From positions 1-63,286 of the forward strand of contig SOER01000016.1 in assembly GCA_021646405.1 (NCBI GenBank): 63,286 bases of DNA. Direction: 5' to 3'. Shown here piece by piece: positions 1 through 63,286 of the stretch. Numbering within the stretch: the first letter of the stretch is position 1; each line of letters opens with the position of its first letter. Under the pieces are notes generated by a model. It did not search any database. It was not told the DNA's origin and saw only the letters and a list, made by a program, of their open reading frames with translations. This stretch comes from Candidatus Loosdrechtia aerotolerans (GTDB lineage: Bacteria > Planctomycetota > Brocadiia > Brocadiales > Brocadiaceae). The position numbers and the translations under genes were made by a program.

Positions 1-106
1 AAAAGAATCACTCCCCGGCATACCTTTTCCTTTCTTTTCTGAAGGTTTTTACCGGGTAGATTAATCTATCCTTCTAAAAAATCAATTAAATTTTATCTCC
101 TCTTTG

Positions 107-132
107 AAAAACCTCTTGAATGTCAGGTATAT
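107..132 (+). repeat. Dispersed repeat copy 1
   Basis: This short motif (AAAACCTCTTGAATGTCAGG followed by TATA) recurs as two inverted copies near 5.6 kb and, slightly diverged, at the far end of CRISPR array 1. Here it supplies the stop codon and last residues of the methyltransferase gene, which suggests that a recombination or insertion event joined the repeat to the gene. Confidence 0.6.
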
Positions 133-1862
133 CTCATCTCGTGTTGATTTTTAACTATTGGGCTATAAAGTTGGTAAAACAAGTATTCAAAATCAACTTT
201 ATCCTCGTTTGGAACAATTACAGCAATGTTACTACTTACTAATATTTCTGAGTACTTTTTATCATCTTTAACGGATTCTTTCTTATAGAATGAATTTGGA
301 TCAAATATAGTTGGTCTCAGAATATCACCAACAAGTGAGACAAGAATACACTTATGTCGAATAATTTGAATTTCGGATGACGGTTTTACATAAGAAACAT
401 TGTTGAAATCTATATAGGGATGCATTGCATCTGTTGGCAAGTCTAAAGGTTTAATAAAAGGTAGTCCATCTTTATCCTTGTACGGATGCTTACGTGTTTC
501 GCCCCTTTTGATTTTACATATGTCTTTGAGGGGAATCGCAGCTCTATTCTTTCTTAGTTCTTTTATTTCCCTTGGGAAGGTGCCAACATAACAATTAGGG
601 AACAAATTAAAATTATTTTGCTGTATTTCTTCATAAGTGACAATTTCTTCATTTTCAGTTTTTGCTTCAAAATTTTTATAAACCGCTACTATTCTCTCAA
701 TTTCTTCATCAGATATAGAAACCGATTCATCTCTTATAAAAGGTATCACTTTTATAAATATAACCTTATGCTTTCTCTCTTTTGGCTTGTTCTCGTTCAA
801 AATAAGAAGATTGATTGATAAAGATGTTTGTGGGAAAAGTCTTTCCGGGAGTTGAATTATTGCTTCAATATTATCTTTTTCATCAAAAAATCCCCTTACA
901 AATTTAATTTTTCTTTCATTTAAAAAATAACTCTGAGGAAGCACTATACCCATGCGTCCATTATCACTTAACCCAATAAAAGAAATACCCATACTAATCG
1001 ATTCAAATGAAATTTTTTTTGGTTTATCACCAATTTCTACAAAAAGATTAAATGGGGGTTTTAAGAATACAACGTCCGTTTTATCCTCAATATTAAAATC
1101 AGTAAGGGGACCTCTTTTTCTTGTAGAATTATTAAGAACACCAGCCATAGCAAGCCTTAATTTTGTTAATGTTAATAGCTCTTTATCCTCATCATAAATA
1201 TCTATATTTTTTGATAAATTGTATTGTTCACATTCGTTTGGCCACCTATAATTTTCATATATATGGGTAATGGCTGAAATAAGTGTGTCTCCAAAACCAC
1301 AAAAAGGATCGTAAATCTGTTCGGAAATCTGTGGGTTCAACAATTTTACTAATAATTTGCATAATGAATTTGGTGTATGTGCTGTCCGGCTTCTTGTTCC
1401 TATACTTTCTGCATGTTGCTCAAAAAATACAGAAACAGTTTCCACAAATTCTTTGAGAGAAAAATTATTGAGAGACAAATCTAAAGAATCGAATGTGTTT
1501 AATAATTCCTTTTGTGTTAATGGAGAAATATTTGGCTGATACCTTTGTATACCAAGCGCTTCAGCAATATCTTCCAATCCTTTGTTAGCAGATGAAATCT
1601 CTCTGAGATTTTTATCAATTTGTTTAAATAGTTGTTCAGATGAAAAATCCAGGCGAGACCATCTACTACTTTCTGGAATCGTAATTATTGATTTGTTAGA
1701 TGCTCCATTTTGTTCCAGAATGTCATTAAAACGTTTGTATGCCATTAGAACAAAAACAATTTTAAATGAATCAAAGGAACTTAAGGTACTCAATGAGTTG
1801 CGGAGTATTTCTATAGCTTCAGAGATTTTATTGAGCACTACCTGTGTTTTCTTATTTTTCAT
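123..1862 (-). CDS. Type I-like N6-adenine DNA methyltransferase (HsdM) fused to a truncated specificity domain
   Basis: This protein (579 aa) should transfer methyl groups from S-adenosylmethionine to adenine in DNA. Residues 1-150 form an HsdM-like helical N-terminus. Motif I DPFCGFGD lies at 185-192 and the catalytic motif IV appears as KPPF at 268-271, where families usually have NPPF/NPPY. From about residue 445 the sequence turns into an HsdS-like target-recognition domain (KDICKIKRG), which stops after about 130 residues, shorter than a full domain. The last four codons and stop lie in a dispersed repeat, so the gene is probably 3'-truncated. An AGGA lies just before the ATG. No hsdR is visible. 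A -24/-12 promoter and tandem dyads upstream suggest control by the neighbouring sigma-54 activator. Activity is uncertain because of the lost 3' end and the altered motif IV. Confidence 0.8.
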   Translation of the reverse strand: MKNKKTQVVLNKISEAIEILRNSLSTLSSFDSFKIVFVLMAYKRFNDILEQNGASNKSIITIPESSRWSRLDFSSEQLFKQIDKNLREISSANKGLEDIAEALGIQRYQPNISPLTQKELLNTFDSLDLSLNNFSLKEFVETVSVFFEQHAESIGTRSRTAHTPNSLCKLLVKLLNPQISEQIYDPFCGFGDTLISAITHIYENYRWPNECEQYNLSKNIDIYDEDKELLTLTKLRLAMAGVLNNSTRKRGPLTDFNIEDKTDVVFLKPPFNLFVEIGDKPKKISFESISMGISFIGLSDNGRMGIVLPQSYFLNERKIKFVRGFFDEKDNIEAIIQLPERLFPQTSLSINLLILNENKPKERKHKVIFIKVIPFIRDESVSISDEEIERIVAVYKNFEAKTENEEIVTYEEIQQNNFNLFPNCYVGTFPREIKELRKNRAAIPLKDICKIKRGETRKHPYKDKDGLPFIKPLDLPTDAMHPYIDFNNVSYVKPSSEIQIIRHKCILVSLVGDILRPTIFDPNSFYKKESVKDDKKYSEILVSSNIAVIVPNEDKVDFEYLFYQLYSPIVKNQHEMRYT

Positions 1863-1920
1863 CTTATCCTAAACTAAAAAATTTTACATTAACGTTATAA
1901 ATCATTATTATTACTTAATA

Positions 1921-1937
1921 GCAAGGACAATACCGAA
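1921..1937 (-). promoter_or_regulatory. Candidate sigma-54 (-24/-12) promoter of the methyltransferase gene
   Basis: On the minus strand the sequence CGGTATTGTCCTTGCT has GG and GC dinucleotides separated by exactly ten bases, with TTGC and the following T at the -12 box. The -24 box is weaker (CGGTAT against TGGCAC). A start about 12 bases downstream would leave a leader of roughly 45 bases before the methyltransferase ATG. The neighbouring upstream gene encodes a sigma-54 activator, which makes this weak match more credible. Confidence 0.45.
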
Positions 1938-2008
1938 AATATTATAGTTTATCTATCTTCTATGATTACAAAATGTTACAAATATTACATCAAAAATATT
2001 TATCTGTT

Positions 2009-2046
2009 AAGTTTCAACTTAAGTTTAATTTTATTCAACTTAGGTT
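2009..2046 (-). promoter_or_regulatory. Tandem dyad sites, candidate upstream activating sequence
   Basis: A perfect palindrome AACTTAAGTT (2016-2025) and a near-perfect copy AACTTAGGTT (2037-2046) lie 21 bp apart centre to centre, two helical turns, in a larger direct repeat. A further AAGTT half-site starts at 2009. They lie about 80-110 bp upstream of the -24/-12 element, the usual distance for an enhancer-binding activator, and directly after the stop codon of the sigma-54 activator gene. Binding by that activator is an inference. Confidence 0.45.
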
Positions 2047-2050
2047 TAAA

Positions 2051-3535
2051 TTATGGATTGCGGAGAAACTTGTGTACTGCCTGAGGTGTAATTCCCAAGA
2101 GTTTAGCGGCTTTGCTCTGATTCCCTTCAGCTAATTCCAATGCCTTCAATATCATTTGTTTTCGAACACTCGATAAAAAATCTTCTAAGGAAAAGCCCGG
2201 TGACGGTTCTGGTAACACTGCTAAAGGATCTGACTTTATTAACGGTTCTGAAATCAACAAGTCATCTGCTTCCAGTATATCACGTCTTGCCAATCTTACT
2301 GATCGCTCAATCACGTTCTCAAGATCTCGTACATTACCGGGCCAGGAATGTTCTTGCAACCTTGTCAATGCACCGGGGGATAATCTTCTTGGTTTTTTAA
2401 GTGTGGCATTAATACGGTCGAGCACATACAATGCTATTTTGGGAATATCACTTTTTCTTTCCCTTAAAGAGGGTAAGCGAATTTCTCCAATATTTAATCG
2501 GTAATAAAGATCCTCTCGAAATTGCCCTTTTTTTATTGCCTTGATTGGGTCTTTGTTTGTGGCGGCAACGATACGAACATTTACCTTATGTGACTTTTTA
2601 GCCCCAATAGGTTCTATAATCCCATCTTGCAAGACACGGAGCAACTTTGCTTGCATTGATAAGGGGAGTTCCCCTAATTCGTCAAGAAACAAAGTCCCAC
2701 CATCTGCCTGATCAAATTTGCCGGATTGGTCATTTATCGCCCCGGTAAAAGCACCTTTCTTATGCCCAAACAGAACGCTTTCAACAAGATTTTCCGGAAT
2801 AGTGGCACAGTTTATTGGTATGAACAGGTCTGATGACCTGCCACTAAGAAGGTGGACAAATTTTGCAAACACCTCTTTGCCAGTACCCGTTTCTCCAAGA
2901 ATAAGTATTGGTATGTTTGATTGTGCCAGTGTAGCGGCCGTTTCTATAGACTTATAAATACTTGGATGATCTCCGACTATCCCCAGTTTTTTAATAGCCA
3001 CAGATACATCAAAAGAAACATCATCAGTTTCAACATTGAAAACATTGGATCTCACAATGGGGAAGTCAGGTAAAGTTAAGTCTATTTCTGAAACTATTTG
3101 GTAATCTTTACTAACAAATTTAGGAGGACGTACATGTAAAATACAGGCAGGAATTTCTCCGCTTGCCACAAGCAATACCCAACAGGCGTGCATTTGGGGA
3201 GTTCCCGAAGCTACAGCAACAAAATAGTTTGCAGTCTGGAAATTTTCAAAGATCGTCCTGGTGTGATGGCGCAAACCTTTCAGAATTGCAATATAGTTGG
3301 TTGGGTCATTAAGTAATAATTGCCGAACTTCTATACCGGTATTGGGAAATAATTTTTTTATAACTACTTCCGTATCCGAAGTGTTTTTTTCTGTATTTAT
3401 TGTGGAAAAGAGAACAACATGATTAAAAGTTTTTGCACTTAAAAGGGAAAGGATTGGACCGGGTTGTTCTTCTTCGCCAATAAGTCCCTTCGCATAAGGA
3501 TCATGGAAACCGGTAAATGTAAGTAGTATGTTCAT
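2051..3535 (-). CDS. RtcR-like sigma-54-dependent activator with CARF-like sensor domain
   Basis: This 494-aa transcription activator should remodel sigma-54 RNA polymerase using ATP. Residues 1-160 form a Rossmann-like domain with VASGTPQM at 108-115, placed like the SGGTKxM loop of CARF domains; RtcR regulators carry such a domain. The AAA+ core has Walker A GETGTGKE (214-221), the sigma-54 contact loop GAFTGA (261-266) and Walker B TLFLDE (281-286). A Fis-type helix-turn-helix ends the protein (about 455-494). No rtcA or rtcB lies nearby, so the classical RNA-repair target is absent. The ligand could be a cyclic oligoadenylate or an RNA end; the sequence does not decide. Dyads and a -24/-12 site just downstream point to the methyltransferase gene as a target. 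Confidence 0.85.
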   Translation of the reverse strand: MNILLTFTGFHDPYAKGLIGEEEQPGPILSLLSAKTFNHVVLFSTINTEKNTSDTEVVIKKLFPNTGIEVRQLLLNDPTNYIAILKGLRHHTRTIFENFQTANYFVAVASGTPQMHACWVLLVASGEIPACILHVRPPKFVSKDYQIVSEIDLTLPDFPIVRSNVFNVETDDVSFDVSVAIKKLGIVGDHPSIYKSIETAATLAQSNIPILILGETGTGKEVFAKFVHLLSGRSSDLFIPINCATIPENLVESVLFGHKKGAFTGAINDQSGKFDQADGGTLFLDELGELPLSMQAKLLRVLQDGIIEPIGAKKSHKVNVRIVAATNKDPIKAIKKGQFREDLYYRLNIGEIRLPSLRERKSDIPKIALYVLDRINATLKKPRRLSPGALTRLQEHSWPGNVRDLENVIERSVRLARRDILEADDLLISEPLIKSDPLAVLPEPSPGFSLEDFLSSVRKQMILKALELAEGNQSKAAKLLGITPQAVHKFLRNP

Positions 3536-3894
3536 TCTTCAACCTTCTGTCTTCTTTAGTTCATACCTGATACCTTTTTGGTACCTTTTCCGTAACGCTC
3601 ACGATCAGATTTTTTGACTCAAGCCGCTTACGGTAGTTTGCAACCTGCACCTGCAAACCGATTGCGAGGGGCCCTCATCTCCTACGCCGCTTTCTGCGGC
3701 ATACTTATATCCGCACACCATCATGGTTCGGATACTCTATCTTCAAATTTCTCAGTAAGTACGATATTTCTTATGTTCTTCTTTCCTATTACTCAGCCTC
3801 CTCTTTGGATAAATCACATAGGTACCTGACCACAAATTTTTGTACATTTGTATTGCCGGGGAGTTTCAATATGCAAATATTTATGTACAGGTAC
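3536..3894. other. Gene-poor stretch upstream of the sigma-54 activator
   Basis: I see no convincing gene here. Short open frames on the plus strand (starting near 3614 and 3840) have no recognisable family and overlap decayed transposase sequence. The activator start near 3535 has no strong Shine-Dalgarno sequence. Confidence 0.4.
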
Positions 3895-4059
3895 TTATAA
3901 TCCCATCTGCCTCATCAGGCGGTTTACCCGCTTACGATTTACTTTATGTCCCTCCTTTCTTAACCATTCCGTCATCCGTCTCACTCCATAAAACGGACAT
4001 TCGGTATCTCTTCCATTGCTTGTTTTTTCCACTGGGTTATTTGGGTCGGATGTATCCAT
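3895..4059 (-). pseudogene. IS3-family OrfB transposase remnant
   Basis: A 54-codon open frame matches the HTH_21 region of IS3-family OrfB transposases: CPFYGVRRMTEWLRKEG followed by NRKRVNRLMRQMGL. The frame stops right after this segment, and nothing recognisable of the DDE catalytic domain follows. It is a decayed fragment next to a toxin-antitoxin pair, consistent with a mobile past for this edge of the window. Confidence 0.7.
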
Positions 4060-4081
4060 ATTCTCCTGCTATCTCAATGGA

Positions 4082-4459
4082 CTATTTTGCAAATAATCTT
4101 ACTATCTCGCTTACTATTTCTTTAATATCCACATTTTTGGAAGGTAAAACATTGTTTTCAACATGCTTGTGATGAGGATAGGTTTCTATTTCTGTATAAT
4201 GTTCTGCATTATCATATCTAAAAATTAATTTCTTGTCATGGGTCTGATAATGGTAGGTATAAGCCAGTTTTTTTAAGGTAGGGATAGCAATAAAGTACTC
4301 TTTAAAATGTAGTTCGCTTTTGTCAGTAAATATAATCTCTCCTTTGATATACAGTGCAGCATCGCCTCTATTTTCTGATTGAACATTGGTAAGGAGTTTA
4401 AACGGCACATCATTGAGAAATTTATCCAATTGAGCAAGATACCCTTTTATGGCTGACAT
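4082..4459 (-). CDS. TumE-family (DUF6516) toxin of a toxin-antitoxin pair
   Basis: This 125-aa protein resembles the TumE/DUF6516 family, the presumed toxin of a two-gene module. Visible family traits are the N-terminal helix, an acidic strand region (ALYIKGEIIFTDKSELHFKE) and a late histidine-rich segment (YPHHKHVENN). The mechanism is not established from the sequence. Its start overlaps the 3' end of the upstream gene by 13 bases, which implies translational coupling with an antitoxin. It borders an IS3 remnant. Confidence 0.65.
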   Translation of the reverse strand: MSAIKGYLAQLDKFLNDVPFKLLTNVQSENRGDAALYIKGEIIFTDKSELHFKEYFIAIPTLKKLAYTYHYQTHDKKLIFRYDNAEHYTEIETYPHHKHVENNVLPSKNVDIKEIVSEIVRLFAK

Positions 4460-4746
4460 ATTTCAATGTTCTCAATTATTGATAATTTCTCTTTCAGTTC
4501 ATTTAAGAGTTTTTCTTCTGCCCACCAGTTGAAGGTTTCGTCATTCTCTTCGATTTCTTTATTCCTGAACTTTTCAATGAAGGCACTCGTAGAAATTCCA
4601 TATTTCTCCTCGTATTTTTTGATTTTTGATACGGACATTTCTACGGCAAATTTTATTCTTCTTTTTTCCTCTTCCAGTCCTCCGGCCAGAAGTTCCTTAA
4701 TAGTTTCTGCTTCTCCTGAAATACTTTTTACATTTAAAGTAACCAT
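4447..4746 (-). CDS. Putative antitoxin partner of the TumE-like toxin
   Basis: This 99-aa, highly charged, mainly helical protein is encoded first in a two-gene operon and overlaps the toxin start. Its residues 1-60 suggest a helical bundle (EEEKRRIKFAVEM) and its C-terminal half is acidic. I recognise no HTH or ribbon-helix-helix motif, so the antitoxin role rests on gene order, size and overlap. A GGTGAT Shine-Dalgarno-like run precedes the ATG. Confidence 0.5.
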   Translation of the reverse strand: MVTLNVKSISGEAETIKELLAGGLEEEKRRIKFAVEMSVSKIKKYEEKYGISTSAFIEKFRNKEIEENDETFNWWAEEKLLNELKEKLSIIENIEICQP

Positions 4747-4876
4747 ATAATATCACCTCTAAATACTGTTTCATTTATTCACTACAATTCATTAGCACTG
4801 CAAGTGGATTCACATATTTTTCAGAGGTTTTTTTGAGGTCTGTTAGGCATGCGTAACTTATTGTGTTATATATATT

Positions 4877-4960
4877 TGCCGAAGCAGGGAGTCGAACCCT
4901 GATGGAGTTTCCTCCACTAGAACCTGAATCTAGCGCGTCTGCCAATTCCGCCACTTCGGC
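4877..4960 (-). tRNA. tRNA-Leu(CAG)
   Basis: The minus strand folds as a class II tRNA. The acceptor stem GCCGAAG pairs with CTTCGGC, and the D-arm region (GGCGGAATTGGCAGAC) is typical of leucine tRNAs. The anticodon stem CTAGA/TCTAG closes loop TTCAGGT with anticodon CAG. A long variable arm (TGGAG-GAAA-CTCCA) and the T-arm (GGGTTCGACTCCC) follow. The CCA end is not encoded; the discriminator base is A. Confidence 0.95.
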
Positions 4961-5089
4961 TTTTTGCTATTCTCTCCTGCAATCTGAAAGATTGCAGGCC
5001 TTTAAAAAGATATTATTATATACTATTCTAAACAATATTTCACCTGTTTTTTTCTATCCATAAGAATATTCTTACGGAAAACCGCTTTA

Positions 5090-5596
5090 TTATCGAGACC
5101 CCGCTGTGCACATTAAGATACAACACACTGTTTTTGCATCTTTAATAATACCGTTCTTTACCATCTTAAATGCCTCATTCAGGGTAACTTGAATAATACC
5201 CTCGATTGCTTCATCGACCTGATAATTTGTTTGTGTCCTGGTAAGTTTTGTCGCTTTAAAAAGATGCATAACTTCAGTAAGTATGCCCGGTGAGGGATAG
5301 AGTATCATAAGCGGTTCAATACTAGCAGCCCTGTAACCGGTCTCCTCCTCCAACTCACGCTCTGCACATGCATGAAATGTCTCTCCCTTGTCAAGTGTAC
5401 CGGCAGGAACCTCGTAAATTAATTTCTTAACGGCATTCCGGTATTGCTGGATAAGGATAATTTCATCTTCTGAAATAAAAGGGATAATAGCAGCGGAACC
5501 AGGATGTTCTACGGCCTCTCTTATTACCTTGCTTCCATCGTCTAAAACAATTTCATCTTTTCTGACATTTATTTTTTTACCGGAATAGACAATCAT
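5090..5596 (-). CDS. NUDIX hydrolase, ADP-ribose pyrophosphatase-like
   Basis: This enzyme should hydrolyse a nucleoside diphosphate derivative such as ADP-ribose. The NUDIX box is complete: it begins GTLDKGE and continues to RELEEETGY. The GSAAIIPF and QQYRNAVKKLIYEVPAG segments before it are typical of the ADP-ribose branch. I place the start at the ATG preceded by AAAGGGGG, giving 168 aa. A longer frame from a TTG exists, but its first codons lie in a dispersed inverted repeat. It is downstream of the tRNA-facing gap and stands alone. Confidence 0.85.
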   Translation of the reverse strand: MIVYSGKKINVRKDEIVLDDGSKVIREAVEHPGSAAIIPFISEDEIILIQQYRNAVKKLIYEVPAGTLDKGETFHACAERELEEETGYRAASIEPLMILYPSPGILTEVMHLFKATKLTRTQTNYQVDEAIEGIIQVTLNEAFKMVKNGIIKDAKTVCCILMCTAGSR

Positions 5597-5626
5597 AGGA
5601 ACCCCCTTTTTATCACTTTGAATACT

Positions 5627-5686
5627 ATATCTGGCATTCAAGAGGTTTTTATCAAGTTAAGGAAATTTCTTGAATGTCAGATATAC
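5627..5686. repeat. Inverted pair of the dispersed repeat (copies 2 and 3)
   Basis: Two 17-base arms, ATATCTGGCATTCAAGA and TCTTGAATGTCAGATAT, differ by one base and are separated by about 25 bases. They can form a hairpin between the NUDIX gene and the pseudopilus cluster. Single copies of the same motif occur at a truncated methyltransferase gene and at the end of CRISPR array 1. Confidence 0.7.
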
Positions 5687-5791
5687 GTGCCCTATCCTTT
5701 TACCATACTATAACTTCTGTTCTTTTTTCCCAGGAAAATATACCCTCTGTTTTTTCGTTATAATAATTCCAGTGGATATACTGAATATGTA

Positions 5792-8635
5792 TTACCATTC
5801 AGTCATCCATCGAAAATACCTGATCTTAACCGGTGTAACAGACCGGTCAACAATTGCCACTAATTTTTTCTCAGCCATTGTCTGAGATCCATCAGTGTTA
5901 ATAATGCGGGCTGTGACATAAATGGCAAACACATTGCTGTGGGTTGTAATAAGATTTGAAATAGCGGTAAATATAAGGTCCTTTTCATCCTTTTCATCAA
6001 CAAGGCCATCGCCGTCGTTATCAATAGTATCCGTTGCAAAATAATCCATACCGGTAACACCGGTTATTGTTCCGACTGTACTGAATGGACGTGCATCTAT
6101 GATGTTACTGATAAGGGAATATCCCTTTGCTGATTGAATGAGTGTATCCCACGTACCCAGAGAGGTACCCGTATCCGTTCCGGGTAAAGCCGCTAATACC
6201 TCAGATGGTGCAGTATTAATATTAATCCTTCCCGGTACCTGAATCTCAGGGCCATCGATATCCCCTGTCTGAGTACCTGTATCATTGTACGTAGCACCAT
6301 CGGCGTCGTCATCAATAGTGTCATCCTTCGGATCGATTATGGTAAAATACTCTGATATAAGATTTCCGGGACTACCAACAAGGTTTAATTTCGCGTTGTC
6401 AACTGTACTGCTGCCGGCGATATTATAGAGAACGTTATTGGTATAGGACGATTGTGTCCCATATCCCACCGTTAAAAGATGCCCCATCTCTCCCAGGGAA
6501 ATTATGTTTTTGTTTGAAATCACAAGTTGTTTCCGTTCATTGGCTGTAACCGATCCATAAGAGAAATTTACCTGGCCTAACGTATGGGGCGTTGCCGTAC
6601 CCCAATTGTCGGATCTTTCTACAAGCGGATTTTTTCTCTCACCGATGGACGCCCTTACATTTAAATAGGGGTCGCATTTTGCCTTTTCCAGCAGATTTTG
6701 AATTTCTTCTGCATCGGCTATAATTTTGGCCCCGGAATCAGCATTGATTTGCTCATTACTGACAAAGTTATTGGTACTGTTTATGAGCGATGTCAAGGTT
6801 GAAATTGCATTATCAATCCCATTCGTTCCCGGATCCCAATATGCATCACTAGTTTTATCCGGCTCTACTAATTCAGTAAGGGCATTAGAACCATAGGGAG
6901 GTTCGGTAGTATGTTGAGGTCCCGGTGTTAGAGGATCTCCATCCCACACGCCGTCACCGGATTTTGCTAACAATGATTCGTACGCACTATTTTTCTCATC
7001 ATTACCGGGTGATTGTGTCTTATAATAAATAAACGCTATTAAATCATACAAAAGCCATAACACGTCTTCTCCGTTTATCTTATTTTTATACGCATTTGGT
7101 TCGGCCTTATCGAGGATTAAATAATCTCCGCTATTCAGGGCTGAAGAACTCCCCATAAGGGTAACCGTTACTGCCAGCGGTACATACGTACTATCATAAT
7201 CGTAAACATTAAATCCTGTTACTGTTTGTGTACCGCTCAGGGTGGGGATACTGAGGAATGCACCGGGTTCATCGTAACCCAAAATCAGATATCCTTTCGG
7301 CTGTATGCTGAAATTATCCATATTGATTGGATAGGTGATATCACTCACAGTGCTTATAACCCAATCGCAGGCAGGATATCCCATATTCAATGAATAGTAT
7401 TCTTTTGTAACTTTAAGGAGTAGTTCCATCTTTGAACCATTGATACTCAGGGTTTCGCTGCCAACAGCAATATTAAAAGGATTATATAATTCGATACGGT
7501 GCTGACAGGGATAAGCCGAATGAGTGCCCGTATGATAGAGTTCGTTAATAAACGGATGGGGTTCCAGACCATACTTTGTCCCGGTGCCATAGGCAGTAAT
7601 ATCACTGTCGGCATCCATGTAATCCTTGCTATTTACAGCAAGCTGGGTTGCCGTTCCCTCACTAAACCCAACCACTTGCAACTGGTCAATAATAGTATCG
7701 ACAGACGCTGCGTCATCAAGTTTTAAACGATAGTAATTTTTGTTATCGGGCAGCAGAAGGCTGCCGGTACCATGATTATGTATAACCGTATCAAACGAGT
7801 ACACGGTAAGGATATTCCTTTTACTTTGGAAGAGAGATTCACTATTCATAATTGCACGTAATCTTGATTGAAAAACTGAAGACGGAGTATACGTTCCGAA
7901 GCATATATCGGCAGCATCGAGAATACCAAATGGCCGGTCATCTTCGACCGGATTTCTGGGTTGGTATTGAGAGGCCGTTGTACCAGTGCTGCCTGGTACA
8001 CTATTTACACCGCAACGTCCGGTATCAGAACCAACCACAATGCCTTTTGCAGCTACCGTACCAAGGACGTCCTGTAATCGTATATCATAGGTTGTTGCGC
8101 CGGTACCATAGAAAAAGGCCCCTGATGTACCAACAATATTTCCCGTAGCATTTACATTAATCCGCGATCCGCCAATATCCTCAATAAGGATAGCATATTG
8201 TGCCTTTAAACCCTTGTCTAATGAAAAAGGGACATCAATCCACCGGGAATCGGGAATATCGTCACTATTATTATCGATGCCGTCTTCATTCGGCAGAGAG
8301 TTACAAAATATCTTATCCGTTCCCGTACCCAACCATTCTTCTGTATACACATCATAGCTTTCATCGGTACCCTGAGTTGTTGTGCCGATATAGGGATAGG
8401 TATTGTCATTGTAAACAACACTATCGGTACCGTATTTATCCATCTTTAGCACGTAAATTGCATATTCGAGTCCGCTCAGTGCAATCATTTCTGCCTGACG
8501 GTTATTAACATAATTATCAGTTGCCGTAAAATCTATACTGGTAAGGTTAAGGAACGTCATCCCCATAAAAAGCATGGCTACCAGAATAACAGTAACTACA
8601 ATAACAACGTATCCTGCATCTCTTTTATCGTTCAT
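5792..8635 (-). CDS. GspK-like minor pseudopilin of unusual length
   Basis: This 947-aa protein starts with a short basic leader and one membrane helix (VVIVVTVILVAMLFMGMTFL). A long extracytoplasmic part follows. It lacks the GFTLIE signature, as GspK/PilX-type proteins do, and near its C-terminus it has GRININTAPSEVLAALPG, the helix-hairpin-helix-like motif of GspK. GspK is usually about 300-350 aa, so some 600 residues are extra; these include asparagine/aspartate-rich calcium-like stretches (DTIDNDGDGLVDEKDE). It is last in the pseudopilus cluster, 7 bases after the GspJ-like gene. The role would be tip or cargo recognition in a type II secretion-like machine. Confidence 0.75.
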   Translation of the reverse strand: MNDKRDAGYVVIVVTVILVAMLFMGMTFLNLTSIDFTATDNYVNNRQAEMIALSGLEYAIYVLKMDKYGTDSVVYNDNTYPYIGTTTQGTDESYDVYTEEWLGTGTDKIFCNSLPNEDGIDNNSDDIPDSRWIDVPFSLDKGLKAQYAILIEDIGGSRINVNATGNIVGTSGAFFYGTGATTYDIRLQDVLGTVAAKGIVVGSDTGRCGVNSVPGSTGTTASQYQPRNPVEDDRPFGILDAADICFGTYTPSSVFQSRLRAIMNSESLFQSKRNILTVYSFDTVIHNHGTGSLLLPDNKNYYRLKLDDAASVDTIIDQLQVVGFSEGTATQLAVNSKDYMDADSDITAYGTGTKYGLEPHPFINELYHTGTHSAYPCQHRIELYNPFNIAVGSETLSINGSKMELLLKVTKEYYSLNMGYPACDWVISTVSDITYPINMDNFSIQPKGYLILGYDEPGAFLSIPTLSGTQTVTGFNVYDYDSTYVPLAVTVTLMGSSSALNSGDYLILDKAEPNAYKNKINGEDVLWLLYDLIAFIYYKTQSPGNDEKNSAYESLLAKSGDGVWDGDPLTPGPQHTTEPPYGSNALTELVEPDKTSDAYWDPGTNGIDNAISTLTSLINSTNNFVSNEQINADSGAKIIADAEEIQNLLEKAKCDPYLNVRASIGERKNPLVERSDNWGTATPHTLGQVNFSYGSVTANERKQLVISNKNIISLGEMGHLLTVGYGTQSSYTNNVLYNIAGSSTVDNAKLNLVGSPGNLISEYFTIIDPKDDTIDDDADGATYNDTGTQTGDIDGPEIQVPGRININTAPSEVLAALPGTDTGTSLGTWDTLIQSAKGYSLISNIIDARPFSTVGTITGVTGMDYFATDTIDNDGDGLVDEKDEKDLIFTAISNLITTHSNVFAIYVTARIINTDGSQTMAEKKLVAIVDRSVTPVKIRYFRWMTEW

Positions 8636-8642
8636 ATTTTTA

Positions 8643-9326
8643 TTAATGTGTTATACGATGGGGAATTAAAATCTCAGTAGTATAGGTACCTGTTTCTGGT
8701 ACATTTCCGGTACCGGTACCATAGACTTCCAGGGTTATTCTTATACTATCAGGTAAACGGCCTGTTGTAGTACCACTTGTGCTGTTCCAGGTACTTACCC
8801 AGGTGTTTTCACTGCTATATTCAAGATGAAAGTAGTTGATATTTGCTGCAAGTTTATAAAATGTTGCATCGGCAGGGTCGAAACCGGTAACCGTCCCGTA
8901 GATATACGATGTGTTATTGTATTCTGCCCTCATGAGTTCATCCGAATTATTCAGGTAATAAGTAACAAGGGTTGCAGGTGTTGACGAACCATTTGTCGTT
9001 AACGATAAGAAAGTGAGGATACTACTGTTATCCTTCGGAAGCGGCGTAAGCCCGGCTGCCTCGGCAGTGGTAAAGGATCTAAAATAATCTCTTTCATCTT
9101 TAAGTGTTGTGCCCTTTAAATCACGGGAAATACTATCAAGAGCTATTCTCGCATACTGATACATCACGAGCTTACTGTTTGAAAAAGAAAACACCTTCTT
9201 TGATTGGTAAAACAGGGTAAAAGCTATACCCCATAAGATTGCCATGAGTACTATAACAAAGAGTAATTCCAGAAGCGTAAAACCATCATTTTTCTTCTTT
9301 GTACTTTTAAGATTTCGTTTTACCAT
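8643..9326 (-). CDS. GspJ-like pseudopilin
   Basis: This 227-aa prepilin has a basic leader and the peptidase/methylation site GFTLLELLFVIVLMAIL, with the cleavage glycine and glutamate +5 in place. The globular part is rich in Ser/Thr, as is common in exported pseudopilins. The gene overlaps the preceding pseudopilin by one base and precedes the GspK-like gene, the order expected for GspI-J-K. Confidence 0.8.
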   Translation of the reverse strand: MVKRNLKSTKKKNDGFTLLELLFVIVLMAILWGIAFTLFYQSKKVFSFSNSKLVMYQYARIALDSISRDLKGTTLKDERDYFRSFTTAEAAGLTPLPKDNSSILTFLSLTTNGSSTPATLVTYYLNNSDELMRAEYNNTSYIYGTVTGFDPADATFYKLAANINYFHLEYSSENTWVSTWNSTSGTTTGRLPDSIRITLEVYGTGTGNVPETGTYTTEILIPHRITH

Positions 9327-10051
9327 TAATGTGGAGTGTGTAATGTATTGTAAATACCTGTAATGGTATTCGTCGATATATACGGGGCAGAACTTGCCGT
9401 CTCGTATTCATAAGGCTGCTGTATCGTTATACTGTTAGCAGATCTGTCAACATTCGTTATACGATACCAGATGCGATTGTGTGTATTACAAATAAAATCA
9501 TTAACCGAAATATTGTTGATATTTGATACGTTAGATAGGGTTTTATTTTGATAAACAAAATCTGCAGTACCATTGTTTACCGTATAATTTTTATATACGG
9601 TAATCTGCTGCCTGAAAAGATAGGTTTCTCCTATTGATGTTGCCGTTCCATCAGGATTTTGAGGAGGTTCAATATCTATAGGCACAAGGGAGGTATTCCA
9701 GCCAAAAAGAGAATTTCCTGGTACTGTGATAGTACCAGTCTCCGGATAGAAATAACAAACAGGGGTACTTGTTCCCGATATAGCATTTACAATATCCCGG
9801 ATGTAATAATCTGGTCCGCTTACATTCCCGGCAGGATATTTGTATGATGCATAAGCAAGAGGTATTTCAGACGAAACAGCCCCTACCGTAATTTTAGCAA
9901 TTTTATTCGTATTATGAATACCTACAGGAAACAATGCCATAACACCAAAAATACCTATTACCAGGATAAAAATGGCAATAAGTATCTCAATTAAGGTAAA
10001 TCCACGTTTACATTTATATGACATATTCAATGTTATTCTTTTACCTGACAA
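9326..10051 (-). CDS. GspI/PilV-like pseudopilin
   Basis: This 241-aa prepilin has the motif GFTLIEILIAIFILVIGIFG, in which IGIFG is typical of the GspI/PilV group, after a basic leader. The globular domain has no recognisable catalytic motif. It overlaps the upstream GspH-like gene by 19 bases and the downstream GspJ-like gene by one base, so the four pseudopilins are likely translated together. Confidence 0.8.
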   Translation of the reverse strand: MSGKRITLNMSYKCKRGFTLIEILIAIFILVIGIFGVMALFPVGIHNTNKIAKITVGAVSSEIPLAYASYKYPAGNVSGPDYYIRDIVNAISGTSTPVCYFYPETGTITVPGNSLFGWNTSLVPIDIEPPQNPDGTATSIGETYLFRQQITVYKNYTVNNGTADFVYQNKTLSNVSNINNISVNDFICNTHNRIWYRITNVDRSANSITIQQPYEYETASSAPYISTNTITGIYNTLHTPH

Positions 10052-10554
10052 GTGCTACCAAGAACGGTCCGGGTAATTGTTCTATTGGTCTTTACGTCTT
10101 TTAAGATAATAACAACATCTTCCGGAATAGTAATACTCTGCGAATCATGCATCACCCCATGCGATTCGAAATAAATGGTCTTTGTTCCGCTGGTAAAACT
10201 TTGTGGAACATTGTTCCCTCTCCCATATTGCCAGAATCTTACATACCTGGGAAGCCGGTACTCTTTTTTAAAGGTTTTTTCTGCATCTTCTATAATAAGT
10301 ATACAAGGTAAATTCCTGGGAGTTGTATAATAATCAGCGTTTATTATGAGTAAACAACGCTTTCTTTTCGTTATAGCAAAAGTTTTTGCAGAAAATACCG
10401 TATTTTGCAAAATACTGGCCGCTTCATTCAGTCCGTTATGAAAAAAAACAGGGAGCAGTACCCCCGCGAGAAGACCAATAATGGTCATAACAACAATTAG
10501 CTCTAAGAAGGTAAAGCCTCTGCCTTTACTTTGATTATCCCTTAAAGTGTCCAT
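10033..10554 (-). CDS. GspH-like pseudopilin
   Basis: This 173-aa prepilin has GFTFLELIVVMTIIGLLAGV, with the cleavage glycine and Glu+5. The LLAGVLLPVFFHNG and TVFSAKTFAITKRKRC segments resemble GspH-type minor pseudopilins. It is the first of the four pseudopilins and follows a c-di-GMP signalling gene by 28 bases. Confidence 0.8.
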   Translation of the reverse strand: MDTLRDNQSKGRGFTFLELIVVMTIIGLLAGVLLPVFFHNGLNEAASILQNTVFSAKTFAITKRKRCLLIINADYYTTPRNLPCILIIEDAEKTFKKEYRLPRYVRFWQYGRGNNVPQSFTSGTKTIYFESHGVMHDSQSITIPEDVVIILKDVKTNRTITRTVLGSTCQVKE

Positions 10555-10582
10555 GATTCTCCAGAGAAAAACCTCAGATAGA

Positions 10583-12709
10583 TCACAGGACTATACCTTT
10601 TGCTAAAATACTTGTAAATTCATTAATTGACAAAGGTTTACAGAAAAAATGGCCCTGTATTTCATCACACCCTAACGATTGTAAAATCTCAAACTGTTCT
10701 TCCGTTTCAACGCCTTCAGCAATAACTTTTATTTGTAAACTATGCGCCATGGTAATGATGGCTTCTGAGATTGCCCTGTCATTAGGATTTGTTGCAATAT
10801 CGTTTACAAATGATTTATCTATCTTTATTCTGTGTATTGGGAGATGTTTAAGGTATCTCATTGATGAATAACCTGTACCAAAATCATCTATTGAGAGCTT
10901 TATTCCCCTGTTATTAAGGAGTCTTAGTTTTGTCAAAATCAATTCCTCATCATGCATCAGAATGCTCTCGGTAAGTTCAATCTCAAGAAAACAGGAATCC
11001 AGTTTTGTTTTGTGCAATATTTGGGTAAGGATCTTTACAAAATCCCGCTGTTTAAACTGACGAGCCGATACATTTACAGAAATGGGCACGGGAAGAATAC
11101 CGTTATTCTGCCAAACTCTATTTTGGATACAAGCAGTATAAAGGGCCCATTCACCAATAGGTATAATAAGTCCTGTTTCTTCAGCAACCGATACAAATTT
11201 TTCAGGTAAAACGAGTTCGCTGTCTGGCGGTTGCCATCGGATCAATGCCTCAACGCCCACAATCTTTTTTGTCTTCGTATCTATTTGTGGTTGATAATGG
11301 AAAAGGAACTCCTCCCGTCTTATCGCCTCCCGAAGTTTTTTCTCAATGGTAAATTTCCAGAAGGCTGCAGTATTCATACTTGATTCATAAAAATGATAGC
11401 TGTTGCCCCCGTTCCCTTTCGCATGATACATAGCAGTATCGGCATTCTTAACGAGAATTCCTATATGATTACCATCTGCAGGATAAATAGTAATACCAAT
11501 ACTAACTCCAATAGTACATTCGTGTTCTTGTTTTATTTGAAATGGAACTTTAAAACAGGAAATAACCCTCCGGGCAACATAGGCGGCATTTTCATGCTCA
11601 TTGATATTGGTAAGGATAATTGCAAATTCATCACCACCTAACCGTGCAACGATATCTGCCTTACGTATGCAGGTTTTTAACCTTTCTGCAGCCATTGTTA
11701 AGAGGGTATCACCAACATCATGTCCCAGGGTATCATTAATTATTTTAAATCTGTCTAAATCCAAAAACAGGATAGCACAGGCATAGTTAGCCCGCTCTGC
11801 CTGTGCTAATATTTTACTCATAGTATTATAAAATAACGTACGGTTAGGAAGCCCCGTAAGGCCGTCAAAATGAGCCATATATTCAAGGCGCTGCTCAATA
11901 GCTTTTCTTTCAGTCATATCGCGCACTATATTGACAATACCGAGTTCTTTTCCGTTTTCATCTCTAATGATTGATCGGGAAAGATAAATAGGAAAAATTT
12001 TTCCATTTTTATGTTGATGATAACTTTCGCCGCACCACACCCCCTTTTTGGTAATATCAATTAAGCCATAATTACCATATTCATTCAGAGAAATATTTTT
12101 CCAAAAAATATCACAACGTTTCCCAATGATATCTTTTTCATCATACCCATGGGTCTTATAAAATGCTTTATTGATAAAGAGAATTTTATTTTCCATATCA
12201 GTAAAAAAAACACTATCATTTATACTCATAAGGGCGTATGACATCAATTGGGAATGGTTTTCCTTTTCCTTGTTTATAAGTGCTTTTTCTAAAACTACCG
12301 GTAATACTTTCAGGTAATTGTGGTTAATATCTTTAATTACATAATCGTAAGCCCCCGCCTTCATAGCTTTGACAGCAATCTCCTCATCACCCGCTCCGGT
12401 TACGATGATAAACGGCACACCAATACTGGAAGATATAATGTCAAATGCTGTACCATCGTTAAGTTTATAGTCGATAACCATTACATCGAATGTTTCTGTT
12501 GATAGAATCTTTTTCGTCTCTGAAACAGATTCAGCAATTAAACAATCATAGGAAAGAGCTCCTTTAGCAACAAGACGTTTGAAGGCGGCCTGATCAACCT
12601 TATCGTCATCAACAAACAATATTTTCGGTTTTCTGTTTTTCACACTTACCCCCACTTTTAGGGTTTCTCTTTGTTTTTTCTTATAAACCCTTCTATCCTG
12701 ATAGCTCAC
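10583..12709 (-). CDS. REC-PAS-GGDEF-EAL cyclic-di-GMP regulator
   Basis: This 708-aa protein has a receiver domain (about 28-145, with VDDD and phospho-acceptor VIDYKLNDG), a PAS domain (about 155-275), a GGDEF domain with an intact RLGGDEF active site, and an EAL domain with EALIRW, TESILM, DDFGTGYSS and AEGVET. Both synthesis and breakdown of cyclic di-GMP therefore look possible. The start used is a GTG that overlaps the upstream receiver gene by 17 bases; a later GTG near the receiver domain is an alternative. It lies between a kinase/receiver pair and the pseudopilins, and the GspE ATPases of this cluster have MshEN-like N-termini, so it may tune the machine through cyclic di-GMP. Confidence 0.88.
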   Translation of the reverse strand: MSYQDRRVYKKKQRETLKVGVSVKNRKPKILFVDDDKVDQAAFKRLVAKGALSYDCLIAESVSETKKILSTETFDVMVIDYKLNDGTAFDIISSSIGVPFIIVTGAGDEEIAVKAMKAGAYDYVIKDINHNYLKVLPVVLEKALINKEKENHSQLMSYALMSINDSVFFTDMENKILFINKAFYKTHGYDEKDIIGKRCDIFWKNISLNEYGNYGLIDITKKGVWCGESYHQHKNGKIFPIYLSRSIIRDENGKELGIVNIVRDMTERKAIEQRLEYMAHFDGLTGLPNRTLFYNTMSKILAQAERANYACAILFLDLDRFKIINDTLGHDVGDTLLTMAAERLKTCIRKADIVARLGGDEFAIILTNINEHENAAYVARRVISCFKVPFQIKQEHECTIGVSIGITIYPADGNHIGILVKNADTAMYHAKGNGGNSYHFYESSMNTAAFWKFTIEKKLREAIRREEFLFHYQPQIDTKTKKIVGVEALIRWQPPDSELVLPEKFVSVAEETGLIIPIGEWALYTACIQNRVWQNNGILPVPISVNVSARQFKQRDFVKILTQILHKTKLDSCFLEIELTESILMHDEELILTKLRLLNNRGIKLSIDDFGTGYSSMRYLKHLPIHRIKIDKSFVNDIATNPNDRAISEAIITMAHSLQIKVIAEGVETEEQFEILQSLGCDEIQGHFFCKPLSINEFTSILAKGIVL

Positions 12710-13106
12710 TCAATGTCCAGTAAAGGTTAATTGTCCTTATTACCTCTACGAATTGCAAATAATCGACAGGTTTAATCATGTAACCGGCAACACTCAAATC
12801 AAAGGTACTTATCCTATCTTTTTCTTCTTTCGATGTTGTCAATACAATAACGGGTATCTTTCGTATCCTGTCATTCATTTTGGCTATTTTTAAAAATTCT
12901 ATACCGTTCATCCTCGGCATATTCAGATCTAAGAGAATAATGCCCGGCAGTTCATTTTTTTCGTCCTTAAGAAATTCTAAAGCCTCTTCTCCGTTGCTGG
13001 TTATCTTCAATGGATTAGCAATTTTAATATCTTTCAGTGCACGTTTCACTGTCATTTGATCAACAATATCATCTTCGACGAGAAGGATTGTCTCTTGTTT
13101 TCTCAT
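12693..13106 (-). CDS. Single-domain response regulator (Rcp1-like receiver)
   Basis: This 137-aa protein is a stand-alone receiver. It shows the acidic pair VEDD, the phospho-acceptor in LLDLNMPRMNG, the conserved TTS and the late lysine (MIKPVD). It resembles the Rcp1 receivers that pair with phytochrome-type kinases. A GGAGAAAGG ribosome-binding site precedes the ATG. It sits directly after the histidine kinase gene and overlaps the GGDEF-EAL gene, so it probably relays phosphate between them. Confidence 0.88.
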   Translation of the reverse strand: MRKQETILLVEDDIVDQMTVKRALKDIKIANPLKITSNGEEALEFLKDEKNELPGIILLDLNMPRMNGIEFLKIAKMNDRIRKIPVIVLTTSKEEKDRISTFDLSVAGYMIKPVDYLQFVEVIRTINLYWTLSELSG

Positions 13107-13133
13107 TTTACCTTTCTCCCAGTTATGGTAAAT

Positions 13134-14519
13134 TTAATAGGGGAAAGTGAAAAAAAATGTACTTCCATTGCCAATCTTAGACTCTACCCACACTTTTCCA
13201 CCATACATATCTACAATCTTTTTTACTATAGAAAGGCCAATACCTGTGCTCTCTATCTCATCACGTGGCTTTAATGTCTGAAATATTTGAAATATCTTCT
13301 CAAAATATTTTTCTTCGATACCGGGACCATTATCAGCAACGCTAAACTTCCAGCATTTATCCCCTTTGCTGCAACCAATGGTAATTTTTCCTTTGGGCTT
13401 ATCCATGTACTTTACAGCATTACCAATCAAATTTTGAAAAACCTGCTCAATACGAACCATTTCACATACAAGAGTAGGTAATGTGTTCGCAACCTCTATT
13501 TCTATATTCTCAGGTGGATTAATCAAATCGATTACATTTTTTACAAGGGTATTCAGGTCTACCTCCATCTTTTCTTCTTTAAAACGGCTAACCCTGGAAT
13601 ACTGAAGGATACCTTCAATAAGGGTATCTATTCTCCGTACCCTTCCGATAAGCAGCCGCATTTGATTTTTACCTTCTTCATCAAATTTTTCTGAATAGTC
13701 AGTTGTAATCCAGTCGGCCAGAGAACTAATTGCACGAAGGGGTGCTCTTAAATCGTGTGATACTATATATGCAAAATCTTTTAATTCCTGATTAACACTT
13801 TTTAACTCACTCAGGAGTTGAATCTGTTTTGCCTCTATTTGTTTACGTTCCGTAATATCCAGGACCACGCATACTATTCCGTTTATCGTATCACGGTTAC
13901 GCATTATTGAACTTGAGAAAAGAACCGGTATGCTCGTGCGATCTTTTGAGAGGAAAATACTTTCCACGTTTTTTACAAAACCCCTCTCATATAAGCTATT
14001 TACTGTAATCAATTTATATTTCAAATCTTCTCCAAGAATTTTATCAAAGGGCACCCCGGCAAGTTCGTCTTTCGTATACCCTAACATTTCACATGCAGCT
14101 TCGTTAATATCCTGAATGTACCAATTCTGAGAAAGAACGATAAGTCCACCGATAATAGAACGGATAATACTATCGGAATAATCCCGGGAGATCGTCGTTT
14201 TTTTTAAGTTTTCCGTCATCTTATTCAGTAACGATGCCAGCTGTCCCAATTCATCTTTTGATTGTATGTGTATCACATGTTCCAGGTTGCCACTTCCAAG
14301 AATCACTGTTCCTTTCTTTAATTCTCTGATAGACTTCATTGTGCTTCTAAATAGGCTGTTAGAGATGAAGACTACGAGTACGGAGATCCCTGCAAGGATA
14401 TAAATAAAAAGCCCTGGTTGTATATCGTGCAGGTAATTCCATATAAGAAACCCGGTAATTGACAATATGATAGAACTTATTAAAAACAAAACAGCCTGCA
14501 GTCTTCCGTTTATACTCAT
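13134..14519 (-). CDS. Membrane sensor histidine kinase with HAMP and PAS domains
   Basis: This 461-aa kinase has two N-terminal membrane helices with a very short loop (about 9-60), a HAMP domain (about 58-110), a PAS domain (about 115-235) and a HisKA domain with the phospho-accepting histidine in SHDLRAPL. A full ATPase domain follows (NLIGNAVKY, ADNGPGIEE, GIGLSIVKKI). The short periplasmic part suggests that it senses in the membrane or cytoplasm. It lies between GspF and a receiver gene in a pilus-type cluster. Confidence 0.88.
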   Translation of the reverse strand: MSINGRLQAVLFLISSIILSITGFLIWNYLHDIQPGLFIYILAGISVLVVFISNSLFRSTMKSIRELKKGTVILGSGNLEHVIHIQSKDELGQLASLLNKMTENLKKTTISRDYSDSIIRSIIGGLIVLSQNWYIQDINEAACEMLGYTKDELAGVPFDKILGEDLKYKLITVNSLYERGFVKNVESIFLSKDRTSIPVLFSSSIMRNRDTINGIVCVVLDITERKQIEAKQIQLLSELKSVNQELKDFAYIVSHDLRAPLRAISSLADWITTDYSEKFDEEGKNQMRLLIGRVRRIDTLIEGILQYSRVSRFKEEKMEVDLNTLVKNVIDLINPPENIEIEVANTLPTLVCEMVRIEQVFQNLIGNAVKYMDKPKGKITIGCSKGDKCWKFSVADNGPGIEEKYFEKIFQIFQTLKPRDEIESTGIGLSIVKKIVDMYGGKVWVESKIGNGSTFFFTFPY

Positions 14520-14558
14520 TATATTCTCTTTTTTCAGTTCAAATTCAATGTTATATCA

Positions 14559-15803
14559 CTATCCGCTTAAGCCCTGCATCAGCTTTATTAATGGTACAAA
14601 CATCGCTATTACAATAAAACCAATGGATCCCCCCAGAAAGATAATCATCATGGGTTCTATAAGACTGACCATAGCTTCTACCGCCCTGTCAACTTCATCG
14701 TCATAATTATCCGCTACTTTTGTAAGCATTTTATCTAAACTTCCCGTCTCCTCTCCAACCTCTATCATATTAATAACTATTTCATCACAAATCTTAGAAG
14801 CCCGGAGAGGTTTTGTAATATTCTCTCCCCCCCTTACACTATCATGGATATGTTGAATTGACTGTGCTACAGCCGCATTTCCTGTAGATTCCTTAACATT
14901 AGTCAGGGCTTCCAGGATTGGTACCCCGCTTGATGTCAGGGTTGCTAACGTACGGGTAAATCTCGATATGATTGATTTGTTTATAATTACGCCAATGACC
15001 GGTAATTTAAATTTCGCCCTGTCCGTCAGTAATCGTATTTTTTTTATTTTTCGGAGGATTTTATAAAATGCAACAGTACCAATTGGGATAGCAGGAACAA
15101 ACATCCATTGTGTTTTTAAAAACATACTGAACGAAATAAGCATCCGGGTAGGAGCAGGCAACTCAAGACTTAATTCTTCAAACACCTTCGCAAAGCTGGG
15201 AATAATAAAAATCATGAGTCCTATTAAAATACCAATTGCAACAACCATAACAACCGTAGGATATATCATGGCACTGATTATTTTCCTGATAACCCGCTCC
15301 ATTTTTTCACGAAAATCAGCTAACCTTTGCAGGATGACATCCAAAGAGCCACTAACTTCACCTGCCCTTACAATGCTAATATACAATTTATCAAAAACCC
15401 TTGGATGTTTTGCAAAGGCACCGGAGAGAGTACTTCCGCCTTCAATATCGTCAATTACCTTCACGATCGCTTTTTTCAGTAATCCCTTTTTCATTTGTGA
15501 AGAGAGTATTCTGAGACCCCGTATGATAGGAAGCCCTGCATCCTGAAGGGTTGATAATTGTCGTGTGAATATCGTTAGTTCTTTCGATTTAACCTTCCCG
15601 AAGGAGATATCGCCAAATCCCTTTGAGGTTGTATCTGAGGATACTTTTTTCCCTTTTTGGCGGACTTGAATTTCTTTAACATCGGTTGGAAAATACCCTA
15701 AGCTCCGTATTTTTGCAATGGCATTATAAGAGCTTGGTGCGTCGAGCTTACCTTTTACTACTCGTCCATTACTGTTAATTGCATTATATTGGAAGGTAGG
15801 CAT
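14559..15803 (-). CDS. gspF: GspF/PilC-family inner-membrane platform protein
   Basis: This 414-aa protein has the two T2SSF domains and membrane helices typical of the platform that couples the ATPase to pseudopilus growth. The N-terminus MPTFQYNAINSNGRVVKGKL and the helix ending GFIVIAMFVPLIKLM are family hallmarks, and its length is normal. It follows the second GspE gene by 22 bases. Confidence 0.9.
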   Translation of the reverse strand: MPTFQYNAINSNGRVVKGKLDAPSSYNAIAKIRSLGYFPTDVKEIQVRQKGKKVSSDTTSKGFGDISFGKVKSKELTIFTRQLSTLQDAGLPIIRGLRILSSQMKKGLLKKAIVKVIDDIEGGSTLSGAFAKHPRVFDKLYISIVRAGEVSGSLDVILQRLADFREKMERVIRKIISAMIYPTVVMVVAIGILIGLMIFIIPSFAKVFEELSLELPAPTRMLISFSMFLKTQWMFVPAIPIGTVAFYKILRKIKKIRLLTDRAKFKLPVIGVIINKSIISRFTRTLATLTSSGVPILEALTNVKESTGNAAVAQSIQHIHDSVRGGENITKPLRASKICDEIVINMIEVGEETGSLDKMLTKVADNYDDEVDRAVEAMVSLIEPMMIIFLGGSIGFIVIAMFVPLIKLMQGLSG

Positions 15804-15825
15804 TTTTGTCGTTTATTTATTCAAT

Positions 15826-17574
15826 TCATGCCAATGCTGTTTCTCTTATTACTTCTTGAACAGTTGTTAATCCGTTACGTATCGCAATTAATCCACTCTC
15901 TCTCAATGTATACATTCCGTTTTTCTTTGCGGCAGTTCTGATCACATTCGCATTTGCTTGTTCAGTTATTAAATGACGCAGTTCTTCATCAATAACCAAA
16001 ATTTCAAATATCCCAATACGTCCTTTGTATCCCGTATTATGACAGTTGCTACATCCTCTGCCCTGGAAAAACCGTGTTTCCTGTATATCATTCTCTGTTA
16101 GACATAGTTCCGTCATATACTCTTCCGGAGGTTTATATTCTTCTCTACAAGAGGTACAGATCTTACGTACCAATCTCTGGCTAATAACAGCACCTACGGT
16201 AGCTGCAATTAAATATGGCTTGATACCAAGATCTATTAATCGGGTTATTGTTGTGGGGGCATCATTGGTATGTAACGTACTGAAGACTAAATGTCCGGTT
16301 AACGAGGCCTGTATAGCAATTCTGGCGGTTTCTTCATCCCGTATTTCACCTACAAGAATTATATCAGGGTCTTGTCGTAAAATAGCTCTGAGGCAGTTTG
16401 CAAAATCTACGTTAATAGACGGGTTTATTTGCACCTGAATGAGACCGTCAATATCATATTCAACAGGATCTTCTGTTGTAATAATTTTTGTGTTGATATC
16501 ATTTAAATAATGTAAGGCTGCATAAAGGGTGGTTGTCTTCCCGGATCCGGTCGGACCGGTAACGAGAATAATTCCGTTTGGTTTGCTCAACAATCGATAG
16601 ACTAATTTTAATTCTTCAGGGCGAAATCCTAATAATTTTAAGTCCAGTGATACAGCAGACTTATTCAGCAAACGCATAACAATACTCTCCCCGTATTTTG
16701 TAGGAAGTGTGGAAACACGCAGATCAATGGGTGTTCCGCCAACATTTAATTGTATACGCCCGTCTTGTGGTAATCTTCGCTCGGAAATGTCCATGCCCGA
16801 TAACAGCTTTATTCGCGATGCAATTGGTATCCCAAGCTGTTTTGGTGGGGAAATCTTTTCGTGGAGTATGCCATCAATACGATATCGTATCTTAAACTCC
16901 TTTTGAAAAGGTTCCAAGTGTATATCGCTTGCCTTATCCAAAATAGCATCAAGGAACATGAGGTTGACCCATTTTCTTACAGGAGTTGTTGCCGCCACCT
17001 TCTTGAGTTCTTCAATATCAATATACTCCATCCCCGAAGGTTCACTGTACGATTTATCATCTCTAAACTCCAACAATAACTGTTCAACAGATTCGTGCCT
17101 TTTTGGATAGTATTTCTCGATCGCGCGATTAACCTCTTCTCTATGGCACAATACCGGTTTTAAGGAACATTTCAATATCATCCTTAAATCATCCAAAGCC
17201 TCGAAATTTAAGACATCGGTCTGGGCAATGCTCAGGGTATTATTATCGTGACTTATTGGTATTATCTGATATAATTGTGCAATAGCAGCGGGTACCATAT
17301 GAATAACATCGGGTGCTATATCCATATTTTCAATAGATACAATCTCCAATCCTAAATACTCGCTCAAGGCCTCCATAATCTGCTCATTCGTCACATAATT
17401 CAGGCTTATGAGGATATCACCAAATATGCCACCTTTCTGTCTTTGAATTACCAACGCTTCATGAATTTGATCTTCAGTAATGTGCCCTTTTTCTTTTAAT
17501 ATTTGTCCGAAAAGTTTTCTTTTTGCTTCGGCTTTTATATCTTTTTTTATTTTCTCTTGTGCCTGCATAAGCAT
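15826..17574 (-). CDS. gspE: GspE/PilB-type assembly ATPase 1
   Basis: This 582-aa ATPase should power pseudopilus assembly. It has an MshEN-like N-terminus (GQILKEKGHITEDQI, a fold that binds cyclic di-GMP in some relatives), Walker A GPTGSGKTTTLYA, an Asp box and Walker B region (DPDIILVGEIRDEETA) and a four-cysteine zinc site (CTSC and CSNC). It lies between a second GspE-type gene and gspF. Two ATPases in one cluster are unusual and may serve different pili. Confidence 0.92.
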   Translation of the reverse strand: MLMQAQEKIKKDIKAEAKRKLFGQILKEKGHITEDQIHEALVIQRQKGGIFGDILISLNYVTNEQIMEALSEYLGLEIVSIENMDIAPDVIHMVPAAIAQLYQIIPISHDNNTLSIAQTDVLNFEALDDLRMILKCSLKPVLCHREEVNRAIEKYYPKRHESVEQLLLEFRDDKSYSEPSGMEYIDIEELKKVAATTPVRKWVNLMFLDAILDKASDIHLEPFQKEFKIRYRIDGILHEKISPPKQLGIPIASRIKLLSGMDISERRLPQDGRIQLNVGGTPIDLRVSTLPTKYGESIVMRLLNKSAVSLDLKLLGFRPEELKLVYRLLSKPNGIILVTGPTGSGKTTTLYAALHYLNDINTKIITTEDPVEYDIDGLIQVQINPSINVDFANCLRAILRQDPDIILVGEIRDEETARIAIQASLTGHLVFSTLHTNDAPTTITRLIDLGIKPYLIAATVGAVISQRLVRKICTSCREEYKPPEEYMTELCLTENDIQETRFFQGRGCSNCHNTGYKGRIGIFEILVIDEELRHLITEQANANVIRTAAKKNGMYTLRESGLIAIRNGLTTVQEVIRETALA

Positions 17575-17654
17575 ACTGAAAAATGATAGTAAAATTGAAG
17601 GCTGAAAACTTATATTTTGAAAAGTATCAAATTAAAATCCTGACGTTCCTCTAT

Positions 17655-19373
17655 TTAGTCCTCCATCCCTGTTACCGCAAATACCTCATCGAGTGTTGTT
17701 AAACCATCTTTTGCCTTTTTTAAACCATCTTCTTTTATTGTCGTCATCCCCATCTTTCTGGCAACATGCCTGATCTCGTCTGTAGGGGCCATACGGTACG
17801 CCATATCCCGTAAAATATCATTCATATCAATTAATTCGTAAATCCCTATTCTGCCCCTGTACCCTATATTGTTACAATTCTTACAACCCTTTCCTTTATA
17901 GAATAAGAGATCATTCCCGTTTTTTATTTCAACTCCCATCTCTCTTAACTGTTGAGGAGTATAATGAACCGGTTCTTTACAATGGGAGCAAATCTTTCTT
18001 ACTAACCGTTGAGCCATTATACCCTGGAGGGAGGTAGCAATAAGAAATGGCTTTACCCCCATATCAATTAGTCGTGTGATAGCTGAAGGGGCATCATTTG
18101 TGTGAAGGGTACTCAAAACAAGGTGTCCTGTTAAAGCAGCGGCAACAGCAATATCTGCCGTTTCTGCATCCCGAATTTCTCCTACAAGGATGATATTGGG
18201 ATCCTGACGAAGCATAGACCTCAGGATTGCGGGAAAGCTAAATCCGATTTTTTCATTTACTTCGCTCTGGTTAATACCGGAAAGGGTATACTCCACAGGA
18301 TCTTCCGCAGTAACGATTTTGGTATCTGTTTTATTGAGCTCGTTGATAACCGCATACAGTGTAGTTGTTTTACCACTTCCGGTAGGACCGGTAATCAACA
18401 ATATACCATTTGGTCTTTTGATAACAGAGCGAAAACGCTTATAATCACCCTTATACAATCCAAGATTTTTAACATTCATAAGGACATCTGTTTTTTCAAG
18501 GAGCCGCATAACTACACTCTCACCGTAAATTGAAGGAAGGCAAGAAACCCTGACATCAAATTCCTTCCCGGCATACTTAAGACCGATACGCCCGTCCTGT
18601 GGTCTTCTTTTCTCTGCAATATCGATATTGGCGAGTATTTTAATCCTCGAGATGATTGGATCTTGTAACCGTTTAGGCAATACTTCAGCCTCTTGGCACA
18701 CACCATCAATCCGGTACCGTATACGTACTCTATTCGAAAAGGGCTCTACATGAATATCACTGGCACGGGAAGCAATGGCTTTATTAATGACCAGCGAGAC
18801 TAATTGAATAATGGGACCCTCATCTTCTATGTCCTTTGATTCATAAGAAGACTCATCTATCTGCTCAATGCTTATCTCGTTAAAAGAAGTTTTGCGGGTA
18901 GTAAGTTCTTTTAGTAATATATCTACAGCGTCCGTAGGTTTCTGCCCATAATACCGGTGAATGGTCTTCTCTATATTTTCTGGTGTTGTAATCACACATT
19001 TGACATTTGCGTTTAATATAAATCGCAGATTATCTATGAATTCAATATCAGGGGGGGTGCTCACTGCAATAGTAACAACATCGTTCTCTTTGGATATTGG
19101 TATAATTTGATGTTTTTTAATAAGCTCTAAAGGTAATACATTAACTACTTCATCTGAAATAGTCACCTGGTCAAGATCGATTACAGCCAAATCATGGTAC
19201 AGGGCAAGGGCACGAAGGATTTCTGAATACGATGCATACCCGAGTTTAACAATTGCATCTTCCAGTCTGATGGATTCTTCTTTTTGGATCCCTTTAGCCG
19301 TATCTATTTGTGTTTGGTTAACGATACCGCTACTTAAGAGTATCTCATCAATCTTATAGGTTAAAGGCCCCAT
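17655..19373 (-). CDS. GspE/PilB-type assembly ATPase 2
   Basis: This paralogue of the next gene has the MshEN-like N-terminus (KIDEILLSSGIVNQTQID), Walker A GPTGSGKTTTLYA, Walker B (DPNIILVGEIRDAETA) and zinc cysteines CSHC and CKNC. I place the start at an ATG (MGPLTYKID) because the upstream 21 codons from a GTG look unlike the family; neither start has a clear Shine-Dalgarno sequence. It is the first gene of the minus-strand cluster and is divergent from cobT with a gap of about 120 bases, where the cluster promoter should lie. Confidence 0.88.
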   Translation of the reverse strand: MGPLTYKIDEILLSSGIVNQTQIDTAKGIQKEESIRLEDAIVKLGYASYSEILRALALYHDLAVIDLDQVTISDEVVNVLPLELIKKHQIIPISKENDVVTIAVSTPPDIEFIDNLRFILNANVKCVITTPENIEKTIHRYYGQKPTDAVDILLKELTTRKTSFNEISIEQIDESSYESKDIEDEGPIIQLVSLVINKAIASRASDIHVEPFSNRVRIRYRIDGVCQEAEVLPKRLQDPIISRIKILANIDIAEKRRPQDGRIGLKYAGKEFDVRVSCLPSIYGESVVMRLLEKTDVLMNVKNLGLYKGDYKRFRSVIKRPNGILLITGPTGSGKTTTLYAVINELNKTDTKIVTAEDPVEYTLSGINQSEVNEKIGFSFPAILRSMLRQDPNIILVGEIRDAETADIAVAAALTGHLVLSTLHTNDAPSAITRLIDMGVKPFLIATSLQGIMAQRLVRKICSHCKEPVHYTPQQLREMGVEIKNGNDLLFYKGKGCKNCNNIGYRGRIGIYELIDMNDILRDMAYRMAPTDEIRHVARKMGMTTIKEDGLKKAKDGLTTLDEVFAVTGMED

Positions 19374-19492
19374 AATAAATTTACTTGAATTAAACCATAA
19401 GGATATATTAAAATTTTTCGCTGCCCTTACGTGCACATACTATAGTAAAACTTATTATGTATTGCAAGATTATAACTGCAGAATAAGAGATT

Positions 19493-20548
19493 ATGAAATT
19501 ATTAAAAGAAACAATACAACATATAGAAGAGATCCTGATAGATCCGGAGGGTGTAATCAAAACACAGTTCGAAAAACTCGCTATACCGGGTGGTAGCCTG
19601 GGAAGATTAGAAGAGTTAGCAACAATTTATGCCTCTATACGAGGCAGTATACACTCTACGATAAAGCACAAAAAGATATTTACTATGGCAGGTGATCACG
19701 GCGTAGCAGAAGAGGGTGTAAGCGCTTTCCCACAAGTAGTTACGATACAGATGGTTAGAAACTTTATAGAGGGAGGTGCTGCCATCAATGTCCTTGCACA
19801 CCGTATCGGTGCAGAGGTAATCGTGGTTGATTGTGGAGTAGCATCAAATTTAGAAATGCTTCCCTCTCTCAGGATAAAAAAGGTTGGGGCAGGTACAAAA
19901 AACATGGCAGTAGGACCTGCAATGTCCAGGGAAGAGGCAATCCGTTCCATTGAACTTGGCATTGAACTCATTGAAGAAGAAAGAAGAAGCGGGCTTGACA
20001 TTATTGGTGCGGGAGACATGGGAATTGCCAATACTACTCCCAGTAGCGCCATTCTCGCTGTTTTGGGTAAGTTAGATGTAGAATCGGTTACAGGAAGGGG
20101 AACAGGATTACATGAAAAGGCACTCCGGAAAAAAATTCATATCATAAAAAAAGCAATTGCTGTAAACCAGCCTGATCCTCACGATCCGATAGATGTGTTA
20201 TCAAAGGTAGGTGGTTATGAAATAGGAGGTATCGCAGGACTGTGTTTGGGTGCATCGCGCTACCGTATACCTGTCGTTCTTGACGGTTTTATTTCAACAG
20301 CAGGTGCCTTAATTGCCCATGCATTAGAACCTAAGGTAAGCAATTACTTAATAGCCTCTCACGTTTCAGCAGAAAAAGGGCATCGATGTATGTTACAACT
20401 ATTGAATAAAATTCCGTTATTTGACTTACATTTGCGGTTGGGTGAAGGAACCGGCGCTACACTAGGTATAAGCCTTGTAGAAACAGGACTGGATTTACTC
20501 AACAAAATGGCTACGTTTGTAAAAGCACAGGTATCAGAACCGCTGTAA
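19493..20548 (+). CDS. cobT: Nicotinate-nucleotide--dimethylbenzimidazole phosphoribosyltransferase (CobT)
   Basis: This 351-aa enzyme makes alpha-ribazole phosphate for the lower ligand of cobalamin. Signature segments are IPGGSLGRLEELA, MAGDHGVAEEGVSAFP, the GAGDMGIANTT loop and the late catalytic glutamate in LRLGEGTGA. Its length is typical. No other cobalamin gene is nearby, and the short upstream gap leaves no room for a B12 riboswitch. Confidence 0.95.
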   Translation: MKLLKETIQHIEEILIDPEGVIKTQFEKLAIPGGSLGRLEELATIYASIRGSIHSTIKHKKIFTMAGDHGVAEEGVSAFPQVVTIQMVRNFIEGGAAINVLAHRIGAEVIVVDCGVASNLEMLPSLRIKKVGAGTKNMAVGPAMSREEAIRSIELGIELIEEERRSGLDIIGAGDMGIANTTPSSAILAVLGKLDVESVTGRGTGLHEKALRKKIHIIKKAIAVNQPDPHDPIDVLSKVGGYEIGGIAGLCLGASRYRIPVVLDGFISTAGALIAHALEPKVSNYLIASHVSAEKGHRCMLQLLNKIPLFDLHLRLGEGTGATLGISLVETGLDLLNKMATFVKAQVSEPL

Positions 20549-20703
20549 GGGAAAAAACGCAGTACACAATCCTCATATCAATTTTTAAAAATAATTTCAA
20601 TGAAAACAGCATGTTCTTTTTATATAATTAAGTACTTATATATTTATTCAGAATACATAATGACAGAATACATAATGAAAATTAATACTAATCAAGTGTA
20701 AGT

Positions 20704-22176
20704 ATGAGAAAAATACCAAGAACAATGAGTACACAGCACCCCGATAACGTAACAATACCGTTTTTTGCGGGAGGTACGTCTTTCCAGGGTGAAGATGAGA
20801 TAAAAGAAGCATACTATGTATTCTCACATCTTCTGTGTGATGAACAGATGTGGGACTGTGAGGGAAAGGAAGTTGATGAGTTCGTTGTTAAGAAACTACT
20901 GACCCGTTATGATAATTTTTTTAAAGACCATCAGATTGGAAAGGACGTCTTTATTACCTTGCGGGTACCGAACCCGGTAGTTGAAAGAAGTGAGGCAAAG
21001 ATCCTTCTGGAAACACTGGAAAGTGCACCACGCTCATATGATACAGCAAGCCTGTTCTACGGGGATAACAATACCCCCCCTATTTTCGAGGTAATCCTTC
21101 CCATGACTACGAACGTAGAATCTATGAACCGGATATACTATTACTACCGTAATTTCGTAGTCGGGAAACAGAATAAAAGATGTTTTGAGAATGATATTAC
21201 CATCAGGGAATGGATCGGTGAGTTTAAACCAGAAACCATAGAGGTTATTCCGTTGTTTGAGGATATTCCCTATATGCTTACAGCCGATACTATAGTAGAG
21301 GGCTATTTGAGAGATAAAACAGTCCCCTACCAAAGAATATTCGTTGGCCGCTCTGACCCGGCGCTAAACTATGGTATGCTGCCAGCTATCCTGGTTGTTA
21401 AGATTGTATTACAGAGATTACACTTATTGCAGGAAAAAATTAAAATTCCCATTTATCCTATCCTTGGGTTAGGCTCTAATCCTTTCCGGGGTAATCTTAC
21501 ACCATTTAGTATTGATGAATGCCTGAAGGAATACCCAAGCGTTCAGACCTTTACTATTCAATCAGCTTTTAAATACGATAATGATGAAGGGCTGGCAAGA
21601 AATGCCATCGAGAAGATTAATTTTCATCAGAGAGCAGCGCCTCCGCTTATTGATGAAGAGAGGGCTCTCAGCATTACCGAAAAACTGGCATCTGCATACA
21701 GGGAACAGATTAAGGAACTTGCTCCCCTGATTAACGAAATAGCAAGATTTATACCACGGCGAAGGATGCGGAAACTCCACATTGGACTCTTTGGCTACTC
21801 AAGAAACGTGGAAGGGGTGACCTTGCCGCGGGTAATCTCTTTCTGTGCATCGCTTTATTCAATAGGGTTACCACCAGAACTTCTTGGATTACATCAGTTA
21901 ACCAGGGAAGACTTCGATTTTCTTAACGATGTGTATCCGTTCTTCCAGGAAGATATCTCACTCGCCGCATCATTCTATAATAAAGATGTAATAAAACTTA
22001 TATCACCAAAAATTGCAAAGGATATAGAAAAAGTACTGGGTATGATACAATATACCGAAAATCTACTCCACAGTGAATATACTTCGCAAATTATCCAGGC
22101 CCTCCTCTTCAAAAAAGAAGATACGTTAATAGAGAACATTATTGCCGCCGGAAAAATTAGAAGGTTCCTGGGATAA
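20704..22176 (+). CDS. ppcA: Phosphoenolpyruvate carboxylase, archaeal type
   Basis: This 490-aa enzyme should convert PEP and bicarbonate to oxaloacetate. It belongs to the short archaeal-type family (about 500 aa) rather than the bacterial 900-aa family: the N-terminus PRTMSTQHPDNV is diagnostic, and GLGSNPFRGNL and RRRMRKLHIGLFGYSRN fit the active site of that family. It would feed C4 acids in an autotroph. The lptF/G-like gene starts two bases after its stop, so the two are probably co-transcribed. Transfer from archaea is plausible. Confidence 0.93.
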   Translation: MRKIPRTMSTQHPDNVTIPFFAGGTSFQGEDEIKEAYYVFSHLLCDEQMWDCEGKEVDEFVVKKLLTRYDNFFKDHQIGKDVFITLRVPNPVVERSEAKILLETLESAPRSYDTASLFYGDNNTPPIFEVILPMTTNVESMNRIYYYYRNFVVGKQNKRCFENDITIREWIGEFKPETIEVIPLFEDIPYMLTADTIVEGYLRDKTVPYQRIFVGRSDPALNYGMLPAILVVKIVLQRLHLLQEKIKIPIYPILGLGSNPFRGNLTPFSIDECLKEYPSVQTFTIQSAFKYDNDEGLARNAIEKINFHQRAAPPLIDEERALSITEKLASAYREQIKELAPLINEIARFIPRRRMRKLHIGLFGYSRNVEGVTLPRVISFCASLYSIGLPPELLGLHQLTREDFDFLNDVYPFFQEDISLAASFYNKDVIKLISPKIAKDIEKVLGMIQYTENLLHSEYTSQIIQALLFKKEDTLIENIIAAGKIRRFLG

Positions 22177-22178
22177 AA

Positions 22179-23768
22179 ATGCCACATCTTCTCAGCAACA
22201 GGATACTACAACGATATCTTATCAGAGAATGGCTCAGAACTTTTTTACCATCATTGGTATGCTTTGAATTCCTGATATTTTTAGGATTTACCATCCAGTT
22301 ACTGCATAAAGGACTCGACATCGTTTCCCTTAAGGAGCTTATTACTCATCTCTTTATTCAGGCACTCCCCTATTCAATACCCCCGGCGCTGCTTACCGCC
22401 ACCATTATGACGTATGGCAGGATGAGTGCCGATCGTGAGGTTATTGCCATTCAAGCAAGTGGTATCCATATAAATAAAATAACGATGCCCATTCTCATAG
22501 TTGGTATTATTTTTAATCTCATAACACTCACCCTGTACTCGGAGGTCGTGCCCCGGTCCTATTATAAGATCAAATTACTACAAGAACGTGCAATAAACAG
22601 CATTCTTACCAGGCGTTCGGCAGATTTTCAAAAGAAATTAGACTTATATCCCTATCACATTTATATCGGGAGTGTAGAGGATAATAAAAATAAAGATATA
22701 ACAATAATTGAGTATACCGATGACTATGTAATAAACGTTATCCTCGCCAAAGAAGGGTTTGTCACCGTTGATGAATCCGGAAACAGGATCCTTTTTACAT
22801 TACAACACGGAGAATTTATAAAACCGAATTACAAAAAACAAGAAAAGACTCCTCGTTTAGGTGTATTTGACGAATCGGTATTTGAAATTCCATTCAATGA
22901 CGAAAAAAGGGATTCCTCTACAAAATACCTGACAATACCTCAACTCTATAAGAATAATGTAAAATTAAGAAAAATAATAAAGGAGGGGAAGGCCTCTTCT
23001 GATAAAACTGACCGCGATAAGCTTATGAAACAGCTTAGTACCCGCCAGAGGGAATTAGATGACTTATCAAATAAACGCAATATGCTTGTATCAGAACTGG
23101 AACAGTTGAATGAAAACTCATTACGTCAGAAATCTAAAATTGACAAATTTAATAATGAAATTAAGATTGCACAGAATTATATTATTGTTTCTAATGAAAA
23201 CTTAGCCCAATTAAACCGGAAAAACAAGATAATCCCGTTTATAAACGATGACCGGGACAAAAAAATTATGCAAACGAAAGAAACCATTAAAAGAGAAATG
23301 CAGAGGATTGAAACCCTTGGTCAGAATATCAAAACAGCAAAAAAAATACTGAGTGATGAAATGAAACACAGTGCTTTGCTTTCTCAATCCCTTTCCGATA
23401 TCGATAGCCGCAGGGCATTTCTTTTACAGGAAATCATGACAGTTAAACAAGATTTAAATATCGCAAATGAAGAAAAATTATTAAGGAAAAATATGATGTC
23501 CCTGCACAGGAGATTATCGCAGGCATTTTCCTGTATAATTTTTATCATTATTGGTATCCCTCTCGGTATTCGGGTACGCAGCGGGAACCTCATGGCCGGG
23601 CTTGGCATAAGTTTCATGGTAATCCTTCTCGTCTACTATCCCTTAGTGATAACAGGGGTCGTAATGGCAAAAGATACCTTAGTACCTGTAATACCTGCTA
23701 TTTGGGGTGCAGATTTTATCCTGTTTCTTGGCGGACTGTTTATTTTCAGAAAACTCTTTACTCAATAA
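22179..23768 (+). CDS. LptF/LptG-family permease with long coiled-coil insertion
   Basis: This 529-aa protein resembles the YjgP/YjgQ permeases that extract lipopolysaccharide from the inner membrane. The N-terminus (ILQRYLIREWLRTFLPSLV), three early membrane helices with the MTYGRMSADREVIAIQASG segment, and three C-terminal helices fit the family. Family members are about 350-390 aa. The extra length is a charged heptad-type region (about residues 255-435) just before the C-terminal helices, on the periplasmic side by family topology. The gene follows ppcA by two bases. Confidence 0.85.
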   Translation: MPHLLSNRILQRYLIREWLRTFLPSLVCFEFLIFLGFTIQLLHKGLDIVSLKELITHLFIQALPYSIPPALLTATIMTYGRMSADREVIAIQASGIHINKITMPILIVGIIFNLITLTLYSEVVPRSYYKIKLLQERAINSILTRRSADFQKKLDLYPYHIYIGSVEDNKNKDITIIEYTDDYVINVILAKEGFVTVDESGNRILFTLQHGEFIKPNYKKQEKTPRLGVFDESVFEIPFNDEKRDSSTKYLTIPQLYKNNVKLRKIIKEGKASSDKTDRDKLMKQLSTRQRELDDLSNKRNMLVSELEQLNENSLRQKSKIDKFNNEIKIAQNYIIVSNENLAQLNRKNKIIPFINDDRDKKIMQTKETIKREMQRIETLGQNIKTAKKILSDEMKHSALLSQSLSDIDSRRAFLLQEIMTVKQDLNIANEEKLLRKNMMSLHRRLSQAFSCIIFIIIGIPLGIRVRSGNLMAGLGISFMVILLVYYPLVITGVVMAKDTLVPVIPAIWGADFILFLGGLFIFRKLFTQ

Positions 23769-23860
23769 TACTGAACTCATAACATCCTTGACTTTTAACG
23801 AAAAAGGGTTAGTATATTTTCTAATGTATTTTAATATTTCTGGTTAAAACAGCATATGAA

Positions 23861-24727
23861 ATGCGTAATAATAGACTTATTTTTGGAATAAATATCGGCA
23901 GTAAGTGGACACGCGTGGTCATAATCTTACTTATTGCCAATATCAGCGTGTTCATCCTCCAATTGTTATTCTCAACAGTAAGCTCCCAATGGTCACCGCA
24001 AATTTACGAAGAAATTGGAAACCCAGCGGGACACTATGGCCTCTACCCTGCCTCCGATAAATTTACGAAGTTATTTTGGCTTTACCCGCCGGATGCAGTA
24101 GGAAACCTGTGGTTGTGGCAGTTTTTTTCCTATATGTTCCTGCACAGTACGACAGATCCGTGGCATTTGATCTTTAATATGCTTGTACTCTGGATGTTTG
24201 GAAGTGAGGTTGAGAGAGTGCTTGGTTCACGGCGGTTTTTAACACTCTACTTTACAGCAGGTATCTTTGCCGGTATATGTTGTTGCCTGTTTACCCCACT
24301 GTCACCTATTGTAGGAGCCTCAGGTGCTATCTTTGCCATTGAAATGGCTTTTGCAATGTATTTTCCCAACAGCACCGTTATTTTTTACTTTTTTCCCATG
24401 AAAGCAAAGTATCTCGTTATGATTTTTACCGGCATCACAATTTTTAACTGCATCACTCCCAAAAGTGGTAATATCGCACACTTTGCACATTTAGGAGGCC
24501 TTCTCTACGGATTCTTCTTTGTCCGCTACTCTTACCGGGTATCAGAATATCTGAGCAGATGGCAAATTCAGTACCATGAGAAGGAATTCATGAAAGAACA
24601 AGAATTACGGGCAAAGGTAGACGAAATTCTGGAAAAGGTAAATCGTGAAGGTCTTCAGAATCTGACACGAAAAGAACGGAATTTTCTTAAAAATGCCAGT
24701 AAACTCTATAAAAAGGATCGGGACTAA
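23861..24727 (+). CDS. Rhomboid-family intramembrane serine protease
   Basis: This 288-aa protein has about six membrane helices. The catalytic serine lies in VGASGAIFA and the catalytic histidine in AHFAHLGGLLYG; the HSTTDPWHLIFNMLVLWMFG segment is the usual L1/TM2 region. A charged cytoplasmic tail (about 230-288) is predicted helical. It should cleave membrane proteins; the substrate is unknown. The preceding 90-base gap separates it from the permease gene. Confidence 0.92.
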   Translation: MRNNRLIFGINIGSKWTRVVIILLIANISVFILQLLFSTVSSQWSPQIYEEIGNPAGHYGLYPASDKFTKLFWLYPPDAVGNLWLWQFFSYMFLHSTTDPWHLIFNMLVLWMFGSEVERVLGSRRFLTLYFTAGIFAGICCCLFTPLSPIVGASGAIFAIEMAFAMYFPNSTVIFYFFPMKAKYLVMIFTGITIFNCITPKSGNIAHFAHLGGLLYGFFFVRYSYRVSEYLSRWQIQYHEKEFMKEQELRAKVDEILEKVNREGLQNLTRKERNFLKNASKLYKKDRD

Positions 24728-24757
24728 TATCAGAACTTTGTTGAGTACAGAACGATA

Positions 24758-25549
24758 ATGATCAAAATTGCGATAAACGGTGCCTGTGGCAGAATGGGCA
24801 TAAGAATTGTAACACTAACGCTTGAAGACCAGGAATTAAGGCTAACAGCTGCATTAGAAAGACCAGGACACCCGGCCCTGGGGCAGGATATCGGTACGAT
24901 TGCAGCATGCGGGGAAACAGGGATAAAAGTTACCGAAACACTTGATGCACCGGCCCAGGTATTAATTGATTTTTCTTCACCCGAATCCACGATGAACACT
25001 GCAGAAATGTGCGTAACAAAGAACATTGCCCTCATTGTTGGTACGACAGGACTCACTGCACGCCATCATGAAAAAATACAGCATGCCTCACAGTATATCC
25101 CCTGTCTTGTTTCTCCTAATATGAGCGTAGGGGTAAACACCCTACTCGATCTTGTATCCAGGGCGGCAGGGATGTTAGGGAAGGACTTTGATATAGAGAT
25201 TTTAGAAACGCACCACAGATTCAAAAAAGACGCGCCAAGTGGAACAGCATTACGAATTGCCGAGAGAATTTGTGAAGCAACAAATAGAAAGATGGATAAA
25301 GACGTTGTTTACGGCCGGTATGGCATTACTGGTGAACGCCCCACGAACCAAATTGGTGTACATGCAATCCGGAGTGGAGATGTTATTGGAGACCATACCG
25401 TTATATTTGGCGGTCTGGGAGAACGAATAGAAATTACCCATAAGGCACACACAAGAGATACCTTTGCATGCGGTGCAATCCGTGCAGCAAAGTTTATAGC
25501 CCATAAACCTCCGGGAATATACTCTCTGTCAGATGCTTTGCAGTCATAA
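24758..25549 (+). CDS. dapB: 4-hydroxy-tetrahydrodipicolinate reductase (DapB)
   Basis: This 263-aa enzyme reduces the dihydrodipicolinate precursor in the diaminopimelate/lysine pathway. It has the nucleotide-binding loop GACGRMG, the VGTTG segment and the active-site motif ETHHRFKKDAPSGTA, where the histidine pair and lysine are conserved. Its length is normal. It follows the rhomboid gene by 30 bases. Confidence 0.96.
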   Translation: MIKIAINGACGRMGIRIVTLTLEDQELRLTAALERPGHPALGQDIGTIAACGETGIKVTETLDAPAQVLIDFSSPESTMNTAEMCVTKNIALIVGTTGLTARHHEKIQHASQYIPCLVSPNMSVGVNTLLDLVSRAAGMLGKDFDIEILETHHRFKKDAPSGTALRIAERICEATNRKMDKDVVYGRYGITGERPTNQIGVHAIRSGDVIGDHTVIFGGLGERIEITHKAHTRDTFACGAIRAAKFIAHKPPGIYSLSDALQS

Positions 25550-25754
25550 CGGTAACCTTAATACGGCTCAGGTATGAAAAAAATCATACAAACCTCTCAA
25601 CATTCCACTCTATGAGCTATACACTCCCTTCCATAATACCAGTAAAACACTTGAGTCTTCTTCATTCAATTTGTATCATTAAATGATTATGCAGTTTCAA
25701 TATTTGATTATCCGACAAAAGTATTGATAATTTTTTACCATAAAGAGTGAAATT

Positions 25755-28373
25755 ATGAGATTTGATAAATTTACTATTAAAGCACAAGAAGCAGTACAAG
25801 AAGCCCAGGAACTTGCAGAATCAAAGAGACAGCAACAGATATTAGCTGCCCACCTCCTGGAGGTTTTACTTACACAAGAACAGGGAATTGTTGTCCCTAT
25901 ATTGAAAAAATTAGGCATGAATACGGATGCTATTCTTGAAAAAACAATTGATGCGGTAAATAGATTACCACAGGTAACGGGGCCGGGAGTACCGGGACAG
26001 GCATATGTAAGCGCAGAACTAAGAGATACATTTAATATTGCCTGGGAAGAAGCAAGTAAGCTTAAGGATGAATATTTAAGTACGGAACATCTGTTACTGG
26101 CACTGGCAGCACAGAAAAATACCAGTGCCGGCAGGATATTACAGGAGGCCGGCGTTCAGAAAGAAAATATTCATCTGGCATTAAAGGATATCAGGGGTAA
26201 CCAAAGAATTACTGATCAGAATCCGGAAGAAAAATATCAGGCCCTTGAGCGTTATAGTAAGGATTTAATCGAACTGGCCCGAAGAGGAAAATTAGACCCG
26301 GTTATCGGACGTGATGATGAGATAAGACGGGTGGTACAGGTCTTATCACGCAGAACAAAGAATAATCCTGTACTTATAGGAGAACCAGGTGTAGGAAAAA
26401 CAGCTATTGTAGAAGGCCTGGCCCAGCGTATCGTTAACGGTGACGTGCCGGAAGGGTTAAAAAATAAGCGCGTTATGGCTTTAGATATGGGAGCACTGAT
26501 TGCCGGTACCAAGTACCGGGGTGAATTTGAAGACCGTCTCAAGGCAGTAATTAAAGAGGTAACAGAAAAAGAAGGCCAGATTATTTTATTTATTGATGAA
26601 CTGCATACTGTTGTGGGTGCAGGGGCAGCAGAAGGCGCTGTAGATGCATCAAACCTGTTAAAGCCTGCCCTGGCCCGCGGTGAATTACGCTGTATCGGAG
26701 CTACTACCTTAGACGAGTATAGAAAACATATCGAAAAAGATGCTGCCCTTGAGAGGAGGTTCCAGCAGGTGTATATCGGTGAACCATCTGTAGAGGACAC
26801 CATCGCAATTCTCAGGGGGCTGAAGGAGCGGTATGAAGTACATCACGGAGTACGCATCAAAGATTCTGCAATTGTTGCTGCAGCAACATTATCACACCGG
26901 TATATCTCTGACCGGTTCTTACCAGATAAGGCCATTGATTTGATCGATGAGGCAGCTTCAAAACTGAGAATAGAAATGGATAGTATGCCTATCGAACTGG
27001 ATGAAATTGAGCGGAAGATTATGCAATTTCAGATTGAGAAAGAAGCCCTGAAGAAGGAAAAGGATCCTGCATCACAGCAGCGCATGGAAAAAATTGAAAA
27101 ACAATTATCGGATTTACGGGAGGAATCCAGGGTACTTCGGGCTCAGTGGGAAAATGAGAAGAAGATTATTAAAGAAATTCAGGAGCTAAACGCACGAATT
27201 GACCATGCCAGGATTGAGGAGCAGGCTGCCCAACGAGAAGGAAATCTTGGCAAAGTAGCTGAAATACGGTATGGAATCATCAGGGAATGCGAACAGAAAC
27301 TTAAGCAGAAAAACCAGGAATTACAAGCGCTGCAAAAAAACAAGCTGCTTCTCAAAGAAGAGGTTGATGCAGATGATATTGCCATAGTTGTTTCTAAATG
27401 GACAGGGATTCCGGTTACCCGCATGCTGGAAGGTGAAAGGGAAAAACTGTTAAAAATGGAAGAACGACTTATGGAAAGGGTTGTGGGTCAAGAGGAGGCA
27501 ATTAAAGCAGTCTCAAACAGTATCCGGCGCGCACGTGCAGGACTTCAGGATCCAAACCGCCCTATAGGGGTATTCCTGTTCCTCGGACCTACAGGTGTAG
27601 GGAAAACAGAACTATGCAAAGCCCTGGCTGCTTTCCTGTTTGATAACGAAAATGCTATGGTACGTATTGATATGTCAGAATTTATGGAGGCGCATTCTGT
27701 CGCACGACTTATCGGTGCACCGCCGGGCTATGTAGGTTATGAAGAAGGCGGACGTTTAACCGAAGCAATCCGGAGAAGACCTTATTCTGTAATCCTGTTT
27801 GACGAGATAGAAAAAGCACACCGGGATGTGTTTAATATTCTTCTCCAGGTCTTTGATGATGGCCGTTTAACAGATGGACACGGCCGCACGGTAGATTTTA
27901 AGAATACCATTATTGCTATGACTTCAAACATTGGCAGTCAATGGATACAGGATCTTACAGATCCCGAACATGAGGATGAATTAAGGGACCGAATTAAGCT
28001 AACCTTAAAAGAAACCTTCCGACCTGAGTTTCTCAATCGTATTGATGAAATCATTATCTTCCACAGCTTAACAATGGATCGGATAAAGGAAATTGCTGAT
28101 ATACAACTGAAAGAGCTTCAGAAACGCTTAGCAAAACATAACCTCAGGTTAACAGTAACTGACAGAGTGAAGGAGAAACTGGTACAGGAAGGTTATGACC
28201 CTCACTTTGGTGCCAGGCCACTAAAACGTACAATACAGCAAATAATTGAGAATCCGCTCTCTACAGAAATTCTGAAAGGAAGATTTCTTGAGGGTGAGGA
28301 AATTAAGGCGGATATGAACAATGGAAGAATTACCTTCGTTACAGACCATACGCCTACAGCCACGGCTGTATAA
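25755..28373 (+). CDS. clpB: ATP-dependent disaggregase ClpB
   Basis: This 872-aa chaperone resolves protein aggregates with DnaK. It has the Clp N-domain repeats (1-145), AAA-1 with GEPGVGKT, a middle coiled coil (about 405-525) that marks ClpB rather than ClpA/C, and AAA-2 with GPTGVGKT and the sensor GARPLKR near the C-terminus. The upstream gap of about 200 bases has no CIRCE element that I can see. Confidence 0.97.
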
Positions 28374-28479
28374 GAATTTACTATGTACATTTTTTAATTT
28401 CATGAAAACGAAAGTATATGAAAGTCTTCCATAAAGTATCGTATTACCCGTTATAAACTTTTGTACGAATGGAGCAATT

Positions 28480-28971
28480 ATGAATAAACAACCCGTTACA
28501 TATATATGTCTCACTCTTCTGTTTGTACTAACCTCGATTGTTGTTTCAACACGTTCTTCTTATGCAGAAAACGCCATTCAGAGAATTAATATTACAGAAT
28601 TAAAAGATGTCCTGGAAACAAATAAAGGGAAGGTAGTAATCGTTGATTTATGGGCTACATGGTGCCCGCCCTGCAGAAGAGAAATTCCGGGGTTTATTAA
28701 TCTTTATAAGAAATATAAGGATAGAGGTATAGAGATTATCGGTATCGCCTTTGATGAAAACGGAACGGAGGTGCTTCCTGAATTCATCAAGAAAATGGGC
28801 ATTAATTACCCCATTTATCTCAACGGAGAAGGAATTGCTGAAGCATACAATCTTCGGGCCTATCCCACCACTATCATTTATGATAAAAATGGCAATGAAG
28901 TTAACAAACACGTCGGGTTTGTATCAGAAGAAATGTTCGATAACGAGATTCGTGAATTGTTAAAGAAGTAA
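28480..28971 (+). CDS. Exported TlpA/ResA-like thiol-disulfide oxidoreductase
   Basis: This 163-aa protein has a signal peptide ending near Ala29 (SSYAEN), followed by a thioredoxin fold with active site WATWCPPCRREIP and the cis-proline segment AYPTTIIYD. It should reduce disulfides outside the cytoplasm, for example in cytochrome c maturation, which is very active in anammox-type cells. GGAG lies just before the start. Confidence 0.92.
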   Translation: MNKQPVTYICLTLLFVLTSIVVSTRSSYAENAIQRINITELKDVLETNKGKVVIVDLWATWCPPCRREIPGFINLYKKYKDRGIEIIGIAFDENGTEVLPEFIKKMGINYPIYLNGEGIAEAYNLRAYPTTIIYDKNGNEVNKHVGFVSEEMFDNEIRELLKK

Positions 28972-29425
28972 GAAATTATATGGGGATGAGGCATTTGTCA
29001 TTTTCGAAAAATACATCTTTTCGGAATTTTACAAATGCCCCCCTGCTATTCTTCTATCACATCTTATTCCTGTGCCATGAAACGCCTTTGTCACACACCA
29101 TTTTTGTGACATGATCCAGAATACAAGGACATGGAGTTATTCGTCATTTTCCTGTCAACGCCTACCAGTAGTTCTGCTAAAATACCTATAAATTATATTT
29201 ACCTTTTAACTTACAACAGTACCTAACCCTCAGAATACCCATTTATCCCTTGTCCCCTGATAACTCAATAACCTTTTAGAATTAGTTGGCACTTCATTTG
29301 TGATCGAAAGTATCACAAGATAAATCATGTCTGTAAACACAGTGCTGAATAAAGAATTTACACAAAATTCTTTATAGTATTAACTTCATAAGGTATTGTT
29401 CGCTACCACAAAAGGAGGGGAAAAG
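28972..29425. other. Intergenic region with hairpin
   Basis: No gene is visible in this stretch. A 9-bp stem GGCATTTGT/ACAAATGCC (28990-28998 and 29031-29039) encloses a second short stem (CGAAAA/TTTTCG). No T-run follows, so it is not a classic terminator. Near the right end a TGGCAC box starts at 29287 with a GG-N10-G spacing, a weak sigma-54-like match. Confidence 0.35.
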
Positions 29426-31444
29426 ATGAAAACATTCCGGAAAAACTTTCTGTCGGTTTTAACAGGTCTTTTTATAATGGGTTTTATGAGCATGGGGTTT
29501 GCCCAGCAGGACATACGGGTAAAAGAGGGTGTAAGGAAAATCGGAAAACAGGAGTGGGCTTCGGATGTGATCCTTGTGAAATTTAAGGAGGGCGTTTCTC
29601 AGGATACCATTCATCACATAAATCAATCCAACAGATGTTCGATGCTCTCTAAAAAAAACAAACGTGAACAATTTACCCGCCTGAAAATCCCTAACAATAG
29701 AACAGCAAAAGAAATGGTGAAAGTTTACAGGCAAAACCCGAAAGTGGAATATGCAGAACTAAATTTTATAGCCCACGCCCTCTGGTACCCTAATGATCCA
29801 GATTATTCCTATCAATGGCATCTCCACAACCCCCAGTATAAGGGTATAAACATAGAATCTGCCTGGGGTATTCAGACGGGTAATTCCGGTGTTATTGTTG
29901 CAGTCATCGATACAGGTATTGCTTATGAAAATTATGGTGAACAATACAAACAGGCTCCTGACCTTGCCAACACATCCTTTGTTGCAGGCTATGATTTTGT
30001 GAATGATGACACCCATCCTAATGACGACGATGGTCACGGCACCCATGTCACAGGAACAATAGCACAGAGCACGGATAATAATTTAGGCGTAGCCGGTGTA
30101 GCATTTCATGTCTCAATAATGCCGATAAAGGTGTTAAATGACAATGGCTCCGGTACGTATGCAGATGTAGCTGATGGTATCTACTTTGCCGCTGATAACA
30201 ATGCGAATGTGATTAATATGAGTTTAGGAGGCTCCAGCCAGTCTATTACTTTAAAAAACGCTTTAGCTTATGCTTACAGCAAAGGAATAACAATTGTATG
30301 TGCTGCCGGAAATGAATACCAGGATGGCAATCTTCCTTCATTTCCTGCTGCATATGATGCGTATTGTATTGCCGTTGGTGCTACACGATATGATGAGACG
30401 AGGTCCTATTACTCGAGCACCGGCAGTTATCTTGATATAACCGCCCCGGGTGGGGATCTGAATATTGATCAAAACGGGGATGGATATGCTGATGGTATTC
30501 TCCAACAAACCTTTGGTAACAGCCTCTCGAAATTTTCCTATTATTTTTATCAAGGTACATCCATGGCATCTCCCCATGTAGCGGGTGCTGCCGCACTGCT
30601 TATATCTAAAGGAATTACCAGTCCGGATGATGTAAGGTCAGCCCTGGAATCAACGGCTGAAGACAAGGGACCGGCCGGATGGGATGAGGAATATGGCTGG
30701 GGGATAGTCGATGCCGCTGCTGCCCTCAACTATTCTGTAACACCTGTTCATGATGTGGCAGTTACCTCACTATCGGCAGAGGCAATACTATATCAGGGTG
30801 ATATGGTTCCTGTTGTCGTGGATGTTGCGAATCAGGGTGATTACGAAGAAACGTTTACCCTTACCTTAAGTGATACCTCCGGTAGCGGAGAAATTGGCAG
30901 CCAGTCTATTACCTTACCGGATGGTGGAACAACGACGGTGACTTTTAACTGGGATACGACGGGTGCGTCAATTGGCGATCATGTCCTTATAGCAGAAGCA
31001 AGTACCGTTACAGGTGAGACCGATACAACCGATAATTCTTTGACAACAACCGTCGAAGTACAGGAACAACCAACTGGTACTGCAATGCACGTATCAGATA
31101 TTACTATAGATTTAAAGAGAAGGGGTTCAAGGTATAAGGCACTGGCGAAAGTAACCATCGTAGATCAGGATAATAGTAACGTTGCCGGGGCTATGGTAAC
31201 AGGAGACTGGGTTTTGAGTAGCAATGATGTCGATACTTATATCACAACATCATCAGATACGACTAACAGTTCCGGAGTAGCACGATTAAATACAGGTTGG
31301 GTAAAGGCAAACACGGGAGATATTCTTTACCTAACGGTTAAAAATGTTATCAAAGATGGATATTCCTATGATAGTACCAGCAATTCAGAATCAAGCGACT
31401 CAGTTGTTGTGCACCGCTCGTCCGGCAAAAGGCAGCAAAACTAG
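29426..31444 (+). CDS. Secreted subtilisin-like serine protease with CARDB-like domain
   Basis: This 672-aa protein has a signal peptide (ending near GFAQ), an inhibitor-like propeptide (about 30-110) and an S8 peptidase domain with catalytic Asp in VAVIDTGIA, His in DGHGTHVTG and Ser in GTSMASPHVAG. A CARDB-like beta domain (about 460-555) and a C-terminal beta domain (about 560-660) follow. I chose the ATG just after AAAGGAGGGG; a TTG ten codons earlier is also in frame. It probably acts at the cell surface or outside. The gene is convergent with the aminotransferase gene. Confidence 0.92.
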   Translation: MKTFRKNFLSVLTGLFIMGFMSMGFAQQDIRVKEGVRKIGKQEWASDVILVKFKEGVSQDTIHHINQSNRCSMLSKKNKREQFTRLKIPNNRTAKEMVKVYRQNPKVEYAELNFIAHALWYPNDPDYSYQWHLHNPQYKGINIESAWGIQTGNSGVIVAVIDTGIAYENYGEQYKQAPDLANTSFVAGYDFVNDDTHPNDDDGHGTHVTGTIAQSTDNNLGVAGVAFHVSIMPIKVLNDNGSGTYADVADGIYFAADNNANVINMSLGGSSQSITLKNALAYAYSKGITIVCAAGNEYQDGNLPSFPAAYDAYCIAVGATRYDETRSYYSSTGSYLDITAPGGDLNIDQNGDGYADGILQQTFGNSLSKFSYYFYQGTSMASPHVAGAAALLISKGITSPDDVRSALESTAEDKGPAGWDEEYGWGIVDAAAALNYSVTPVHDVAVTSLSAEAILYQGDMVPVVVDVANQGDYEETFTLTLSDTSGSGEIGSQSITLPDGGTTTVTFNWDTTGASIGDHVLIAEASTVTGETDTTDNSLTTTVEVQEQPTGTAMHVSDITIDLKRRGSRYKALAKVTIVDQDNSNVAGAMVTGDWVLSSNDVDTYITTSSDTTNSSGVARLNTGWVKANTGDILYLTVKNVIKDGYSYDSTSNSESSDSVVVHRSSGKRQQN

Positions 31445-31465
31445 GGAAAGATAATAAAACTTTCC
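31445..31465. terminator. Candidate bidirectional terminator between convergent genes
   Basis: A GGAAAG/CTTTCC stem with a 9-base A/T loop fills the gap between the stop codons of the convergent protease and aminotransferase genes. The stem is short and flanked by only modest T content, so efficiency is uncertain. Confidence 0.35.
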
Positions 31466-32569
31466 TTAACCCAATTGGCTGGCAAGGTTATTTAAAATAG
31501 CTACGCCTTGCTGAATGGTCTCTTCTTTTGCGGCATAAGAGATTCGGAAATGTGTGTTGCGTTCAGAAAAAACATTACCGGGAATGATAAGGAGATTCTT
31601 CTGGATTGCAGCAGAAACAAATTCCTCGTCAGTACCCCATGGTACTTGAGGAAAGATATAAAAGGCCCCTTCCGGTTTCACCATTTGATACGTATCTTTT
31701 AGTCCGTTGTACAAAAGGTCCCTTTTCCTTCTGTAGCTGGCGATACGTTCTGTTAAATCAACCTCCGGGGATCTTGAAATTGCATACTGAGCAAAAGACG
31801 GCGCACAGACAAACGTGTATTGTTGTAGTTTAATCATTTCACGAATAATTTCGCCTGGTCCTGCAGCAAACCCCATCCTCCATCCTGTCATGGCAAAACA
31901 TTTAGAAAAACCGTCCACGATCAGCGTCTTTTCATAGTACCGCCCAATACTATCGAATTCATGACCATAATCATAGTTGTGATATATCTCATCAGAGATA
32001 ACAATGAGATTATGTTTTTTGGATAATTCTGCAATTTCTTTAATATCACGCGTATTACACATTACCCCGGTAGGATTAGCAGGACTATTTATTACAAGAA
32101 CCTTGGTTTTCTCAGTAATATACGGCTGAATCCGCTCAGCCGTTAGTTTAAAGTCAGGATAGGTATCTACGAATACAGATTTTCCGCTGCAAAAGTTGGT
32201 CAAATGCTTATAACTGACAAACGAGGGATCAGGTATCAAAACCTCATCGCCGGGATTGAGCAGTACCATAAAAGCTAATGTTAATGCCCCTGACACCCCT
32301 GAGGTAATCATGATACTTTCTGCATCTACACCACGGTCTTTTTGAAGCCGCTTCTGTAACACAGTCCGTAATTCAGGAATTCCCTGTGTGATGGTATATT
32401 TGTTCATACCATCATGAACGGCTTTAATAGCTTCTGTCTTAATCTCCTCGGGAATATCAAAATCCGGCTGACCGATACTGAGGTTCACCGGATTTTGCAT
32501 CTTTTGTGCTAAATCAAAAACCTTTCTGATTCCAGAGGAGTCTAGTTTAGACATCCTGTGAGCAATCAT
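31466..32569 (-). CDS. PLP-dependent class I/II aminotransferase
   Basis: This 367-aa enzyme belongs to the aspartate-aminotransferase fold type I. It shows SIGQPDFDIP, the NSPANPTGV loop, the DEIYH aspartate that contacts PLP and the Schiff-base lysine in GFSKCFAMTGWRMG. The amino donor cannot be read from the sequence. Its ATG overlaps the stop of the upstream small basic gene by one base (TAATG), so the two are coupled. Confidence 0.9.
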   Translation of the reverse strand: MIAHRMSKLDSSGIRKVFDLAQKMQNPVNLSIGQPDFDIPEEIKTEAIKAVHDGMNKYTITQGIPELRTVLQKRLQKDRGVDAESIMITSGVSGALTLAFMVLLNPGDEVLIPDPSFVSYKHLTNFCSGKSVFVDTYPDFKLTAERIQPYITEKTKVLVINSPANPTGVMCNTRDIKEIAELSKKHNLIVISDEIYHNYDYGHEFDSIGRYYEKTLIVDGFSKCFAMTGWRMGFAAGPGEIIREMIKLQQYTFVCAPSFAQYAISRSPEVDLTERIASYRRKRDLLYNGLKDTYQMVKPEGAFYIFPQVPWGTDEEFVSAAIQKNLLIIPGNVFSERNTHFRISYAAKEETIQQGVAILNNLASQLG

Positions 32570-32802
32570 TATTTCTTGGCCTTACCTGCCGCTAATGCCT
32601 CTTCAGCCTTTTCTTTAGCCTTTTGCTCTGATTTACTCTTCTGTTTTAGTTTAACCACCTTTACTTTTGGAATACCGTAAACAGATTCTGCCGGATTCCA
32701 TCTTCCTTCTTGTCTCAGTATCTGAATCCGTTCTTTCCTTGTGAATACATTCCTAGGTCTTACCAATTTACCCTTCAGTTTTAAACTTTTATCAATACTC
32801 AT
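32569..32802 (-). CDS. Small basic protein (Planctomycetes/Verrucomicrobia/Chlamydiae type)
   Basis: This 77-aa protein is strongly basic. It resembles a conserved small-protein family of the PVC bacteria, thought to have an RNA or ribosome link, with the pattern MSIDKSLKLKGKLVRPRNV, TRKERIQ and YGIPKVKVVK. The C-terminus is a lysine/alanine/glutamate tail. It lies between a SPOR-like membrane protein and an aminotransferase in one operon. Confidence 0.75.
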   Translation of the reverse strand: MSIDKSLKLKGKLVRPRNVFTRKERIQILRQEGRWNPAESVYGIPKVKVVKLKQKSKSEQKAKEKAEEALAAGKAKK

Positions 32803-32817
32803 ATTCTCTCCTCAATT

Positions 32818-33726
32818 CTATCGTATACGTATGGGATAACATCCCTGAAATGGTTTTTTATTCTCATACTTAAGTTCAGCAAGCATCTTTTGTGTATTGG
32901 CAAGATAGTCGCTCTCCTTTGTGTCGAACTCACCAACACAAATAAAAATGTTCTTACCTGCATCTACGATAAAGGCATTATGTCCTACCGTATCCTGAAT
33001 CATTTTTGCTATCTCTTTTGCCCTTTCTATATTTTCTTCAGTGTTTCTGTAGGAGATTACCCGCAGCGTCCATTTATCTTTAATAACGGGCTGCTCATTT
33101 TGATCTTCTGTCCTTTGCGATACTACTTTGCTTGAAATACCCTGTTGAACCTCTGCAGCCTCGGGTAACCCCACTTCTCTCTCCGCCTTCTGAGATGCAA
33201 TGATATTTCTCGCCTTTTGTGGTATTTCCCCGGATCTTGGCTGGCCAATGCCACTTTTTACGTCGTTTGACTCAAATGTCTCCGCCCATTCTTCTACTTT
33301 GCTTAAAACTCCTTTATTATATCCAATCTTATGCCCGACAAAAAAACACGCAACAGAGAAAAACGTTGCCGCAATGGCACCAATAATTAATGTTTCCTGC
33401 CGCAAAGTTATTTCGTCTTTCCGTGAAGCACGTTTACCTTTCGAAGAAGGAGCCGCAGATAATGGGTTAGGTGCTGTCGTATCTATTTTTTTTCTGATCA
33501 CGCTGTCATCTTTACGTGTATTTTTAATCCAGTCAAGAGGATCAGCAGAAACAACCGGTCTGTTACTGTGTACCTTGTCACCAACCTCTGGTACCGGATG
33601 TTTTTGCGAAGAAGGTGCTTCTGGCGGTTCTTGATCAGGTTTAACATCTTTATTCGTGATATTCTGCCCACCCTCGGACGATTTCAGTACTTCAAAAAAC
33701 TCCCTGGAGTCGTTTCCTTTACTCAT
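32818..33726 (-). CDS. Single-pass membrane protein with C-terminal SPOR-like domain
   Basis: This 302-aa protein has a polar, proline-rich cytoplasmic N-terminus (1-115), one membrane helix (LIIGAIAATFFSVACFFVG, about 128-146), a linker, and a C-terminal region (about 215-300) beginning WTLRVISYRNTEENIERAKE that resembles SPOR domains, which bind denuded peptidoglycan. A role in the cell envelope or division is inferred. It is the first gene of a three-gene operon and is divergent from ligA. Confidence 0.6.
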   Translation of the reverse strand: MSKGNDSREFFEVLKSSEGGQNITNKDVKPDQEPPEAPSSQKHPVPEVGDKVHSNRPVVSADPLDWIKNTRKDDSVIRKKIDTTAPNPLSAAPSSKGKRASRKDEITLRQETLIIGAIAATFFSVACFFVGHKIGYNKGVLSKVEEWAETFESNDVKSGIGQPRSGEIPQKARNIIASQKAEREVGLPEAAEVQQGISSKVVSQRTEDQNEQPVIKDKWTLRVISYRNTEENIERAKEIAKMIQDTVGHNAFIVDAGKNIFICVGEFDTKESDYLANTQKMLAELKYENKKPFQGCYPIRIR

Positions 33727-33893
33727 ACATTTACTCCATTATACGATGTTTATTAAATTCGTAAGGATTTATCAATAATGGGCTTGTGCTCTGATATTTA
33801 CGGCTAGTGAAGTTTATAATAAATAAATTATATTGTCAAGTTATTTATCCCTCTGTTTAGAATACATTGACGATTATTTAGATTGTGTTATAA

Positions 33894-35996
<2,103 letters not shown>

Positions 35997-36048
35997 TAAT
36001 GAAAAGAACACTTACAATCGTGAATCGTAGATTCAGAAGGATACCTGA

Positions 36049-37410
36049 ATGGAAAAATTAATAAAAGATGCCCTGAAATTAGTAAACACTGATTATGCAG
36101 AAATACGAATCCATGAAGGCGTTACCACAAATGTTACCTATGTGGGTAAAGAACTTGAGAGTATTGGTGAAAACAGCACCTTTGGTGGATGCGTTAGAGC
36201 CTTATTCAAAGGAGGTTGGGGGTTTGTTGCCTTTAATGATATTAAGAATCTCCCGCGATACGTAGAGATGGCTTGCGAACAGGCACGTTTTGTTGGTACC
36301 CAGGAAAGCAAGCTTGCCCCTATACCGGTAATACAAGATCATGTAAAAGCACGTGTAGAAATAAATCCCGCCGATATTTCTTTAACCGATAAGCAAGCCC
36401 TCTGTAACAAATACAATACGATGATTCTTTCTTCAGAGCAAATTCAAACCTCAAGCGTGCGGTATTTAGATTCCCGCGGAACAGTGTATTTTGCCAATAC
36501 AGACGGCAGTTTTATCGTGCAGGAAACTATATTCTGCGGTATTTCGCTCCTTGCGATGGCAAGGGACGGGATGAACGTACAACAGGCGTATCATTCGGTA
36601 GGTGATCTGCGTGGCTATCACAATGTCCTGAATCTGGAACAAAAAACAGAAGAAATAACCAAACGTGCAATAGATCTCCTGACAGTAAAACCGGTAAATG
36701 GCGGTAAATATACGGTTATTATTGATCCTAAACTCTGCGGCGTTTTCGTCCATGAAGCATTCGGACATCTCAGTGAAGCTGATTTCATTTATGAAAATGA
36801 GAAGATGCGGGAAATTATGGTTATAGGAAAACGCTTTGGAAGTGATGCCCTCTCTATTATAGACGACGGCTCCATGATCGGTGAGGCAGGATACAGTAAA
36901 TATGATAGCGAAGGCACACCGACACAAAAAACCTATCTCATTAAAGATGGTATCTTAACGAACCGTCTTCATTCGAGAGAGACGGCTGCGAAGATGAACG
37001 AACAACCCACAGGTAACGCACGTGCCATAAACTATGCACACGGACCGATTGTTCGTATGACCAATACTTACATGGAACCTCGTGATTATACTTTTGAAAA
37101 GATGCTTTCTGAGGTCGATGATGGCATTTATGCCATCGGAGCCCTCGGTGGACAGACGAACATGGAAATGTTCACCTTTAGTGCTGAAGAGGCCTTTATG
37201 ATACACAACGGGAAAATACAGGAAAAAGTACGGGATGTCGTTCTTACAGGAAACGTATTTGAAACACTTATGAATATCGATGCAATAGGAAATGACATGA
37301 CGATCCATGGAGGACTCGGAGGGTGCGGGAAAGGCGGACAATCACCACTCCGTGTCGGGGACGGCGGCCCTCACGTTCGTATTCGAAATGTTATTATTGG
37401 GGGAAGATAA
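36049..37410 (+). CDS. tldD: TldD metalloprotease subunit
   Basis: This 453-aa protein is the catalytic half of the TldD/TldE protease, which processes small peptides or leaderless modified peptides. The metal motif HEAFGH lies near residue 235, and the C-terminal GGCGKGGQSPLRVG is the usual family end. GAAGGA precedes the start. The partner tldE lies 2.2 kb downstream, separated by two pilT-type genes in the same direction. Confidence 0.93.
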   Translation: MEKLIKDALKLVNTDYAEIRIHEGVTTNVTYVGKELESIGENSTFGGCVRALFKGGWGFVAFNDIKNLPRYVEMACEQARFVGTQESKLAPIPVIQDHVKARVEINPADISLTDKQALCNKYNTMILSSEQIQTSSVRYLDSRGTVYFANTDGSFIVQETIFCGISLLAMARDGMNVQQAYHSVGDLRGYHNVLNLEQKTEEITKRAIDLLTVKPVNGGKYTVIIDPKLCGVFVHEAFGHLSEADFIYENEKMREIMVIGKRFGSDALSIIDDGSMIGEAGYSKYDSEGTPTQKTYLIKDGILTNRLHSRETAAKMNEQPTGNARAINYAHGPIVRMTNTYMEPRDYTFEKMLSEVDDGIYAIGALGGQTNMEMFTFSAEEAFMIHNGKIQEKVRDVVLTGNVFETLMNIDAIGNDMTIHGGLGGCGKGGQSPLRVGDGGPHVRIRNVIIGGR

Positions 37411-38460
37411 TTGGACATCTTAGAGCTTCTGTTATTTGCAAAAAAAGAAAAGGCATCAGACATTCATATAAGCTCTGGCGAACCGCTTATGATTCGTATT
37501 CTTGGAGACATAAGAAAGATTGACGCTCCTCCGTTACGGAGTGAAGAGGTACATAAGATCCTGTACGATATCCTCAATGATCAGCAGCGCAAACTCTATG
37601 AAGAACACCACGAATTGGATTTTGCCATCGCATTTGGTGATGTCGGGCGGTTCAGGGTTAATGCTTTTTTACAACAGAGAGGAGAATCTATTGTCTTTCG
37701 GACAATACCGACTACTATCCCCACCCTTGAGCAACTCCATATGCCTGATATTGTCAGAAATCTAACAAAAAAAGAAAAGGGACTTATCCTTGTTACAGGC
37801 CCTACCGGCTGCGGCAAGTCAACTACCCTCGCAGCAATGATCGACCTTATCAATCACGAAGAGAGATGCCACATTCTTACCATTGAGGATCCTATTGAAT
37901 TTATCCATCAATCAAAGAACAGCCTTATTAACCAAAGGGAATTAGGACCGCATACCCATAGTTTTGCTAATGCCCTGAAATCAGCACTCCGTGAGGATCC
38001 CGATGTTATCCTCGTTGGTGAAATGAGAGACTTGGAGACCATTTCTTTAGCACTTACTGCTGCGGAGACCGGTCACCTGGTTTTCGGTACTCTCCATACG
38101 TCCAGTGCACCAAAAACGGTTGACAGGGTCATTGATGTATTTCCGCCAGAACAGCAAGGACAAGTACGAACAATGCTCTCTGAGTCCATCCAGGCGGTAA
38201 TTACCCAGCAGCTTATAAAAAGAAAAGATGGGAACGGGCGTGTAGCGGCACTGGAGATTATGATTGGTACACCGGCAGTAAGAAACCTGATTCGGGAAAA
38301 TAAAATAGCCCAGATTCCTTCATCAATACAAACAGGCCGCCAGTATGGTATGCAGACCATGGACCAATCCCTGATCGAGCTTTATCAGAAGGACCTGGTA
38401 GCCAAAGAGGCAATTGAAAGGCTCGTAAGCAGTCCAAGTGTGTTGAACAGTATAGCATAA
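37411..38460 (+). CDS. pilT: PilT-type retraction ATPase 1
   Basis: This 349-aa ATPase should depolymerise type IV pili. It has Walker A GPTGCGKSTTLAA, Asp and Walker B boxes (EDPDVILVGEMRD) and the PilT-specific stretch AAETGHLVFGTLHTSSAPKT. The start is a TTG directly after the tldD stop, preceded by GGGGGAAG, so translation is coupled. It lacks the GspE zinc site and N1 domain, which separates it from the assembly ATPases. Confidence 0.92.
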   Translation: MDILELLLFAKKEKASDIHISSGEPLMIRILGDIRKIDAPPLRSEEVHKILYDILNDQQRKLYEEHHELDFAIAFGDVGRFRVNAFLQQRGESIVFRTIPTTIPTLEQLHMPDIVRNLTKKEKGLILVTGPTGCGKSTTLAAMIDLINHEERCHILTIEDPIEFIHQSKNSLINQRELGPHTHSFANALKSALREDPDVILVGEMRDLETISLALTAAETGHLVFGTLHTSSAPKTVDRVIDVFPPEQQGQVRTMLSESIQAVITQQLIKRKDGNGRVAALEIMIGTPAVRNLIRENKIAQIPSSIQTGRQYGMQTMDQSLIELYQKDLVAKEAIERLVSSPSVLNSIA

Positions 38461-38499
38461 AAATAACCCGATAGTAGGAATCCTGAATAATACGATCTT

Positions 38500-39606
38500 A
38501 TGATGGAAATAAAAGAACTCCTGCAAGAAATGGTTCGTCTCGATGCTTCTGACATTTTTATTACCGCTGATCTTCCGCCAATGTACCGGAAAGAGGGTAC
38601 AAATATCCCCTACGGTACAAAAAATCTTACAGCAGAAGATACCCGCACGCTTGCAGAATATATTATGAATGATAAACAGAAAGAAGATTTTTATGAAAAG
38701 ATGGAGATGAACCTTGCCCTCTGTTATCCAGACCTCGGGCGCTTTCGGGTAAACATTTTTTATCAGAGGAGAAATATTGGCCTGGTTATTCGCCAGATAA
38801 AAATCACTATAAAGACGATTGACGATTTGCAGCTTCCTCCAATACTCAAGGATGTCAGTTTAACAAAACGGGGACTGGTCCTCGTTGTTGGTGCAACGGG
38901 TTCCGGAAAATCGACAACGCTTGCAGCTATGATTGACCACAGGAACACACATAACTCCGGACATATAATTACCGTGGAAGATCCTATAGAGTTTGTACAT
39001 CAGCATAAAAAATCCGTCATTACCCAGAGGGAGGTTGGTATTGATACGCTGTCTTTTGGTGATGCGCTGAAAAATACCCTGCGCCAGGCACCCGATGTTA
39101 TCCTGGTTGGTGAAATCCGTGATGCGGAAACAATGGACTCTGCAATTACCTTTGCTGAAACAGGCCATCTCTGTTTGGGAACCCTTCATGCAAATAACGC
39201 CAATCAGGCTATAGAGCGTATCATAAACTTTTTCCCTGCAGAACGCCATGAACAAATATATCTGTTACTCTCTCTCAACCTCCGTGCACTTATTTCGCAA
39301 AGATTAGTACCGTCAAATGATGGAAAACGGGTTGCATCATTTGAAATATTACTTGATACACCAAGGATTAAAGATCTTATTCTTAAGAAGCAAATCGGGT
39401 TGTTAAAGGAAACTATGGCAAAGGGAGTTCATGAGGGTATGCTGACCTTTGATCAGTCGTTATATGCTCTCTATGAAGAGGGTAAAATCAGTTACGAAAA
39501 TGCTATCGCCTATGCAGATAGTTCAAATGATCTGCGTTTACGGATAAAAACAGAAAGCTCCGGAGAAAAAGAAGATGCGATGGCAAATTTTAAATTAAAA
39601 CTATAA
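38500..39606 (+). CDS. pilU: PilT/PilU-type retraction ATPase 2
   Basis: This 368-aa paralogue has Walker A GATGSGKSTTLAAMIDHRN and ETGHLCLGTLHANNANQA, which is closer to PilU than to PilT. In organisms with both proteins, PilU supports PilT-dependent retraction. The gene follows pilT by about 40 bases and precedes tldE by 12 bases, so all four genes form one unit. Confidence 0.9.
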   Translation: MMEIKELLQEMVRLDASDIFITADLPPMYRKEGTNIPYGTKNLTAEDTRTLAEYIMNDKQKEDFYEKMEMNLALCYPDLGRFRVNIFYQRRNIGLVIRQIKITIKTIDDLQLPPILKDVSLTKRGLVLVVGATGSGKSTTLAAMIDHRNTHNSGHIITVEDPIEFVHQHKKSVITQREVGIDTLSFGDALKNTLRQAPDVILVGEIRDAETMDSAITFAETGHLCLGTLHANNANQAIERIINFFPAERHEQIYLLLSLNLRALISQRLVPSNDGKRVASFEILLDTPRIKDLILKKQIGLLKETMAKGVHEGMLTFDQSLYALYEEGKISYENAIAYADSSNDLRLRIKTESSGEKEDAMANFKLKL

Positions 39607-39618
39607 AAGGACAGATGC

Positions 39619-40935
39619 ATGGATAAAATCGAGGAAAAGATATTGGAATTAGCGTTACAACAAACATCTTCAGTAGAAGTTCTTTATGAAGAAGGTGAGG
39701 CACGATCAGTGAGTTTTGAAAATAATATCTTAAAACATGTGAATACAAAATCTATCCGCGGATTGGGTCTCCGCGTTATTAAAGACGGAAGAATCGGATT
39801 CTCCAGTACCACCGATTTCAGAGAACCAGAAAAACTTGTAGCGAATGCTGTTGAGAGTGCAAAATTTGGTCAAATTGCTGCATTTGACTTTCCTTCAAAA
39901 AATACCTACCACACTATTGCAGTCTTTGACCAGCGCGTTATAGATTATCCTATCCATAGCTGTGTAGAGATTGGAAAAGAGGCCATCGAGAAGTCATTAT
40001 CGGTAAATCCTGATTATGAGTGCAGTGTAGGCCTGGGGAAGGGTTATGGAATGCGAAGACTTATCAATTCGAAAGGAATAGATATTACCAGTTCTTCAAC
40101 AGCGTTTAGCATAGGTATCGAGATATTACAGGTTAAAGGACAAAGTTTAGTCTGGATCGGTGAAGGAGAAAGCTCCAAAGCCCTTGTCACCGACCTTAAC
40201 AAGCATGTTGATAAGGCTTTAAAAGGTTTAATGCTTGCGGAAAAAGAACTGAGGTTGAAAACAGGTTCTTATCCTGTAATAGTCACGGCCAAGGCAATGG
40301 GAAACTTACTGGCAACCTTCGAATCCGGCTGCAACGGAAAACTGGTGCAAAAAGGCATATCACCTCTTATTCATAAAATTGGCGAAAAAATTATTGATGA
40401 GCGGATCAGTATTTACGATGATGCCACAATCGATATGGCTGATGCCAGCTATCCCTGGGATGGAGAAGGTGTTCCCTCTCAACGTACCCCGTTATTTGAA
40501 AAAGGCATTTTAAAGAATTATCTTTTCGATTTACAAACGGCGGGAAAGATGAAAACACAGTCAACAGGAAACGGAAACCGCGGCTTCTCATCACAACCTT
40601 CACCGGGTAATTCGAATGTTATCATTGAACCCGGAAATATGTCACTCGAGGCAATGATTAAAGATATTCCGTATGGTGTACTCGTAGATCAGGTACTTGG
40701 AGGAGGTCAGAGCAACGTTCTCGCAGGTGAATTTTCCGTAAATATCGATCTTGGCTATTTAATCGAAAACGGTGAAATTGTGGGCAGAGTAAAAGACTGC
40801 ATGTTTGCCGGTAATGTATTTGATATATTTAACAACATTGTCGCAATCGGTGACACAGCAGAATGGCATGGTTCGATGAAAGTTCCACCCTTTTATTTTG
40901 CATCAATAAATATTTCAGGAAAAGCCGACTCATAA
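39619..40935 (+). CDS. pmbA: TldE/PmbA protease subunit
   Basis: This 438-aa protein is the non-catalytic partner of TldD. It shares the fold but lacks HExxxH: the equivalent region reads AKAMGNLLATFES. The C-terminal VKDCMFAGNVFDIFN is the usual PmbA end. AAAGGA precedes the start. Together with tldD it brackets the two pilT genes. Confidence 0.92.
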   Translation: MDKIEEKILELALQQTSSVEVLYEEGEARSVSFENNILKHVNTKSIRGLGLRVIKDGRIGFSSTTDFREPEKLVANAVESAKFGQIAAFDFPSKNTYHTIAVFDQRVIDYPIHSCVEIGKEAIEKSLSVNPDYECSVGLGKGYGMRRLINSKGIDITSSSTAFSIGIEILQVKGQSLVWIGEGESSKALVTDLNKHVDKALKGLMLAEKELRLKTGSYPVIVTAKAMGNLLATFESGCNGKLVQKGISPLIHKIGEKIIDERISIYDDATIDMADASYPWDGEGVPSQRTPLFEKGILKNYLFDLQTAGKMKTQSTGNGNRGFSSQPSPGNSNVIIEPGNMSLEAMIKDIPYGVLVDQVLGGGQSNVLAGEFSVNIDLGYLIENGEIVGRVKDCMFAGNVFDIFNNIVAIGDTAEWHGSMKVPPFYFASINISGKADS

Positions 40936-40979
40936 ACAACCATATATTCATCAGTTATAAATTCCGGATATTTTAATAT

Positions 40980-41735
40980 TTATCTCATAAAGCGACTGAG
41001 AAATGTCCTTGTACGGTCATTTTTAGGATACGAAAAGACATCCTGAGGGCTCCCCTGCTCAGTAATTTCGCCCTTATCCATAAAAACTACCTGTGTTGAA
41101 ACATCTCTGGCAAAACTCATTTCGTGCGTTACGATTACCGTTGTCATTCCTTCTGATACGAGGTCCTTTATTACCAGGAGTACATCATCAATCATTTCCG
41201 GATCCAGAGAAGACGTAGGCTCGTCAAAGAGCATTGCCACCGGACTCATAGCCAGGGCACGGGCAATAGCTACCCGCTGTTGTTCGCCACCCGATAGTTG
41301 ATTCGGATAACTCTGTACTTTTCCCTCCAGGTTTACCTTGCGAAGCAGGGAAAGAGCTTGTGTTTCTGCTTCCGCCTGATTCATTCCCAGTACATAAACC
41401 GGAGCCTCAATGATATTCTGAAGAACGGTCATATGAGGAAAGAGATTAAACTGCTGGAAAACCATCCCCACCCTTCTGCGTATATTTTTTAATGCACGCT
41501 CTTCTTGTTCTCTGCGATAATCTTGCTCATGGATACCATAGAGTATTTGATCATCAACCGACACATACCCCCTCTGAAAAGATTCTAATCCATTTATACA
41601 CCTTAAGAGCGTACTCTTACCACTACCAGACGGCCCAATAACGGTAACAACACTTCCCTTTTCGATATCCAGATTCAGCCCGTTAAATACAAGCAGATCA
41701 TTATACTGCTTCAGTAAATTATGAATCTTAATCAT
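40980..41735 (-). CDS. glnQ: Polar amino-acid ABC transporter ATPase (GlnQ-like)
   Basis: This 251-aa ATPase has Walker A GPSGSGKST, Q-loop QFNLFPHMT, signature LSGGEQQR and Walker B MLFDEPTSSLDPE. The sequence clusters with GlnQ/HisP-type importers. It follows the substrate-binding/permease fusion gene by about 120 bases on the same strand. Confidence 0.93.
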   Translation of the reverse strand: MIKIHNLLKQYNDLLVFNGLNLDIEKGSVVTVIGPSGSGKSTLLRCINGLESFQRGYVSVDDQILYGIHEQDYRREQEERALKNIRRRVGMVFQQFNLFPHMTVLQNIIEAPVYVLGMNQAEAETQALSLLRKVNLEGKVQSYPNQLSGGEQQRVAIARALAMSPVAMLFDEPTSSLDPEMIDDVLLVIKDLVSEGMTTVIVTHEMSFARDVSTQVVFMDKGEITEQGSPQDVFSYPKNDRTRTFLSRFMR

Positions 41736-41856
41736 AGGATCTTAAAATTTCATATTCTGCAAAAGAATTCACAGGATTCGTACATTACACAGATTCTTTT
41801 TATCTCTATACGCTTCTCATTTTCATAATTCAGTAAAGTATGGGGTTCCATATATA

Positions 41857-43383
41857 CTACCGGACTGAAGATTTCCTCATTAGTCTTCTCTCCAGCCTCC
41901 TCGCATACAGGGAAAGAGGATAACTCATACCAAAGTAGAGGAGAGCCGTGATAATTCCCAACGAGAAAAAGTTCATGGTGGCGGCGGCTAATATACCGTA
42001 CGCCTTGGTAAGTTCTACGATAGCAATAACGGAGACCAAAGACGAATCCTTGAACAGGGCGACAAAGTCATTGGTCATTGGGGGTATGGTAATCCGGAAA
42101 GCCTGCGGCAGAATAATCCGTTTCAGGGCCAAACGTCTTGACATACCAAGTGAAAGCGCTGCCTCTGTTTGCCCGTGAGGAATGGATTGTATACCCGCCC
42201 GGTAAATCTCCGCCTCGTAGGCAGCATAATTCATACCTAATCCAATAATGGCTGCAGCAAAGGCACTTAACGTAATACCGATATTGGGTAATCCATAATA
42301 CAAAATATAGAGCTGAATCAACAACGGTGTCCCCCGGTAAATCTCTATATACGCAGTGGCAATTTTCTGCACCCATGTATTCCCATACAATCTCATAACT
42401 GCTAATGCCAGCCCTAAAACGACAGCGAGCATCATGGATACGAGAGAAATCCCTACCGTAACCAACGCTCCCTTTAATAGCATGGGTAAGAATGTATTTA
42501 CTTTGAAAGACACCTTCTGGGAAACCGAGGGTGGTGTTTCTACATACTTTTGCAGGAGTCCCTCGTGCAGGAGAAGCCTTTCCTGCAGGGGATTCCATAG
42601 TCCCCATCGTTTGTAAATCTCCTTTAATTCACCCGATCTTATTAACTTCTCAAGAATCCTGTTCAGTTCGTAAACAAGAGCCGTATCCTCACTCCGGACA
42701 GCAATACCGTAATATCCTTCTCCAACCGGCTCGCCTATTAACCGAAGTTGGGGGTTAGACACGGCATAATACAGAGCAATGGGAAGATCGACAAAAACCG
42801 CATCAATACGGCTTGACAAGAGATCCTTAAACGGTTCTACCTGCCCGCTGTAGGTATTGACTGTTACATCACCCATCTCCTCGAGCAGTCGTTTTGCTAC
42901 CGTATTGTACAAGGTCCCTACCTTTTTCCCCCGAAGATCATCCAGATTATTAATACGTACCTCTGAAGCACGGATAACGATCTGTTCGGCATACGCAAAA
43001 TAGGGACGGCTGAACGATACAATATGTTCCCTCTGAGGGGTAATCTCAATACCATTCATCGCAATATCAAAGTCCCCACGCTGCAAGGCGAGCAGGATAC
43101 TGTCCCATGCGTTTTGAAAGTACTGAACCTTTACCCCCATCTCCCTGGCTATGGCATCCACAAGATCCACTTCAAACCCTATCATTTTTGACGGATGCCT
43201 GGGGTCATAAAATACGTACGGGGCCCCCCCTTCTGCATCAAACCCCCATGTTAATACACCTGTAGACTTTATTTTCTCAAGGGTATTTTGATATGCAAAC
43301 GTATATCTGCCGGAAAAAAATATTACAAAAAAACATAACTGTAATAATACAATACTTCTTATTATAATACGCATATAACTCAT
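41857..43383 (-). CDS. Fused substrate-binding and permease protein of an amino-acid ABC transporter
   Basis: This 508-aa protein has a signal-anchor region, a periplasmic binding domain (about 30-275; GFDAEGGAPYVFYD, GFEVDLVDAIAREMG, FDIAMNGIEITPQR) and then a HisM/GlnP-type permease with the coupling motif EAALSLGMSRRLALKRIILPQA. Such fusions are known in this family. The substrate is probably a polar amino acid. It works with the downstream ATPase gene. Confidence 0.92.
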   Translation of the reverse strand: MSYMRIIIRSIVLLQLCFFVIFFSGRYTFAYQNTLEKIKSTGVLTWGFDAEGGAPYVFYDPRHPSKMIGFEVDLVDAIAREMGVKVQYFQNAWDSILLALQRGDFDIAMNGIEITPQREHIVSFSRPYFAYAEQIVIRASEVRINNLDDLRGKKVGTLYNTVAKRLLEEMGDVTVNTYSGQVEPFKDLLSSRIDAVFVDLPIALYYAVSNPQLRLIGEPVGEGYYGIAVRSEDTALVYELNRILEKLIRSGELKEIYKRWGLWNPLQERLLLHEGLLQKYVETPPSVSQKVSFKVNTFLPMLLKGALVTVGISLVSMMLAVVLGLALAVMRLYGNTWVQKIATAYIEIYRGTPLLIQLYILYYGLPNIGITLSAFAAAIIGLGMNYAAYEAEIYRAGIQSIPHGQTEAALSLGMSRRLALKRIILPQAFRITIPPMTNDFVALFKDSSLVSVIAIVELTKAYGILAAATMNFFSLGIITALLYFGMSYPLSLYARRLERRLMRKSSVR

Positions 43384-43421
43384 ATTGAATTGAAAGCTTT
43401 ATGTAAAAAGAGATATGGGTT

Positions 43422-44036
43422 TTACGGTTGGGACCATCTCCGCTTCTCCTTTTCCGGGATATCCGTTTTGCGGTATTGAAACAAAAAGAACATCCTGTGA
43501 TAATTATAGAATGTTTCACCACTAACCGGGCCGACAGCAAGTATCTGTTTTCCGGTTGGAATCTCATAAACGTTAATAACAAATTTAGCAACCCCTGTTT
43601 GTTTAATAGTCTTAAATAGACCTATCTCGGGGGTATTGAAAGTCCCTGTCAGCGGAATTGGTATTGCAATTGAAGGTATACCAAAAAAAGAATCTGAGCG
43701 ATCAATAGAGAATGACCCCGAATTAATTACAGCAATCATATCGGCTTCACTCCTATCCCCGGCAATAAGCGCACCATGTTTGCCCAATAATACTGATAGT
43801 ATACCATTCACATACGCCGTATCGGCACCTGTTAAACCGCTCGAGTCAAGAAATACCTTTTTTCCCTCTAATTTTGCAAATTCTACCTGTGCCAATGCCC
43901 GGTCAGCTGCAGTACTTATGAGCAATTGCTCAACCGCTGTTCGTGCCGGATCTGTAACACGAGGGGTACCCATACATCCCCCGGCAAGATAAACAATAAA
44001 CGCTCCAAACAGCGCATACCATAGCGGTTTTAACAT
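43422..44036 (-). CDS. Predicted lipoprotein of unknown function
   Basis: This 204-aa protein has a signal peptide with a lipobox LAGGC at about 17-21. The mature part (TPRVTDPARTAVEQLLIS, GLTGADTAYVNGILSV) resembles uncharacterised lipoproteins of Gram-negative bacteria (DUF6655-like). No catalytic motif is visible. It precedes the ABC fusion gene by about 40 bases. Confidence 0.7.
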   Translation of the reverse strand: MLKPLWYALFGAFIVYLAGGCMGTPRVTDPARTAVEQLLISTAADRALAQVEFAKLEGKKVFLDSSGLTGADTAYVNGILSVLLGKHGALIAGDRSEADMIAVINSGSFSIDRSDSFFGIPSIAIPIPLTGTFNTPEIGLFKTIKQTGVAKFVINVYEIPTGKQILAVGPVSGETFYNYHRMFFLFQYRKTDIPEKEKRRWSQP

Positions 44037-44212
44037 CCTTTTCCCTACTCTCCCTCATGAACAATAACTATATTCTAGAACGTAAAGTCGCTATTTTACC
44101 TGCACGAAATTATTAATCAATATAAATTATTATTCTTGAGTATAAGTCGGGAATGTTATTTTAACCTATTCGGCAAAATTAATAATGTTATGGAATAATT
44201 TTCATCAAAGCC

Positions 44213-46807
44213 CTATTTATTATACAATTCCAGTACTTGTTTTTTGTACAAGGTCCGGCGGTACAAACGAACGTCATCAATAATACCGTTAAAATACCCT
44301 TTCTTAGCCCTTGTGTGTCCTATTCTCATATCGGGATATGCCCTTAACGGGACTATCGTGTTCCCTGCTGGATGGGTTTCTGTTCTGACTAATTCTCCGT
44401 TTACAAATAACTTCTGTTTTCCTGTTTTTTTATCATAGGTACCAACCACATGGAACCATCTGCCAACAGAATTTCCCAAATACTTCTTGGTAACCCTTGT
44501 TGTTTTTATTCCATCCTTATTCTTTGTTACTACTATAAACTGAAGCACATCAGGTGCCCCCGGGTGAAACCGCAAGTCAAAACCCTGCCGGAGTTGCTCA
44601 TTTGAATTCGACTTATATCCGCCAAAAATAGCATCAATATTTTTTGTATCATTTGCATGCTTATAAAACCACGCAGAAATTGATATCTGTTGATTGTTAA
44701 TCCGGGGAACTGATACATAATCATCAATTCCATCAAAATGCAACCCTCCCCCTGTTTTCCCCGTTGTCCATACGGCACCTTTAATAGTACCATTATGGTA
44801 GTTCCCTGATGAATCAATAGCAATCTCATCGCCTTCCTCCTCAAAACCATAGGAAATCCTTAAGCCGGAACTCACAGTAAAAACAAGGTCTGCAGAACTC
44901 GAACTATTTCCATTTTTATTTGCAGAGACAATTTTATAATGATACATTTCTCCCTGAATCAATTCGGTAAGCTCCAGAGAATGAGATGTTACCATCGAAG
45001 TATCCTCCACAAAACCGTACTCATATTCGGGTGTTAGCCCATAATATACCTTGCTTGTCGAGGGTTCTTCCGTGGTCCAGTTTATTGTTGCACTTGAATT
45101 ATCAGCCTTTACATGAATATCGTTAATTGTTGGCTGTGATATATTTCCATTAAATGGTCCCGGATTAATGGTTATATTGCCGAAACTGACATCTGCATAG
45201 TGGGCTAACAATAACAATGACCCTTCATGGAGCTCGCCCTCAACCCCTTGCCCTTTCAAATCCCACTCTAATGGTTCCGGACCGGATTTTTCCCATATCT
45301 TTAAGAAGTACATACCTCTTCCATCGACCGTCTCCACTCTCATTTTAAAGAAATATTCGACACCCTGTTTCACACGCCAGCTATTCGTATCCTCTGCTAT
45401 TGATTGTGTATTTCCGAAAATACGCACTTTATAAGTACCGTGGAACCAATCGTACCCCCCAAAAGCTCCAAACGGGTACCATCCCCACAACGGCTGGCTG
45501 CCATCCCAATCGTAATGACCTTTCCATCTCATTACAAATCCGACAGAACCTCTATGTGTTGCCGTACCGAGTTGGTGGATTATCACCGGAGCGGTAATCT
45601 CGTATTCTTCCCATAAAATATCACCAATCGCAATCATTCGGTCATACCCTATCTCTGCTGTCCGAATACGGCCATCCTCCACTGTCCACAATCCATCAAC
45701 GACCTGGGCAACGTCTTCTATCCTGCTGACAGAACCCCAGTCAATAGAATACATATCAGGCCATATATTTCCGCAATTGTACCTGACATCTACAACCTTT
45801 TTTGCTGTATTGCCAAAGGTATCAGTTGCCGTAATGGTAACCTGATTTTGTCCGCACATGAGGTCTTCATATGCAACGTCTATATTAAAGTCACCCATTG
45901 AGTTAAGCCGTTTGCCATCAGGCCCTGTAGATAAAGGAATTTCCGGTTTACCATTCAGGGAATATGTTAATGAGATCACCTCATCCAGCTCGGGATCTGA
46001 TACCCTGCCAAGGATATTTACCCATCTTTGTGGCATCCCGAGGTGTCCGAAGCGTTGATAATCACCATACCAAACATCGATCCCGGGTGGATTCGTATTC
46101 CCTCCATCTTCCGGATCAACAGGCGATGATACGTTAAAGAAATAATCAATCGAGACCGTATGCTCAGGTATATCACTATCACCGAAATTTCCGGCAAATA
46201 TCCCCACTGAAGTTACTGCCATGGTATGGGTAAAGCTATAGTTAACAAACCATTGTAATCTATTATAAGAATATGACTGTATCCACTTGTCACCCTGCCG
46301 TTCTATCCTCATATAGAGAGGAACGAAACCAGGAATGTCACTAATAATACGGCTCTTTTTCACATTGGGGAAACCATCTACAAAAGTTACAGCAAAAATA
46401 CTGACTGCCGAGTCATTTGCAGAAAAGTCAAAACGGAGATAATTTTTATCATCCTGTTCAATTATCAACCCTTGCATTTGATTGTTTTTGTCTATACCAG
46501 ATACAAACTTGACCTCGATTTCAAAATCGGTGTCTTCTGCAGCCTGCATGATTCGCGGTGCAAGGGCCCCTCCATGCCATATATCGTGTGATGTCCCGGC
46601 AGGAACAAATATCGACACATCGGTTCCTGTCATCGTTAGTGTTGCATCTCCAAGAGGATTAATAAATGTCCAGATATCACTTTTCAGCTTTAATTCACTA
46701 AAATCATCAGATACAATACCCGATTGAGTGTATGCTGACGTAGTATAGGAGAAGATAAATAAAAAAACCAGTACCACGGGAAAGAAACATCGTACATTTT
46801 TACCCAT
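44213..46807 (-). CDS. Large secreted protein with beta-sandwich, FN3 and LamG-like domains
   Basis: This 864-aa exported protein has a signal peptide (ending near AYTQ), an N-terminal DUF1349/laminin-G-like domain (about 35-220), an Ig-like segment (about 230-345), a second concanavalin-like domain (about 355-555), a fibronectin type III domain (about 565-650; STSKVYYGLTPEYEYG) and a LamG jellyroll (about 655-860; GGGLHFDGIDDYVSVP). It is probably a surface or matrix carbohydrate-binding protein. A GAGGAGGG ribosome site precedes the ATG. No catalytic motif is clear. Confidence 0.8.
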   Translation of the reverse strand: MGKNVRCFFPVVLVFLFIFSYTTSAYTQSGIVSDDFSELKLKSDIWTFINPLGDATLTMTGTDVSIFVPAGTSHDIWHGGALAPRIMQAAEDTDFEIEVKFVSGIDKNNQMQGLIIEQDDKNYLRFDFSANDSAVSIFAVTFVDGFPNVKKSRIISDIPGFVPLYMRIERQGDKWIQSYSYNRLQWFVNYSFTHTMAVTSVGIFAGNFGDSDIPEHTVSIDYFFNVSSPVDPEDGGNTNPPGIDVWYGDYQRFGHLGMPQRWVNILGRVSDPELDEVISLTYSLNGKPEIPLSTGPDGKRLNSMGDFNIDVAYEDLMCGQNQVTITATDTFGNTAKKVVDVRYNCGNIWPDMYSIDWGSVSRIEDVAQVVDGLWTVEDGRIRTAEIGYDRMIAIGDILWEEYEITAPVIIHQLGTATHRGSVGFVMRWKGHYDWDGSQPLWGWYPFGAFGGYDWFHGTYKVRIFGNTQSIAEDTNSWRVKQGVEYFFKMRVETVDGRGMYFLKIWEKSGPEPLEWDLKGQGVEGELHEGSLLLLAHYADVSFGNITINPGPFNGNISQPTINDIHVKADNSSATINWTTEEPSTSKVYYGLTPEYEYGFVEDTSMVTSHSLELTELIQGEMYHYKIVSANKNGNSSSSADLVFTVSSGLRISYGFEEEGDEIAIDSSGNYHNGTIKGAVWTTGKTGGGLHFDGIDDYVSVPRINNQQISISAWFYKHANDTKNIDAIFGGYKSNSNEQLRQGFDLRFHPGAPDVLQFIVVTKNKDGIKTTRVTKKYLGNSVGRWFHVVGTYDKKTGKQKLFVNGELVRTETHPAGNTIVPLRAYPDMRIGHTRAKKGYFNGIIDDVRLYRRTLYKKQVLELYNK

Positions 46808-47193
46808 TATTCCCTCCTCAAATAATTTTGCCTACATAATACAGGTGGTATTGTTTCCGTATAACCAAAAACCCGTTATTAAGCCCCATGTTGGATTGTT
46901 ATTAACCACTCTCTATGAATATCAAAAAATATACCATAAACTTTATATCTCTTTTATTTGTATACGCAACAAGAATAATGAACTAAAACTGTTATAATAA
47001 TAAGGGATTTTTGCGGATTTCTTTTCAATGACCTGCATTCCGGGTTACTCTCCCGGACAAAGAAAAGGAAAAAAAGAATTTGACAATAAGGATAATGTGA
47101 CATACCACACAGGTGTGCTGTTTCTAAAATGAGATGTGTCACATTCTTTCCTCCTCCTGCCTATAAGCGCTCAATTGTTTCAGTGTAAAGAAT
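46808..47193. other. Intergenic region upstream of the exoprotein gene
   Basis: I see no gene. A 9-base inverted repeat AATGTGACA/TGTCACATT (47094-47102 and 47137-47145) with a 34-base spacer could be an operator or weak stem. The region ends at an IS630-type terminus. Confidence 0.35.
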
Positions 47194-47518
47194 TATAGTA
47201 CTCCACGGATAAAAACGAACATACTTGCATACATTAGAGTGCAATTTTAAAACTTAATCCTTAATATTCCGTTCGGTCTCACCTGTTGAATACTCATTAC
47301 AGAACACTATCGCTAAAGATAAAATCAAATCGGTTTGGATTTGTTTTCAAGTACTGCATGGTCTCTTTTGACGTATGTGCTGAGTGGTTATCCAGGACAA
47401 TCCGGATCTTCCAATCTTTTGGATAACTGTTATCTAATTCAGTGAGAAATTCTATGAATTCTTTACTACGATGCTTATCTCGTACAAGTGGAATGACATT
47501 ACCGGCTTTTGTGGAGAT
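47194..47518 (-). mobile_element. IS630-family element, terminal fragment
   Basis: The segment starts at TATAGTACTCCACGGAT, a terminus whose relatives recur at 50.5 and 51.0 kb, and runs into the C-terminal half of an IS630-type transposase. The element is truncated at the transposase 5' side. IS630 elements use TA target sites, which fits the TA-bounded copies nearby. Confidence 0.7.
47297..47518 (-). pseudogene. IS630-family transposase fragment
   Basis: The open frame contains GNVIPLVRDKHRSKEFIEFL and VLDNHSAHTSKETMQYL, the DDE region of IS630/Tc1-like transposases, where the second catalytic Asp lies in LDNHSAH. The frame is cut at both ends: a stop lies before ISTKAG, and the usual downstream FTPKHGSWLN segment is replaced by SDSVL and a stop. 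Confidence 0.75.
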
Positions 47519-47639
47519 TCAGAGGCATTTTGCAGTTTTGGTTGTGTGGTTTTAGTTTTAGGAAGAATAACAAAAATATGTATTTGGTGAAGGGACGGAA
47601 GATCCATTCGACCCTCCGCCAAAGGGGTACAAATACCGT

Positions 47640-47930
47640 TGTTCAGTATAAGGTACTCTCTTAACACCATGAAAAGATGAGATTCTTCGCTTCTCTCAGA
47701 ATAACAAATTCCCTGCTGACATCCCATCTTGAGTGGAATGAAGGGTTTCAGGATGGCACCCTCTATTCTGTCATTCTGAACGAAGCGAAGCGGAGTGAAG
47801 AATCTTGAAAGGTTTTTGCGGTTTAAGACTCAGGGGGAGGAGTGAAGCTGGTTGTCATGTGTTCTTCATAACCTTCAGGCAGTTCTTTTCTTAATGCCTT
47901 TAACCCTGACCTGAGCAGTTACTTTTATTT
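47640..47930 (-). repeat. Left copy of ~280-bp inverted repeat flanking the CRISPR island
   Basis: Read on the minus strand this segment matches the region at 60.9-61.2 kb over nearly its whole length, with shared stretches such as GAAGGTTATGAAGAACAC and GCCATCCTGAAACCCTTCA. Scattered substitutions and one ~50-bp insertion in the right copy separate them. No convincing coding frame is present. Confidence 0.8.
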
Positions 47931-48002
47931 TGCTATTTACAGATTTGACATCTAGAATAGGTAAGAATTATGAATATATTTTAAAATGGGAGTTTCTGTA
48001 CT

Positions 48003-48614
48003 ATGGAAGATATATCAGCACGCAATTTATTAACGATCATGTTTCAATATCTTGATAAGGAAAAGCTTATTAAAGAAAATCCATCCGTTACAAAAGAAAT
48101 GATTGATTCACTTATTCAAACAATCTCAAACCCGGAAAGTACAACAAAGACTGATTACATCGATTTTCGTAGCCCGGATGTTCAGCATAAAAAAACAGGG
48201 AAATTCAATGAACTGATTATTTATACAGACGGCGCATCAAGGGGAAATCCGGGAAAGGCGGGTATTGGTGTCGCCATATTGGACAAAGACAACCATGTCG
48301 TCGAAGAATTATGCAGATTCATAGGAAGAACTACGAATAATGTTGCCGAATATCGGGCAATGATACTTGCTGCACAAAAAGCCATTGAATACCATGCGAA
48401 GAAGGTAATTTTTAAAACCGACAGCGAACTGCTTGTCAGACAACTGAATGGCATATACCAGGTAAAAAGCCCGAATATCTTACCCCTGTATCATGAACTC
48501 ATGGCGCTTCTCAGGAAAATACCTGATTGGGAGGCCCGGCATGTATTCAGAGAAAAAAATGCCCGTGCCGATGCCCTGGCAAACCGGGGAATTGATTCTT
48601 CAGGGCCAAATTAA
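48003..48614 (+). CDS. RNase HI-family protein with N-terminal extension
   Basis: This 203-aa protein has an RNase H fold from about residue 75: IIYTDGASRGNPGKAG contains the first catalytic Asp, the glutamate follows in NNVAEYRAM, the third acidic residue in FKTDSELLV and the last Asp in ARADALAN. The N-terminal 70 residues are charged and unrecognised. It should remove RNA from RNA-DNA hybrids. It stands just inside the left inverted repeat of the CRISPR island. Confidence 0.88.
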   Translation: MEDISARNLLTIMFQYLDKEKLIKENPSVTKEMIDSLIQTISNPESTTKTDYIDFRSPDVQHKKTGKFNELIIYTDGASRGNPGKAGIGVAILDKDNHVVEELCRFIGRTTNNVAEYRAMILAAQKAIEYHAKKVIFKTDSELLVRQLNGIYQVKSPNILPLYHELMALLRKIPDWEARHVFREKNARADALANRGIDSSGPN

Positions 48615-48661
48615 AAAGGTTCGTTATTTGCAATAAAGCCGTATCTGATTCTTCAGAAGCC

Positions 48662-49027
48662 CTAAGAAGACCAGATTTCAAGGCGATTCCCCTCCGGGTC
48701 AAACAAATAAAATGACCGTCCTCCCCACGGATGATCTGCAATCTTGCCTACTGTTACACCCTTATCGGATAAACACTGCCATGCATCATCGGCGTGATCT
48801 ACCCGAAAGGCCAGGGTCAGGCCTCTTCCCCCTGCGCTTTTGATGGTTGCCCGTTGTTCGTTTGCCACACTCAGGCGGGCATTGTCATTTACCATGAATT
48901 CTATAAACCAGTCGTTTTGAAATGTTATCGGAAAGCTTAAAATATCCCGGTAAAAGGCGACTGTTTCTTGCCATTTGCTGCAGTATAAAATTGTATTGAT
49001 AATACGAACAGACTTTTTCATATTCAT
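48662..49027 (-). CDS. VOC-family (glyoxalase/bleomycin-resistance fold) protein
   Basis: This 121-aa protein has the two beta-alpha-beta-beta-beta modules of the vicinal oxygen chelate fold: INTILYCSKWQETVAFYRDIL and the closing YLFDPEGNRLEIW. The substrate is unknown. The ATG used lies 12 bases after AGGAG; an upstream TTG overlaps that ribosome site and is less likely. No partner gene is evident. Confidence 0.75.
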   Translation of the reverse strand: MNMKKSVRIINTILYCSKWQETVAFYRDILSFPITFQNDWFIEFMVNDNARLSVANEQRATIKSAGGRGLTLAFRVDHADDAWQCLSDKGVTVGKIADHPWGGRSFYLFDPEGNRLEIWSS

Positions 49028-49135
49028 TAATATAAACAACTCCTAAAATTTAGTACACAGTAGTTATGCAGTAAGGATAAATTACTTAAAAATTTTTCAT
49101 TATAATAATTTCCCGGTATATGAGAATCAACCTTT

Positions 49136-50281
49136 TTATTCAATAACCACCTTGCCCTTTTCCAGCTTTAATCCATACTGCTTGCTGCCGTAAGATCCGG
49201 CAGATGCTATGGTATAGATAGGGGTAAGATTTTTGTCACAGATGCCGTCTGCTATTTTTCTTCTCACCTTACTGATAGTCTGCCGCAATATTTTTGACGG
49301 GACTCCCCCCCGCTCTCTGTACTTTTCATACAACTCCTTGCCCTTCAAAGAGTTCTTGCCAAATATCTTTTCATACCATGCGACCAGGGCATTCAATGCG
49401 TCCCTTCCCATCAAACACCTTATTGAGATATAACAATCAACGCATTCGAGGCAGTATTTTCTGTCCGGATACTGGCAGTGATTCAGCTTTTGATCAATGA
49501 GTATCAGGTAAAGGGATAGTTCCATCGGTGTAAATTCAATAGTCTTGTCACCAATCTCAAGCACCCTGTCACACAGATTCACCTTCAGAGATTCCTGCAC
49601 CAGCGCAGTGTCTATTCCTTCCTGCCCCTGACGGACAAGTTCCCGGAAGCTATTGCTGCCCAGAAGCAATTTTTCCTTCAGACGGATAAACGGCAGTTCT
49701 GCCAACTGAACACCAGCCATGTCTGTTGTCATTTTTTTCACGGTCCCGTCAGGCATCCTGCACGGTATCAATTCCGGTTCTTTTGGAGGATAGAAAAATT
49801 CCGGATTACCTTCAAATTCAGGCCTTACCAGGACGTGATACAGCTTATCCCACGGCCTGCCAAAGAGTTGCAGGGCACCGCCAAGATAGAATCCCATAGT
49901 CTTACGCCCTCCGGCGATAGAACAGTGAAGCCGTGTCGTTGCGTCTCCTGCCTTTTCTCTGATAAATCCTGTTATGATATCTCCGGCTGCCTCATTCTCT
50001 TCGTTGTCTCTTATATCTTGCAACGGAGCACCGTCGCGGCCTTTTATTACTATAAGACAATCCTCATCAAAGCGTATCTGAGGGAGCTTGTATTCCTCAA
50101 TAAGTTGTGTAAGAATATTTCGTCTGATGAGGGTATCGGCAATCAGTTGTTTGCCGTAAGAAGTAGTTATGATGTAGAGTTCCCTGATAAATACAGGAGG
50201 GATGTTTCTGGATAGTGCATAAATTGTTTCAGTAACAATCTGTGGGGTGGCACCTGCTACGCAAATAAGAATGTCTTTCAT
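49136..50281 (-). CDS. CRISPR-associated CARF-HTH protein, NE0113 family
   Basis: This 381-aa protein has a CARF domain (about 1-190) that begins ILICVAGATPQIVTETIYAL and has the ligand loop SIAGGRKTMGFYLGG, the hallmark of the NE0113 CRISPR-associated family. A winged-helix-like C-terminal part (about 215-381; FTPMELSLYLIL, TISKVRRKIADG) surrounds a cysteine cluster (CLECVDC, later IRC). It is probably a regulator that responds to cyclic oligoadenylate from a type III effector. It lies at the left edge of the CRISPR island, with no partner gene in an operon. Confidence 0.8.
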   Translation of the reverse strand: MKDILICVAGATPQIVTETIYALSRNIPPVFIRELYIITTSYGKQLIADTLIRRNILTQLIEEYKLPQIRFDEDCLIVIKGRDGAPLQDIRDNEENEAAGDIITGFIREKAGDATTRLHCSIAGGRKTMGFYLGGALQLFGRPWDKLYHVLVRPEFEGNPEFFYPPKEPELIPCRMPDGTVKKMTTDMAGVQLAELPFIRLKEKLLLGSNSFRELVRQGQEGIDTALVQESLKVNLCDRVLEIGDKTIEFTPMELSLYLILIDQKLNHCQYPDRKYCLECVDCYISIRCLMGRDALNALVAWYEKIFGKNSLKGKELYEKYRERGGVPSKILRQTISKVRRKIADGICDKNLTPIYTIASAGSYGSKQYGLKLEKGKVVIE

Positions 50282-50494
50282 CTTTTACCTTGTCTGAACA
50301 TACTCATTTTTAAACCAATCAAGAATCTTTATATATTCTGCGGTGCAAACAGTAACATTTCATTTTGATACTGGGAATCTTTCGGGTAGAGAATATCTGG
50401 CAAAACTGGTTTAAACTTTCACGGTGCATCCTGAAAGAACATCGTGTTAATCATATTAGGTGTATCGATGTGGAAAATCAATAAAAATATTGTT

Positions 50495-50825
50495 AGTGAA
50501 GTAAGTCCTGAATAAGAGCATACAAAATCAACTATAGTATCCAAGGGATGAAACCGAACAGTATTTTAGACCGGGTGGCACGGACAAACTTGTTTGTCCG
50601 TGATGGTATAATTAATCCCGGTTCATTTTTGTTTGGTTTCATCTGGTAGATACTATACTTCATCGCGCAAATCAGGTTGAACCCACTCTGTTTTCAAGCC
50701 TCCCCAAGACTTTTTTTTAATTTCACATGATCAAACATAATCTCGGCTATGACTTCATCCTTCTGTGCCAATTTCTCTTCCAATTCCGTCTGAAGCAGAA
50801 CAAAAGGATTCTCTTTTCTACAAGG
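50495..50825 (-). pseudogene. IS3-like transposase ORF fragment interrupted by a MITE
   Basis: The frame ELEEKLAQKDEVIAEIM, then WVQPDLRDEV, resembles helper/N-terminal parts of IS3-type transposases. It stops at a TAG created by the TA-flanked element at 50533-50657. If that element and one TA are removed, the frame continues in register as DEVVDFVCSYS, which fits the family pattern. The rest is decayed. Confidence 0.5.
50533..50657. mobile_element. MITE with ~28-bp terminal inverted repeats and TA duplication
   Basis: The ends TATAGTATCCAAGGGATGAA and, on the other strand, TATAGTATCTACCAGATGAA are inverted repeats, followed by ACC(G/A)AACA in both. They resemble the termini of the IS630-type fragments nearby. 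The centre holds a perfect 10-bp stem ACGGACAAAC/GTTTGTCCGT. The element has no coding capacity. Confidence 0.75.
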
Positions 50826-50952
50826 GCTTAAAAAACAAGAAGGTCTTGATCAGGAAAGATAGAGTGCTCTCACACCTATCAATTTCTTTTATCCTCTTTC
50901 CTGTTTCCCCCTCCCTGCCATTCCTGCTTTCCTGAGATGTTCTCCTCATCGA

Positions 50953-51068
50953 TAGCGTTCTGCAGAGAATATTCAACAGATAAAACCGAACAGAATATGA
51001 AAGAGTACGTTTTAAAATTCCATTCTGGTATGTGCTAATATGTTCGATTTCATCCGTGGAGTACTATA
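50953..51068 (-). mobile_element. IS630-family terminal fragment inserted in a CRISPR repeat
   Basis: Read on the minus strand this matches the 47.2-kb IS630 terminus over about 115 bases. Its outer end, TACTATA, abuts ATACAGGTCTTCTTTCCTAT, the 3' portion of a CRISPR repeat, exactly at that repeat's internal TA. This is what TA-targeted insertion into the repeat would produce. Confidence 0.7.
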
Positions 51069-51152
51069 ATACAGGTCTTCTTTCCTATACATTCCCCTCC
51101 TGGGAGGGGTTAGGGGTGGGTAAAATACGTGTCGCAATCCCTTCTAATACAG
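51069..51152. CRISPR. Fossil CRISPR unit left of array 1
   Basis: A 3' half repeat of the array-2 type (51069-51088), a 42-base spacer-like segment and a 5' partial repeat (51131-51152, starting GTCGCAATCC) form one relic unit. The spacer core CATTCCCCTCCTGGGAGGGG recurs in a second relic near 60.7 kb. Confidence 0.7.
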
Positions 51153-51205
51153 CCGACATTCGAGAGGTTTCCTGTTAAGTTCGCAAATTTCTTGTAAAGG
51201 CGGAA

Positions 51206-51458
51206 AGCTCCGGAGGAGCGGCATATTAATAGAATGAGAATTTACCCACATGGTAAGCTCCAGAGGAGCGACATGTTGGTAACCCTCAGTTCAAGGTTCA
51301 GGGTTCATGGTTAAAAGCGTTAGGAAAAGGACTGTTTGGAGGTTATAAAGACTCGGGACGATTAGCATCGATTATTTCCGTGCCTTCTATGCCGCTCCTC
51401 TGGAGCTCAAGAGTGGTACCTATTGTTTTTCTATTAATATATCGCTCCTAACGGAGCT
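51206..51458. repeat. Four palindromic GCTCC-GGAGC modules
   Basis: Modules AGCTCCGGAGGAGCG (51206) and AGCTCCAGAGGAGCG (51256) face two inverted copies, CGCTCCTCTGGAGCT (51393) and CGCTCCTAACGGAGCT (51443). Flanks such as ATATTAATAGAA are shared by the first and last copies. They are REP-like dispersed repeats in a gene-free stretch. Confidence 0.65.
51286..51352 (+). repeat. Partial third copy of the flanking repeat
   Basis: This segment (GGTTAAAAGCGTTAGGAAAA then GGACTGTTTGGAGGTTAT) is a diverged direct copy of the start of the right flanking repeat at 60.86 kb and an inverted copy of the end of the left one. Confidence 0.6.
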
Positions 51459-51510
51459 TTCTACGTTTTTCAAAAAACGAAATTATTACAATATTCTTTC
51501 ATTTACCGGC

Positions 51511-51533
51511 GAAAACCTCTTGAATATCAGATA
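51511..51533 (+). repeat. Dispersed repeat copy 4, joined to array 1
   Basis: The motif AAAACCTCTTGAATATCAGA, then TAC, is a diverged copy of the repeat at 107-132. It replaces the 5' half of the leader-distal CRISPR repeat, with the junction in shared ATAC bases. Confidence 0.6.
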
Positions 51534-54010
51534 CAGGTCTTTTTTCCTATGCATGAAATAACTTTTATTGTACATACAAAAGAAGTCGCAATCCCTTCTA
51601 ATACAGGTCTTTTTTCCTATTCTTGTGAAGAGTATCATGTTGTATCAATATTGTCGCAATCCCTTCTAATACAGGTCTTTTTTCCTATCAAGTGATTAGC
51701 TATATATTAGAGTGCAATCGGGTCGCAATCCCTTCTAATACAGGTCTTTTTTCCTATGAAATCGAAATCTGGGAAGAAATCCAAATCTGGGTCGCAATCC
51801 CTTCTAATACAGGTCTTTTTTCCTATCAGCGTCAAAAATACGGGTTTCCTGTAATAATATGTCGCAATCCCTTCTAATACAGGTCTTTTTTCCTATTACT
51901 CGCCCAGACAACTGGGAGTACCGGTTAGGTCGCAATCCCTTCTAATACAGGTCTTTTTTCCTATCCGGAATACCAGACAGCATGGAAAGAAGCGTAGTCG
52001 CAATCCCTTCTAATACAGGTCTTTTTTCCTATCTCCATAACATGTCCCCCGCGTGAATGGCTATGTGTCGCAATCCCTTCTAATACAGGTCTTTTTTCCT
52101 ATAGGTGTATCTGGTGGGTTTAAGGCTCTTTCTGGCGTCGCAATCCCTTCTAATACAGGTCTTTTTTCCTATTCTGGGAAGAAATCGAAATAGTTTTATT
52201 TTGCCAGTCGCAATCCCTTCTAATACAGGTCTTTTTTCCTATGCAGAAGCACTTGCAAGATGCCTCTTGAAAGGAGGTCGCAATCCCTTCTAATACAGGT
52301 CTTTTTTCCTATAAATAATAAGGAGCACATTATAAATGCGAATGCACGTCGCAATCCCTTCTAATACAGGTCTTTTTTCCTATAATTACTGAAAAGCCAA
52401 ATTGAACTGGCGTGTTCGGGTCGCAATCCCTTCTAATACAGGTCTTTTTTCCTATGTTTTTATTTGGTAAGTTTGTGGGGGAAAACAAGTCGCAATCCCT
52501 TCTAATACAGGTCTTTTTTCCTATACAATGCATTCATAAAGAATGTTATTATCCATGGTCGCAATCCCTTCTAATACAGGTCTTTTTTCCTATGAGATTG
52601 TGGAAGAGGGTTAGAACCACGGAACACACGTCGCAATCCCTTCTAATACAGGTCTTTTTTCCTATGCAGTTAAAAAAGATTACCTTTGTGACACGAGTGC
52701 GGTCGCAATCCCTTCTAATACAGGTCTTTTTTCCTATCCTGGAAGGACTACCAGATGACTTGGAAGTCGGAAGGTCGCAATCCCTTCTAATACAGGTCTT
52801 TTTTCCTATTAGAATTTATTAATGAATTGTGCAAAACCTTAAGTCGCAATCCCTTCTAATACAGGTCTTTTTTCCTATACCAGCCCAGACAATTGGGTGT
52901 ATCGGTTAGATGAAGGTCGCAATCCCTTCTAATACAGGTCTTTTTTCCTATATACAAATTGAAGTAATATCGATTTCCGGTTCAAGTCGCAATCCCTTCT
53001 AATACAGGTCTTTTTTCCTATAGTATGGGAAATGGAAACTAATCACTATAATTGTCGCAATCCCTTCTAATACAGGTCTTTTTTCCTATGAAAGCAATTA
53101 TTACAACTACGTATGTTTTATTCCTGTCGCAATCCCTTCTAATACAGGTCTTTTTTCCTATGATGGAAGGAGTTCTGAACGAAGAAAATCTTCCAAGTCG
53201 CAATCCCTTCTAATACAGGTCTTTTTTCCTATTGAAGGAAGAAGTAATTATTGTTGACGGTTGGCGTCGCAATCCCTTCTAATACAGGTCTTTTTTCCTA
53301 TGAGATGGAAAATTTCGTTTCGATTCTGCAGGAAGCGTCGCAATCCCTTCTAATACAGGTCTTTTTTCCTATGAATAAATGAAAGAAGAAGTAGTTTTTG
53401 TTAGCGGTGTCGCAATCCCTTCTAATACAGGTCTTTTTTCCTATTAGAAAGGAGATAGAATGTTAGTATTCATAGACTTAGTCGCAATCCCTTCTAATAC
53501 AGGTCTTTTTTCCTATTGCAGACCTCAACCAGGAAGAGCGGGAATTTCTAGTCGCAATCCCTTCTAATACAGGTCTTTTTTCCTATTCGAGTATTGCGAG
53601 CAGCCATGAAATCCAAAAAGGAGTCGCAATCCCTTCTAATACAGGTCTTTTTTCCTATGGATATATCACAGGTTTATATGTATTAGTAAAACACGTCGCA
53701 ATCCCTTCTAATACAGGTCTTTTTTCCTATGACCTGAGACAGCTATGTGTTCAGATTGTTGCTGTCGCAATCCCTTCTAATACAGGTCTTTTTTCCTATG
53801 AATATGTAAACGAAAACAAAATAGAATATTCATAGTCGCAATCCCTTCTAATACAGGTCTTTTTTCCTATGGGCCGATAGCTCTGGAGGTGTGCAGACCT
53901 TCGGAGTCGCAATCCCTTCTAATACAGGTCTTTTTTCCTATTTTGATTTTTATTTTATCATCTTAATTCAGAAAGTCGCAATCCCTTCTAATACAGGTCT
54001 TTTTTCCTAT
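51531..54010 (-). CRISPR. CRISPR array 1: 35 full 36-bp repeats plus one partial
   Basis: The repeat begins GTCGCAATCC and ends CTTTTTTCCTAT on the plus strand; 35 intact copies run from 51585 to 54010 and a 3' half copy lies at 51531-51550. Spacers are 32-37 bases and repeat starts are 68-73 bases apart. On the minus strand the repeat ends ATTGCGAC, like the ATTGAAAC 5' handle of mature type I/III crRNAs, so I infer minus-strand transcription. The degenerate copy then lies at the leader-distal end, and the cas operon lies upstream on the same strand. Many spacers read as sense coding sequence on the plus strand; see findings. Confidence 0.97.
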
Positions 54011-54113
54011 AGCACCCCCTTCCCTTTCTCACGTATTATCAAGTACTTACAAAACCGGTTTTTCATTATATCAGATGTTTTAAAAGTTAGCATGGAAATA
54101 TTTCTGAAATATT
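54011..54113 (-). promoter_or_regulatory. Predicted leader of CRISPR array 1
   Basis: This AT-rich gap lies between the array's first transcribed repeat and the stop of cas2b. A tandem palindrome GAAATATTTC (54095-54104 and 54106-54115) lies about 85 bases from the array and runs into the end of cas2b. A related tandem palindrome lies at 59859-59879. The promoter itself is not obvious. Confidence 0.55.
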
Positions 54114-54389
54114 TCATAGGAATATCTCCACCCCTTCCGGAATCCTGTCTCCCTGACCAAGCACTACACATCGAATATTGGATGGCAGCGGGTATATCCG
54201 TATATCGTCTTTGTTGCTGTCAATTATACCTTTAAGTTCCTCTTTCAATCCTGTTAACTCCTGCCAGGTAAGTTTACAAAAGAATACCGAATACTGTATA
54301 TGCGTTCCGATACCCTTCAGCGTTTTAAATACCCGCCTTAGTCTTTTTGCATCGGTAATGTCATAACAAACGATATAATTACTCTTCAC
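54114..54389 (-). CDS. cas2: Cas2 endoribonuclease-fold protein, second copy (cas2b)
   Basis: This 91-aa protein has the Cas2 ferredoxin fold with the conserved aspartate in YIVCYDITDAKRLRRVFK and the strand IYPLPSNIRCVVLG. Cas2 bridges Cas1 dimers during spacer integration. It follows cas1b by 3 bases and is the last gene before array 1. It differs clearly from the other Cas2 encoded 2 kb upstream. Confidence 0.9.
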   Translation of the reverse strand: MKSNYIVCYDITDAKRLRRVFKTLKGIGTHIQYSVFFCKLTWQELTGLKEELKGIIDSNKDDIRIYPLPSNIRCVVLGQGDRIPEGVEIFL

Positions 54390-54392
54390 TGT

Positions 54393-55229
54393 CTATAGAT
54401 ACTGATTGAATTCCCCACCGAGTCTCAGTTCTCTGATAAGTTCAAACATACCGTCAATAATATGTTCTGTTAAGTTTACGACAGCATCCTTTCTGTTTTC
54501 AAACCGCACTGCTATTGCCTTTACATCTTCTGACGACATCTCTTTGTTTTTACGATGTTCAGCGCCTTTTTTTCCCTGGAAGAATTGAATTGACTGAATG
54601 TCTATCTCAGGACCGAGTACATGGCAAACATCCAGGGCAAGGCCAAAATCTCGCCTCCTGTGCATCACCCCCATGTGGGGGTCGAATTCCGACGCTATGA
54701 GTTTGCTTACAACCATTTCCAGAAAGACTGCGGAAATGGCATTACGAATATAGTGAAACCGTTTGCGATACGGTGCCGTGACGTTATCCATTACCCGCTG
54801 ATACTCTTCTTCTTTGAGGCCTACCGTAACATAGCTGTCGGGTATCTGCCTTTTTAAAAGCCTTTTCAGGACGGTGATCTGAACCCTCTGACGATATGCT
54901 CTCAAAAAGGTCATAAACCGCTTACTGTTATAATCTGACTCAAGGAATATCCTTTGTGTTTTATACTGTCCTGGCAGGTGGTGTTTGTACGGTAGTGTTA
55001 CCGCTATCTGGCTGCCTTTCCTGTCGAAGAATGTTATGGGAATATTGTTTTGGGTAAAGAGGGTTATCAGGCTGGTATCCAGTTTGATATTCCCTACAAT
55101 TACCACCCGCTGAATCATCCTCGCAGGCACACGCCTGCCTGACTTCTCCCCTTCCTTCACCACGATGGAAGGTCCGTCTCTTATTACGCTGAGTGTTGTG
55201 TTTTCATTCAGATAAAGTGTCTTTTCCAT
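54393..55229 (-). CDS. cas1: Divergent Cas1 homologue (cas1b)
   Basis: This 278-aa protein has a clear Cas1 N-terminal beta domain (MIQRVVIVGNIKLDTSLITL) and a helical domain with FDPHMGVMH, keeping the metal-binding His190. Asp200 in LALD is kept, but the next acidic position of canonical Cas1 is His203 (DVCH instead of DLIE). The usual EGxA motif is not recognisable; Glu140-142 are the only candidates. It is about 40 aa shorter than its neighbour. Its start overlaps the end of cas1a by 26 bases. It may be a structural partner in a mixed integrase or a diverged second enzyme. Confidence 0.88.
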   Translation of the reverse strand: MEKTLYLNENTTLSVIRDGPSIVVKEGEKSGRRVPARMIQRVVIVGNIKLDTSLITLFTQNNIPITFFDRKGSQIAVTLPYKHHLPGQYKTQRIFLESDYNSKRFMTFLRAYRQRVQITVLKRLLKRQIPDSYVTVGLKEEEYQRVMDNVTAPYRKRFHYIRNAISAVFLEMVVSKLIASEFDPHMGVMHRRRDFGLALDVCHVLGPEIDIQSIQFFQGKKGAEHRKNKEMSSEDVKAIAVRFENRKDAVVNLTEHIIDGMFELIRELRLGGEFNQYL

Positions 55230-56166
55230 CCATGACCCTCACTGAAATATCCCTTGCCCTCCTGGCAATATCTTTTCTAATCGTTCCGGCCCATTCCTCA
55301 TAAACGGAATAAAACTTCTTCCTGGCATTTTTCTTTAAATAAACCCCTTCTTTCTCCTGCACAAAATCTTCTGAGGTACATTTTCCGTCTTTAAACATCT
55401 CCCATACAAACCGGTCTGTCATCGGCCGAAATAGCTCAATCAGGTCGCAGGCAAGGGAGTCCCGTCCGTAATCAAAACAATGATAAAAACCAATCGTAGG
55501 GTCAAGCCCCGCAACCTGTATCTCCCTTACCGCCTCATAATGAACCAGCGTATAGCAAAGTGAGAGCATTGCATTTACCGGGTCTTTCGGAGGTCTCCTG
55601 GTGCGGGTGTTAAAATCCAGGGATTCAGGGAATAGTCTGGTAAACGCAGAAAAATATGCATTCGAAGCAGCGCCTTCATATCCCCTCAGACTCTCAAGGG
55701 TATCACATTTTGAAGCGATGCTGTCAGCAATATTCTCAAGAGTGCAGAAAACACTGTAAAAAGTTTCCTTCGGGTTTACCTCTCCATTGTTTTTTATTGC
55801 CTCTCCGAGAAATTCACTTTGATGCCCGATCTTCCCGAGGACAATTTCCTTTGATATTGCTATGGCAAAGTCCCTGTTGAGAGATTTTTCATATTGTTTG
55901 ACCCTCAGAATGCTGTTGTTATGGAGACGTCCGGTAAGGATACCCCGGTACTGGAGTCCTCTGCCTGACAGGAATATAACGCTGCTTCCGTTATCTGCAA
56001 GTTTGTTGAGTACGCTTGTTTCTACAGTATTATTCCCAACAATTATCACTCTGTTAAGCGGACGTACGGGAACAATGCCTTCCCTTTTTCCGTCCAGGTA
56101 AAAGGCAATTGATTCACCGTCAAGCTTTATGTGATAACCCTTTCTGTCAATATATAATGTACCCAT
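55204..56166 (-). CDS. cas1: Canonical Cas1 integrase (cas1a)
   Basis: This 320-aa protein shows all Cas1 active-site positions: Glu164 in GYEGAASNAYF, His229 in LDPTIGFYH, and Asp241/Glu244 in ACDLIELFRP. The NFxTRxRRPPKDPVNA-type segment is also present. It should integrate spacers with Cas2. It lies 8 bases after cas2a and overlaps cas1b, so the order is cas2a-cas1a-cas1b-cas2b. Confidence 0.95.
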   Translation of the reverse strand: MGTLYIDRKGYHIKLDGESIAFYLDGKREGIVPVRPLNRVIIVGNNTVETSVLNKLADNGSSVIFLSGRGLQYRGILTGRLHNNSILRVKQYEKSLNRDFAIAISKEIVLGKIGHQSEFLGEAIKNNGEVNPKETFYSVFCTLENIADSIASKCDTLESLRGYEGAASNAYFSAFTRLFPESLDFNTRTRRPPKDPVNAMLSLCYTLVHYEAVREIQVAGLDPTIGFYHCFDYGRDSLACDLIELFRPMTDRFVWEMFKDGKCTSEDFVQEKEGVYLKKNARKKFYSVYEEWAGTIRKDIARRARDISVRVMDGKDTLSE

Positions 56167-56174
56167 GGTATCCT

Positions 56175-56456
56175 TTATCCGAAATAAAAAAACTCAGGAT
56201 CTTTTGGGGGTAATGCGGTACCCATGGTATGAGACCTGCTTCTGCCGTCAAGGGGGAAGATATGAATCCGGTCAGTGCTCTCATCAATAATATGTGATAC
56301 ACCGGTGATAACCTCCCTCAGTTCTCCTTGTGTAAGGAAACATTCAAAGACGGACTTCTGACCGCCCGTGCTGAATCCCTTCAAAAAATACCGCAGCCGG
56401 TTAAGGCGTTTTGGTGTACAAATATCGTATGCCACAATATAAAGATCTCTTTGCAT
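56175..56456 (-). CDS. cas2: Cas2, first copy (cas2a)
   Basis: This 93-aa protein has the Cas2 fold with the conserved aspartate in YIVAYDICTPKRLNRLRYFL, the KSVFECFLT strand and IHIFPLDGRS. It is the first gene of the adaptation module and lies immediately upstream of the canonical cas1. Confidence 0.92.
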   Translation of the reverse strand: MQRDLYIVAYDICTPKRLNRLRYFLKGFSTGGQKSVFECFLTQGELREVITGVSHIIDESTDRIHIFPLDGRSRSHTMGTALPPKDPEFFYFG

Positions 56457-56592
56457 AGCACAATACCTGACCGGTTTTTGCTTTCAAATGCTCTTTCCTT
56501 TGAAAATTCTTATACAATCAAGCTAAAAGACATCAGGAAATCTACCATTTCAATAATTATGTCGTAATTTTCACCTAATGCGCTGATTAATT

Positions 56593-57585
56593 TCATGCTT
56601 TAATAAAATACTTTCCCAGTCCGAAACTTGTTCCCTTTCCGACGTGAAGTATTTCCCCTGCCTTAATGAATGGATAAAAGGGTGAAACGATACCTTTGTA
56701 TACGATATCTCCCACAAATCCGCCGAGCTTCATCCTTGTATCCTGTCTGCGGGAATACCGTTCCCAATCGCGCCACTGAAGGTTCGATACCTTTATACCT
56801 GTTGTACGTGCCTCATCTATAAGTATGCGGTGATATCCCTCATTGAACAATCCGCTGTCTTCAGAATTATCTTTACAATAGTAGTGCCTGAGTAGAAATA
56901 ATCGTCTCAAAAGCTGTCTGATAAAGATATGAAATTCCAGGTCAATAATAAGTTTACCGCTGTACTTAAGACGGGTAGGTGTGAGAAATCTCACGGTAAT
57001 TTCTTCGGCAGTGTTCTGTACTGTGTCTGGGATCCTTCCCTCCACCGCTGAAAGGATACTTTGGTTTAAATCTATACACTCATCGCCAAAGGGTTTAACC
57101 TTACGGGTTTTAGAACAGTAGATTAATTTAGAATCATCCTCTGCATCAACCGTATATACCTCCCGGAGCTGGCAACTGCCTCTTCCTCTGCCAATGCCAT
57201 TTTTTCCCAGCAGGTCAAAGGTGTAAATAAAATAGGGCAGGTATTGTATTGCATCGCCAATGAGAACCAGGCCAAGAGAGAACGTTTGTCCCGTAAGATA
57301 CCTTTGTTTCTCTTCTTCAGGTGGTTCTATGACAAACGGATGAGGAATGGAATTTACCCTGCCAAGTATATTAGCCTCATCCGGAGAGTGGGATTCAAAG
57401 ATGTATGCATAGGCGCATCTTTGTTTAAGCAGGCAGTCACGGCAGTCTGTCTTCTTCAGGGTACAGGCAACTTTTTTGAACTGAACGCCAAACGCCCCTC
57501 TGAAGGTAGAGCCTTTATAGGAAGGAAGGTGTATTTCCTCTTCTGCTTCCATAATAAAGGTAAAGCGTTTGTAGGGTATTTTCAT
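56593..57585 (-). CDS. cas6: Cas6 crRNA-processing endoribonuclease
   Basis: This 330-aa protein resembles the PF10040 Cas6 group. The C-terminal part has WRDWERYSRRQDTRMKLGG and HVGKGTSFGLGKYFIKA, with the glycine-rich loop of RAMP proteins, and the N-terminal part has SYKGSTFRGAFG. A cysteine cluster (CRDCLLKQRC) may bind zinc. It should cut the array transcript to leave an 8-nt ATTGCGAC tag. It lies between the CARF-HEPN gene and cas2a. Confidence 0.88.
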   Translation of the reverse strand: MKIPYKRFTFIMEAEEEIHLPSYKGSTFRGAFGVQFKKVACTLKKTDCRDCLLKQRCAYAYIFESHSPDEANILGRVNSIPHPFVIEPPEEEKQRYLTGQTFSLGLVLIGDAIQYLPYFIYTFDLLGKNGIGRGRGSCQLREVYTVDAEDDSKLIYCSKTRKVKPFGDECIDLNQSILSAVEGRIPDTVQNTAEEITVRFLTPTRLKYSGKLIIDLEFHIFIRQLLRRLFLLRHYYCKDNSEDSGLFNEGYHRILIDEARTTGIKVSNLQWRDWERYSRRQDTRMKLGGFVGDIVYKGIVSPFYPFIKAGEILHVGKGTSFGLGKYFIKA

Positions 57586-57645
57586 GGTATATTATGTAGT
57601 GATATTTTTCATCCGGAAAAAACAAAACACGGAAAAACGGGTGGC

Positions 57646-57668
57646 ACAGACAAACTCCGTTTGTCCGT
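57646..57668. other. Hairpin after the CARF-HEPN gene
   Basis: A near-perfect stem ACAGACAAAC/GTTTGTCCGT lies directly beyond the CARF-HEPN stop codon, inside the gap before cas6. A sibling lies in the centre of the MITE at 50580-50601, and both follow GGGTGGCAC. It could end or process the transcript, but no T-run follows. Confidence 0.5.
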
Positions 57669-58901
57669 TTAAATGTTTAACCTGGGAAATACAATTACCT
57701 CATCTTCACTGAATATATTAAGACCCAGGATGAACTCCCTGAATTTCTTATAGGTATTGTCACTTGCGCATGCAAATCCGTGAACAAGATAAGAATTATT
57801 TCTCTGTGATTGAATCTGGCGAAAATGTGACAGACGTTTTTGAAATTCCTTACCCAAATCATCCTCCAGCGCTTCGAGTAATTCAAATGCGGCATTTTGT
57901 GATACCTTTATTTTCCCGTCTCTCCTGTCTTTGTATTTCCTGATAAATTCATCACTCACCTGTTGTGGTATTTTCTCTTCAATCACACTACCCGTGTCTA
58001 TCCCATGGTTATTCAGTAACCTTTCCTGGGCAAGCATTTCAACCAGTCTGTAAAGTCGTACAACAGCGTCATCTATCTTCCCTTCCTCAAAACGCCTTTC
58101 AGCATTTGAGAATATATCCAGGGCGAATAACCTGTCGGGTTTCCGTTGCGTCCCGGAAAGAAACTCGAGTTGGGGTTTTAACTGAAGGGTAGCCCTGGCA
58201 AATAACCGTATCCTTTCGTCATCCGTTTCCAGAAGTTCTTCTATCCTTGCCCTTTCAAACTTGCCTACAGCCTCGCCGTGCCTGAAAATATCCCAGCTAT
58301 AATATCCGTCAATAATAAAACCCAGTTTTTTAAAAATACTCTTGTGACTGGTGTTTTTTTCTAATATATCATCGACAAGTGCCTTTGCCGCCTTGAACTG
58401 ATAGGTATTGAACAGGAATGATATCTTCTTCCGTTCATCTATGGCAAGGAAGTCCCACGGGTTGACGCTTTCGTAGACCTCTTCTTTACCGTCAACTACG
58501 GTTCCGACACCGCCCTTTGTCCTCTCTGTACCTCCTACGTAAGAAAAGTTGAATCCATGGGCAACGGCGGAAAGGGAGAGGGCAACAGACATATTCTTTG
58601 TCCCTCCGGTATAATCCACAATAACCTCATCGCTCCGAAAACCTTTCGACAGCACCCTTTTTACCGCCTCTTCTGCCTTACTAAAACAGTGGTACAGGTC
58701 GTTGACCTCGTCGGACAGGGTTATTTCGCTCTTTATGGTATATTTTGCCTCCTGTATCTGTATCCCCTTTTTAATCTCCGTCACGTGGTCGCAGGTATCC
58801 TGGGAGGCGAAGAAGGACACGAATTCCGGCCGGTATTTGGTAATGGATTTTATAATCGGCGCCGGCGTTCCGCCCACAGAGATTATCATTGCCCTGATCA
58901 T
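57669..58901 (-). CDS. CARF-HEPN ribonuclease, TIGR02710/Csm6-like
   Basis: This 410-aa protein has an N-terminal CARF domain (MIISVGGTPAPIIKSI; ligand loop DYTGGTKNMSVALS near 96-109) and a C-terminal HEPN-like domain with the catalytic pattern Arg-x6-His in RNNSYLVHG (about 367-374). Such proteins are activated by cyclic oligoadenylate made by Cas10 and degrade RNA. It is the first gene of the minus-strand cas operon. No cas10 lies in the window. Confidence 0.85.
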   Translation of the reverse strand: MIRAMIISVGGTPAPIIKSITKYRPEFVSFFASQDTCDHVTEIKKGIQIQEAKYTIKSEITLSDEVNDLYHCFSKAEEAVKRVLSKGFRSDEVIVDYTGGTKNMSVALSLSAVAHGFNFSYVGGTERTKGGVGTVVDGKEEVYESVNPWDFLAIDERKKISFLFNTYQFKAAKALVDDILEKNTSHKSIFKKLGFIIDGYYSWDIFRHGEAVGKFERARIEELLETDDERIRLFARATLQLKPQLEFLSGTQRKPDRLFALDIFSNAERRFEEGKIDDAVVRLYRLVEMLAQERLLNNHGIDTGSVIEEKIPQQVSDEFIRKYKDRRDGKIKVSQNAAFELLEALEDDLGKEFQKRLSHFRQIQSQRNNSYLVHGFACASDNTYKKFREFILGLNIFSEDEVIVFPRLNI

Positions 58902-59008
58902 ATCATTATCTCCAACGCGTGTTATAGAAGTTTATTCTTTCAGGTAAAAAGGTCTCATTCCTTTCATGAATTGCCCTTATGGGGACTGTTATAATTCACA
59001 AATATAAC

Positions 59009-59419
59009 TCATGAAATAGAATAAATATTTAAATTGATTTCCTTCCTGATAATTTCAAAATGTTTATCCAGGGTGAGAAGTTGTACATTATTTGCATGAG
59101 ATACTACAGAAATATAGCAGTCTGCAAGTCCGACCGTTTTTCCATTCTGACGTAATGCTAAGGACAGTTCTCCTGCCTTTGTCCACATTTCAGCCGAGTC
59201 GGTAAGAAAATCGAAAACATAGAGGAATTCTTTTATCACACCGAGTTCATTTTTTGATTTTACGCCCTGAATGAGTTCAGCCAGGACAATTCCCATACAA
59301 CAAACCCTGTTATGATCGATGAGGTTCAGTACGATATTCTGATATGGCGCCTGGCCTCTGAAAAACTCAATCCATACGGATGTATCAATTAAAACCTTAA
59401 CCGGTTCTTTTGTCTTCAT
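59009..59419 (-). CDS. vapC: VapC-type PIN-domain toxin
   Basis: This 136-aa protein is a PIN ribonuclease with the first acidic site in LIDTSVWIEFFRG, a glutamate in LAELIQGV and a later aspartate in GLADCYISVVSHANN. It should cut tRNA or other RNA unless bound by its antitoxin. It overlaps the antitoxin gene by 23 bases. Confidence 0.92.
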   Translation of the reverse strand: MKTKEPVKVLIDTSVWIEFFRGQAPYQNIVLNLIDHNRVCCMGIVLAELIQGVKSKNELGVIKEFLYVFDFLTDSAEMWTKAGELSLALRQNGKTVGLADCYISVVSHANNVQLLTLDKHFEIIRKEINLNIYSIS

Positions 59420-59606
59420 GTCTGAGTTTATCTGCCGATTTTATGAATTCCATCTTCCCGGCCATAGATTTTATCTTTTCCGTCTTTTTCATCCGTATTT
59501 CATCTTTTATGGCCTTTATTACCGCTTCCGTTTTGCTCTTTGCTTCAACGGTTGACATCAATTCATCCAGTAAAGAATTTGGCAATGTTATGGTTGTTCT
59601 TGACAT
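59397..59606 (-). CDS. vapB: VapB-type ribbon-helix-helix antitoxin
   Basis: This protein (69 aa from the ATG preceded by GGAG) has the N-terminal strand RTTITLPNSLLDELM typical of ribbon-helix-helix antitoxins, followed by SKTEAVIKAIKDEI. It should bind VapC and repress the operon. A longer frame with a hydrophobic N-terminus exists but lacks a ribosome site. Confidence 0.85.
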   Translation of the reverse strand: MSRTTITLPNSLLDELMSTVEAKSKTEAVIKAIKDEIRMKKTEKIKSMAGKMEFIKSADKLRHEDKRTG

Positions 59607-59666
59607 ATATTTACTCCACAATAATATGCTTAATAAAAGCATAAATATTTTATAAATATTCGTGCT

Positions 59667-59828
<162 letters not shown>

Positions 59829-59858
59829 TTACCATAGTTTTTAAAAAATGCAACACAA

Positions 59859-59879
59859 GAAATATTTCAGAAATATTCC
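59859..59879. promoter_or_regulatory. Tandem palindrome GAAATATTTC
   Basis: GAAATATTTC and GAAATATTCC lie one base apart, the same arrangement as in the leader of CRISPR array 1 at 54095-54115. The flanking A/T-rich bases are also similar. It may be a shared operator or a duplicated leader piece. Confidence 0.45.
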
Positions 59880-60027
59880 CGTTATCCAAACCTGAATACT
59901 GAGTTATCGAAGTATCCAAATCCCAAACAAATTCTAAAAAACAAATCCCAAATTCCAAACAGTATAATTTGGATATTGTAAAATTGATATTTGGAATTTC
60001 CCCAAGCAGGTTCAAATTTGTAACAGG

Positions 60028-60165
60028 TTACAAACCTGAACCCTCTGATATAATGATCTTATCTACAGAGTCTTCTGTGTTTGAAGGCTGTGTAATAACA
60101 ACCTTGTACACTTCTTTCGACAGCATCTTCCTTACTATCTCTTTATCATCTGAGAAAAAACTCAC
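60028..60165 (-). CDS. Small coupled ORF downstream of the repeat protein
   Basis: This 45-aa frame begins with a GTG that overlaps the preceding stop (GTGA), and AGGAGG lies about ten bases upstream. It reads VSFFSDDKEIVRKML to IIISEGSGL. I recognise no family. Coupling and the ribosome site argue for translation, but the length argues for caution. Confidence 0.4.
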   Translation of the reverse strand: MSFFSDDKEIVRKMLSKEVYKVVITQPSNTEDSVDKIIISEGSGL

Positions 60166-60608
60166 TCCCCTTTTCCCTCCTTATCCTTCTTCTCCTCCGA
60201 AGATGATGAAGAGAACGGTCTCACAAAACCCGCCCTACTCCACCTGTTATTAAACCTCTCAAACACCTCGTCATCATCTCTTCTTTCAATGAACTCTTCC
60301 CTCTCCCGTTCTTCGTCAAATACCTCAAATCTGTCCTTTCCTCTCCTCTCTACAAACCCTCTCCTATTCCACCTCTTATCGAATAACTCTATCCTCCCAT
60401 CCCTTCTCTTCTCTGCAAACCCCGTCCTGTTCCAATCCTTATCAAACAACTCCAACCTTCCACTCCTCTCATCCTCCCTCACAAACCCTGTCCTATTCCA
60501 CCTCTCGTCAAACACCTCATACTCTCGTCCCACGACGGAGGAGGTTGTTGACCAGGTGGAGAGGAGTATGCAACATGGGAATAACAACAGTAATAAAGGT
60601 CTTTTCAT
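60162..60608 (-). CDS. Exported tandem-repeat protein of unknown function
   Basis: This 148-aa protein has a hydrophobic N-terminal segment (LLLLLFPCCILL) as a signal peptide or anchor, then five ~21-residue repeats with the pattern (E/L)-FD-x-x-WNR-x-GF-x-E-x-R. The first three are nearly identical; the fourth has lost the WNR core. The C-terminus is a serine and charge-rich tail. The pattern resembles small beta-blade repeats that build beta-propeller or beta-flower folds, but I do not recognise a family. It lies in the CRISPR island between vapBC and array 2. Confidence 0.6.
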   Translation of the reverse strand: MKRPLLLLLFPCCILLSTWSTTSSVVGREYEVFDERWNRTGFVREDERSGRLELFDKDWNRTGFAEKRRDGRIELFDKRWNRRGFVERRGKDRFEVFDEEREREEFIERRDDDEVFERFNNRWSRAGFVRPFSSSSSEEKKDKEGKGE

Positions 60609-60710
60609 ATCTTTTTCTCCTTTCTTCCCCTCCCCCTCATCGATTCTTCACTTTTATTAATTCAAAGAACTCTTGCCTTGTGGATTGGTTGTCCATAAAC
60701 TCCCCACAGA

Positions 60711-60815
60711 ATCGTAATCCCCTCCAATACAGGTCTTCTTCCCATACATTCCCCTCCTGGGAGGGGTCAGGGGTGGGTGAGTCACAATCCCTTCTAATAC
60801 AGGTCTTCTTTCATA
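60711..60815. CRISPR. Fossil CRISPR unit left of array 2
   Basis: Two degenerate repeats (60711-60745 and 60781-60815), several bases off the array-2 repeat, enclose a 35-base spacer whose core CATTCCCCTCCTGGGAGGGG also occurs in the relic near 51.1 kb. It is a leader-distal remnant or a duplicated piece. Confidence 0.7.
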
Positions 60816-60854
60816 CTTGAGGGAACCAGGAACGGGGCCGATCCCATATGCATT

Positions 60855-61202
60855 GAACTACTCAGGTTCAATGTTCAGAGTTCAGGGTTAAAGGCATGAG
60901 GAAAAGAACTGTTTGAAGGTTATGAAGAACACCTGACAGCCAGCTTCACTCCTCCCCTGAGTCTTAGACCGCAAAAACCTTTCAAGATTCTTCACTCCGC
61001 TTCGCGGAGTTTACCCTGAACACACTCGCTTCGCTCAGTATAAACTCCGTGAATGTGTTCAGAATGACAGAATAGAGGTTGCCATCCTGAAACCCTTCAT
61101 TCCACCTAAGATGCCAGCAGGGAATTTGTCATTCTGAGCGGCAGCGAAGCGGAGTGAAGAATCTCGTCTTTTCACGGTGTTAAGAGAGCATCTTATACTG
61201 AA
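60855..61202 (+). repeat. Right copy of the inverted repeat flanking the CRISPR island
   Basis: This segment matches the minus strand of 47640-47930. It has an additional ~50-bp stretch near 61015 that contains its own inverted repeat (GAACACACTCG... to GAATGTGTTC). No coding frame is evident. The following 61203-61413 shows nothing recognisable. Confidence 0.8.
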
Positions 61203-61414
61203 CACATGAAAATTCCTATACATTCAAGCTCAGGAACAATGCTGTACTTTTTCTGATCCTCACACAAAGTCACCAAAACACCAGGATATATGGTATGTCC
61301 CCATTCTTGCCATTCTATCCTTCATCATTCTTTATTCTTTTTATTCTTAGTGCCTCCGTGTCTTTGTGTGATGAAGATACCTTAGCTTGATGAATATGGG
61401 GCCAGTCCCCGTCG

Positions 61415-63136
61415 TCGCAATCCCTTCTAATACAGGTCTTCTTTCCTATTAGAATATCTTTCAGGCACTCCCCAAGAAAGGTCGCAATCCCTTCTAATAC
61501 AGGTCTTCTTTCCTATATCGTAATTTATTACATTTTTAACATTGTTATTAGGTCGCAATCCCTTCTAATACAGGTCTTCTTTCCTATGGGGCATATCATG
61601 TCTGATGCACCCCCTGGAGGTTTACCGTCGCAATCCCTTCTAATACAGGTCTTCTTTCCTATGTATGAATGAGGCAATCCGTGCCGGTAAGAACCGTCGC
61701 AATCCCTTCTAATACAGGTCTTCTTTCCTATACCATCACGAGAAGATAACGCAACAACAGAACGTCGCAATCCCTTCTAATACAGGTCTTCTTTCCTATG
61801 GAAAAAAACTGTTGAGGTTGAGGAAAAATCAATGTCGCAATCCCTTCTAATACAGGTCTTCTTTCCTATAAGAAATAAAGACTTGTCAGTGGCTGAATTC
61901 ATTGTCGCAATCCCTTCTAATACAGGTCTTCTTTCCTATATAAAAAATTAAACAAAGAAGGAAAGGCAGAAGGGTCGCAATCCCTTCTAATACAGGTCTT
62001 CTTTCCTATAACAGAGAGAAGCTGGATGAATATGGCTTGGAAGCGTCGCAATCCCTTCTAATACAGGTCTTCTTTCCTATGCCTTGATGAGTGGAAAGGG
62101 TTGGAATCTTCCCAGGTCGCAATCCCTTCTAATACAGGTCTTCTTTCCTATCTTCTGTCTCATAGACAGGTGTTATGTTACCTGTCGTCGCAATCCCTTC
62201 TAATACAGGTCTTCTTTCCTATTCTAGAACAAGGAAGTATGGCATCACAAGTAGTCGCAATCCCTTCTAATACAGGTCTTCTTTCCTATGATTCATTAGA
62301 CGCATTAATTCCAAGAGTTGCTTTGTCGCAATCCCTTCTAATACAGGTCTTCTTTCCTATGGGATGGAGGGGATCCTGACGCATGACGAATTGCCGTCGC
62401 AATCCCTTCTAATACAGGTCTTCTTTCCTATGAAAAGGAGCAAGTTAAAACGCTTCTTAACCTCGTCGTCGCAATCCCTTCTAATACAGGTCTTCTTTCC
62501 TATTCGAAACACTGCCGGATGAAGAGGAAATACGAAGTCGCAATCCCTTCTAATACAGGTCTTCTTTCCTATGCGGCCTCATTGAGCCTATAAGGATTCT
62601 AAAAGCATGTCGCAATCCCTTCTAATACAGGTCTTCTTTCCTATGCCAGAAAGCAATAAGATTATCTGGATTCTGCTGTCGCAATCCCTTCTAATACAGG
62701 TCTTCTTTCCTATAGATAGGAAATGGACAAAAAAAATGCTTTCTGGCGTCGCAATCCCTTCTAATACAGGTCTTCTTTCCTATCATACTAACTCTGGCTT
62801 AAGATTCTTGTATTATAGTCGCAATCCCTTCTAATACAGGTCTTCTTTCCTATCTAGAAATGGGATCAATGGCATCTCAAGTAATCTCGTCGCAATCCCT
62901 TCTAATACAGGTCTTCTTTCCTATCATACTAACTCTGGCTTAAGATTCTTGTATTATAGTCGCAATCCCTTCTAATACAGGTCTTCTTTCCTATGTTGCG
63001 CCAGTGACAGATTATTTTCTGCCACTGGCGTCGCAATCCCTTCTAATACAGGTCTTCTTTCCTATTTAGAAGATTTAGAAAATTTCTTCGATGGTACGAT
63101 GTCGCAATCCCTTCTAATACAGGTCTTCTTTCCTAT
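61415..63136 (-). CRISPR. CRISPR array 2: 25 repeats of 36 bp
   Basis: The repeat is that of array 1 except position 28 (C instead of T, giving CTTCTTTCC). There are 24 spacers of about 30-39 bases. Direction is inferred as minus from the ATTGCGAC end. All repeats to the right end look intact. Two spacers (62784-62817 and 62925-62958) are identical. The expected leader side is cut by a transposase gene 30 bases after the last repeat. Confidence 0.97.
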
Positions 63137-63166
63137 AATAATGAAGGAAATAAACATATTTAGGAC

Positions 63167-63286
63167 TTACGCATTTGCTAATAAATAATGAGTAACAGCA
63201 GACCTGGTAAGAGAAGCTTTTTGCTCATACCAGGGAATTCGTTCTTTGATTCTTCTTGTTTCCAATTTTACAAAGGCAAGAAAAGA
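63167..63286 (-). CDS. C-terminus of a transposase (partial, runs off the window)
   Basis: The 39 visible residues include SFLAFVKLETRRIKERIPWY and end LTRSAVTHYLLANA. This fits the C-terminal end of IS701/IS4-like transposases, where a WYE-like segment precedes the last helix. The stop is followed by TTAGGACTTACGCA on the plus strand, probably the element's terminal repeat. It lies on the leader side of array 2 and is transcribed toward the array. Confidence 0.55.
   Translation of the reverse strand, partial: SFLAFVKLETRRIKERIPWYEQKASLTRSAVTHYLLANA

Follow-up and report, generated by a model that had tools for sequence, protein, structure and literature searches.

Type III CRISPR systems respond to RNA: binding of the target RNA activates Cas10, and cyclic oligoadenylate then switches on effectors with CARF domains. 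Their natural arrays show a coding-strand bias that averages 65% and reaches 88% in the III-B arrays of Moraxella, as reported by Vink et al. (2021, PMC8482600). For the type III systems of Thermus thermophilus, which lack a reverse transcriptase (RT), Artamonova et al. (2020, PMC7515739) described strand-neutral acquisition, with the bias created by selection. Adaptation by RT-Cas1 type III systems is described, in the portion of the source drawn on here, as free of strand bias except at rRNA genes (PMC9048733). The question addressed here is whether natural type III arrays actively choose transcript-matching spacers or merely retain them. Our starting point was contig SOER01000016.1 of Candidatus Loosdrechtia aerotolerans, of which the whole stretch analysed, 63,286 nucleotides, is called the window below. 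An original prediction made from its letters alone held that the spacers are sense-coding on the plus strand, so that the crRNAs would be antisense to mRNA.

The arrays, their leader and the linked genes

The window carries two arrays (Table 1), whose 60 repeats are each exact or have one mismatch; spacers B20 and B22 are identical, which leaves 57 distinct spacers among 58. The predicted count of 58 was correct, but positions 51585-63136 are not a single interval, since 54011-61413 is occupied by cas genes and other sequence. Array B is cut at its leader end by a multi-copy element, inside which the contig ends. Alignment showed a leader of about 105 bp common to seven genomes at the plus end of array A and no conservation at the opposite end. 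Because the leader is conserved only there, the crRNAs are very probably read from the minus strand, opposite to the plus-strand frames, as had been proposed; the degenerate repeats at the far side of array A likewise point to minus-strand transcription. Such crRNAs would begin ATTGCGAC.

Table 1. Features of the window (positions count from its first letter)
Feature	Position	Strand	Remarks
CARF5-family protein (Cas_NE0113)	49136..50281	-	
Degenerate or partial repeats	51067..51555 (at 51067, 51130, 51529)	-	leader-distal side of array A
CRISPR array A	51585..54010	-	34 spacers between 35 repeats of 36 nt; crRNAs very probably from the minus strand
Leader of array A	54011..54117	-	8 sequences aligned; conserved in relatives
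cas2, second (Cas2b, 91 aa)	54114..54389	-	Cas2 profiles; copies 79-88% identical in six relatives
cas1, second, diverged (Cas1b, 278 aa)	54393..55229	-	without catalytic Glu segment
cas1 (320 aa)	55204..56166	-	active-site motifs present
cas2, first (Cas2a, 93 aa)	56175..56456	-	Cas2 profiles; copies 88-92% identical in six relatives
cas6, crRNA-processing nuclease	56593..57585	-	
Csx1/Csm6-type CARF-HEPN ribonuclease	57669..58901	-	
Degenerate repeats	60710..60816	-	upstream of array B
CRISPR array B	61414..63136	-	25 repeats, 24 spacers
Multi-copy element, start	63157..63286	.	eight further matching places in genome

The genes beside the arrays include three type III accessories, namely Cas6, Csx1/Csm6 and a second CARF protein, CARF5, and the locus is best read as type III. 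Orthologues of CARF5 adjoin the arrays of the relative G001 (L065) and also occur in G015 (L067). No Cas10 with Cas7/Cas5-type subunits was found inside the window's cas block. The same genome encodes a III-D system on contig C44 and III-B-type genes on contig C5; a Cas10 match lies near the arrays in five of the six other genomes with twin cas1 genes, and csm and cas10 genes lie near orthologous loci. A search of the genome with a single query, the Csm Cas10 of G001, gave no match to a csm-type Cas10, and the locus, where a csm1-csm5 set was not found, is not filed as III-A. The csm genes may have been lost in assembly, because the contig ends in the multi-copy element beside array B.

A twin cas1-cas2 module is present at all seven loci with the window's repeat type. 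The catalytic set of the Cas1 integrase consists of Glu, His and Asp. Cas1b retains His190 and Asp200, and the Glu segment is missing in all six aligned Cas1b sequences; judged by its residues, it would not be expected to function as a Cas1 integrase. Its pN/pS of 0.19-0.29 indicates purifying selection. One predicted structure was unusable (pLDDT 44.5) and a second moderate (60.9); the top Foldseek rows for the model were nearly all Cas1 chains, at a TM of about 0.3, the others being a casposase and an unnamed Aquifex protein. Literature searches on paired or inactive Cas1 proteins of type III systems, and on anammox CRISPR, turned up no account of the module. A second Cas1 is known to curators, since PADLOC has its own model for a 'Cas1, diverged variant, second in the loci'.

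Strand bias within the window and across the family

The original prediction drew on open plus-strand frames and on ribosome sites with start codons. The peptides that it named (LEGLPDDLEVG, ADLNQEEREFL, NREKLDEYGLE and ETLPDEEEIR) are present, but such frames are equally common on the minus strand: an open frame can be read on the plus strand of 56 of the 58 spacers and on the minus strand of 54, with totals of 101 and 106 frames, and open frames were set aside as strand evidence. As for ribosome sites, AGAAAGGAGATAGAATG occurs at 53445 and AAGGAG followed by ATG at 52313, but 53302 and 53373 have an ATG with no clear ribosome site. This pattern was also rejected as evidence beyond composition: it occurs 15 times on the plus and 3 times on the minus strand of the 194 spacers of the repeat type, against 12.3 in composition-keeping shuffles.

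Composition and codon usage separate the strands. The purine fraction of the plus strand is above 0.5 in 45 of the 57 distinct spacers and below it in 12. A codon log-odds model trained on 84 ORFs scored plus above minus for 46 of these 57 (p=3e-6 by a sign test), and for 47 after retraining on 456 ORFs; the observed codon-score sum was reached in 2 of 1000 mononucleotide shuffles that kept the strand composition. The composition-corrected antisense fraction of the window is about 0.92, and no trend was seen from the leader-distal to the leader-proximal side. With the minus-strand leader, these results sustain the claim of a sense-like plus strand and antisense crRNAs. The call is a statistical one, because the proposed mapping of protospacers yielded no match in phages, plasmids, viral contigs or family genomes. 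Arrays A and B against phages and plasmids, and the G001 array against phages, gave chance-level matches only (E 0.5-5). Eight exact or codon-degenerate patterns, seven from window spacers or spacer pairs and one from a G001 spacer family, which together cover a minority of the 57 spacers, found no protospacer in viral contigs. In 33 family genomes, searched first with array A and later with the spacers joined, nothing outside the arrays matched at better than E 0.046 (joined spacers), and no self-targeting spacers were seen in the spacer searches.

For comparison we chose 60 stretches of the anammox family from cas1 and array matches, leaving out weak or fragmentary cas1 matches and two planned loci, and kept spacers of 24-50 nt. 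One two-spacer array was left unclassified, 27 type II spacers (12 antisense-like) were held outside the type I pool, and L084 and L091, initially placed with the window type, were later regrouped. The codon model is correct for 76-77% of 35-mers from phage coding sequence and for 74% of family ORFs, so that full antisense orientation would score about 75%. In the seven genomes with arrays of the window's repeat type the plus strand is sense-like in 145 of 194 spacers, and the target strand is purine-rich in 153 versus 36. The five repeat groups labelled type-I-like (type I and III labels come from tblastn with few proteins, and a cas3 match is absent at L094, L097, L098, L100 and L112) pool to 506 of 1044, with no bias. 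The other type III-like arrays are biased (86 of 128) with or without an RT, with no measurable difference between the two (p=0.37; orientation was assumed for the fused-RT arrays L115 and L117).

Homologous, non-identical spacer pairs need no codon model: in the window type 17 pairs from 13 families share one orientation and none is opposed, as against 13 and 5 in the I-B-like group. Such pairs have the plus-strand peptide in common, as in LEQGSMASQV/LEMGSMASQV, where one serine is written AGT in one and TCA in the other.

Among the family's arrays, those of the window's repeat type have the largest uncorrected antisense fraction by point estimate, 0.98 (0.89-1.00), which falls to about 0.79 after correction for composition; the corrected value for G001 is 0.68. 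Corrected fractions are lower because the raw signal partly reflects target strands richer in purines than ordinary genes, and we do not keep a near-total fraction as a firm number. In the I-B-like group the corrected fraction was 0.36 in a sample of 250 spacers and 0.50 with the full 662.

Selection or oriented acquisition

Very probable minus-strand crRNAs, a sense-like plus strand and type III accessory genes beside the arrays together make antisense guides the best reading. We give about two chances in three to ordinary type III RNA-sensing immunity, with spacers retained because they pair with transcripts. The arrays would be transcribed from the minus strand, array A from its conserved leader, and the crRNAs, once processed by Cas6, would pair with the sense strand of invader genes and so bind invader transcripts. 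The window's CARF effectors, Csx1/Csm6 and CARF5, would then be turned on by Cas10 signals; a spacer in the wrong orientation would be unprotective and lost, with no need for an RNA-copying step. Selection is the simplest cause because close relatives show the bias without an RT beside any cas1. A point against this reading is that, were the true fraction near 1, hardly any spacer could have escaped selection; the published type III average is 65%.

The original prediction offered type III interference or RNA-derived acquisition as causes and suggested a search for RTs linked to cas1. None lies beside the array-linked cas1 genes, so the locus is not of the RT-Cas1 kind. The only RT beside a cas1 in the genome is on C44, where it overlaps cas1 and precedes cas2, cas6 and a complete complement of III-D effector genes; the surrounding 19 + 17 kb contain no array. 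This RT might act in trans, copying invader RNA into the window's arrays, but the Cas1 on C44 and the array-linked Cas1 share only 33-34% identity, and window-type arrays are sense-like in G001 (64/91), G012 (8/9) and G017 (13/19), none of which has an RT beside any cas1. In G001, a single-contig genome, the one RT over the cut-off is separated from the closest cas1 by about 249 kb. Acquisition in trans is thus improbable; of the two causes offered, type III interference is the better supported, and RNA-derived acquisition is not required, because G001 is biased too. Antisense bias alone is no evidence for RNA-derived spacers.

Orientation might instead be fixed at integration without an RT, the twin Cas1-Cas2 acting as an asymmetric integrase that takes polar substrates, such as displaced or transcript-paired DNA, in one insertion orientation. 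The module's constancy at all seven loci, the purifying selection on a Cas1b without its Glu segment and the family's top point estimate favour this. Yet bias is also seen, at 0.83 (0.64-0.98), in type III-like arrays that have one cas1 and lack an RT, no significant difference separates the window type from the remaining type III-like arrays taken together (p=0.19), and Cas1b is a putative subunit of the integrase; we consider this unlikely. A stronger form, in which an active Cas1-Cas2 and a conserved, dead Cas1b with its own Cas2 would load prespacers asymmetrically wherever DNA is transcribed or hybridised to RNA, making nearly all spacers antisense before selection, is less probable again. 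Favoured uptake or retention of purine-rich target strands, unrelated to coding or transcripts, would fit the purine content of target strands (0.584 versus 0.54 in phage genes) and the 125.9 of the raw codon score of 218.7, more than half, that composition-keeping shuffles reproduce. This artefact is very unlikely given the excess over shuffles (z=4.4, in the wider group), the corrected score of 0.490 +/- 0.093 for the window type against 0.000 +/- 0.047 for the type-I-like groups, and the plus-frame peptides common to homologous spacer pairs.

Comparison with described systems

The anammox family is a natural comparison: its type-I-like arrays divide about 50:50, its type III-like arrays lean antisense whether or not an RT is present, and one clade has the twin module, whose second Cas1 has lost its Glu segment; it makes the choice between acquisition and selection directly testable. 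Within it, the III-A (Csm) locus of G001 (L064-L065) resembles the window in repeat family, leader, twin cas1-cas2, cas6, Csx1 and CARF5, and differs in that Cas10/Csm2-5 adjoin its array and its CARF-deaminase gene is intact; the window as assembled has neither. RT-Cas1 type III systems, of Marinomonas mediterranea and others, are likewise type III, and the present genome has an RT beside a cas1 elsewhere, but the array-linked cas1 here has none. The type III arrays described by Vink et al. resemble the window's in crRNAs that are predicted here to pair with mRNA, with the bias of type I absent or weak in the part of that survey drawn on here (PMC8482600); their fractions come from mapped protospacers, whereas the 0.79 (corrected) to 0.98 (uncorrected) of the window's group was estimated without matches. 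Thermus thermophilus shares the lack of an RT and a strong antisense bias among protective spacers, and there the bias was traced to selection by an infection experiment, whereas the window is known from natural arrays alone (PMC7515739).

Locus layout and array orientation

The two arrays and the genes between them (Table) lie on contig C7, the 63,286-base window, one of the 61 contigs in a genome of 3.26 Mb. Their repeats differ by one base, and together they hold 58 spacers, 57 of them distinct. Related repeats occur in named records of Candidatus Jettenia ecosi and Candidatus Kuenenia hertensis, which indicates a planctomycete host of the anammox type, probably in the family Brocadiaceae. 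The leader end of array B is interrupted by a multi-copy element that matches eight other sites in the genome, and the contig terminates within this element.

Features of the CRISPR locus in the window
Feature	Position	Strand	Detail
Second CARF protein gene	49136-50281		
Near-identical 40-nt element (CATTCCCCTCCTGGGAGGGG...)	51082-51121 and 60739-60778		within degenerate repeats, leader-distal side of arrays A and B
Array A	51585-54010		35 repeats
Twin cas2-cas1-cas1b-cas2 module	54114-56456		
cas6, cas2a, cas1, cas1b, cas2b and Csx1/Csm6 genes	between arrays A and B	minus	
Cad1-like CARF-adenosine deaminase remnant	56534-56596		first 21 codons only, adjoining cas6
Array B	61414-63136		25 repeats
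Multi-copy element	63157-63286		

Full-length counterparts of the truncated CARF-adenosine deaminase gene are present in two relatives, G001 (L064:11735-13405) and G005. Across seven genomes, this one among them, an alignment of eight leaders revealed about 105 conserved bases adjoining the last repeat. The non-leader ends have nothing but the repeat in common among relatives, and the degenerate repeats are located there. Read from the conserved leader, the repeat terminates in ATTGCGAC, which by the handle rule we take to be the crRNA handle. These sequence features make minus the most likely crRNA strand, in agreement with the original prediction.

Coding strand of the spacers

The same prediction held that the plus strand of the spacers is sense, citing open frames and ribosome sites. 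Neither argument is informative: open frames are present in 56/58 spacers on the plus strand versus 54/58 on the minus, and the ribosome-site patterns add nothing to what composition gives. The claim itself is upheld by a codon log-odds model, which favoured plus in 46/57 spacers when trained on 84 long ORFs and in 47/57 when retrained on 456; when each spacer was shuffled with its strand composition kept, only 2/1000 shuffles reached the observed score sum. As the model is correct for 74% of true coding 35-mers from family ORFs and 76-77% of those from two phages, the data fit a full antisense orientation, in which every crRNA would pair with mRNA. The sense call is statistical: searches of phages, plasmids and 33 family genomes, and of viral contigs with eight sequence patterns, gave no protospacer.

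We compared these arrays with those called in 60 segments of family genomes that carry cas1 genes or arrays, and in additional loci. Across the seven genomes with the window repeat type, 145/194 spacers were antisense-like (maximum-likelihood fraction 0.98, 0.89-1.00), as against 506/1044 in five pooled type-I-like groups (0.43-0.61 in the individual groups; p=8e-15). Other type III-like arrays did not differ significantly from the window type (p=0.19): 42/64 for loci with a single cas1 and no reverse transcriptase (0.83), 19/30 (12/20 + 7/10) for five loci assigned a separate reverse transcriptase next to cas1, an assignment that is uncertain for two (0.82), and 25/34 for fused reverse transcriptase-cas1 loci, with array orientation partly assumed (0.94). 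With composition removed, the score per spacer was 0.490 +/- 0.093 for the window type and 0.000 +/- 0.047 for type I. The corrected antisense fraction, which presupposes that every spacer lies inside a gene, was 0.79 in the group as a whole; the window reached 0.92, G001 0.68 and the rest 0.85. The existence of the bias is firm, its exact size not.

Homologous spacers provide a view independent of the codon model. The 194 window-type spacers include 17 non-identical homologous pairs (13 families), all 17 co-oriented and 15 shifted in position; an I-B-like group of 662 spacers gave 13 pairs in the same and 5 in opposite orientation. Plus-strand peptides are common to the window pairs A5/A19, A24/A26 and B12/B21; plus outscores minus in the first and last, whereas in A24/A26 minus is slightly ahead (36 vs 32). 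Several spacers of the G001 array (L065) are directed at variants of a single sequence (KMEWGHKEHK), which suggests that one viral gene was sampled repeatedly.

Acquisition, interference and the known type III bias

RNA-derived acquisition had been offered as one source of the bias, with a reverse transcriptase linked to cas1 as the feature to look for. Such a linkage exists in this genome on contig C44, where a reverse transcriptase adjoins cas1 in a locus that also carries cas2, cas6 and a set of III-D effectors; the window cas1 has no adjoining reverse transcriptase. At C44 the reverse transcriptase is a separate gene alongside the III-D effector genes, and no array lies within the 36 kb fetched around the locus (L017, L018, L045). 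RNA copying is not required for the bias, because the G001 arrays are biased (64/91 antisense-like) and the sole above-cut-off reverse transcriptase of that single 3.46-Mb contig, at 1,060,452, is far from any cas1 (the nearest at 1,309,790, the array-linked one at 2,096,439). Type III-like arrays with and without reverse transcriptase likewise showed no measurable difference (p=0.37).

As for interference, a Csm operon (Cas10, Csm2-5) adjoins the array in G001, and weaker Cas10 matches occur about 7-16 kb from the arrays, on the same contigs, in G005, G015, G017 and G020; the same search gave none in G012 or in this genome. The III-D or III-B-type genes located on other contigs of this genome may supply the effector for the window crRNAs; alternatively, its own Csm-type operon may have been lost or be unassembled. 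On contig C5 (L019, L020), III-B-type genes (Cas10, Cmr3, CARF-RelE) directly adjoin a type I-B cas3/cas1 set, and the repeat group of that locus has no strand bias.

The sole unusual part of the locus is the twin module, with cas1, a second cas1b, cas2a and cas2b present in 7/7 genomes carrying the window repeat type. Cas1b (278 aa) lacks the segment bearing the catalytic glutamate of Cas1 and retains the His and Asp; it is 64-79% identical among relatives, is under constraint (pN/pS 0.19-0.29), and was detected in 7/392 genomes of the phylum. The module is the basis for an improbable alternative reading, in which it would be a polarity-bearing, reverse-transcriptase-free integrase.

Published type III arrays favour the coding strand, at 65% on average and 88% in Moraxella III-B (PMC8482600), and in Thermus, without reverse transcriptase, the bias arose from selection (PMC7515739). 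The window arrays are a strong further example of this known coding-strand bias rather than a new kind.

Follow-up and report, generated by a model that had tools for sequence, protein, structure and literature searches.

CRISPR Arrays and cas Genes of the Window

The window, a stretch of 63,286 nucleotides from Candidatus Loosdrechtia aerotolerans (contig SOER01000016.1), contains two CRISPR arrays, A and B, with cas genes on the minus strand between them. Array A (51585-54010, minus strand) consists of 35 identical 36-nt repeats and 34 spacers of 32-37 nt. The repeat unit, GTCGCAATCCCTTCTAATACAGGTCTTTTTTCCTAT, is letter-identical in 35/35 copies, which amounts to 1260 nt without change, and the regular identical repeats, the similar lengths of the spacers, and the adjoining cas1, cas2, and cas6 genes identify a CRISPR array. 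Two observations place the leader at the right end and make the minus strand the one that is read: the leader-side flank (54011-54150, minus strand) recurs in conserved form next to homologous arrays of two related genomes, and the opposite end has partial repeats (51067-51152). On the minus strand, the last letters of the repeat are ATTGCGAC, a sequence resembling known type I/III 5' handles. Relic repeat-spacer-repeat units were observed at 51067-51152 and 60724-60816, and both carry a near-identical insert, ATTCCCCTCCTGGGAGGGGTYAGGGGTGGGT. Since the core of this insert, CCCCTCCTGGGAGGGG, occurs eight times in the genome, a dispersed palindromic element may sit inside these decayed CRISPR units.

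Array B (61414-63136, minus strand) comprises 25 repeats, a one-base variant of the array A repeat, and 24 spacers. Its flank (63137-63286) has no counterpart of the leader that is conserved next to array A; the leader may have been lost or cut off by an inserted element, and the growth of array B has perhaps ended.

Six cas genes, all on the minus strand, follow array A. The first four, cas2 (54114-54389, PF09827), a diverged cas1 named cas1' (54393-55229, partial PF01867, with the PADLOC entry 'Cas1, diverged variant, second in the loci' among its matches), a full-length cas1 (55204-56166, PF01867), and a second cas2 (56175-56456, PF09827), form an adaptation module of two Cas1 and two Cas2 genes, in which one Cas1 looks degraded. 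They are followed by cas6 for crRNA processing (56593-57585, PF10040) and a gene for a Csx1/Csm6-type CARF-HEPN protein (57669-58901, PF09670). Cas1' is present in six relatives besides the Loosdrechtia genome, with 65-79% identity, and the module with a second Cas1 and a second Cas2 recurs in other genera of the family. In the three aligned copies, Cas1' keeps the His and Asp region and misses the segment that holds GYEGAASNAYF in Cas1, i.e., the expected catalytic Glu; Cas1' perhaps acts as a non-catalytic partner of the other subunit. The six cas genes include no reverse transcriptase, neither fused to Cas1 nor next to it, and no effector genes were found next to array A. Beyond the other end of array A, a protein of the NE0113 family with a CARF domain (49136-50281, minus strand) is likely a further cyclic-oligoadenylate responder. 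In addition, a 148-aa protein (60162-60608, minus strand) begins with a signal-like segment, contains several units of the FDxxWNRxGF type, and has no Pfam match.

Spacers 5 and 19 of Array A

Spacer 5 (51897-51928, 32 nt) and spacer 19 (52879-52915, 37 nt), both on the minus strand of the array, read TRPDNWEYRL and TSPDNWVYRLDE, respectively, on the plus strand. The coordinates, the spacer sequences, and both peptides agree with the preliminary description of this DNA. The two spacers share a 31-nt overlap with 26/31 identities. The five differences fall on one first, one second, and three third codon positions of the plus frame, and three of the five differing codons are synonymous (ACT/ACC, AAC/AAT, and TAC/TAT), as had been pointed out.

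We compared the ungapped match score of the pair with 200 arrays simulated by a first-order Markov model with the same spacer lengths and neighbor-base make-up. Pair 5/19 scores 20.4, and the best score in any simulated array is 16.2, so that 0/200 simulations reach the observed value; a Gumbel fit gives P of about 1e-5 with the entire spacer set considered. The similarity is thus beyond chance. The boundaries had been described as one base apart, which is true of the left edges only; the right edges are 6 nt apart, with spacer lengths of 32 and 37 nt.

Related Pairs and an Exact Duplicate

Three more same-strand pairs pass the same simulation test, namely 24/26, 3/9, and 46/55, all on the minus strand of the arrays, whereas no opposite-strand pair among the spacers of both arrays rises above chance. 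Spacers 24 (53233-53265) and 26 (53373-53408) encode KEEVIIVDG and KEEVVFVSG with a score of 18.0, and spacers 3 (51758-51790) and 9 (52173-52206) share WEEI[Q/E]I with a score of 16.8; both scores exceed 200/200 simulations. Spacer 26 also contains TAAATG, possibly a stop/start overlap. In array B, spacers 46 (62223-62253) and 55 (62854-62888) score 14.6, a value reached in 1/200 simulations, and a fourth-best pair at 14.6 or above occurs in 0/200 simulated arrays. The peptides of this last pair, LEQGSMASQV and LEMGSMASQV, are written with two synonymous codons, including Ser AGT versus TCA, and show the clearest conservation at the protein level. Two other pairs, 6/17 (EYQTAWK and DYQMTWK) and 14/27, look suggestive, but their scores are not above the simulation.

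The left edges lie within 1 nt of each other in two of the four significant pairs (5/19 and 46/55), and the other two pairs show shifts of 7 and 10 nt. If edges are simply taken as uniformly distributed, this left-edge coincidence has P of about 0.05, or about 0.18 when both edges are counted, and it is borderline among the four pairs.

Spacer 54 (62784-62817, minus strand) of array B is letter-identical to spacer 56 (62925-62958), with identical edges, and is a true in-array duplication. Set against this counter-example, the invariant repeats and the unlike edges and lengths of spacers 5 and 19 indicate that these two were taken up independently; on the letters of the array, there is good support for their independent acquisition from one sequence that existed in two diverged versions. 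In-array mutation as the origin of their difference is excluded for practical purposes. Spacer 19 as a mutated copy of spacer 5, or as a chance match, therefore has a negligible probability, although duplication does happen in array B, since the repeats are identical, the lengths and edges differ, and no simulated array reaches the score of the pair.

Strand and Reading Frame

The preliminary description read the source gene as TxPDNWxYRL. This is the best of six frames for pair 5/19 and a likely reading, but the reverse frame, NRYSQLSGR and NRYTQLSGL, also has three of the five changes at third positions, with two synonymous changes and one conservative change. NRY[S/T]QLSG would thus fit nearly as well as TxPDNWxYRL, and the gene behind spacers 5 and 19 is for this reason not established. 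We chose the plus frame because of the purine bias across the arrays and the pairs with a clearer frame (46/55).

The plus strand is purine-rich in 45 of the 57 distinct spacers of arrays A and B (P 1e-5), and the same bias is seen in 33/41 spacers of the homologous arrays of relatives (P 4e-5). It is not seen in the I-B array that this genome also carries (4 versus 6), of which only 11 spacers were read. Counts of open frames fail to separate the strands (55 versus 54 spacers), but the purine content does. A ribosome-binding-site-like string before an ATG appears in four spacers on the plus strand and in none on the minus strand; in spacers 11 (52313-52347) and 27 (53445-53480), such a string is followed by ATG on the plus strand, as if both had been taken across gene starts. 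The base composition, an indirect sign of the coding strand, points to a plus strand that is mRNA-like across the arrays; crRNAs from the minus strand would then be antisense to mRNA, a requirement of type III immunity.

Search for the Source Sequences

No convincing protospacer or homologous family was found in the viral contigs, the phage records, the own genome and 58 relatives, or 84,980 genomes. Within the own genome and the 58 relatives, the spacers match the array itself and are otherwise at chance level. Searches of every spacer against the phage records by blastn gave no significant match, nor did tblastn of the 5/19 peptide, which has little power at 12 residues. Degenerate motif scans of the viral collection, covering both frames of 5/19, pairs 46/55, 24/26, and 3/9, and spacers 28 and 33, yielded nothing coherent, and the individual matches were out of frame or within unrelated proteins. 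One viral contig, L063, carries PDNWVYRL in a frame of 679 aa; it was rejected as a source, as the similarity to the spacer peptides does not continue into the residues flanking the motif and 0/14 spacers tested match this contig. The scan of genome contigs gave 11 matches, all in unrelated or short frames. The missing protospacers reflect the poor sampling of anammox phages and speak neither for nor against the reading in the preliminary description.

Host and CRISPR Systems Elsewhere in the Genome

The genome is that of an anammox bacterium, as guessed in the preliminary description: it contains hydrazine synthase alpha. With two Cas10 loci on other contigs, neither adjacent to array A, a Cas10-type effector is available in the genome. 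Contig C5 carries III-B Cmr genes together with an I-B type cas5 and a different CRISPR array, and contig C44 carries Cas10/Cas5 genes of the III-D type. Also on C44, a reverse transcriptase gene is located directly before another cas1-cas2-cas6 set (L082:7034-9463), with the III-D type Cas10 about 14 kb away. RNA-derived acquisition is conceivable for this second system, because the reverse transcriptase stands beside cas1 near the III-D Cas10.

Origin of the Related Spacers

We favor, with a probability of about 0.7, a recurrent, selection-retained sampling of homologous sites in diverged invaders by an array that serves type III immunity with antisense crRNA. Spacers 5 and 19 would have been acquired at separate times from homologous sites in two diverged versions of an invader, most likely in a stretch that codes for protein in related phages or in mobile elements of another kind. 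Their crRNAs would be copied from the minus strand, antisense to the mRNA of the invader, and may guide a Cas10 complex (III-B and/or III-D) whose genes lie on other contigs. Spacers that target a small number of transcripts would be kept for the protection that they give, and because protective spacers are retained, the same genes of successive related invaders would recur in the array. With three further pairs in the same arrays, 5/19 has the look of an ordinary CRISPR record of viruses related to each other; as one of four, it is explicable by known CRISPR behavior.

The earlier statement that the spacers came from related genomes and not from mutation in the array stands as far as independent uptake is concerned. 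Because no protospacer was found, however, related genomes are indistinguishable from two paralogues in one invader. A single invader genome that supplied both spacers, from paralogous copies or from a segment repeated in it, fits the sequence data equally well, and the internal repeat inside spacer 3 means that repeated segments do occur in the sources. We nevertheless regard this origin as unlikely, since paralogues would be needed separately for each of the four pairs, and the distance of 14 array positions between spacers 5 and 19 means that they belong to different acquisition times.

An arms race, in which the invader mutated to escape spacer 5 and spacer 19 was then taken from the escaped descendant, would agree with the position of spacer 19 closer to the leader, which makes it the younger of the two, and with the almost complete overlap of the two sites. 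The changes themselves make such a course quite improbable: three of five are synonymous and zero are deletions, whereas the escapers from Thermus type III immunity are deletions (PMC7515739), and the divergence of 16% suggests relatives that have long been separated.

The shared left edges of 5/19 and 46/55 could also be expected if a resident, partly matching spacer steered the uptake to the same site in a priming-like manner. This has a very small probability in our estimate, as the coincidence (P about 0.05 to 0.18 under the uniform model) is accompanied by shifts of 7 and 10 nt in the remaining two pairs. The chance that the double cas1-cas2 module of this type III-linked array is guided to half-matched sites, a homology-guided re-acquisition, appears similarly slim.

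Comparison with Known Systems

In a large survey, about two thirds of type III spacers were found on the coding strand (PMC8482600). In a Thermus type III system without a reverse transcriptase, spacers are acquired from both strands, and the strong bias in strand and position results from later selection (PMC7515739). Array A is like these coding-strand-biased arrays in that its spacers apparently come from the mRNA-sense strand and would give antisense crRNA, and its recurring targets fit the selection of protective spacers described for type III (PMC7515739). Compared with those arrays, the strand of array A is deduced from base composition instead of mapped protospacers, and the effector genes that it may use are on other contigs. 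The repeated sampling is already expected from the published type III behavior.

The type I-B locus of Candidatus Kuenenia stuttgartiensis, in which 0/210 spacers had a match in NCBI nt apart from the three genomes that carry them, likewise combines an anammox host with long arrays (PMC7709395). Array A instead has its own repeat, a Cas6, and the double cas1-cas2 module, and this adaptation module is more unusual than the spacer pair.

Carrying several spacers against homologous sites of related phages is general CRISPR behavior. The same is seen here, but it is known only through the similarity of one spacer to another. From such pairs at homologous sites, the succession of related invaders can be read for a host whose viruses are largely unsampled. 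Their conserved peptides, e.g., LE[Q/M]GSMASQV, provide handles for recognizing anammox phages, and both the strand of an array and the coding constraint on its sources can be read without protospacers.

Follow-up and report, generated by a model that had tools for sequence, protein, structure and literature searches.

Bacterial CRISPR memory storage normally uses one Cas1 and one Cas2 protein, and the type III locus described here raises the question of what a system with two of each might do with them. The stretch of DNA that we analysed (the window) is a whole contig of 63,286 nucleotides from Candidatus Loosdrechtia aerotolerans, in which four adaptation genes are transcribed on the minus strand from 56456 to 54114 in the order cas2a-cas1a-cas1b-cas2b (Table 1). 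A gap of 8 bp separates cas2a from cas1a, cas1a and cas1b overlap by 26 bp, and 3 bp lie between cas1b and cas2b. Both Cas1 proteins scored above the Pfam Cas1 cut-off of 22.3 bits (275.3 for Cas1a and 59.9 for Cas1b), and both Cas2 proteins above the Pfam Cas2 cut-off of 23.8 (57.5 for Cas2a and 78.7 for Cas2b) and the NCBIfam cut-offs. The positions of the open reading frames and these profile matches bear out the sequence-only reading of the locus, which had described two different Cas1 and two different Cas2 proteins encoded on one strand with tight spacing. An early sign that Cas1b is no ordinary Cas1 was its score against the NCBIfam cas1 equivalog, 52.9 bits against a cut-off of 71.7, where Cas1a reached 220 bits; hhalign matched Cas1b to Cas1a at 98.9%. 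Two further Cas1 genes reside elsewhere in the same genome, each the sole Cas1 match of its contig. As detailed below, the memory-writing machine encoded by the four genes is probably made of four distinct parts, not two.

Table 1. Features of the four-gene unit and its surroundings in the window.
Feature	Position	Strand	Description
cas2a	56175..56456	minus	93 aa; first Cas2, distinct family: GGQKS conserved, DPxFFYFG-like C-terminal tail
cas1a	55204..56166	minus	320 aa; canonical catalytic Cas1 by residues E164, H229, D241, E244
cas1b	54393..55229	minus	278 aa; pseudo-Cas1, degenerate active site V136, H190, D200, H203
cas2b	54114..54389	minus	91 aa; second Cas2, distinct family: QYSVF motif, short C-terminus
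cas6	56593..57585	minus	crRNA-processing endonuclease of the four-gene unit's locus, upstream of the unit
Csm6/Csx1-type CARF-HEPN effector	57669..58901	minus	same type III locus, upstream of the unit
leader of array 1	54011..54113	minus	paired GAAATATTTC elements, GTAAnTACTTG, GAGAAAGGnAAGGGG adjoining first repeat
array 1	51585..54010	minus	35 identical 36-nt repeats, 34 distinct spacers of 32-37 nt

The order cas2a-cas1a-cas1b-cas2b was repeated in 18 further loci, six from Brocadiaceae and 12 from genomes of a second phylum, giving 19 loci with the window (7 and 12, respectively). All four genes are visible in 18; locus L068 of genome G533 is incomplete, a contig edge falling inside cas1b. 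Tight spacing is not universal, since up to 3.4 kb of accessory genes lie between members of the unit in relatives; the order is constant. Homology search recovered Cas1b from five other genomes of the window's family, and the Brocadiaceae relatives that carry it are anammox bacteria, including Ca. Jettenia ecosi and Ca. Kuenenia hertensis; beyond the family this search returned only weak N-terminal matches at the level of ordinary Cas1. One full-length Cas1b relative (37% identity) was present in a 'Deltaproteobacteria' assembly, in which the four genes occur in the same order with the 26-bp cas1a/cas1b overlap retained, downstream of csm-like genes and adjoining cas6 and an array whose repeat is similar. 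Profile search of 345 genomes of that assembly's phylum found Cas1b in 12, down to about 20% identity. Searches of viral contigs and plasmids returned no Cas1b; the plasmid matches of the divergent Cas1b of L070 were only ordinary cas1d genes and were rejected.

Cas1a and Cas1b travel together. In the same 345 genomes, the Cas1a profile scored 308-526 bits in exactly the 12 genomes with Cas1b and 233 bits for the next Cas1, a gap whose size is partly built in, the profile having been trained on the sequences that it scored. No intermediate Cas1a lacking Cas1b appeared in this sample. The sequence-only reading had named cas1b occurring alone in many genomes as a result that would speak against joint action; no Cas1b without Cas1a was found. 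In a tree of 77 Cas1 proteins, Cas1a formed one clade (SH-aLRT 99) and Cas1b another (SH-aLRT 100), with similar branching inside the two; long branches make it uncertain how deeply Cas1b diverges from the rest of Cas1. Across 16 loci, the pairwise distances measured for each of the four proteins were correlated with one another (Spearman 0.82-0.89), a pattern that may come from shared descent alone, and co-occurrence is also expected of two proteins that act at different steps of one pathway. Taken together, the 18 further loci of the same order, the shared occurrence and the congruent trees uphold the earlier proposal that the products of the four genes belong together.

We then compared the two Cas1 active sites. 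Solved Cas1 proteins align to almost all of Cas1a (8d3l, E 1e-59), and the four catalytic residues of Cas1a (Table 1) are all retained in 17 of 17 orthologues. Cas1b lacks an intact four-residue active site. The catalytic glutamate is replaced by V, N, K, R or S and is lost in 14 of 16 members, being present only in L066 and L073, the latter poorly aligned; the histidine position holds H, N, K or D; and the second C-terminal acid has become H, Y, F, R or Q, with an acidic residue in none of 15. The register of this comparison was taken from sequence profiles, by hhalign to Cas1a and by profile alignment to the solved Cas1 4xtk, which place G137 on a conserved G and Y143 on a conserved Y at equal spacing. 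A first MAFFT alignment, in which the segment containing the Cas1a glutamate fell in a gap and a hand shift could restore an acid, was set aside in favour of this register, so that the assignment of V/N/K/R/S to the glutamate position holds with some uncertainty. An AlphaFold2 model of Cas1b from a shallow four-row alignment was discarded at a pLDDT of 42 (Cas1a, 79).

Because its active-site residues are replaced, Cas1b is predicted to be incapable of strand transfer. It could keep some residual chemistry, given that the position of the first C-terminal acid (D200) is D or E in 15 of 15 alignable members and that histidine (H190 in the window) persists in 10 of 16. These same residues are what an altered activity would draw on, namely another nuclease or trimming reaction carried out by the remaining acid and histidine, which we regard as very improbable, since the histidine gives way to N, K or D in other members and the acids that are left make up an incomplete metal site. 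The predicted catalytic loss was missed by the sequence-only reading. It replaces a model of two integrases by one in which one Cas1 is catalytic and the other structural.

A degenerate active site is also what a functionless, decaying duplicate would display, and two of the 19 cas1b copies carry disabling changes, a 1-nt deletion in L027 and an in-frame TAG in L064; both are single changes in assembled genomes and are possibly assembly errors. However, cas1b is an open frame in 17 of 19 loci (L068 in part), and its dN/dS within Brocadiaceae is 0.13-0.17 (cas1a, 0.09-0.16), demonstrating that cas1b is under purifying selection, as is cas1a. With Cas1b moreover forming an ancient single clade in two phyla, decay of cas1b-cas2b is an extremely improbable explanation, and the general decay that the earlier reading had proposed to look for was not observed. 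Neither chance duplication nor decay of a copy accounts for the four-gene unit. Mean pairwise identity of Cas1b is 0.46 in the N-terminal and 0.33 in the C-terminal domain, as against 0.54 and 0.62 in Cas1a; the N-terminal domain, which is the dimerisation domain of Cas1, is conserved nearly like that of Cas1a, and the catalytic domain is relaxed.

The two Cas2 proteins are likewise members of distinct families. Both match solved Cas2 and are about 40% identical to each other within one genome, whereas among Brocadiaceae Cas2a proteins are 79-92% identical to one another and Cas2b proteins likewise 79-92%. In every complete locus the upstream Cas2 was matched best by the Cas2a profile and the downstream Cas2 by the Cas2b profile. 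An N-terminal YD is present in all 34 aligned Cas2 sequences; the GGQKS motif was found in 17 of 17 aligned Cas2a, whose C-terminal tail is unlike that of Cas2b.

The arrays bear on whether the duplicated genes serve two separate insertion sites. Array 1 starts 103 bp beyond the cas2b stop codon, so the earlier description of the unit as running straight into it holds in that the array lies directly downstream, and needs amending in that a leader of about 100 bp intervenes. Three Brocadiaceae relatives, G248, G106 and Ca. Jettenia ecosi, have conserved this leader. Long arrays (44 to over 60 repeats) come immediately after cas2b in L071-L073, which fits with adaptation that works. The array of G239 occupies another part of its locus. 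No protospacer for the array 1 spacers was found among phage genomes. A second array (array 2, 61414-63136) contains 25 repeats, one base different from the array 1 repeat, and one duplicated spacer. Two arrays whose repeats differ by one base flank the genes, which speaks for the earlier suggestion of two complete, independent integrases for two arrays or leaders. We consider this very unlikely: Cas1b is missing catalytic residues, and no leader resembling that of array 1 was detected beside array 2 (best local score 8 over about 130 bp), whereas the array 1 leader is conserved in relatives. The idea of two leaders is without support because array 2, with its duplicated spacer, looks like an orphan array. 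Next to degenerate repeats at the far ends of both arrays are two copies of a 40-bp stretch (51082-51121 and 60739-60778) with 95% identity, which suggests a common origin or a dispersed repeat. Near array 2, a small protein of repeated units of about 21 residues (FDxxWNRxGFVExR-like) is encoded at 60162-60608.

The type III effector genes of the window are limited to cas6, the Csm6/Csx1 gene and one CARF gene; a linked cas10 effector module was found in relatives and not among the window's genes. Named by reading their open reading frames, these modules are cmr-like (III-B) in G248 (L105) and csm-like (III-A) in G106 (L106), G239 (L107) and L031. With cmr-like and csm-like partners in different relatives, the four-gene unit is therefore a portable adaptation module, not tied to one effector type. 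Several neighbouring genes were recorded. A CARF protein (NE0113/Csm6 ring-nuclease-like) is encoded at 49136-50281, on the far side of array 1, and its orthologues head the effector operons of G248 and G106. A VapBC-like toxin-antitoxin pair (59009-59642) adjoins the Csm6 gene, and a similar PIN-domain gene adjoins csm6 in G106 (L106:4980-5384) and G239 (L107:3928-4332). A CARF protein with the adenosine-deaminase-like motif DLHCHxGGA is encoded in the cas2a/cas1a interval of L027 (10098-11915) and in the cas1a/cas1b interval of L070 (8001-10169). An RNase HI-like gene lies near the locus at 48003-48614; none was seen in the equivalent position of G248 or G106.

How might the four products work together? 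The solved type I-F complex has two Cas1 dimers around a Cas2 dimer; all four Cas1 copies are the same protein, the active ones being placed at the ends and the inactive ones along the repeat channel (PMC12259127). On balance, we favour the reading that the four genes encode one heteromeric type III spacer integrase composed of a catalytic Cas1a, a dedicated non-catalytic Cas1b and two types of Cas2. Cas1a would perform both strand-transfer reactions, and Cas1b would fill, in each dimer, the position ordinarily held by a catalytically idle copy of the same Cas1; the division of labour between active and inactive Cas1 would thereby have become genetic. The bridge at the centre would consist of Cas2a and Cas2b, in the simplest case as a heterodimer, which would break the two-fold symmetry and yield an asymmetric complex that could take a fixed orientation relative to the leader or the prespacer ends. 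We infer the physical complex, its stoichiometry, the Cas2 heterodimer and the function of the asymmetry from the comparisons above. A more specific version, in which the integrase is obligately heteromeric, built of Cas1a-Cas1b dimers on a Cas2a-Cas2b bridge, and in which protein asymmetry sets the leader-side end of the spacer in place of Cas4 or PAM cues, is put forward only tentatively.

Alternatively, Cas1b-Cas2b could be a complex of its own that does not integrate. Its task would be to capture, protect or measure prespacers, or to regulate adaptation, and to pass the prespacers on to a conventional Cas1a-Cas2a integrase. Cas1a and Cas2a appear complete on their own, and cas1b and cas2b are neighbours wherever both are visible, albeit 2.4 kb apart in L028; where accessory genes part cas1a from cas1b (L069 and L070), cas2a-cas1a and cas1b-cas2b each stay joined. 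The pairing is not strict, however, as the break falls between cas1b and cas2b in L028 and between cas2a and cas1a in L027, and a pair able to work alone would be expected to lose its helper at times, yet none of the 345 genomes had a Cas1a of this clade without Cas1b. We therefore judge a separate complex rather unlikely and retain the single heteromeric integrase as the probable reading.

A second, diverged Cas1 gene has already been noticed by others, as the name of PADLOC profile PDLC01185, 'Cas1, diverged variant, second in the loci', fits the same situation as Cas1b, and the profile matches Cas1b weakly and L073 better. It scored 60 bits on L073, the most divergent Cas1b, and 19-33 bits on the others (25 bits on the window's Cas1b), the match being restricted to residues 1-115 of 246 and weak on the Brocadiaceae type; it gave no match in 14 control genomes. 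The profile carries no description of a second Cas2, a fixed gene order or catalytic loss, and the open-access papers searched contained no description of the four-gene unit, the Cas1 catalytic loss or the paired Cas2. In Cas4-Cas1-Cas2 systems and Cas4/Cas1 fusions, Cas1-Cas2 is joined by a further protein in selecting and processing prespacers (PMC6519985), whereas here the extra parts are Cas1 and Cas2 homologues. No Cas4 domain was detected in Cas1a, Cas1b or the annotated genes beside them. Like RT-Cas1 of type III systems, the locus is a variant of type III adaptation in which Cas1 is altered; neither Cas1a nor Cas1b contains a reverse transcriptase domain. With the canonical Cas1-Cas2 integrases of types I-E, I-F and I-C it shares a Cas1a and Cas2 that match solved proteins and an array with a leader directly downstream, but the canonical systems use one Cas1 gene for the active and inactive positions and one Cas2 gene, where this locus has two of each. 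To our knowledge, a single Cas1 polypeptide fills both roles in every integrase described structurally, so that the catalytic and structural functions are hard to separate. If these roles are split between two Cas1 genes, and Cas2 is split as well, each position could be mutated separately, and how a symmetric-looking integrase inserts spacers in an oriented way would become directly testable, notably for type III systems.

What the first reader, a model, noticed from the sequence alone, without database searches (positions are those of the whole stretch)
62223..62888. Spacer pair from diverged versions of one gene: LExGSMASQV
Spacers at 62223-62253 and 62854-62888 encode LEQGSMASQV and LEMGSMASQVI in the same reading frame with boundaries one base apart. 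AGT/TCA and TCA/TCT are synonymous changes. The same conserved gene seems to have been sampled twice from different viruses.
Basis: seen in the sequence. Interest (0 to 1): 0.7.

Follow-up and report, generated by a model that had tools for sequence, protein, structure and literature searches.

The report
Diverged twin spacers in CRISPR array
A bacterial immune memory array in an anammox-type bacterium holds two slightly different copies of the same short piece of an unknown viral gene, most likely stored from two related viruses, and this kind of repeat sampling turns out to be usual in CRISPR arrays of the RNA-targeting type.

Summary
Two spacers of a CRISPR array (62223-62253, 62854-62888) match at 23 of 30 bases and read LEQGSMASQV / LEMGSMASQV in one frame; random substitutions conserve the peptide this well with P = 0.0006. 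It is not the only case: three more diverged pairs lie in the sister array at 51585-54010, all in the same orientation. Nearly all spacers look coding-sense on the + strand, so crRNAs read from the - strand would be antisense to mRNA, as type III systems need. The host is a Candidatus Jettenia-like anammox bacterium. No protospacer was found in viral, phage, plasmid or relatives' genomes, so "different viruses" and the gene's identity stay inferred. Controls show that the redundancy is general: related pairs make up 0.25% of spacer pairs here, 0.29% in 27 arrays beside the same unusual adaptation cassette, 0.29% in 13 single-Cas1 type III-A arrays, and 0.03% in 14 arrays of mostly other types. 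So it is ordinary type III behaviour. Noticed beside it: a widespread cas2-cas1-cas1'-cas2' cassette whose second Cas1 lacks a conserved active-site acid; a second, diverged Cas1 is already catalogued.

The parts
62223..62253 (+). spacer 1 of the pair, 31 nt, encodes LEQGSMASQV (mRNA-sense on +); older if the leader lies to the right
62854..62888 (+). spacer 2 of the pair, 35 nt, encodes LEMGSMASQVI; nearer the inferred leader end
61414..63136 (-). CRISPR array B: 25 repeats GTCGCAATCCCTTCTAATACAGGTCTTCTTTCCTAT (+ strand letters), 24 spacers; inferred transcription leftward
   Evidence: orientation from the leader of array A, the degenerate repeats at the left ends and the repeat end ATTGCGAC
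51585..54010 (-). CRISPR array A: 35 repeats (TTTTTT variant), 34 spacers, with three further diverged pairs
54011..54113 (-). leader of array A, conserved with the Candidatus Jettenia ecosi locus; GGGGTGC directly before the first repeat
51897..51928 (+). spacer TRPDNWEYRL, partner of 52879-52915 (26 of 31 bases)
52879..52915 (+). spacer TSPDNWVYRLDE, partner of 51897-51928
53233..53265 (+). spacer KEEVIIVDGW, partner of 53373-53408 (24 of 29 bases)
53373..53408 (+). spacer MKEEVVFVSG, partner of 53233-53265
51758..51790 (+). spacer EIEIWEEIQIW, overlaps 52173-52206 with a 10-nt offset
52173..52206 (+). spacer WEEIEIVLFC, partner of 51758-51790
62784..62817 (+). spacer identical to 62925-62958; the two copies flank the LEMGSMASQV spacer
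62925..62958 (+). second copy of the spacer at 62784-62817
54114..54389 (-). cas2b
   Evidence: TIGR01573 6.5e-13
54393..55229 (-). cas1', diverged second Cas1, 278 aa
55204..56166 (-). cas1, 320 aa, with the conserved E, H, D, E motif residues
   Evidence: TIGR00287 3.6e-65
56175..56456 (-). cas2a
   Evidence: TIGR01573 1.7e-10
56593..57585 (-). cas6
   Evidence: TIGR01877 4.8e-07, below its cut-off; PADLOC Cas6 7.6e-105
57669..58901 (-). CARF-HEPN (Csx1/Csm6-like) type III accessory
   Evidence: TIGR02710 1.5e-54; PADLOC 6.3e-130
49136..50281 (-). CARF protein, Csm6-named ring nuclease family
   Evidence: TIGR02584 4.4e-69

Best explanation
The two sequences are independently acquired spacers of a CRISPR array of the RNA-targeting (type III) kind in a Candidatus Jettenia-like anammox bacterium. 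Each derives from the same position of one conserved protein gene in diverged members of one virus (or other mobile element) lineage. Steps shown: the array, the shared coding frame, further pairs of the same kind, and a spacer set that reads coding-sense on the + strand. Steps inferred: the array is transcribed leftward, so crRNAs are antisense to viral mRNA; only spacers that can bind mRNA are kept by selection, which narrows the usable target space; when a relative that mismatches the old spacer at 7 of 30 positions comes along, a fresh spacer from the same region is kept. Repeated sampling of homologous sites is then expected. The same frequency of related pairs occurs in type III arrays with ordinary Cas1, so neither a special feature of this gene nor of this adaptation cassette is needed.
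For: Pair and frame. Three further same-strand pairs scoring 16 or more, none on opposite strands. Strand: 46 of 57 distinct spacers score better as coding on +, with the test right for 76% of true sense host fragments; the gain on + over composition-preserving shuffles is about 6 SD. Spacers of relatives with the same repeat: 33 of 46. Orientation: conserved leader and GGGGTGC at the right end of array A. Generality: related pairs 4 of 1596 here, 29 of 10088 in 27 arrays with the same cassette, 7 of 2383 in 13 single-Cas1 type III-A arrays, 5 of 15101 in 14 control arrays. Literature: type III spacers favour the coding strand, 65% on average and 88% in Moraxella III-B (PMC8482600, passages); in Thermus phage-derived spacers show strong strand and region bias caused by selection (PMC7515739, abstract and passages).
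Against: No protospacer was found, so the source is unproven. The window locus itself has no Cas10 effector; the genome carries only two diverged Cas10 genes on other contigs, so which effector uses these crRNAs is unknown. No pair links array A with array B (0 of 782, about 3.8 expected at the within-array rate, P = 0.02), so the two arrays may record different lineages or times.
Confidence: 0.82

Rival explanations
1. Both spacers come from two paralogous genes or internal repeats within one virus genome rather than from two viruses.
For: The pair at 51758/52173 overlaps with an offset and has a repetitive sequence (EIEIWEEIQIW / WEEIEIVLFC), which fits an internal protein repeat. No protospacers are available to exclude it.
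Against: Three of the four pairs align over nearly their whole length with no repetitive character; paralogy at several independent sites is less likely than relatedness of source genomes. Inference.
Confidence: 0.12
2. The similarity is chance, or one spacer is a mutated copy of the other made inside the array.
For: The exact duplicate at 62784/62925 shows that identical copies do occur in this array.
Against: Chance: mean 0.017 pairs per simulated set against four observed. Mutation in place: seven changes in 30 bases, two of the three changed codons synonymous, different right boundaries, while all 25 repeats stay identical and the nearby duplicate spacer has no change.
Confidence: 0.02
3. 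Repeated sampling reflects an acquisition hotspot (start-codon regions, hairpins, accessible or structured nucleic acid) rather than later selection for working spacers.
For: Across 27 arrays with this cassette, Shine-Dalgarno plus ATG motifs occur in 48 of 500 spacers in sense and 9 of 500 in antisense (uniform sense sampling gives 3.1-4.6%), and spacers that fold well (z below -2) make up 15.8% against 5.8% in controls. A review reports start-codon and hairpin preferences for type III-A adaptation in Streptococcus thermophilus (PMC9048733, passages).
Against: Single-Cas1 type III arrays behave alike (11 against 0 of 219; 23 of 219 folding well), natural arrays are always filtered by selection, and neither spacer of the pair carries the start-site motif. 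The two causes cannot be separated from sequence.
Confidence: 0.2

Closest known systems
Type III CRISPR arrays with coding-strand-biased spacers (PMC8482600; PMC7515739)
   Same: Repeat-spacer structure, antisense orientation relative to mRNA, type III accessory CARF proteins nearby
   Different: The window locus lacks Cas10; spacers match no known virus; the bias here appears close to complete (46 of 57 with a 76%-accurate test)
Type III-A loci of Nitrospirota and Desulfobacterota with the repeat end GGGATTGCGAC (loci L194-L226, L229-L268)
   Same: Same repeat style, same redundancy rate, same strand bias
   Different: Five of the six Cas10 genes checked there are canonical Csm1; the window genome has none
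PADLOC PDLC01185 'Cas1, diverged variant, second in the loci'
   Same: The second Cas1 of the window cassette hits it (2.3e-06); 7 of 10 family members hit it
   Different: Other Cas1 profiles score higher; no functional description was found in the searches

Membership tests
CRISPR array | regular direct repeats with unique spacers of similar length | tested here: met
   25 and 35 repeats of 36 nt, spacers 31-39 nt
CRISPR array | leader next to cas1/cas2 | tested here: met
   array A only, leader conserved with J. ecosi; array B has no matching leader before the contig ends
Type III CRISPR-Cas system | Cas10 effector in the same locus | tested here: not met
   Csm1-family search of the whole genome hits only contigs C5 and C44, both under the Csm1 cut-off, nothing in the window contig
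Type III CRISPR-Cas system | CARF accessory proteins | tested here: met
   TIGR02710 and TIGR02584
Type III CRISPR-Cas system | crRNA antisense to mRNA | tested here: inconclusive
   spacer coding-strand bias and inferred array direction agree, but no transcript data and no protospacers
Type III-A subtype | csm1 to csm5 genes | tested here: not met
   no Csm1 over cut-off in the genome; the J. ecosi sister locus has Csm4 and Csm5; csm2-csm5 were not searched on their own
Spacers from homologous genes of two viruses | two protospacers in homologous genes of distinct viruses | tested here: inconclusive
   five viral scans and blastn against phages (both arrays) and plasmids (array B) gave none
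PDLC01185 second diverged Cas1 | match to the profile and position next to a normal Cas1 | tested here: met
   2.3e-06 in PADLOC, behind stronger general Cas1 profiles; adjacent to cas1

The most novel reading that the evidence does not exclude
Natural type III arrays draw on a small set of transcript sites (coding-sense, start-codon regions, hairpins), so homologous sites of diverged viruses are sampled again and again, roughly eight to nine times more often than in the control arrays. Diverged spacer pairs would then serve as a protein-level fingerprint of viruses never sequenced, and the paired active and degenerate Cas1 with two Cas2 proteins could be one asymmetric integrase that sets spacer orientation (the last part is not supported by the single-Cas1 control).
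Probability: 0.2. Interest if true: 0.55.

Novelty: new member of a known kind. Interest (0 to 1): 0.33.

Why it matters
Diverged twin spacers show that a host met related invaders more than once, and they reveal the reading frame and conserved residues of a viral gene whose virus is unknown. That redundancy is about eight to nine times commoner in type III arrays than in the control arrays tested here gives a simple, testable measure of how narrow type III targeting is in nature.

Tried and rejected
Target search. Degenerate back-translations of LExGSMASQV, PDNWxYRLD and MKEEVxxVxG had no exact match in viral contigs; a six-peptide composite gave 3 unconfirmed stretches; the relaxed GSMASQV pattern gave 17 contigs, none with LE in front and none with another spacer match above 69%. 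Blastn of both arrays against phages gave only weak hits, E 2 or worse; array B against plasmids gave one hit at E 0.5; array A was not run against plasmids. LExGSMASQV with one mismatch: in 147 relatives (own genome included) only the two spacers themselves. PDNWxYRLD with one mismatch: in 59 relatives (own included) only the two spacers and one match in an implausible 110-residue frame of G041.

Idea rejected: that the paired-Cas1 cassette causes the strand bias and the redundancy. Single-Cas1 type III-A arrays show the same sense bias (149 of 219 against 318 of 500, Fisher P = 0.27) and pair rate (7 of 2383 against 29 of 10088, P = 1.0); only start-site frequency is slightly higher with the cassette (48 of 500 against 11 of 219, P = 0.04).

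Idea rejected: that Cas1' lacks the whole active site. The first Glu cannot be aligned with confidence; only the loss of the Glu that follows the conserved Asp (E244 of the active Cas1) is clear in 10 of 10, and the His is kept in 5 of 10.

Idea not pursued: RNA-virus targets. A small sampled space (about 7.5 kb, interval 2.9-28 kb) and one coding strand would fit, but so would part of a DNA phage; no RNA virus collection was available.

Rows dropped before counts: the second copy of the duplicate spacer (57 of 58 used in most tests; searches used all 58), 2 of 29 detected arrays (L202 and a 20-nt repeat in L215) were not scored, L264 was left out for its short repeat. Of 66 genomes with csm1, 40 loci were fetched and 13 arrays scored; 3 of these 13 loci (L249, L263, L267) show no cas1 of either kind in the fetched flank. 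Of 33 plus 8 genomes with cas1' hits, 4 were not fetched (G415, G233, G211, G663). L207 gives 15 of the 29 pairs; without it the rate is 14 of 5038 (own arithmetic). Of the 14 control arrays one (L076) has a Cas10 nearby and gave one of the five pairs. The six parts of the composite query were chosen by eye.

Full report
What is there. The finding lies in a CRISPR array at 61414-63136: 25 identical 36-nt repeats and 24 spacers. A sister array with a one-base repeat variant lies at 51585-54010 (35 repeats, 34 spacers); no other array with this repeat is in the 3.26 Mb genome, apart from one degenerate repeat copy at 60781. Between them, on the - strand, are cas6, cas2, cas1, a diverged second cas1 (cas1'), a second cas2 and a CARF protein, with a further CARF protein at 49136. 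The closest cas1 genes are those of Candidatus Jettenia ecosi (79%) and Candidatus Kuenenia hertensis (72%), so the host is an anammox-type bacterium.

The pair. Spacers 62223-62253 and 62854-62888 align without gaps at 23 of 30 bases; their left ends differ by one base and their right ends by five. In one frame they read LEQGSMASQV and LEMGSMASQV. Seven random substitutions would leave so few amino-acid changes with P = 0.00055, and only in that frame.

Not alone. Of 1596 pairs among 57 distinct spacers, four score 16 or more, all on the same strand: the reported pair and three in array A (51897/52879, T[RS]PDNW[EV]YRL; 53233/53373, KEEV[IV][IF]V[DS]G; 51758/52173, an offset overlap). Opposite-strand scores reach only 12. 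Unrelated host coding fragments gave a mean of 0.017 such pairs per set, 300 sets. For the second and third pair the frame test alone is not significant (P 0.15 and 0.58 for random positions); they rest on the DNA match. In addition one spacer occurs twice without change, at 62784 and 62925, on both sides of the LEMGSMASQV spacer.

Orientation. With a codon model from 31 host genes, 47 of 58 spacers (46 of 57 distinct) score better as coding on the + strand; true sense fragments of host genes score so in 76%. The + strand score exceeds composition-preserving shuffles by 95 units (SD 15), close to the 124 (SD 18) seen for true sense fragments, while the - strand gains only 35. A plain count of stop-free frames shows no difference between the strands (101 on +, 106 on -). 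Forty-six spacers of relatives with the same repeat give 33. Fourteen control arrays, taken because their loci came up with the cas1 query, mostly show no bias (lowest two-sided P 0.03). The leader of array A is at its right end and conserved with J. ecosi, and GGGGTGC precedes the first repeat there and in related loci. So the arrays should be read leftward, and crRNAs would be antisense to mRNA. That step is inferred; no transcript data exist here.

Is it special? Searching genomes for cas1' gave 33 of 295 in the phylum of L014 and 8 of 297 in the phylum of L019. In all 42 loci examined (L011-L019, L194-L226; most chosen because they carry cas1') a normal cas1 and one or two cas2 lie nearby, in the order cas2a-cas1-cas1'-cas2b; L221 lacks a cas2a match and in L224 and L225 cas1' lies some kilobases away. 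Twenty-seven arrays at 26 of these loci (500 spacers) give sense-better 318 of 500, start-site motifs 48 sense against 9 antisense, and 29 related pairs in 10088. Fourteen control arrays give 13 against 14 of 636 and 5 pairs in 15101. The decisive control is type III-A arrays from genomes without a cas1' hit: 13 arrays, 219 spacers, give 149 sense, 11 against 0 start-site motifs, and 7 related pairs in 2383. So strand bias and redundancy belong to type III arrays in general, and the reported pair is one case at the usual rate. These arrays are not independent samples, the orientation of arrays was taken from repeat ends, and pair counts include some nearly identical spacers shifted by a few bases.

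How it most likely works. Type III effectors need a crRNA that is antisense to a transcript. In Thermus, spacers kept after phage infection showed strong strand and region bias caused by selection, while unselected acquisition used both strands (PMC7515739, abstract and passages). Large-scale mapping found 65% coding-strand spacers for type III (PMC8482600, abstract and passages). In Marinomonas, RT-Cas1 oriented spacers only marginally (PMC5576922, abstract and passages). With few usable sites and recurrent attack by relatives, homologous sites are stored repeatedly. From the within-array pair rate the sampled strand space is about 7.5 kb (interval 2.9-28 kb; assumes uniform sampling and full detection); array A and array B share no pair (0 of 782, P = 0.02).

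What could not be shown. No target was found (see Tried and rejected). For Candidatus Kuenenia, a study found no outside match for 210 spacers of a type I-B locus (PMC7709395, passages), so unsequenced anammox viruses are a plausible reason. The effector is also open: the window has no Cas10; contig C44 carries a type III-D-like module and, some kilobases on, a reverse transcriptase next to cas1, cas2 and cas6, and contig C5 a diverged Cas10.

The second Cas1. An AlphaFold2 model of cas1' (mean pLDDT 82.7) matches Cas1 structures best (Thermotoga TM1797, E 6e-10), and profile comparison with the active Cas1 gives 98.7% probability. The Glu of the DLxE motif, invariant in the active partner, is absent in 10 of 10 aligned cas1' proteins, and the motif His is kept in 5 of 10. 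That these are metal-ligand residues is recalled, not tested. A PADLOC profile named 'Cas1, diverged variant, second in the loci' matches 7 of 10 members, so the existence of such a protein is already known; searches listed no paper on its function, seen as search listings only. In a recent classification (PMC12669027, passages) the phrases 'two copies' and 'inactivated cas1' do not occur.

Verdict. A correct and well-seen observation with a mostly correct interpretation; the phenomenon is a normal feature of type III spacer memory.

Noticed in passing
54114-56456: Four-gene cassette cas2a-cas1-cas1'-cas2b in which the second Cas1 lacks the Glu of the DLxE motif (checked in 10 proteins); the cassette is present in the 42 loci examined from several phyla (chosen mostly by cas1'; L221 without a cas2a match). 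A paired active and degenerate Cas1 suggests a heteromeric integrase.
   Followed up: partly
51758-53408: Three more diverged spacer pairs in array A, same strand; one of them (53373) includes a likely start codon.
   Followed up: yes
62784-62958: One spacer is present twice without change, on both sides of the LEMGSMASQV spacer.
   Followed up: no
63137-63286: Right end of array B has no leader like that of array A; the contig ends 150 bases later. The array is probably cut off from its leader.
   Followed up: partly
51100-51560 and 60711-60816: Degenerate or partial repeat copies at the left (leader-distal) ends of both arrays.
   Followed up: no
L085:3034-6589 (contig C44 of the same genome), L084: A group II-intron-like reverse transcriptase next to cas1, cas2 and cas6, about 13 kb from a type III-D-like effector module (Cas10, Csx10, other RAMP proteins).
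   Followed up: partly
L207:8693-16162: 103-repeat array in which 15 spacer pairs are related, several of them hairpins with diverged stems (GAGGGTTTCGATACCCTC type), as if a structured RNA of related elements had been sampled repeatedly.
   Followed up: no
27 arrays: Start-codon regions with a Shine-Dalgarno motif are over-represented in sense orientation (48 against 9 of 500), and well-folding spacers are more frequent than in control arrays.
   Followed up: partly
60162-60608 (-): Open frame of 148 aa made of repeats of the type ELFDKDWNRTGFA, next to array B; function unknown.
   Followed up: no
3565-3676 (-): Rfam match to a group II intron (RF01999, 83 bits).
   Followed up: no
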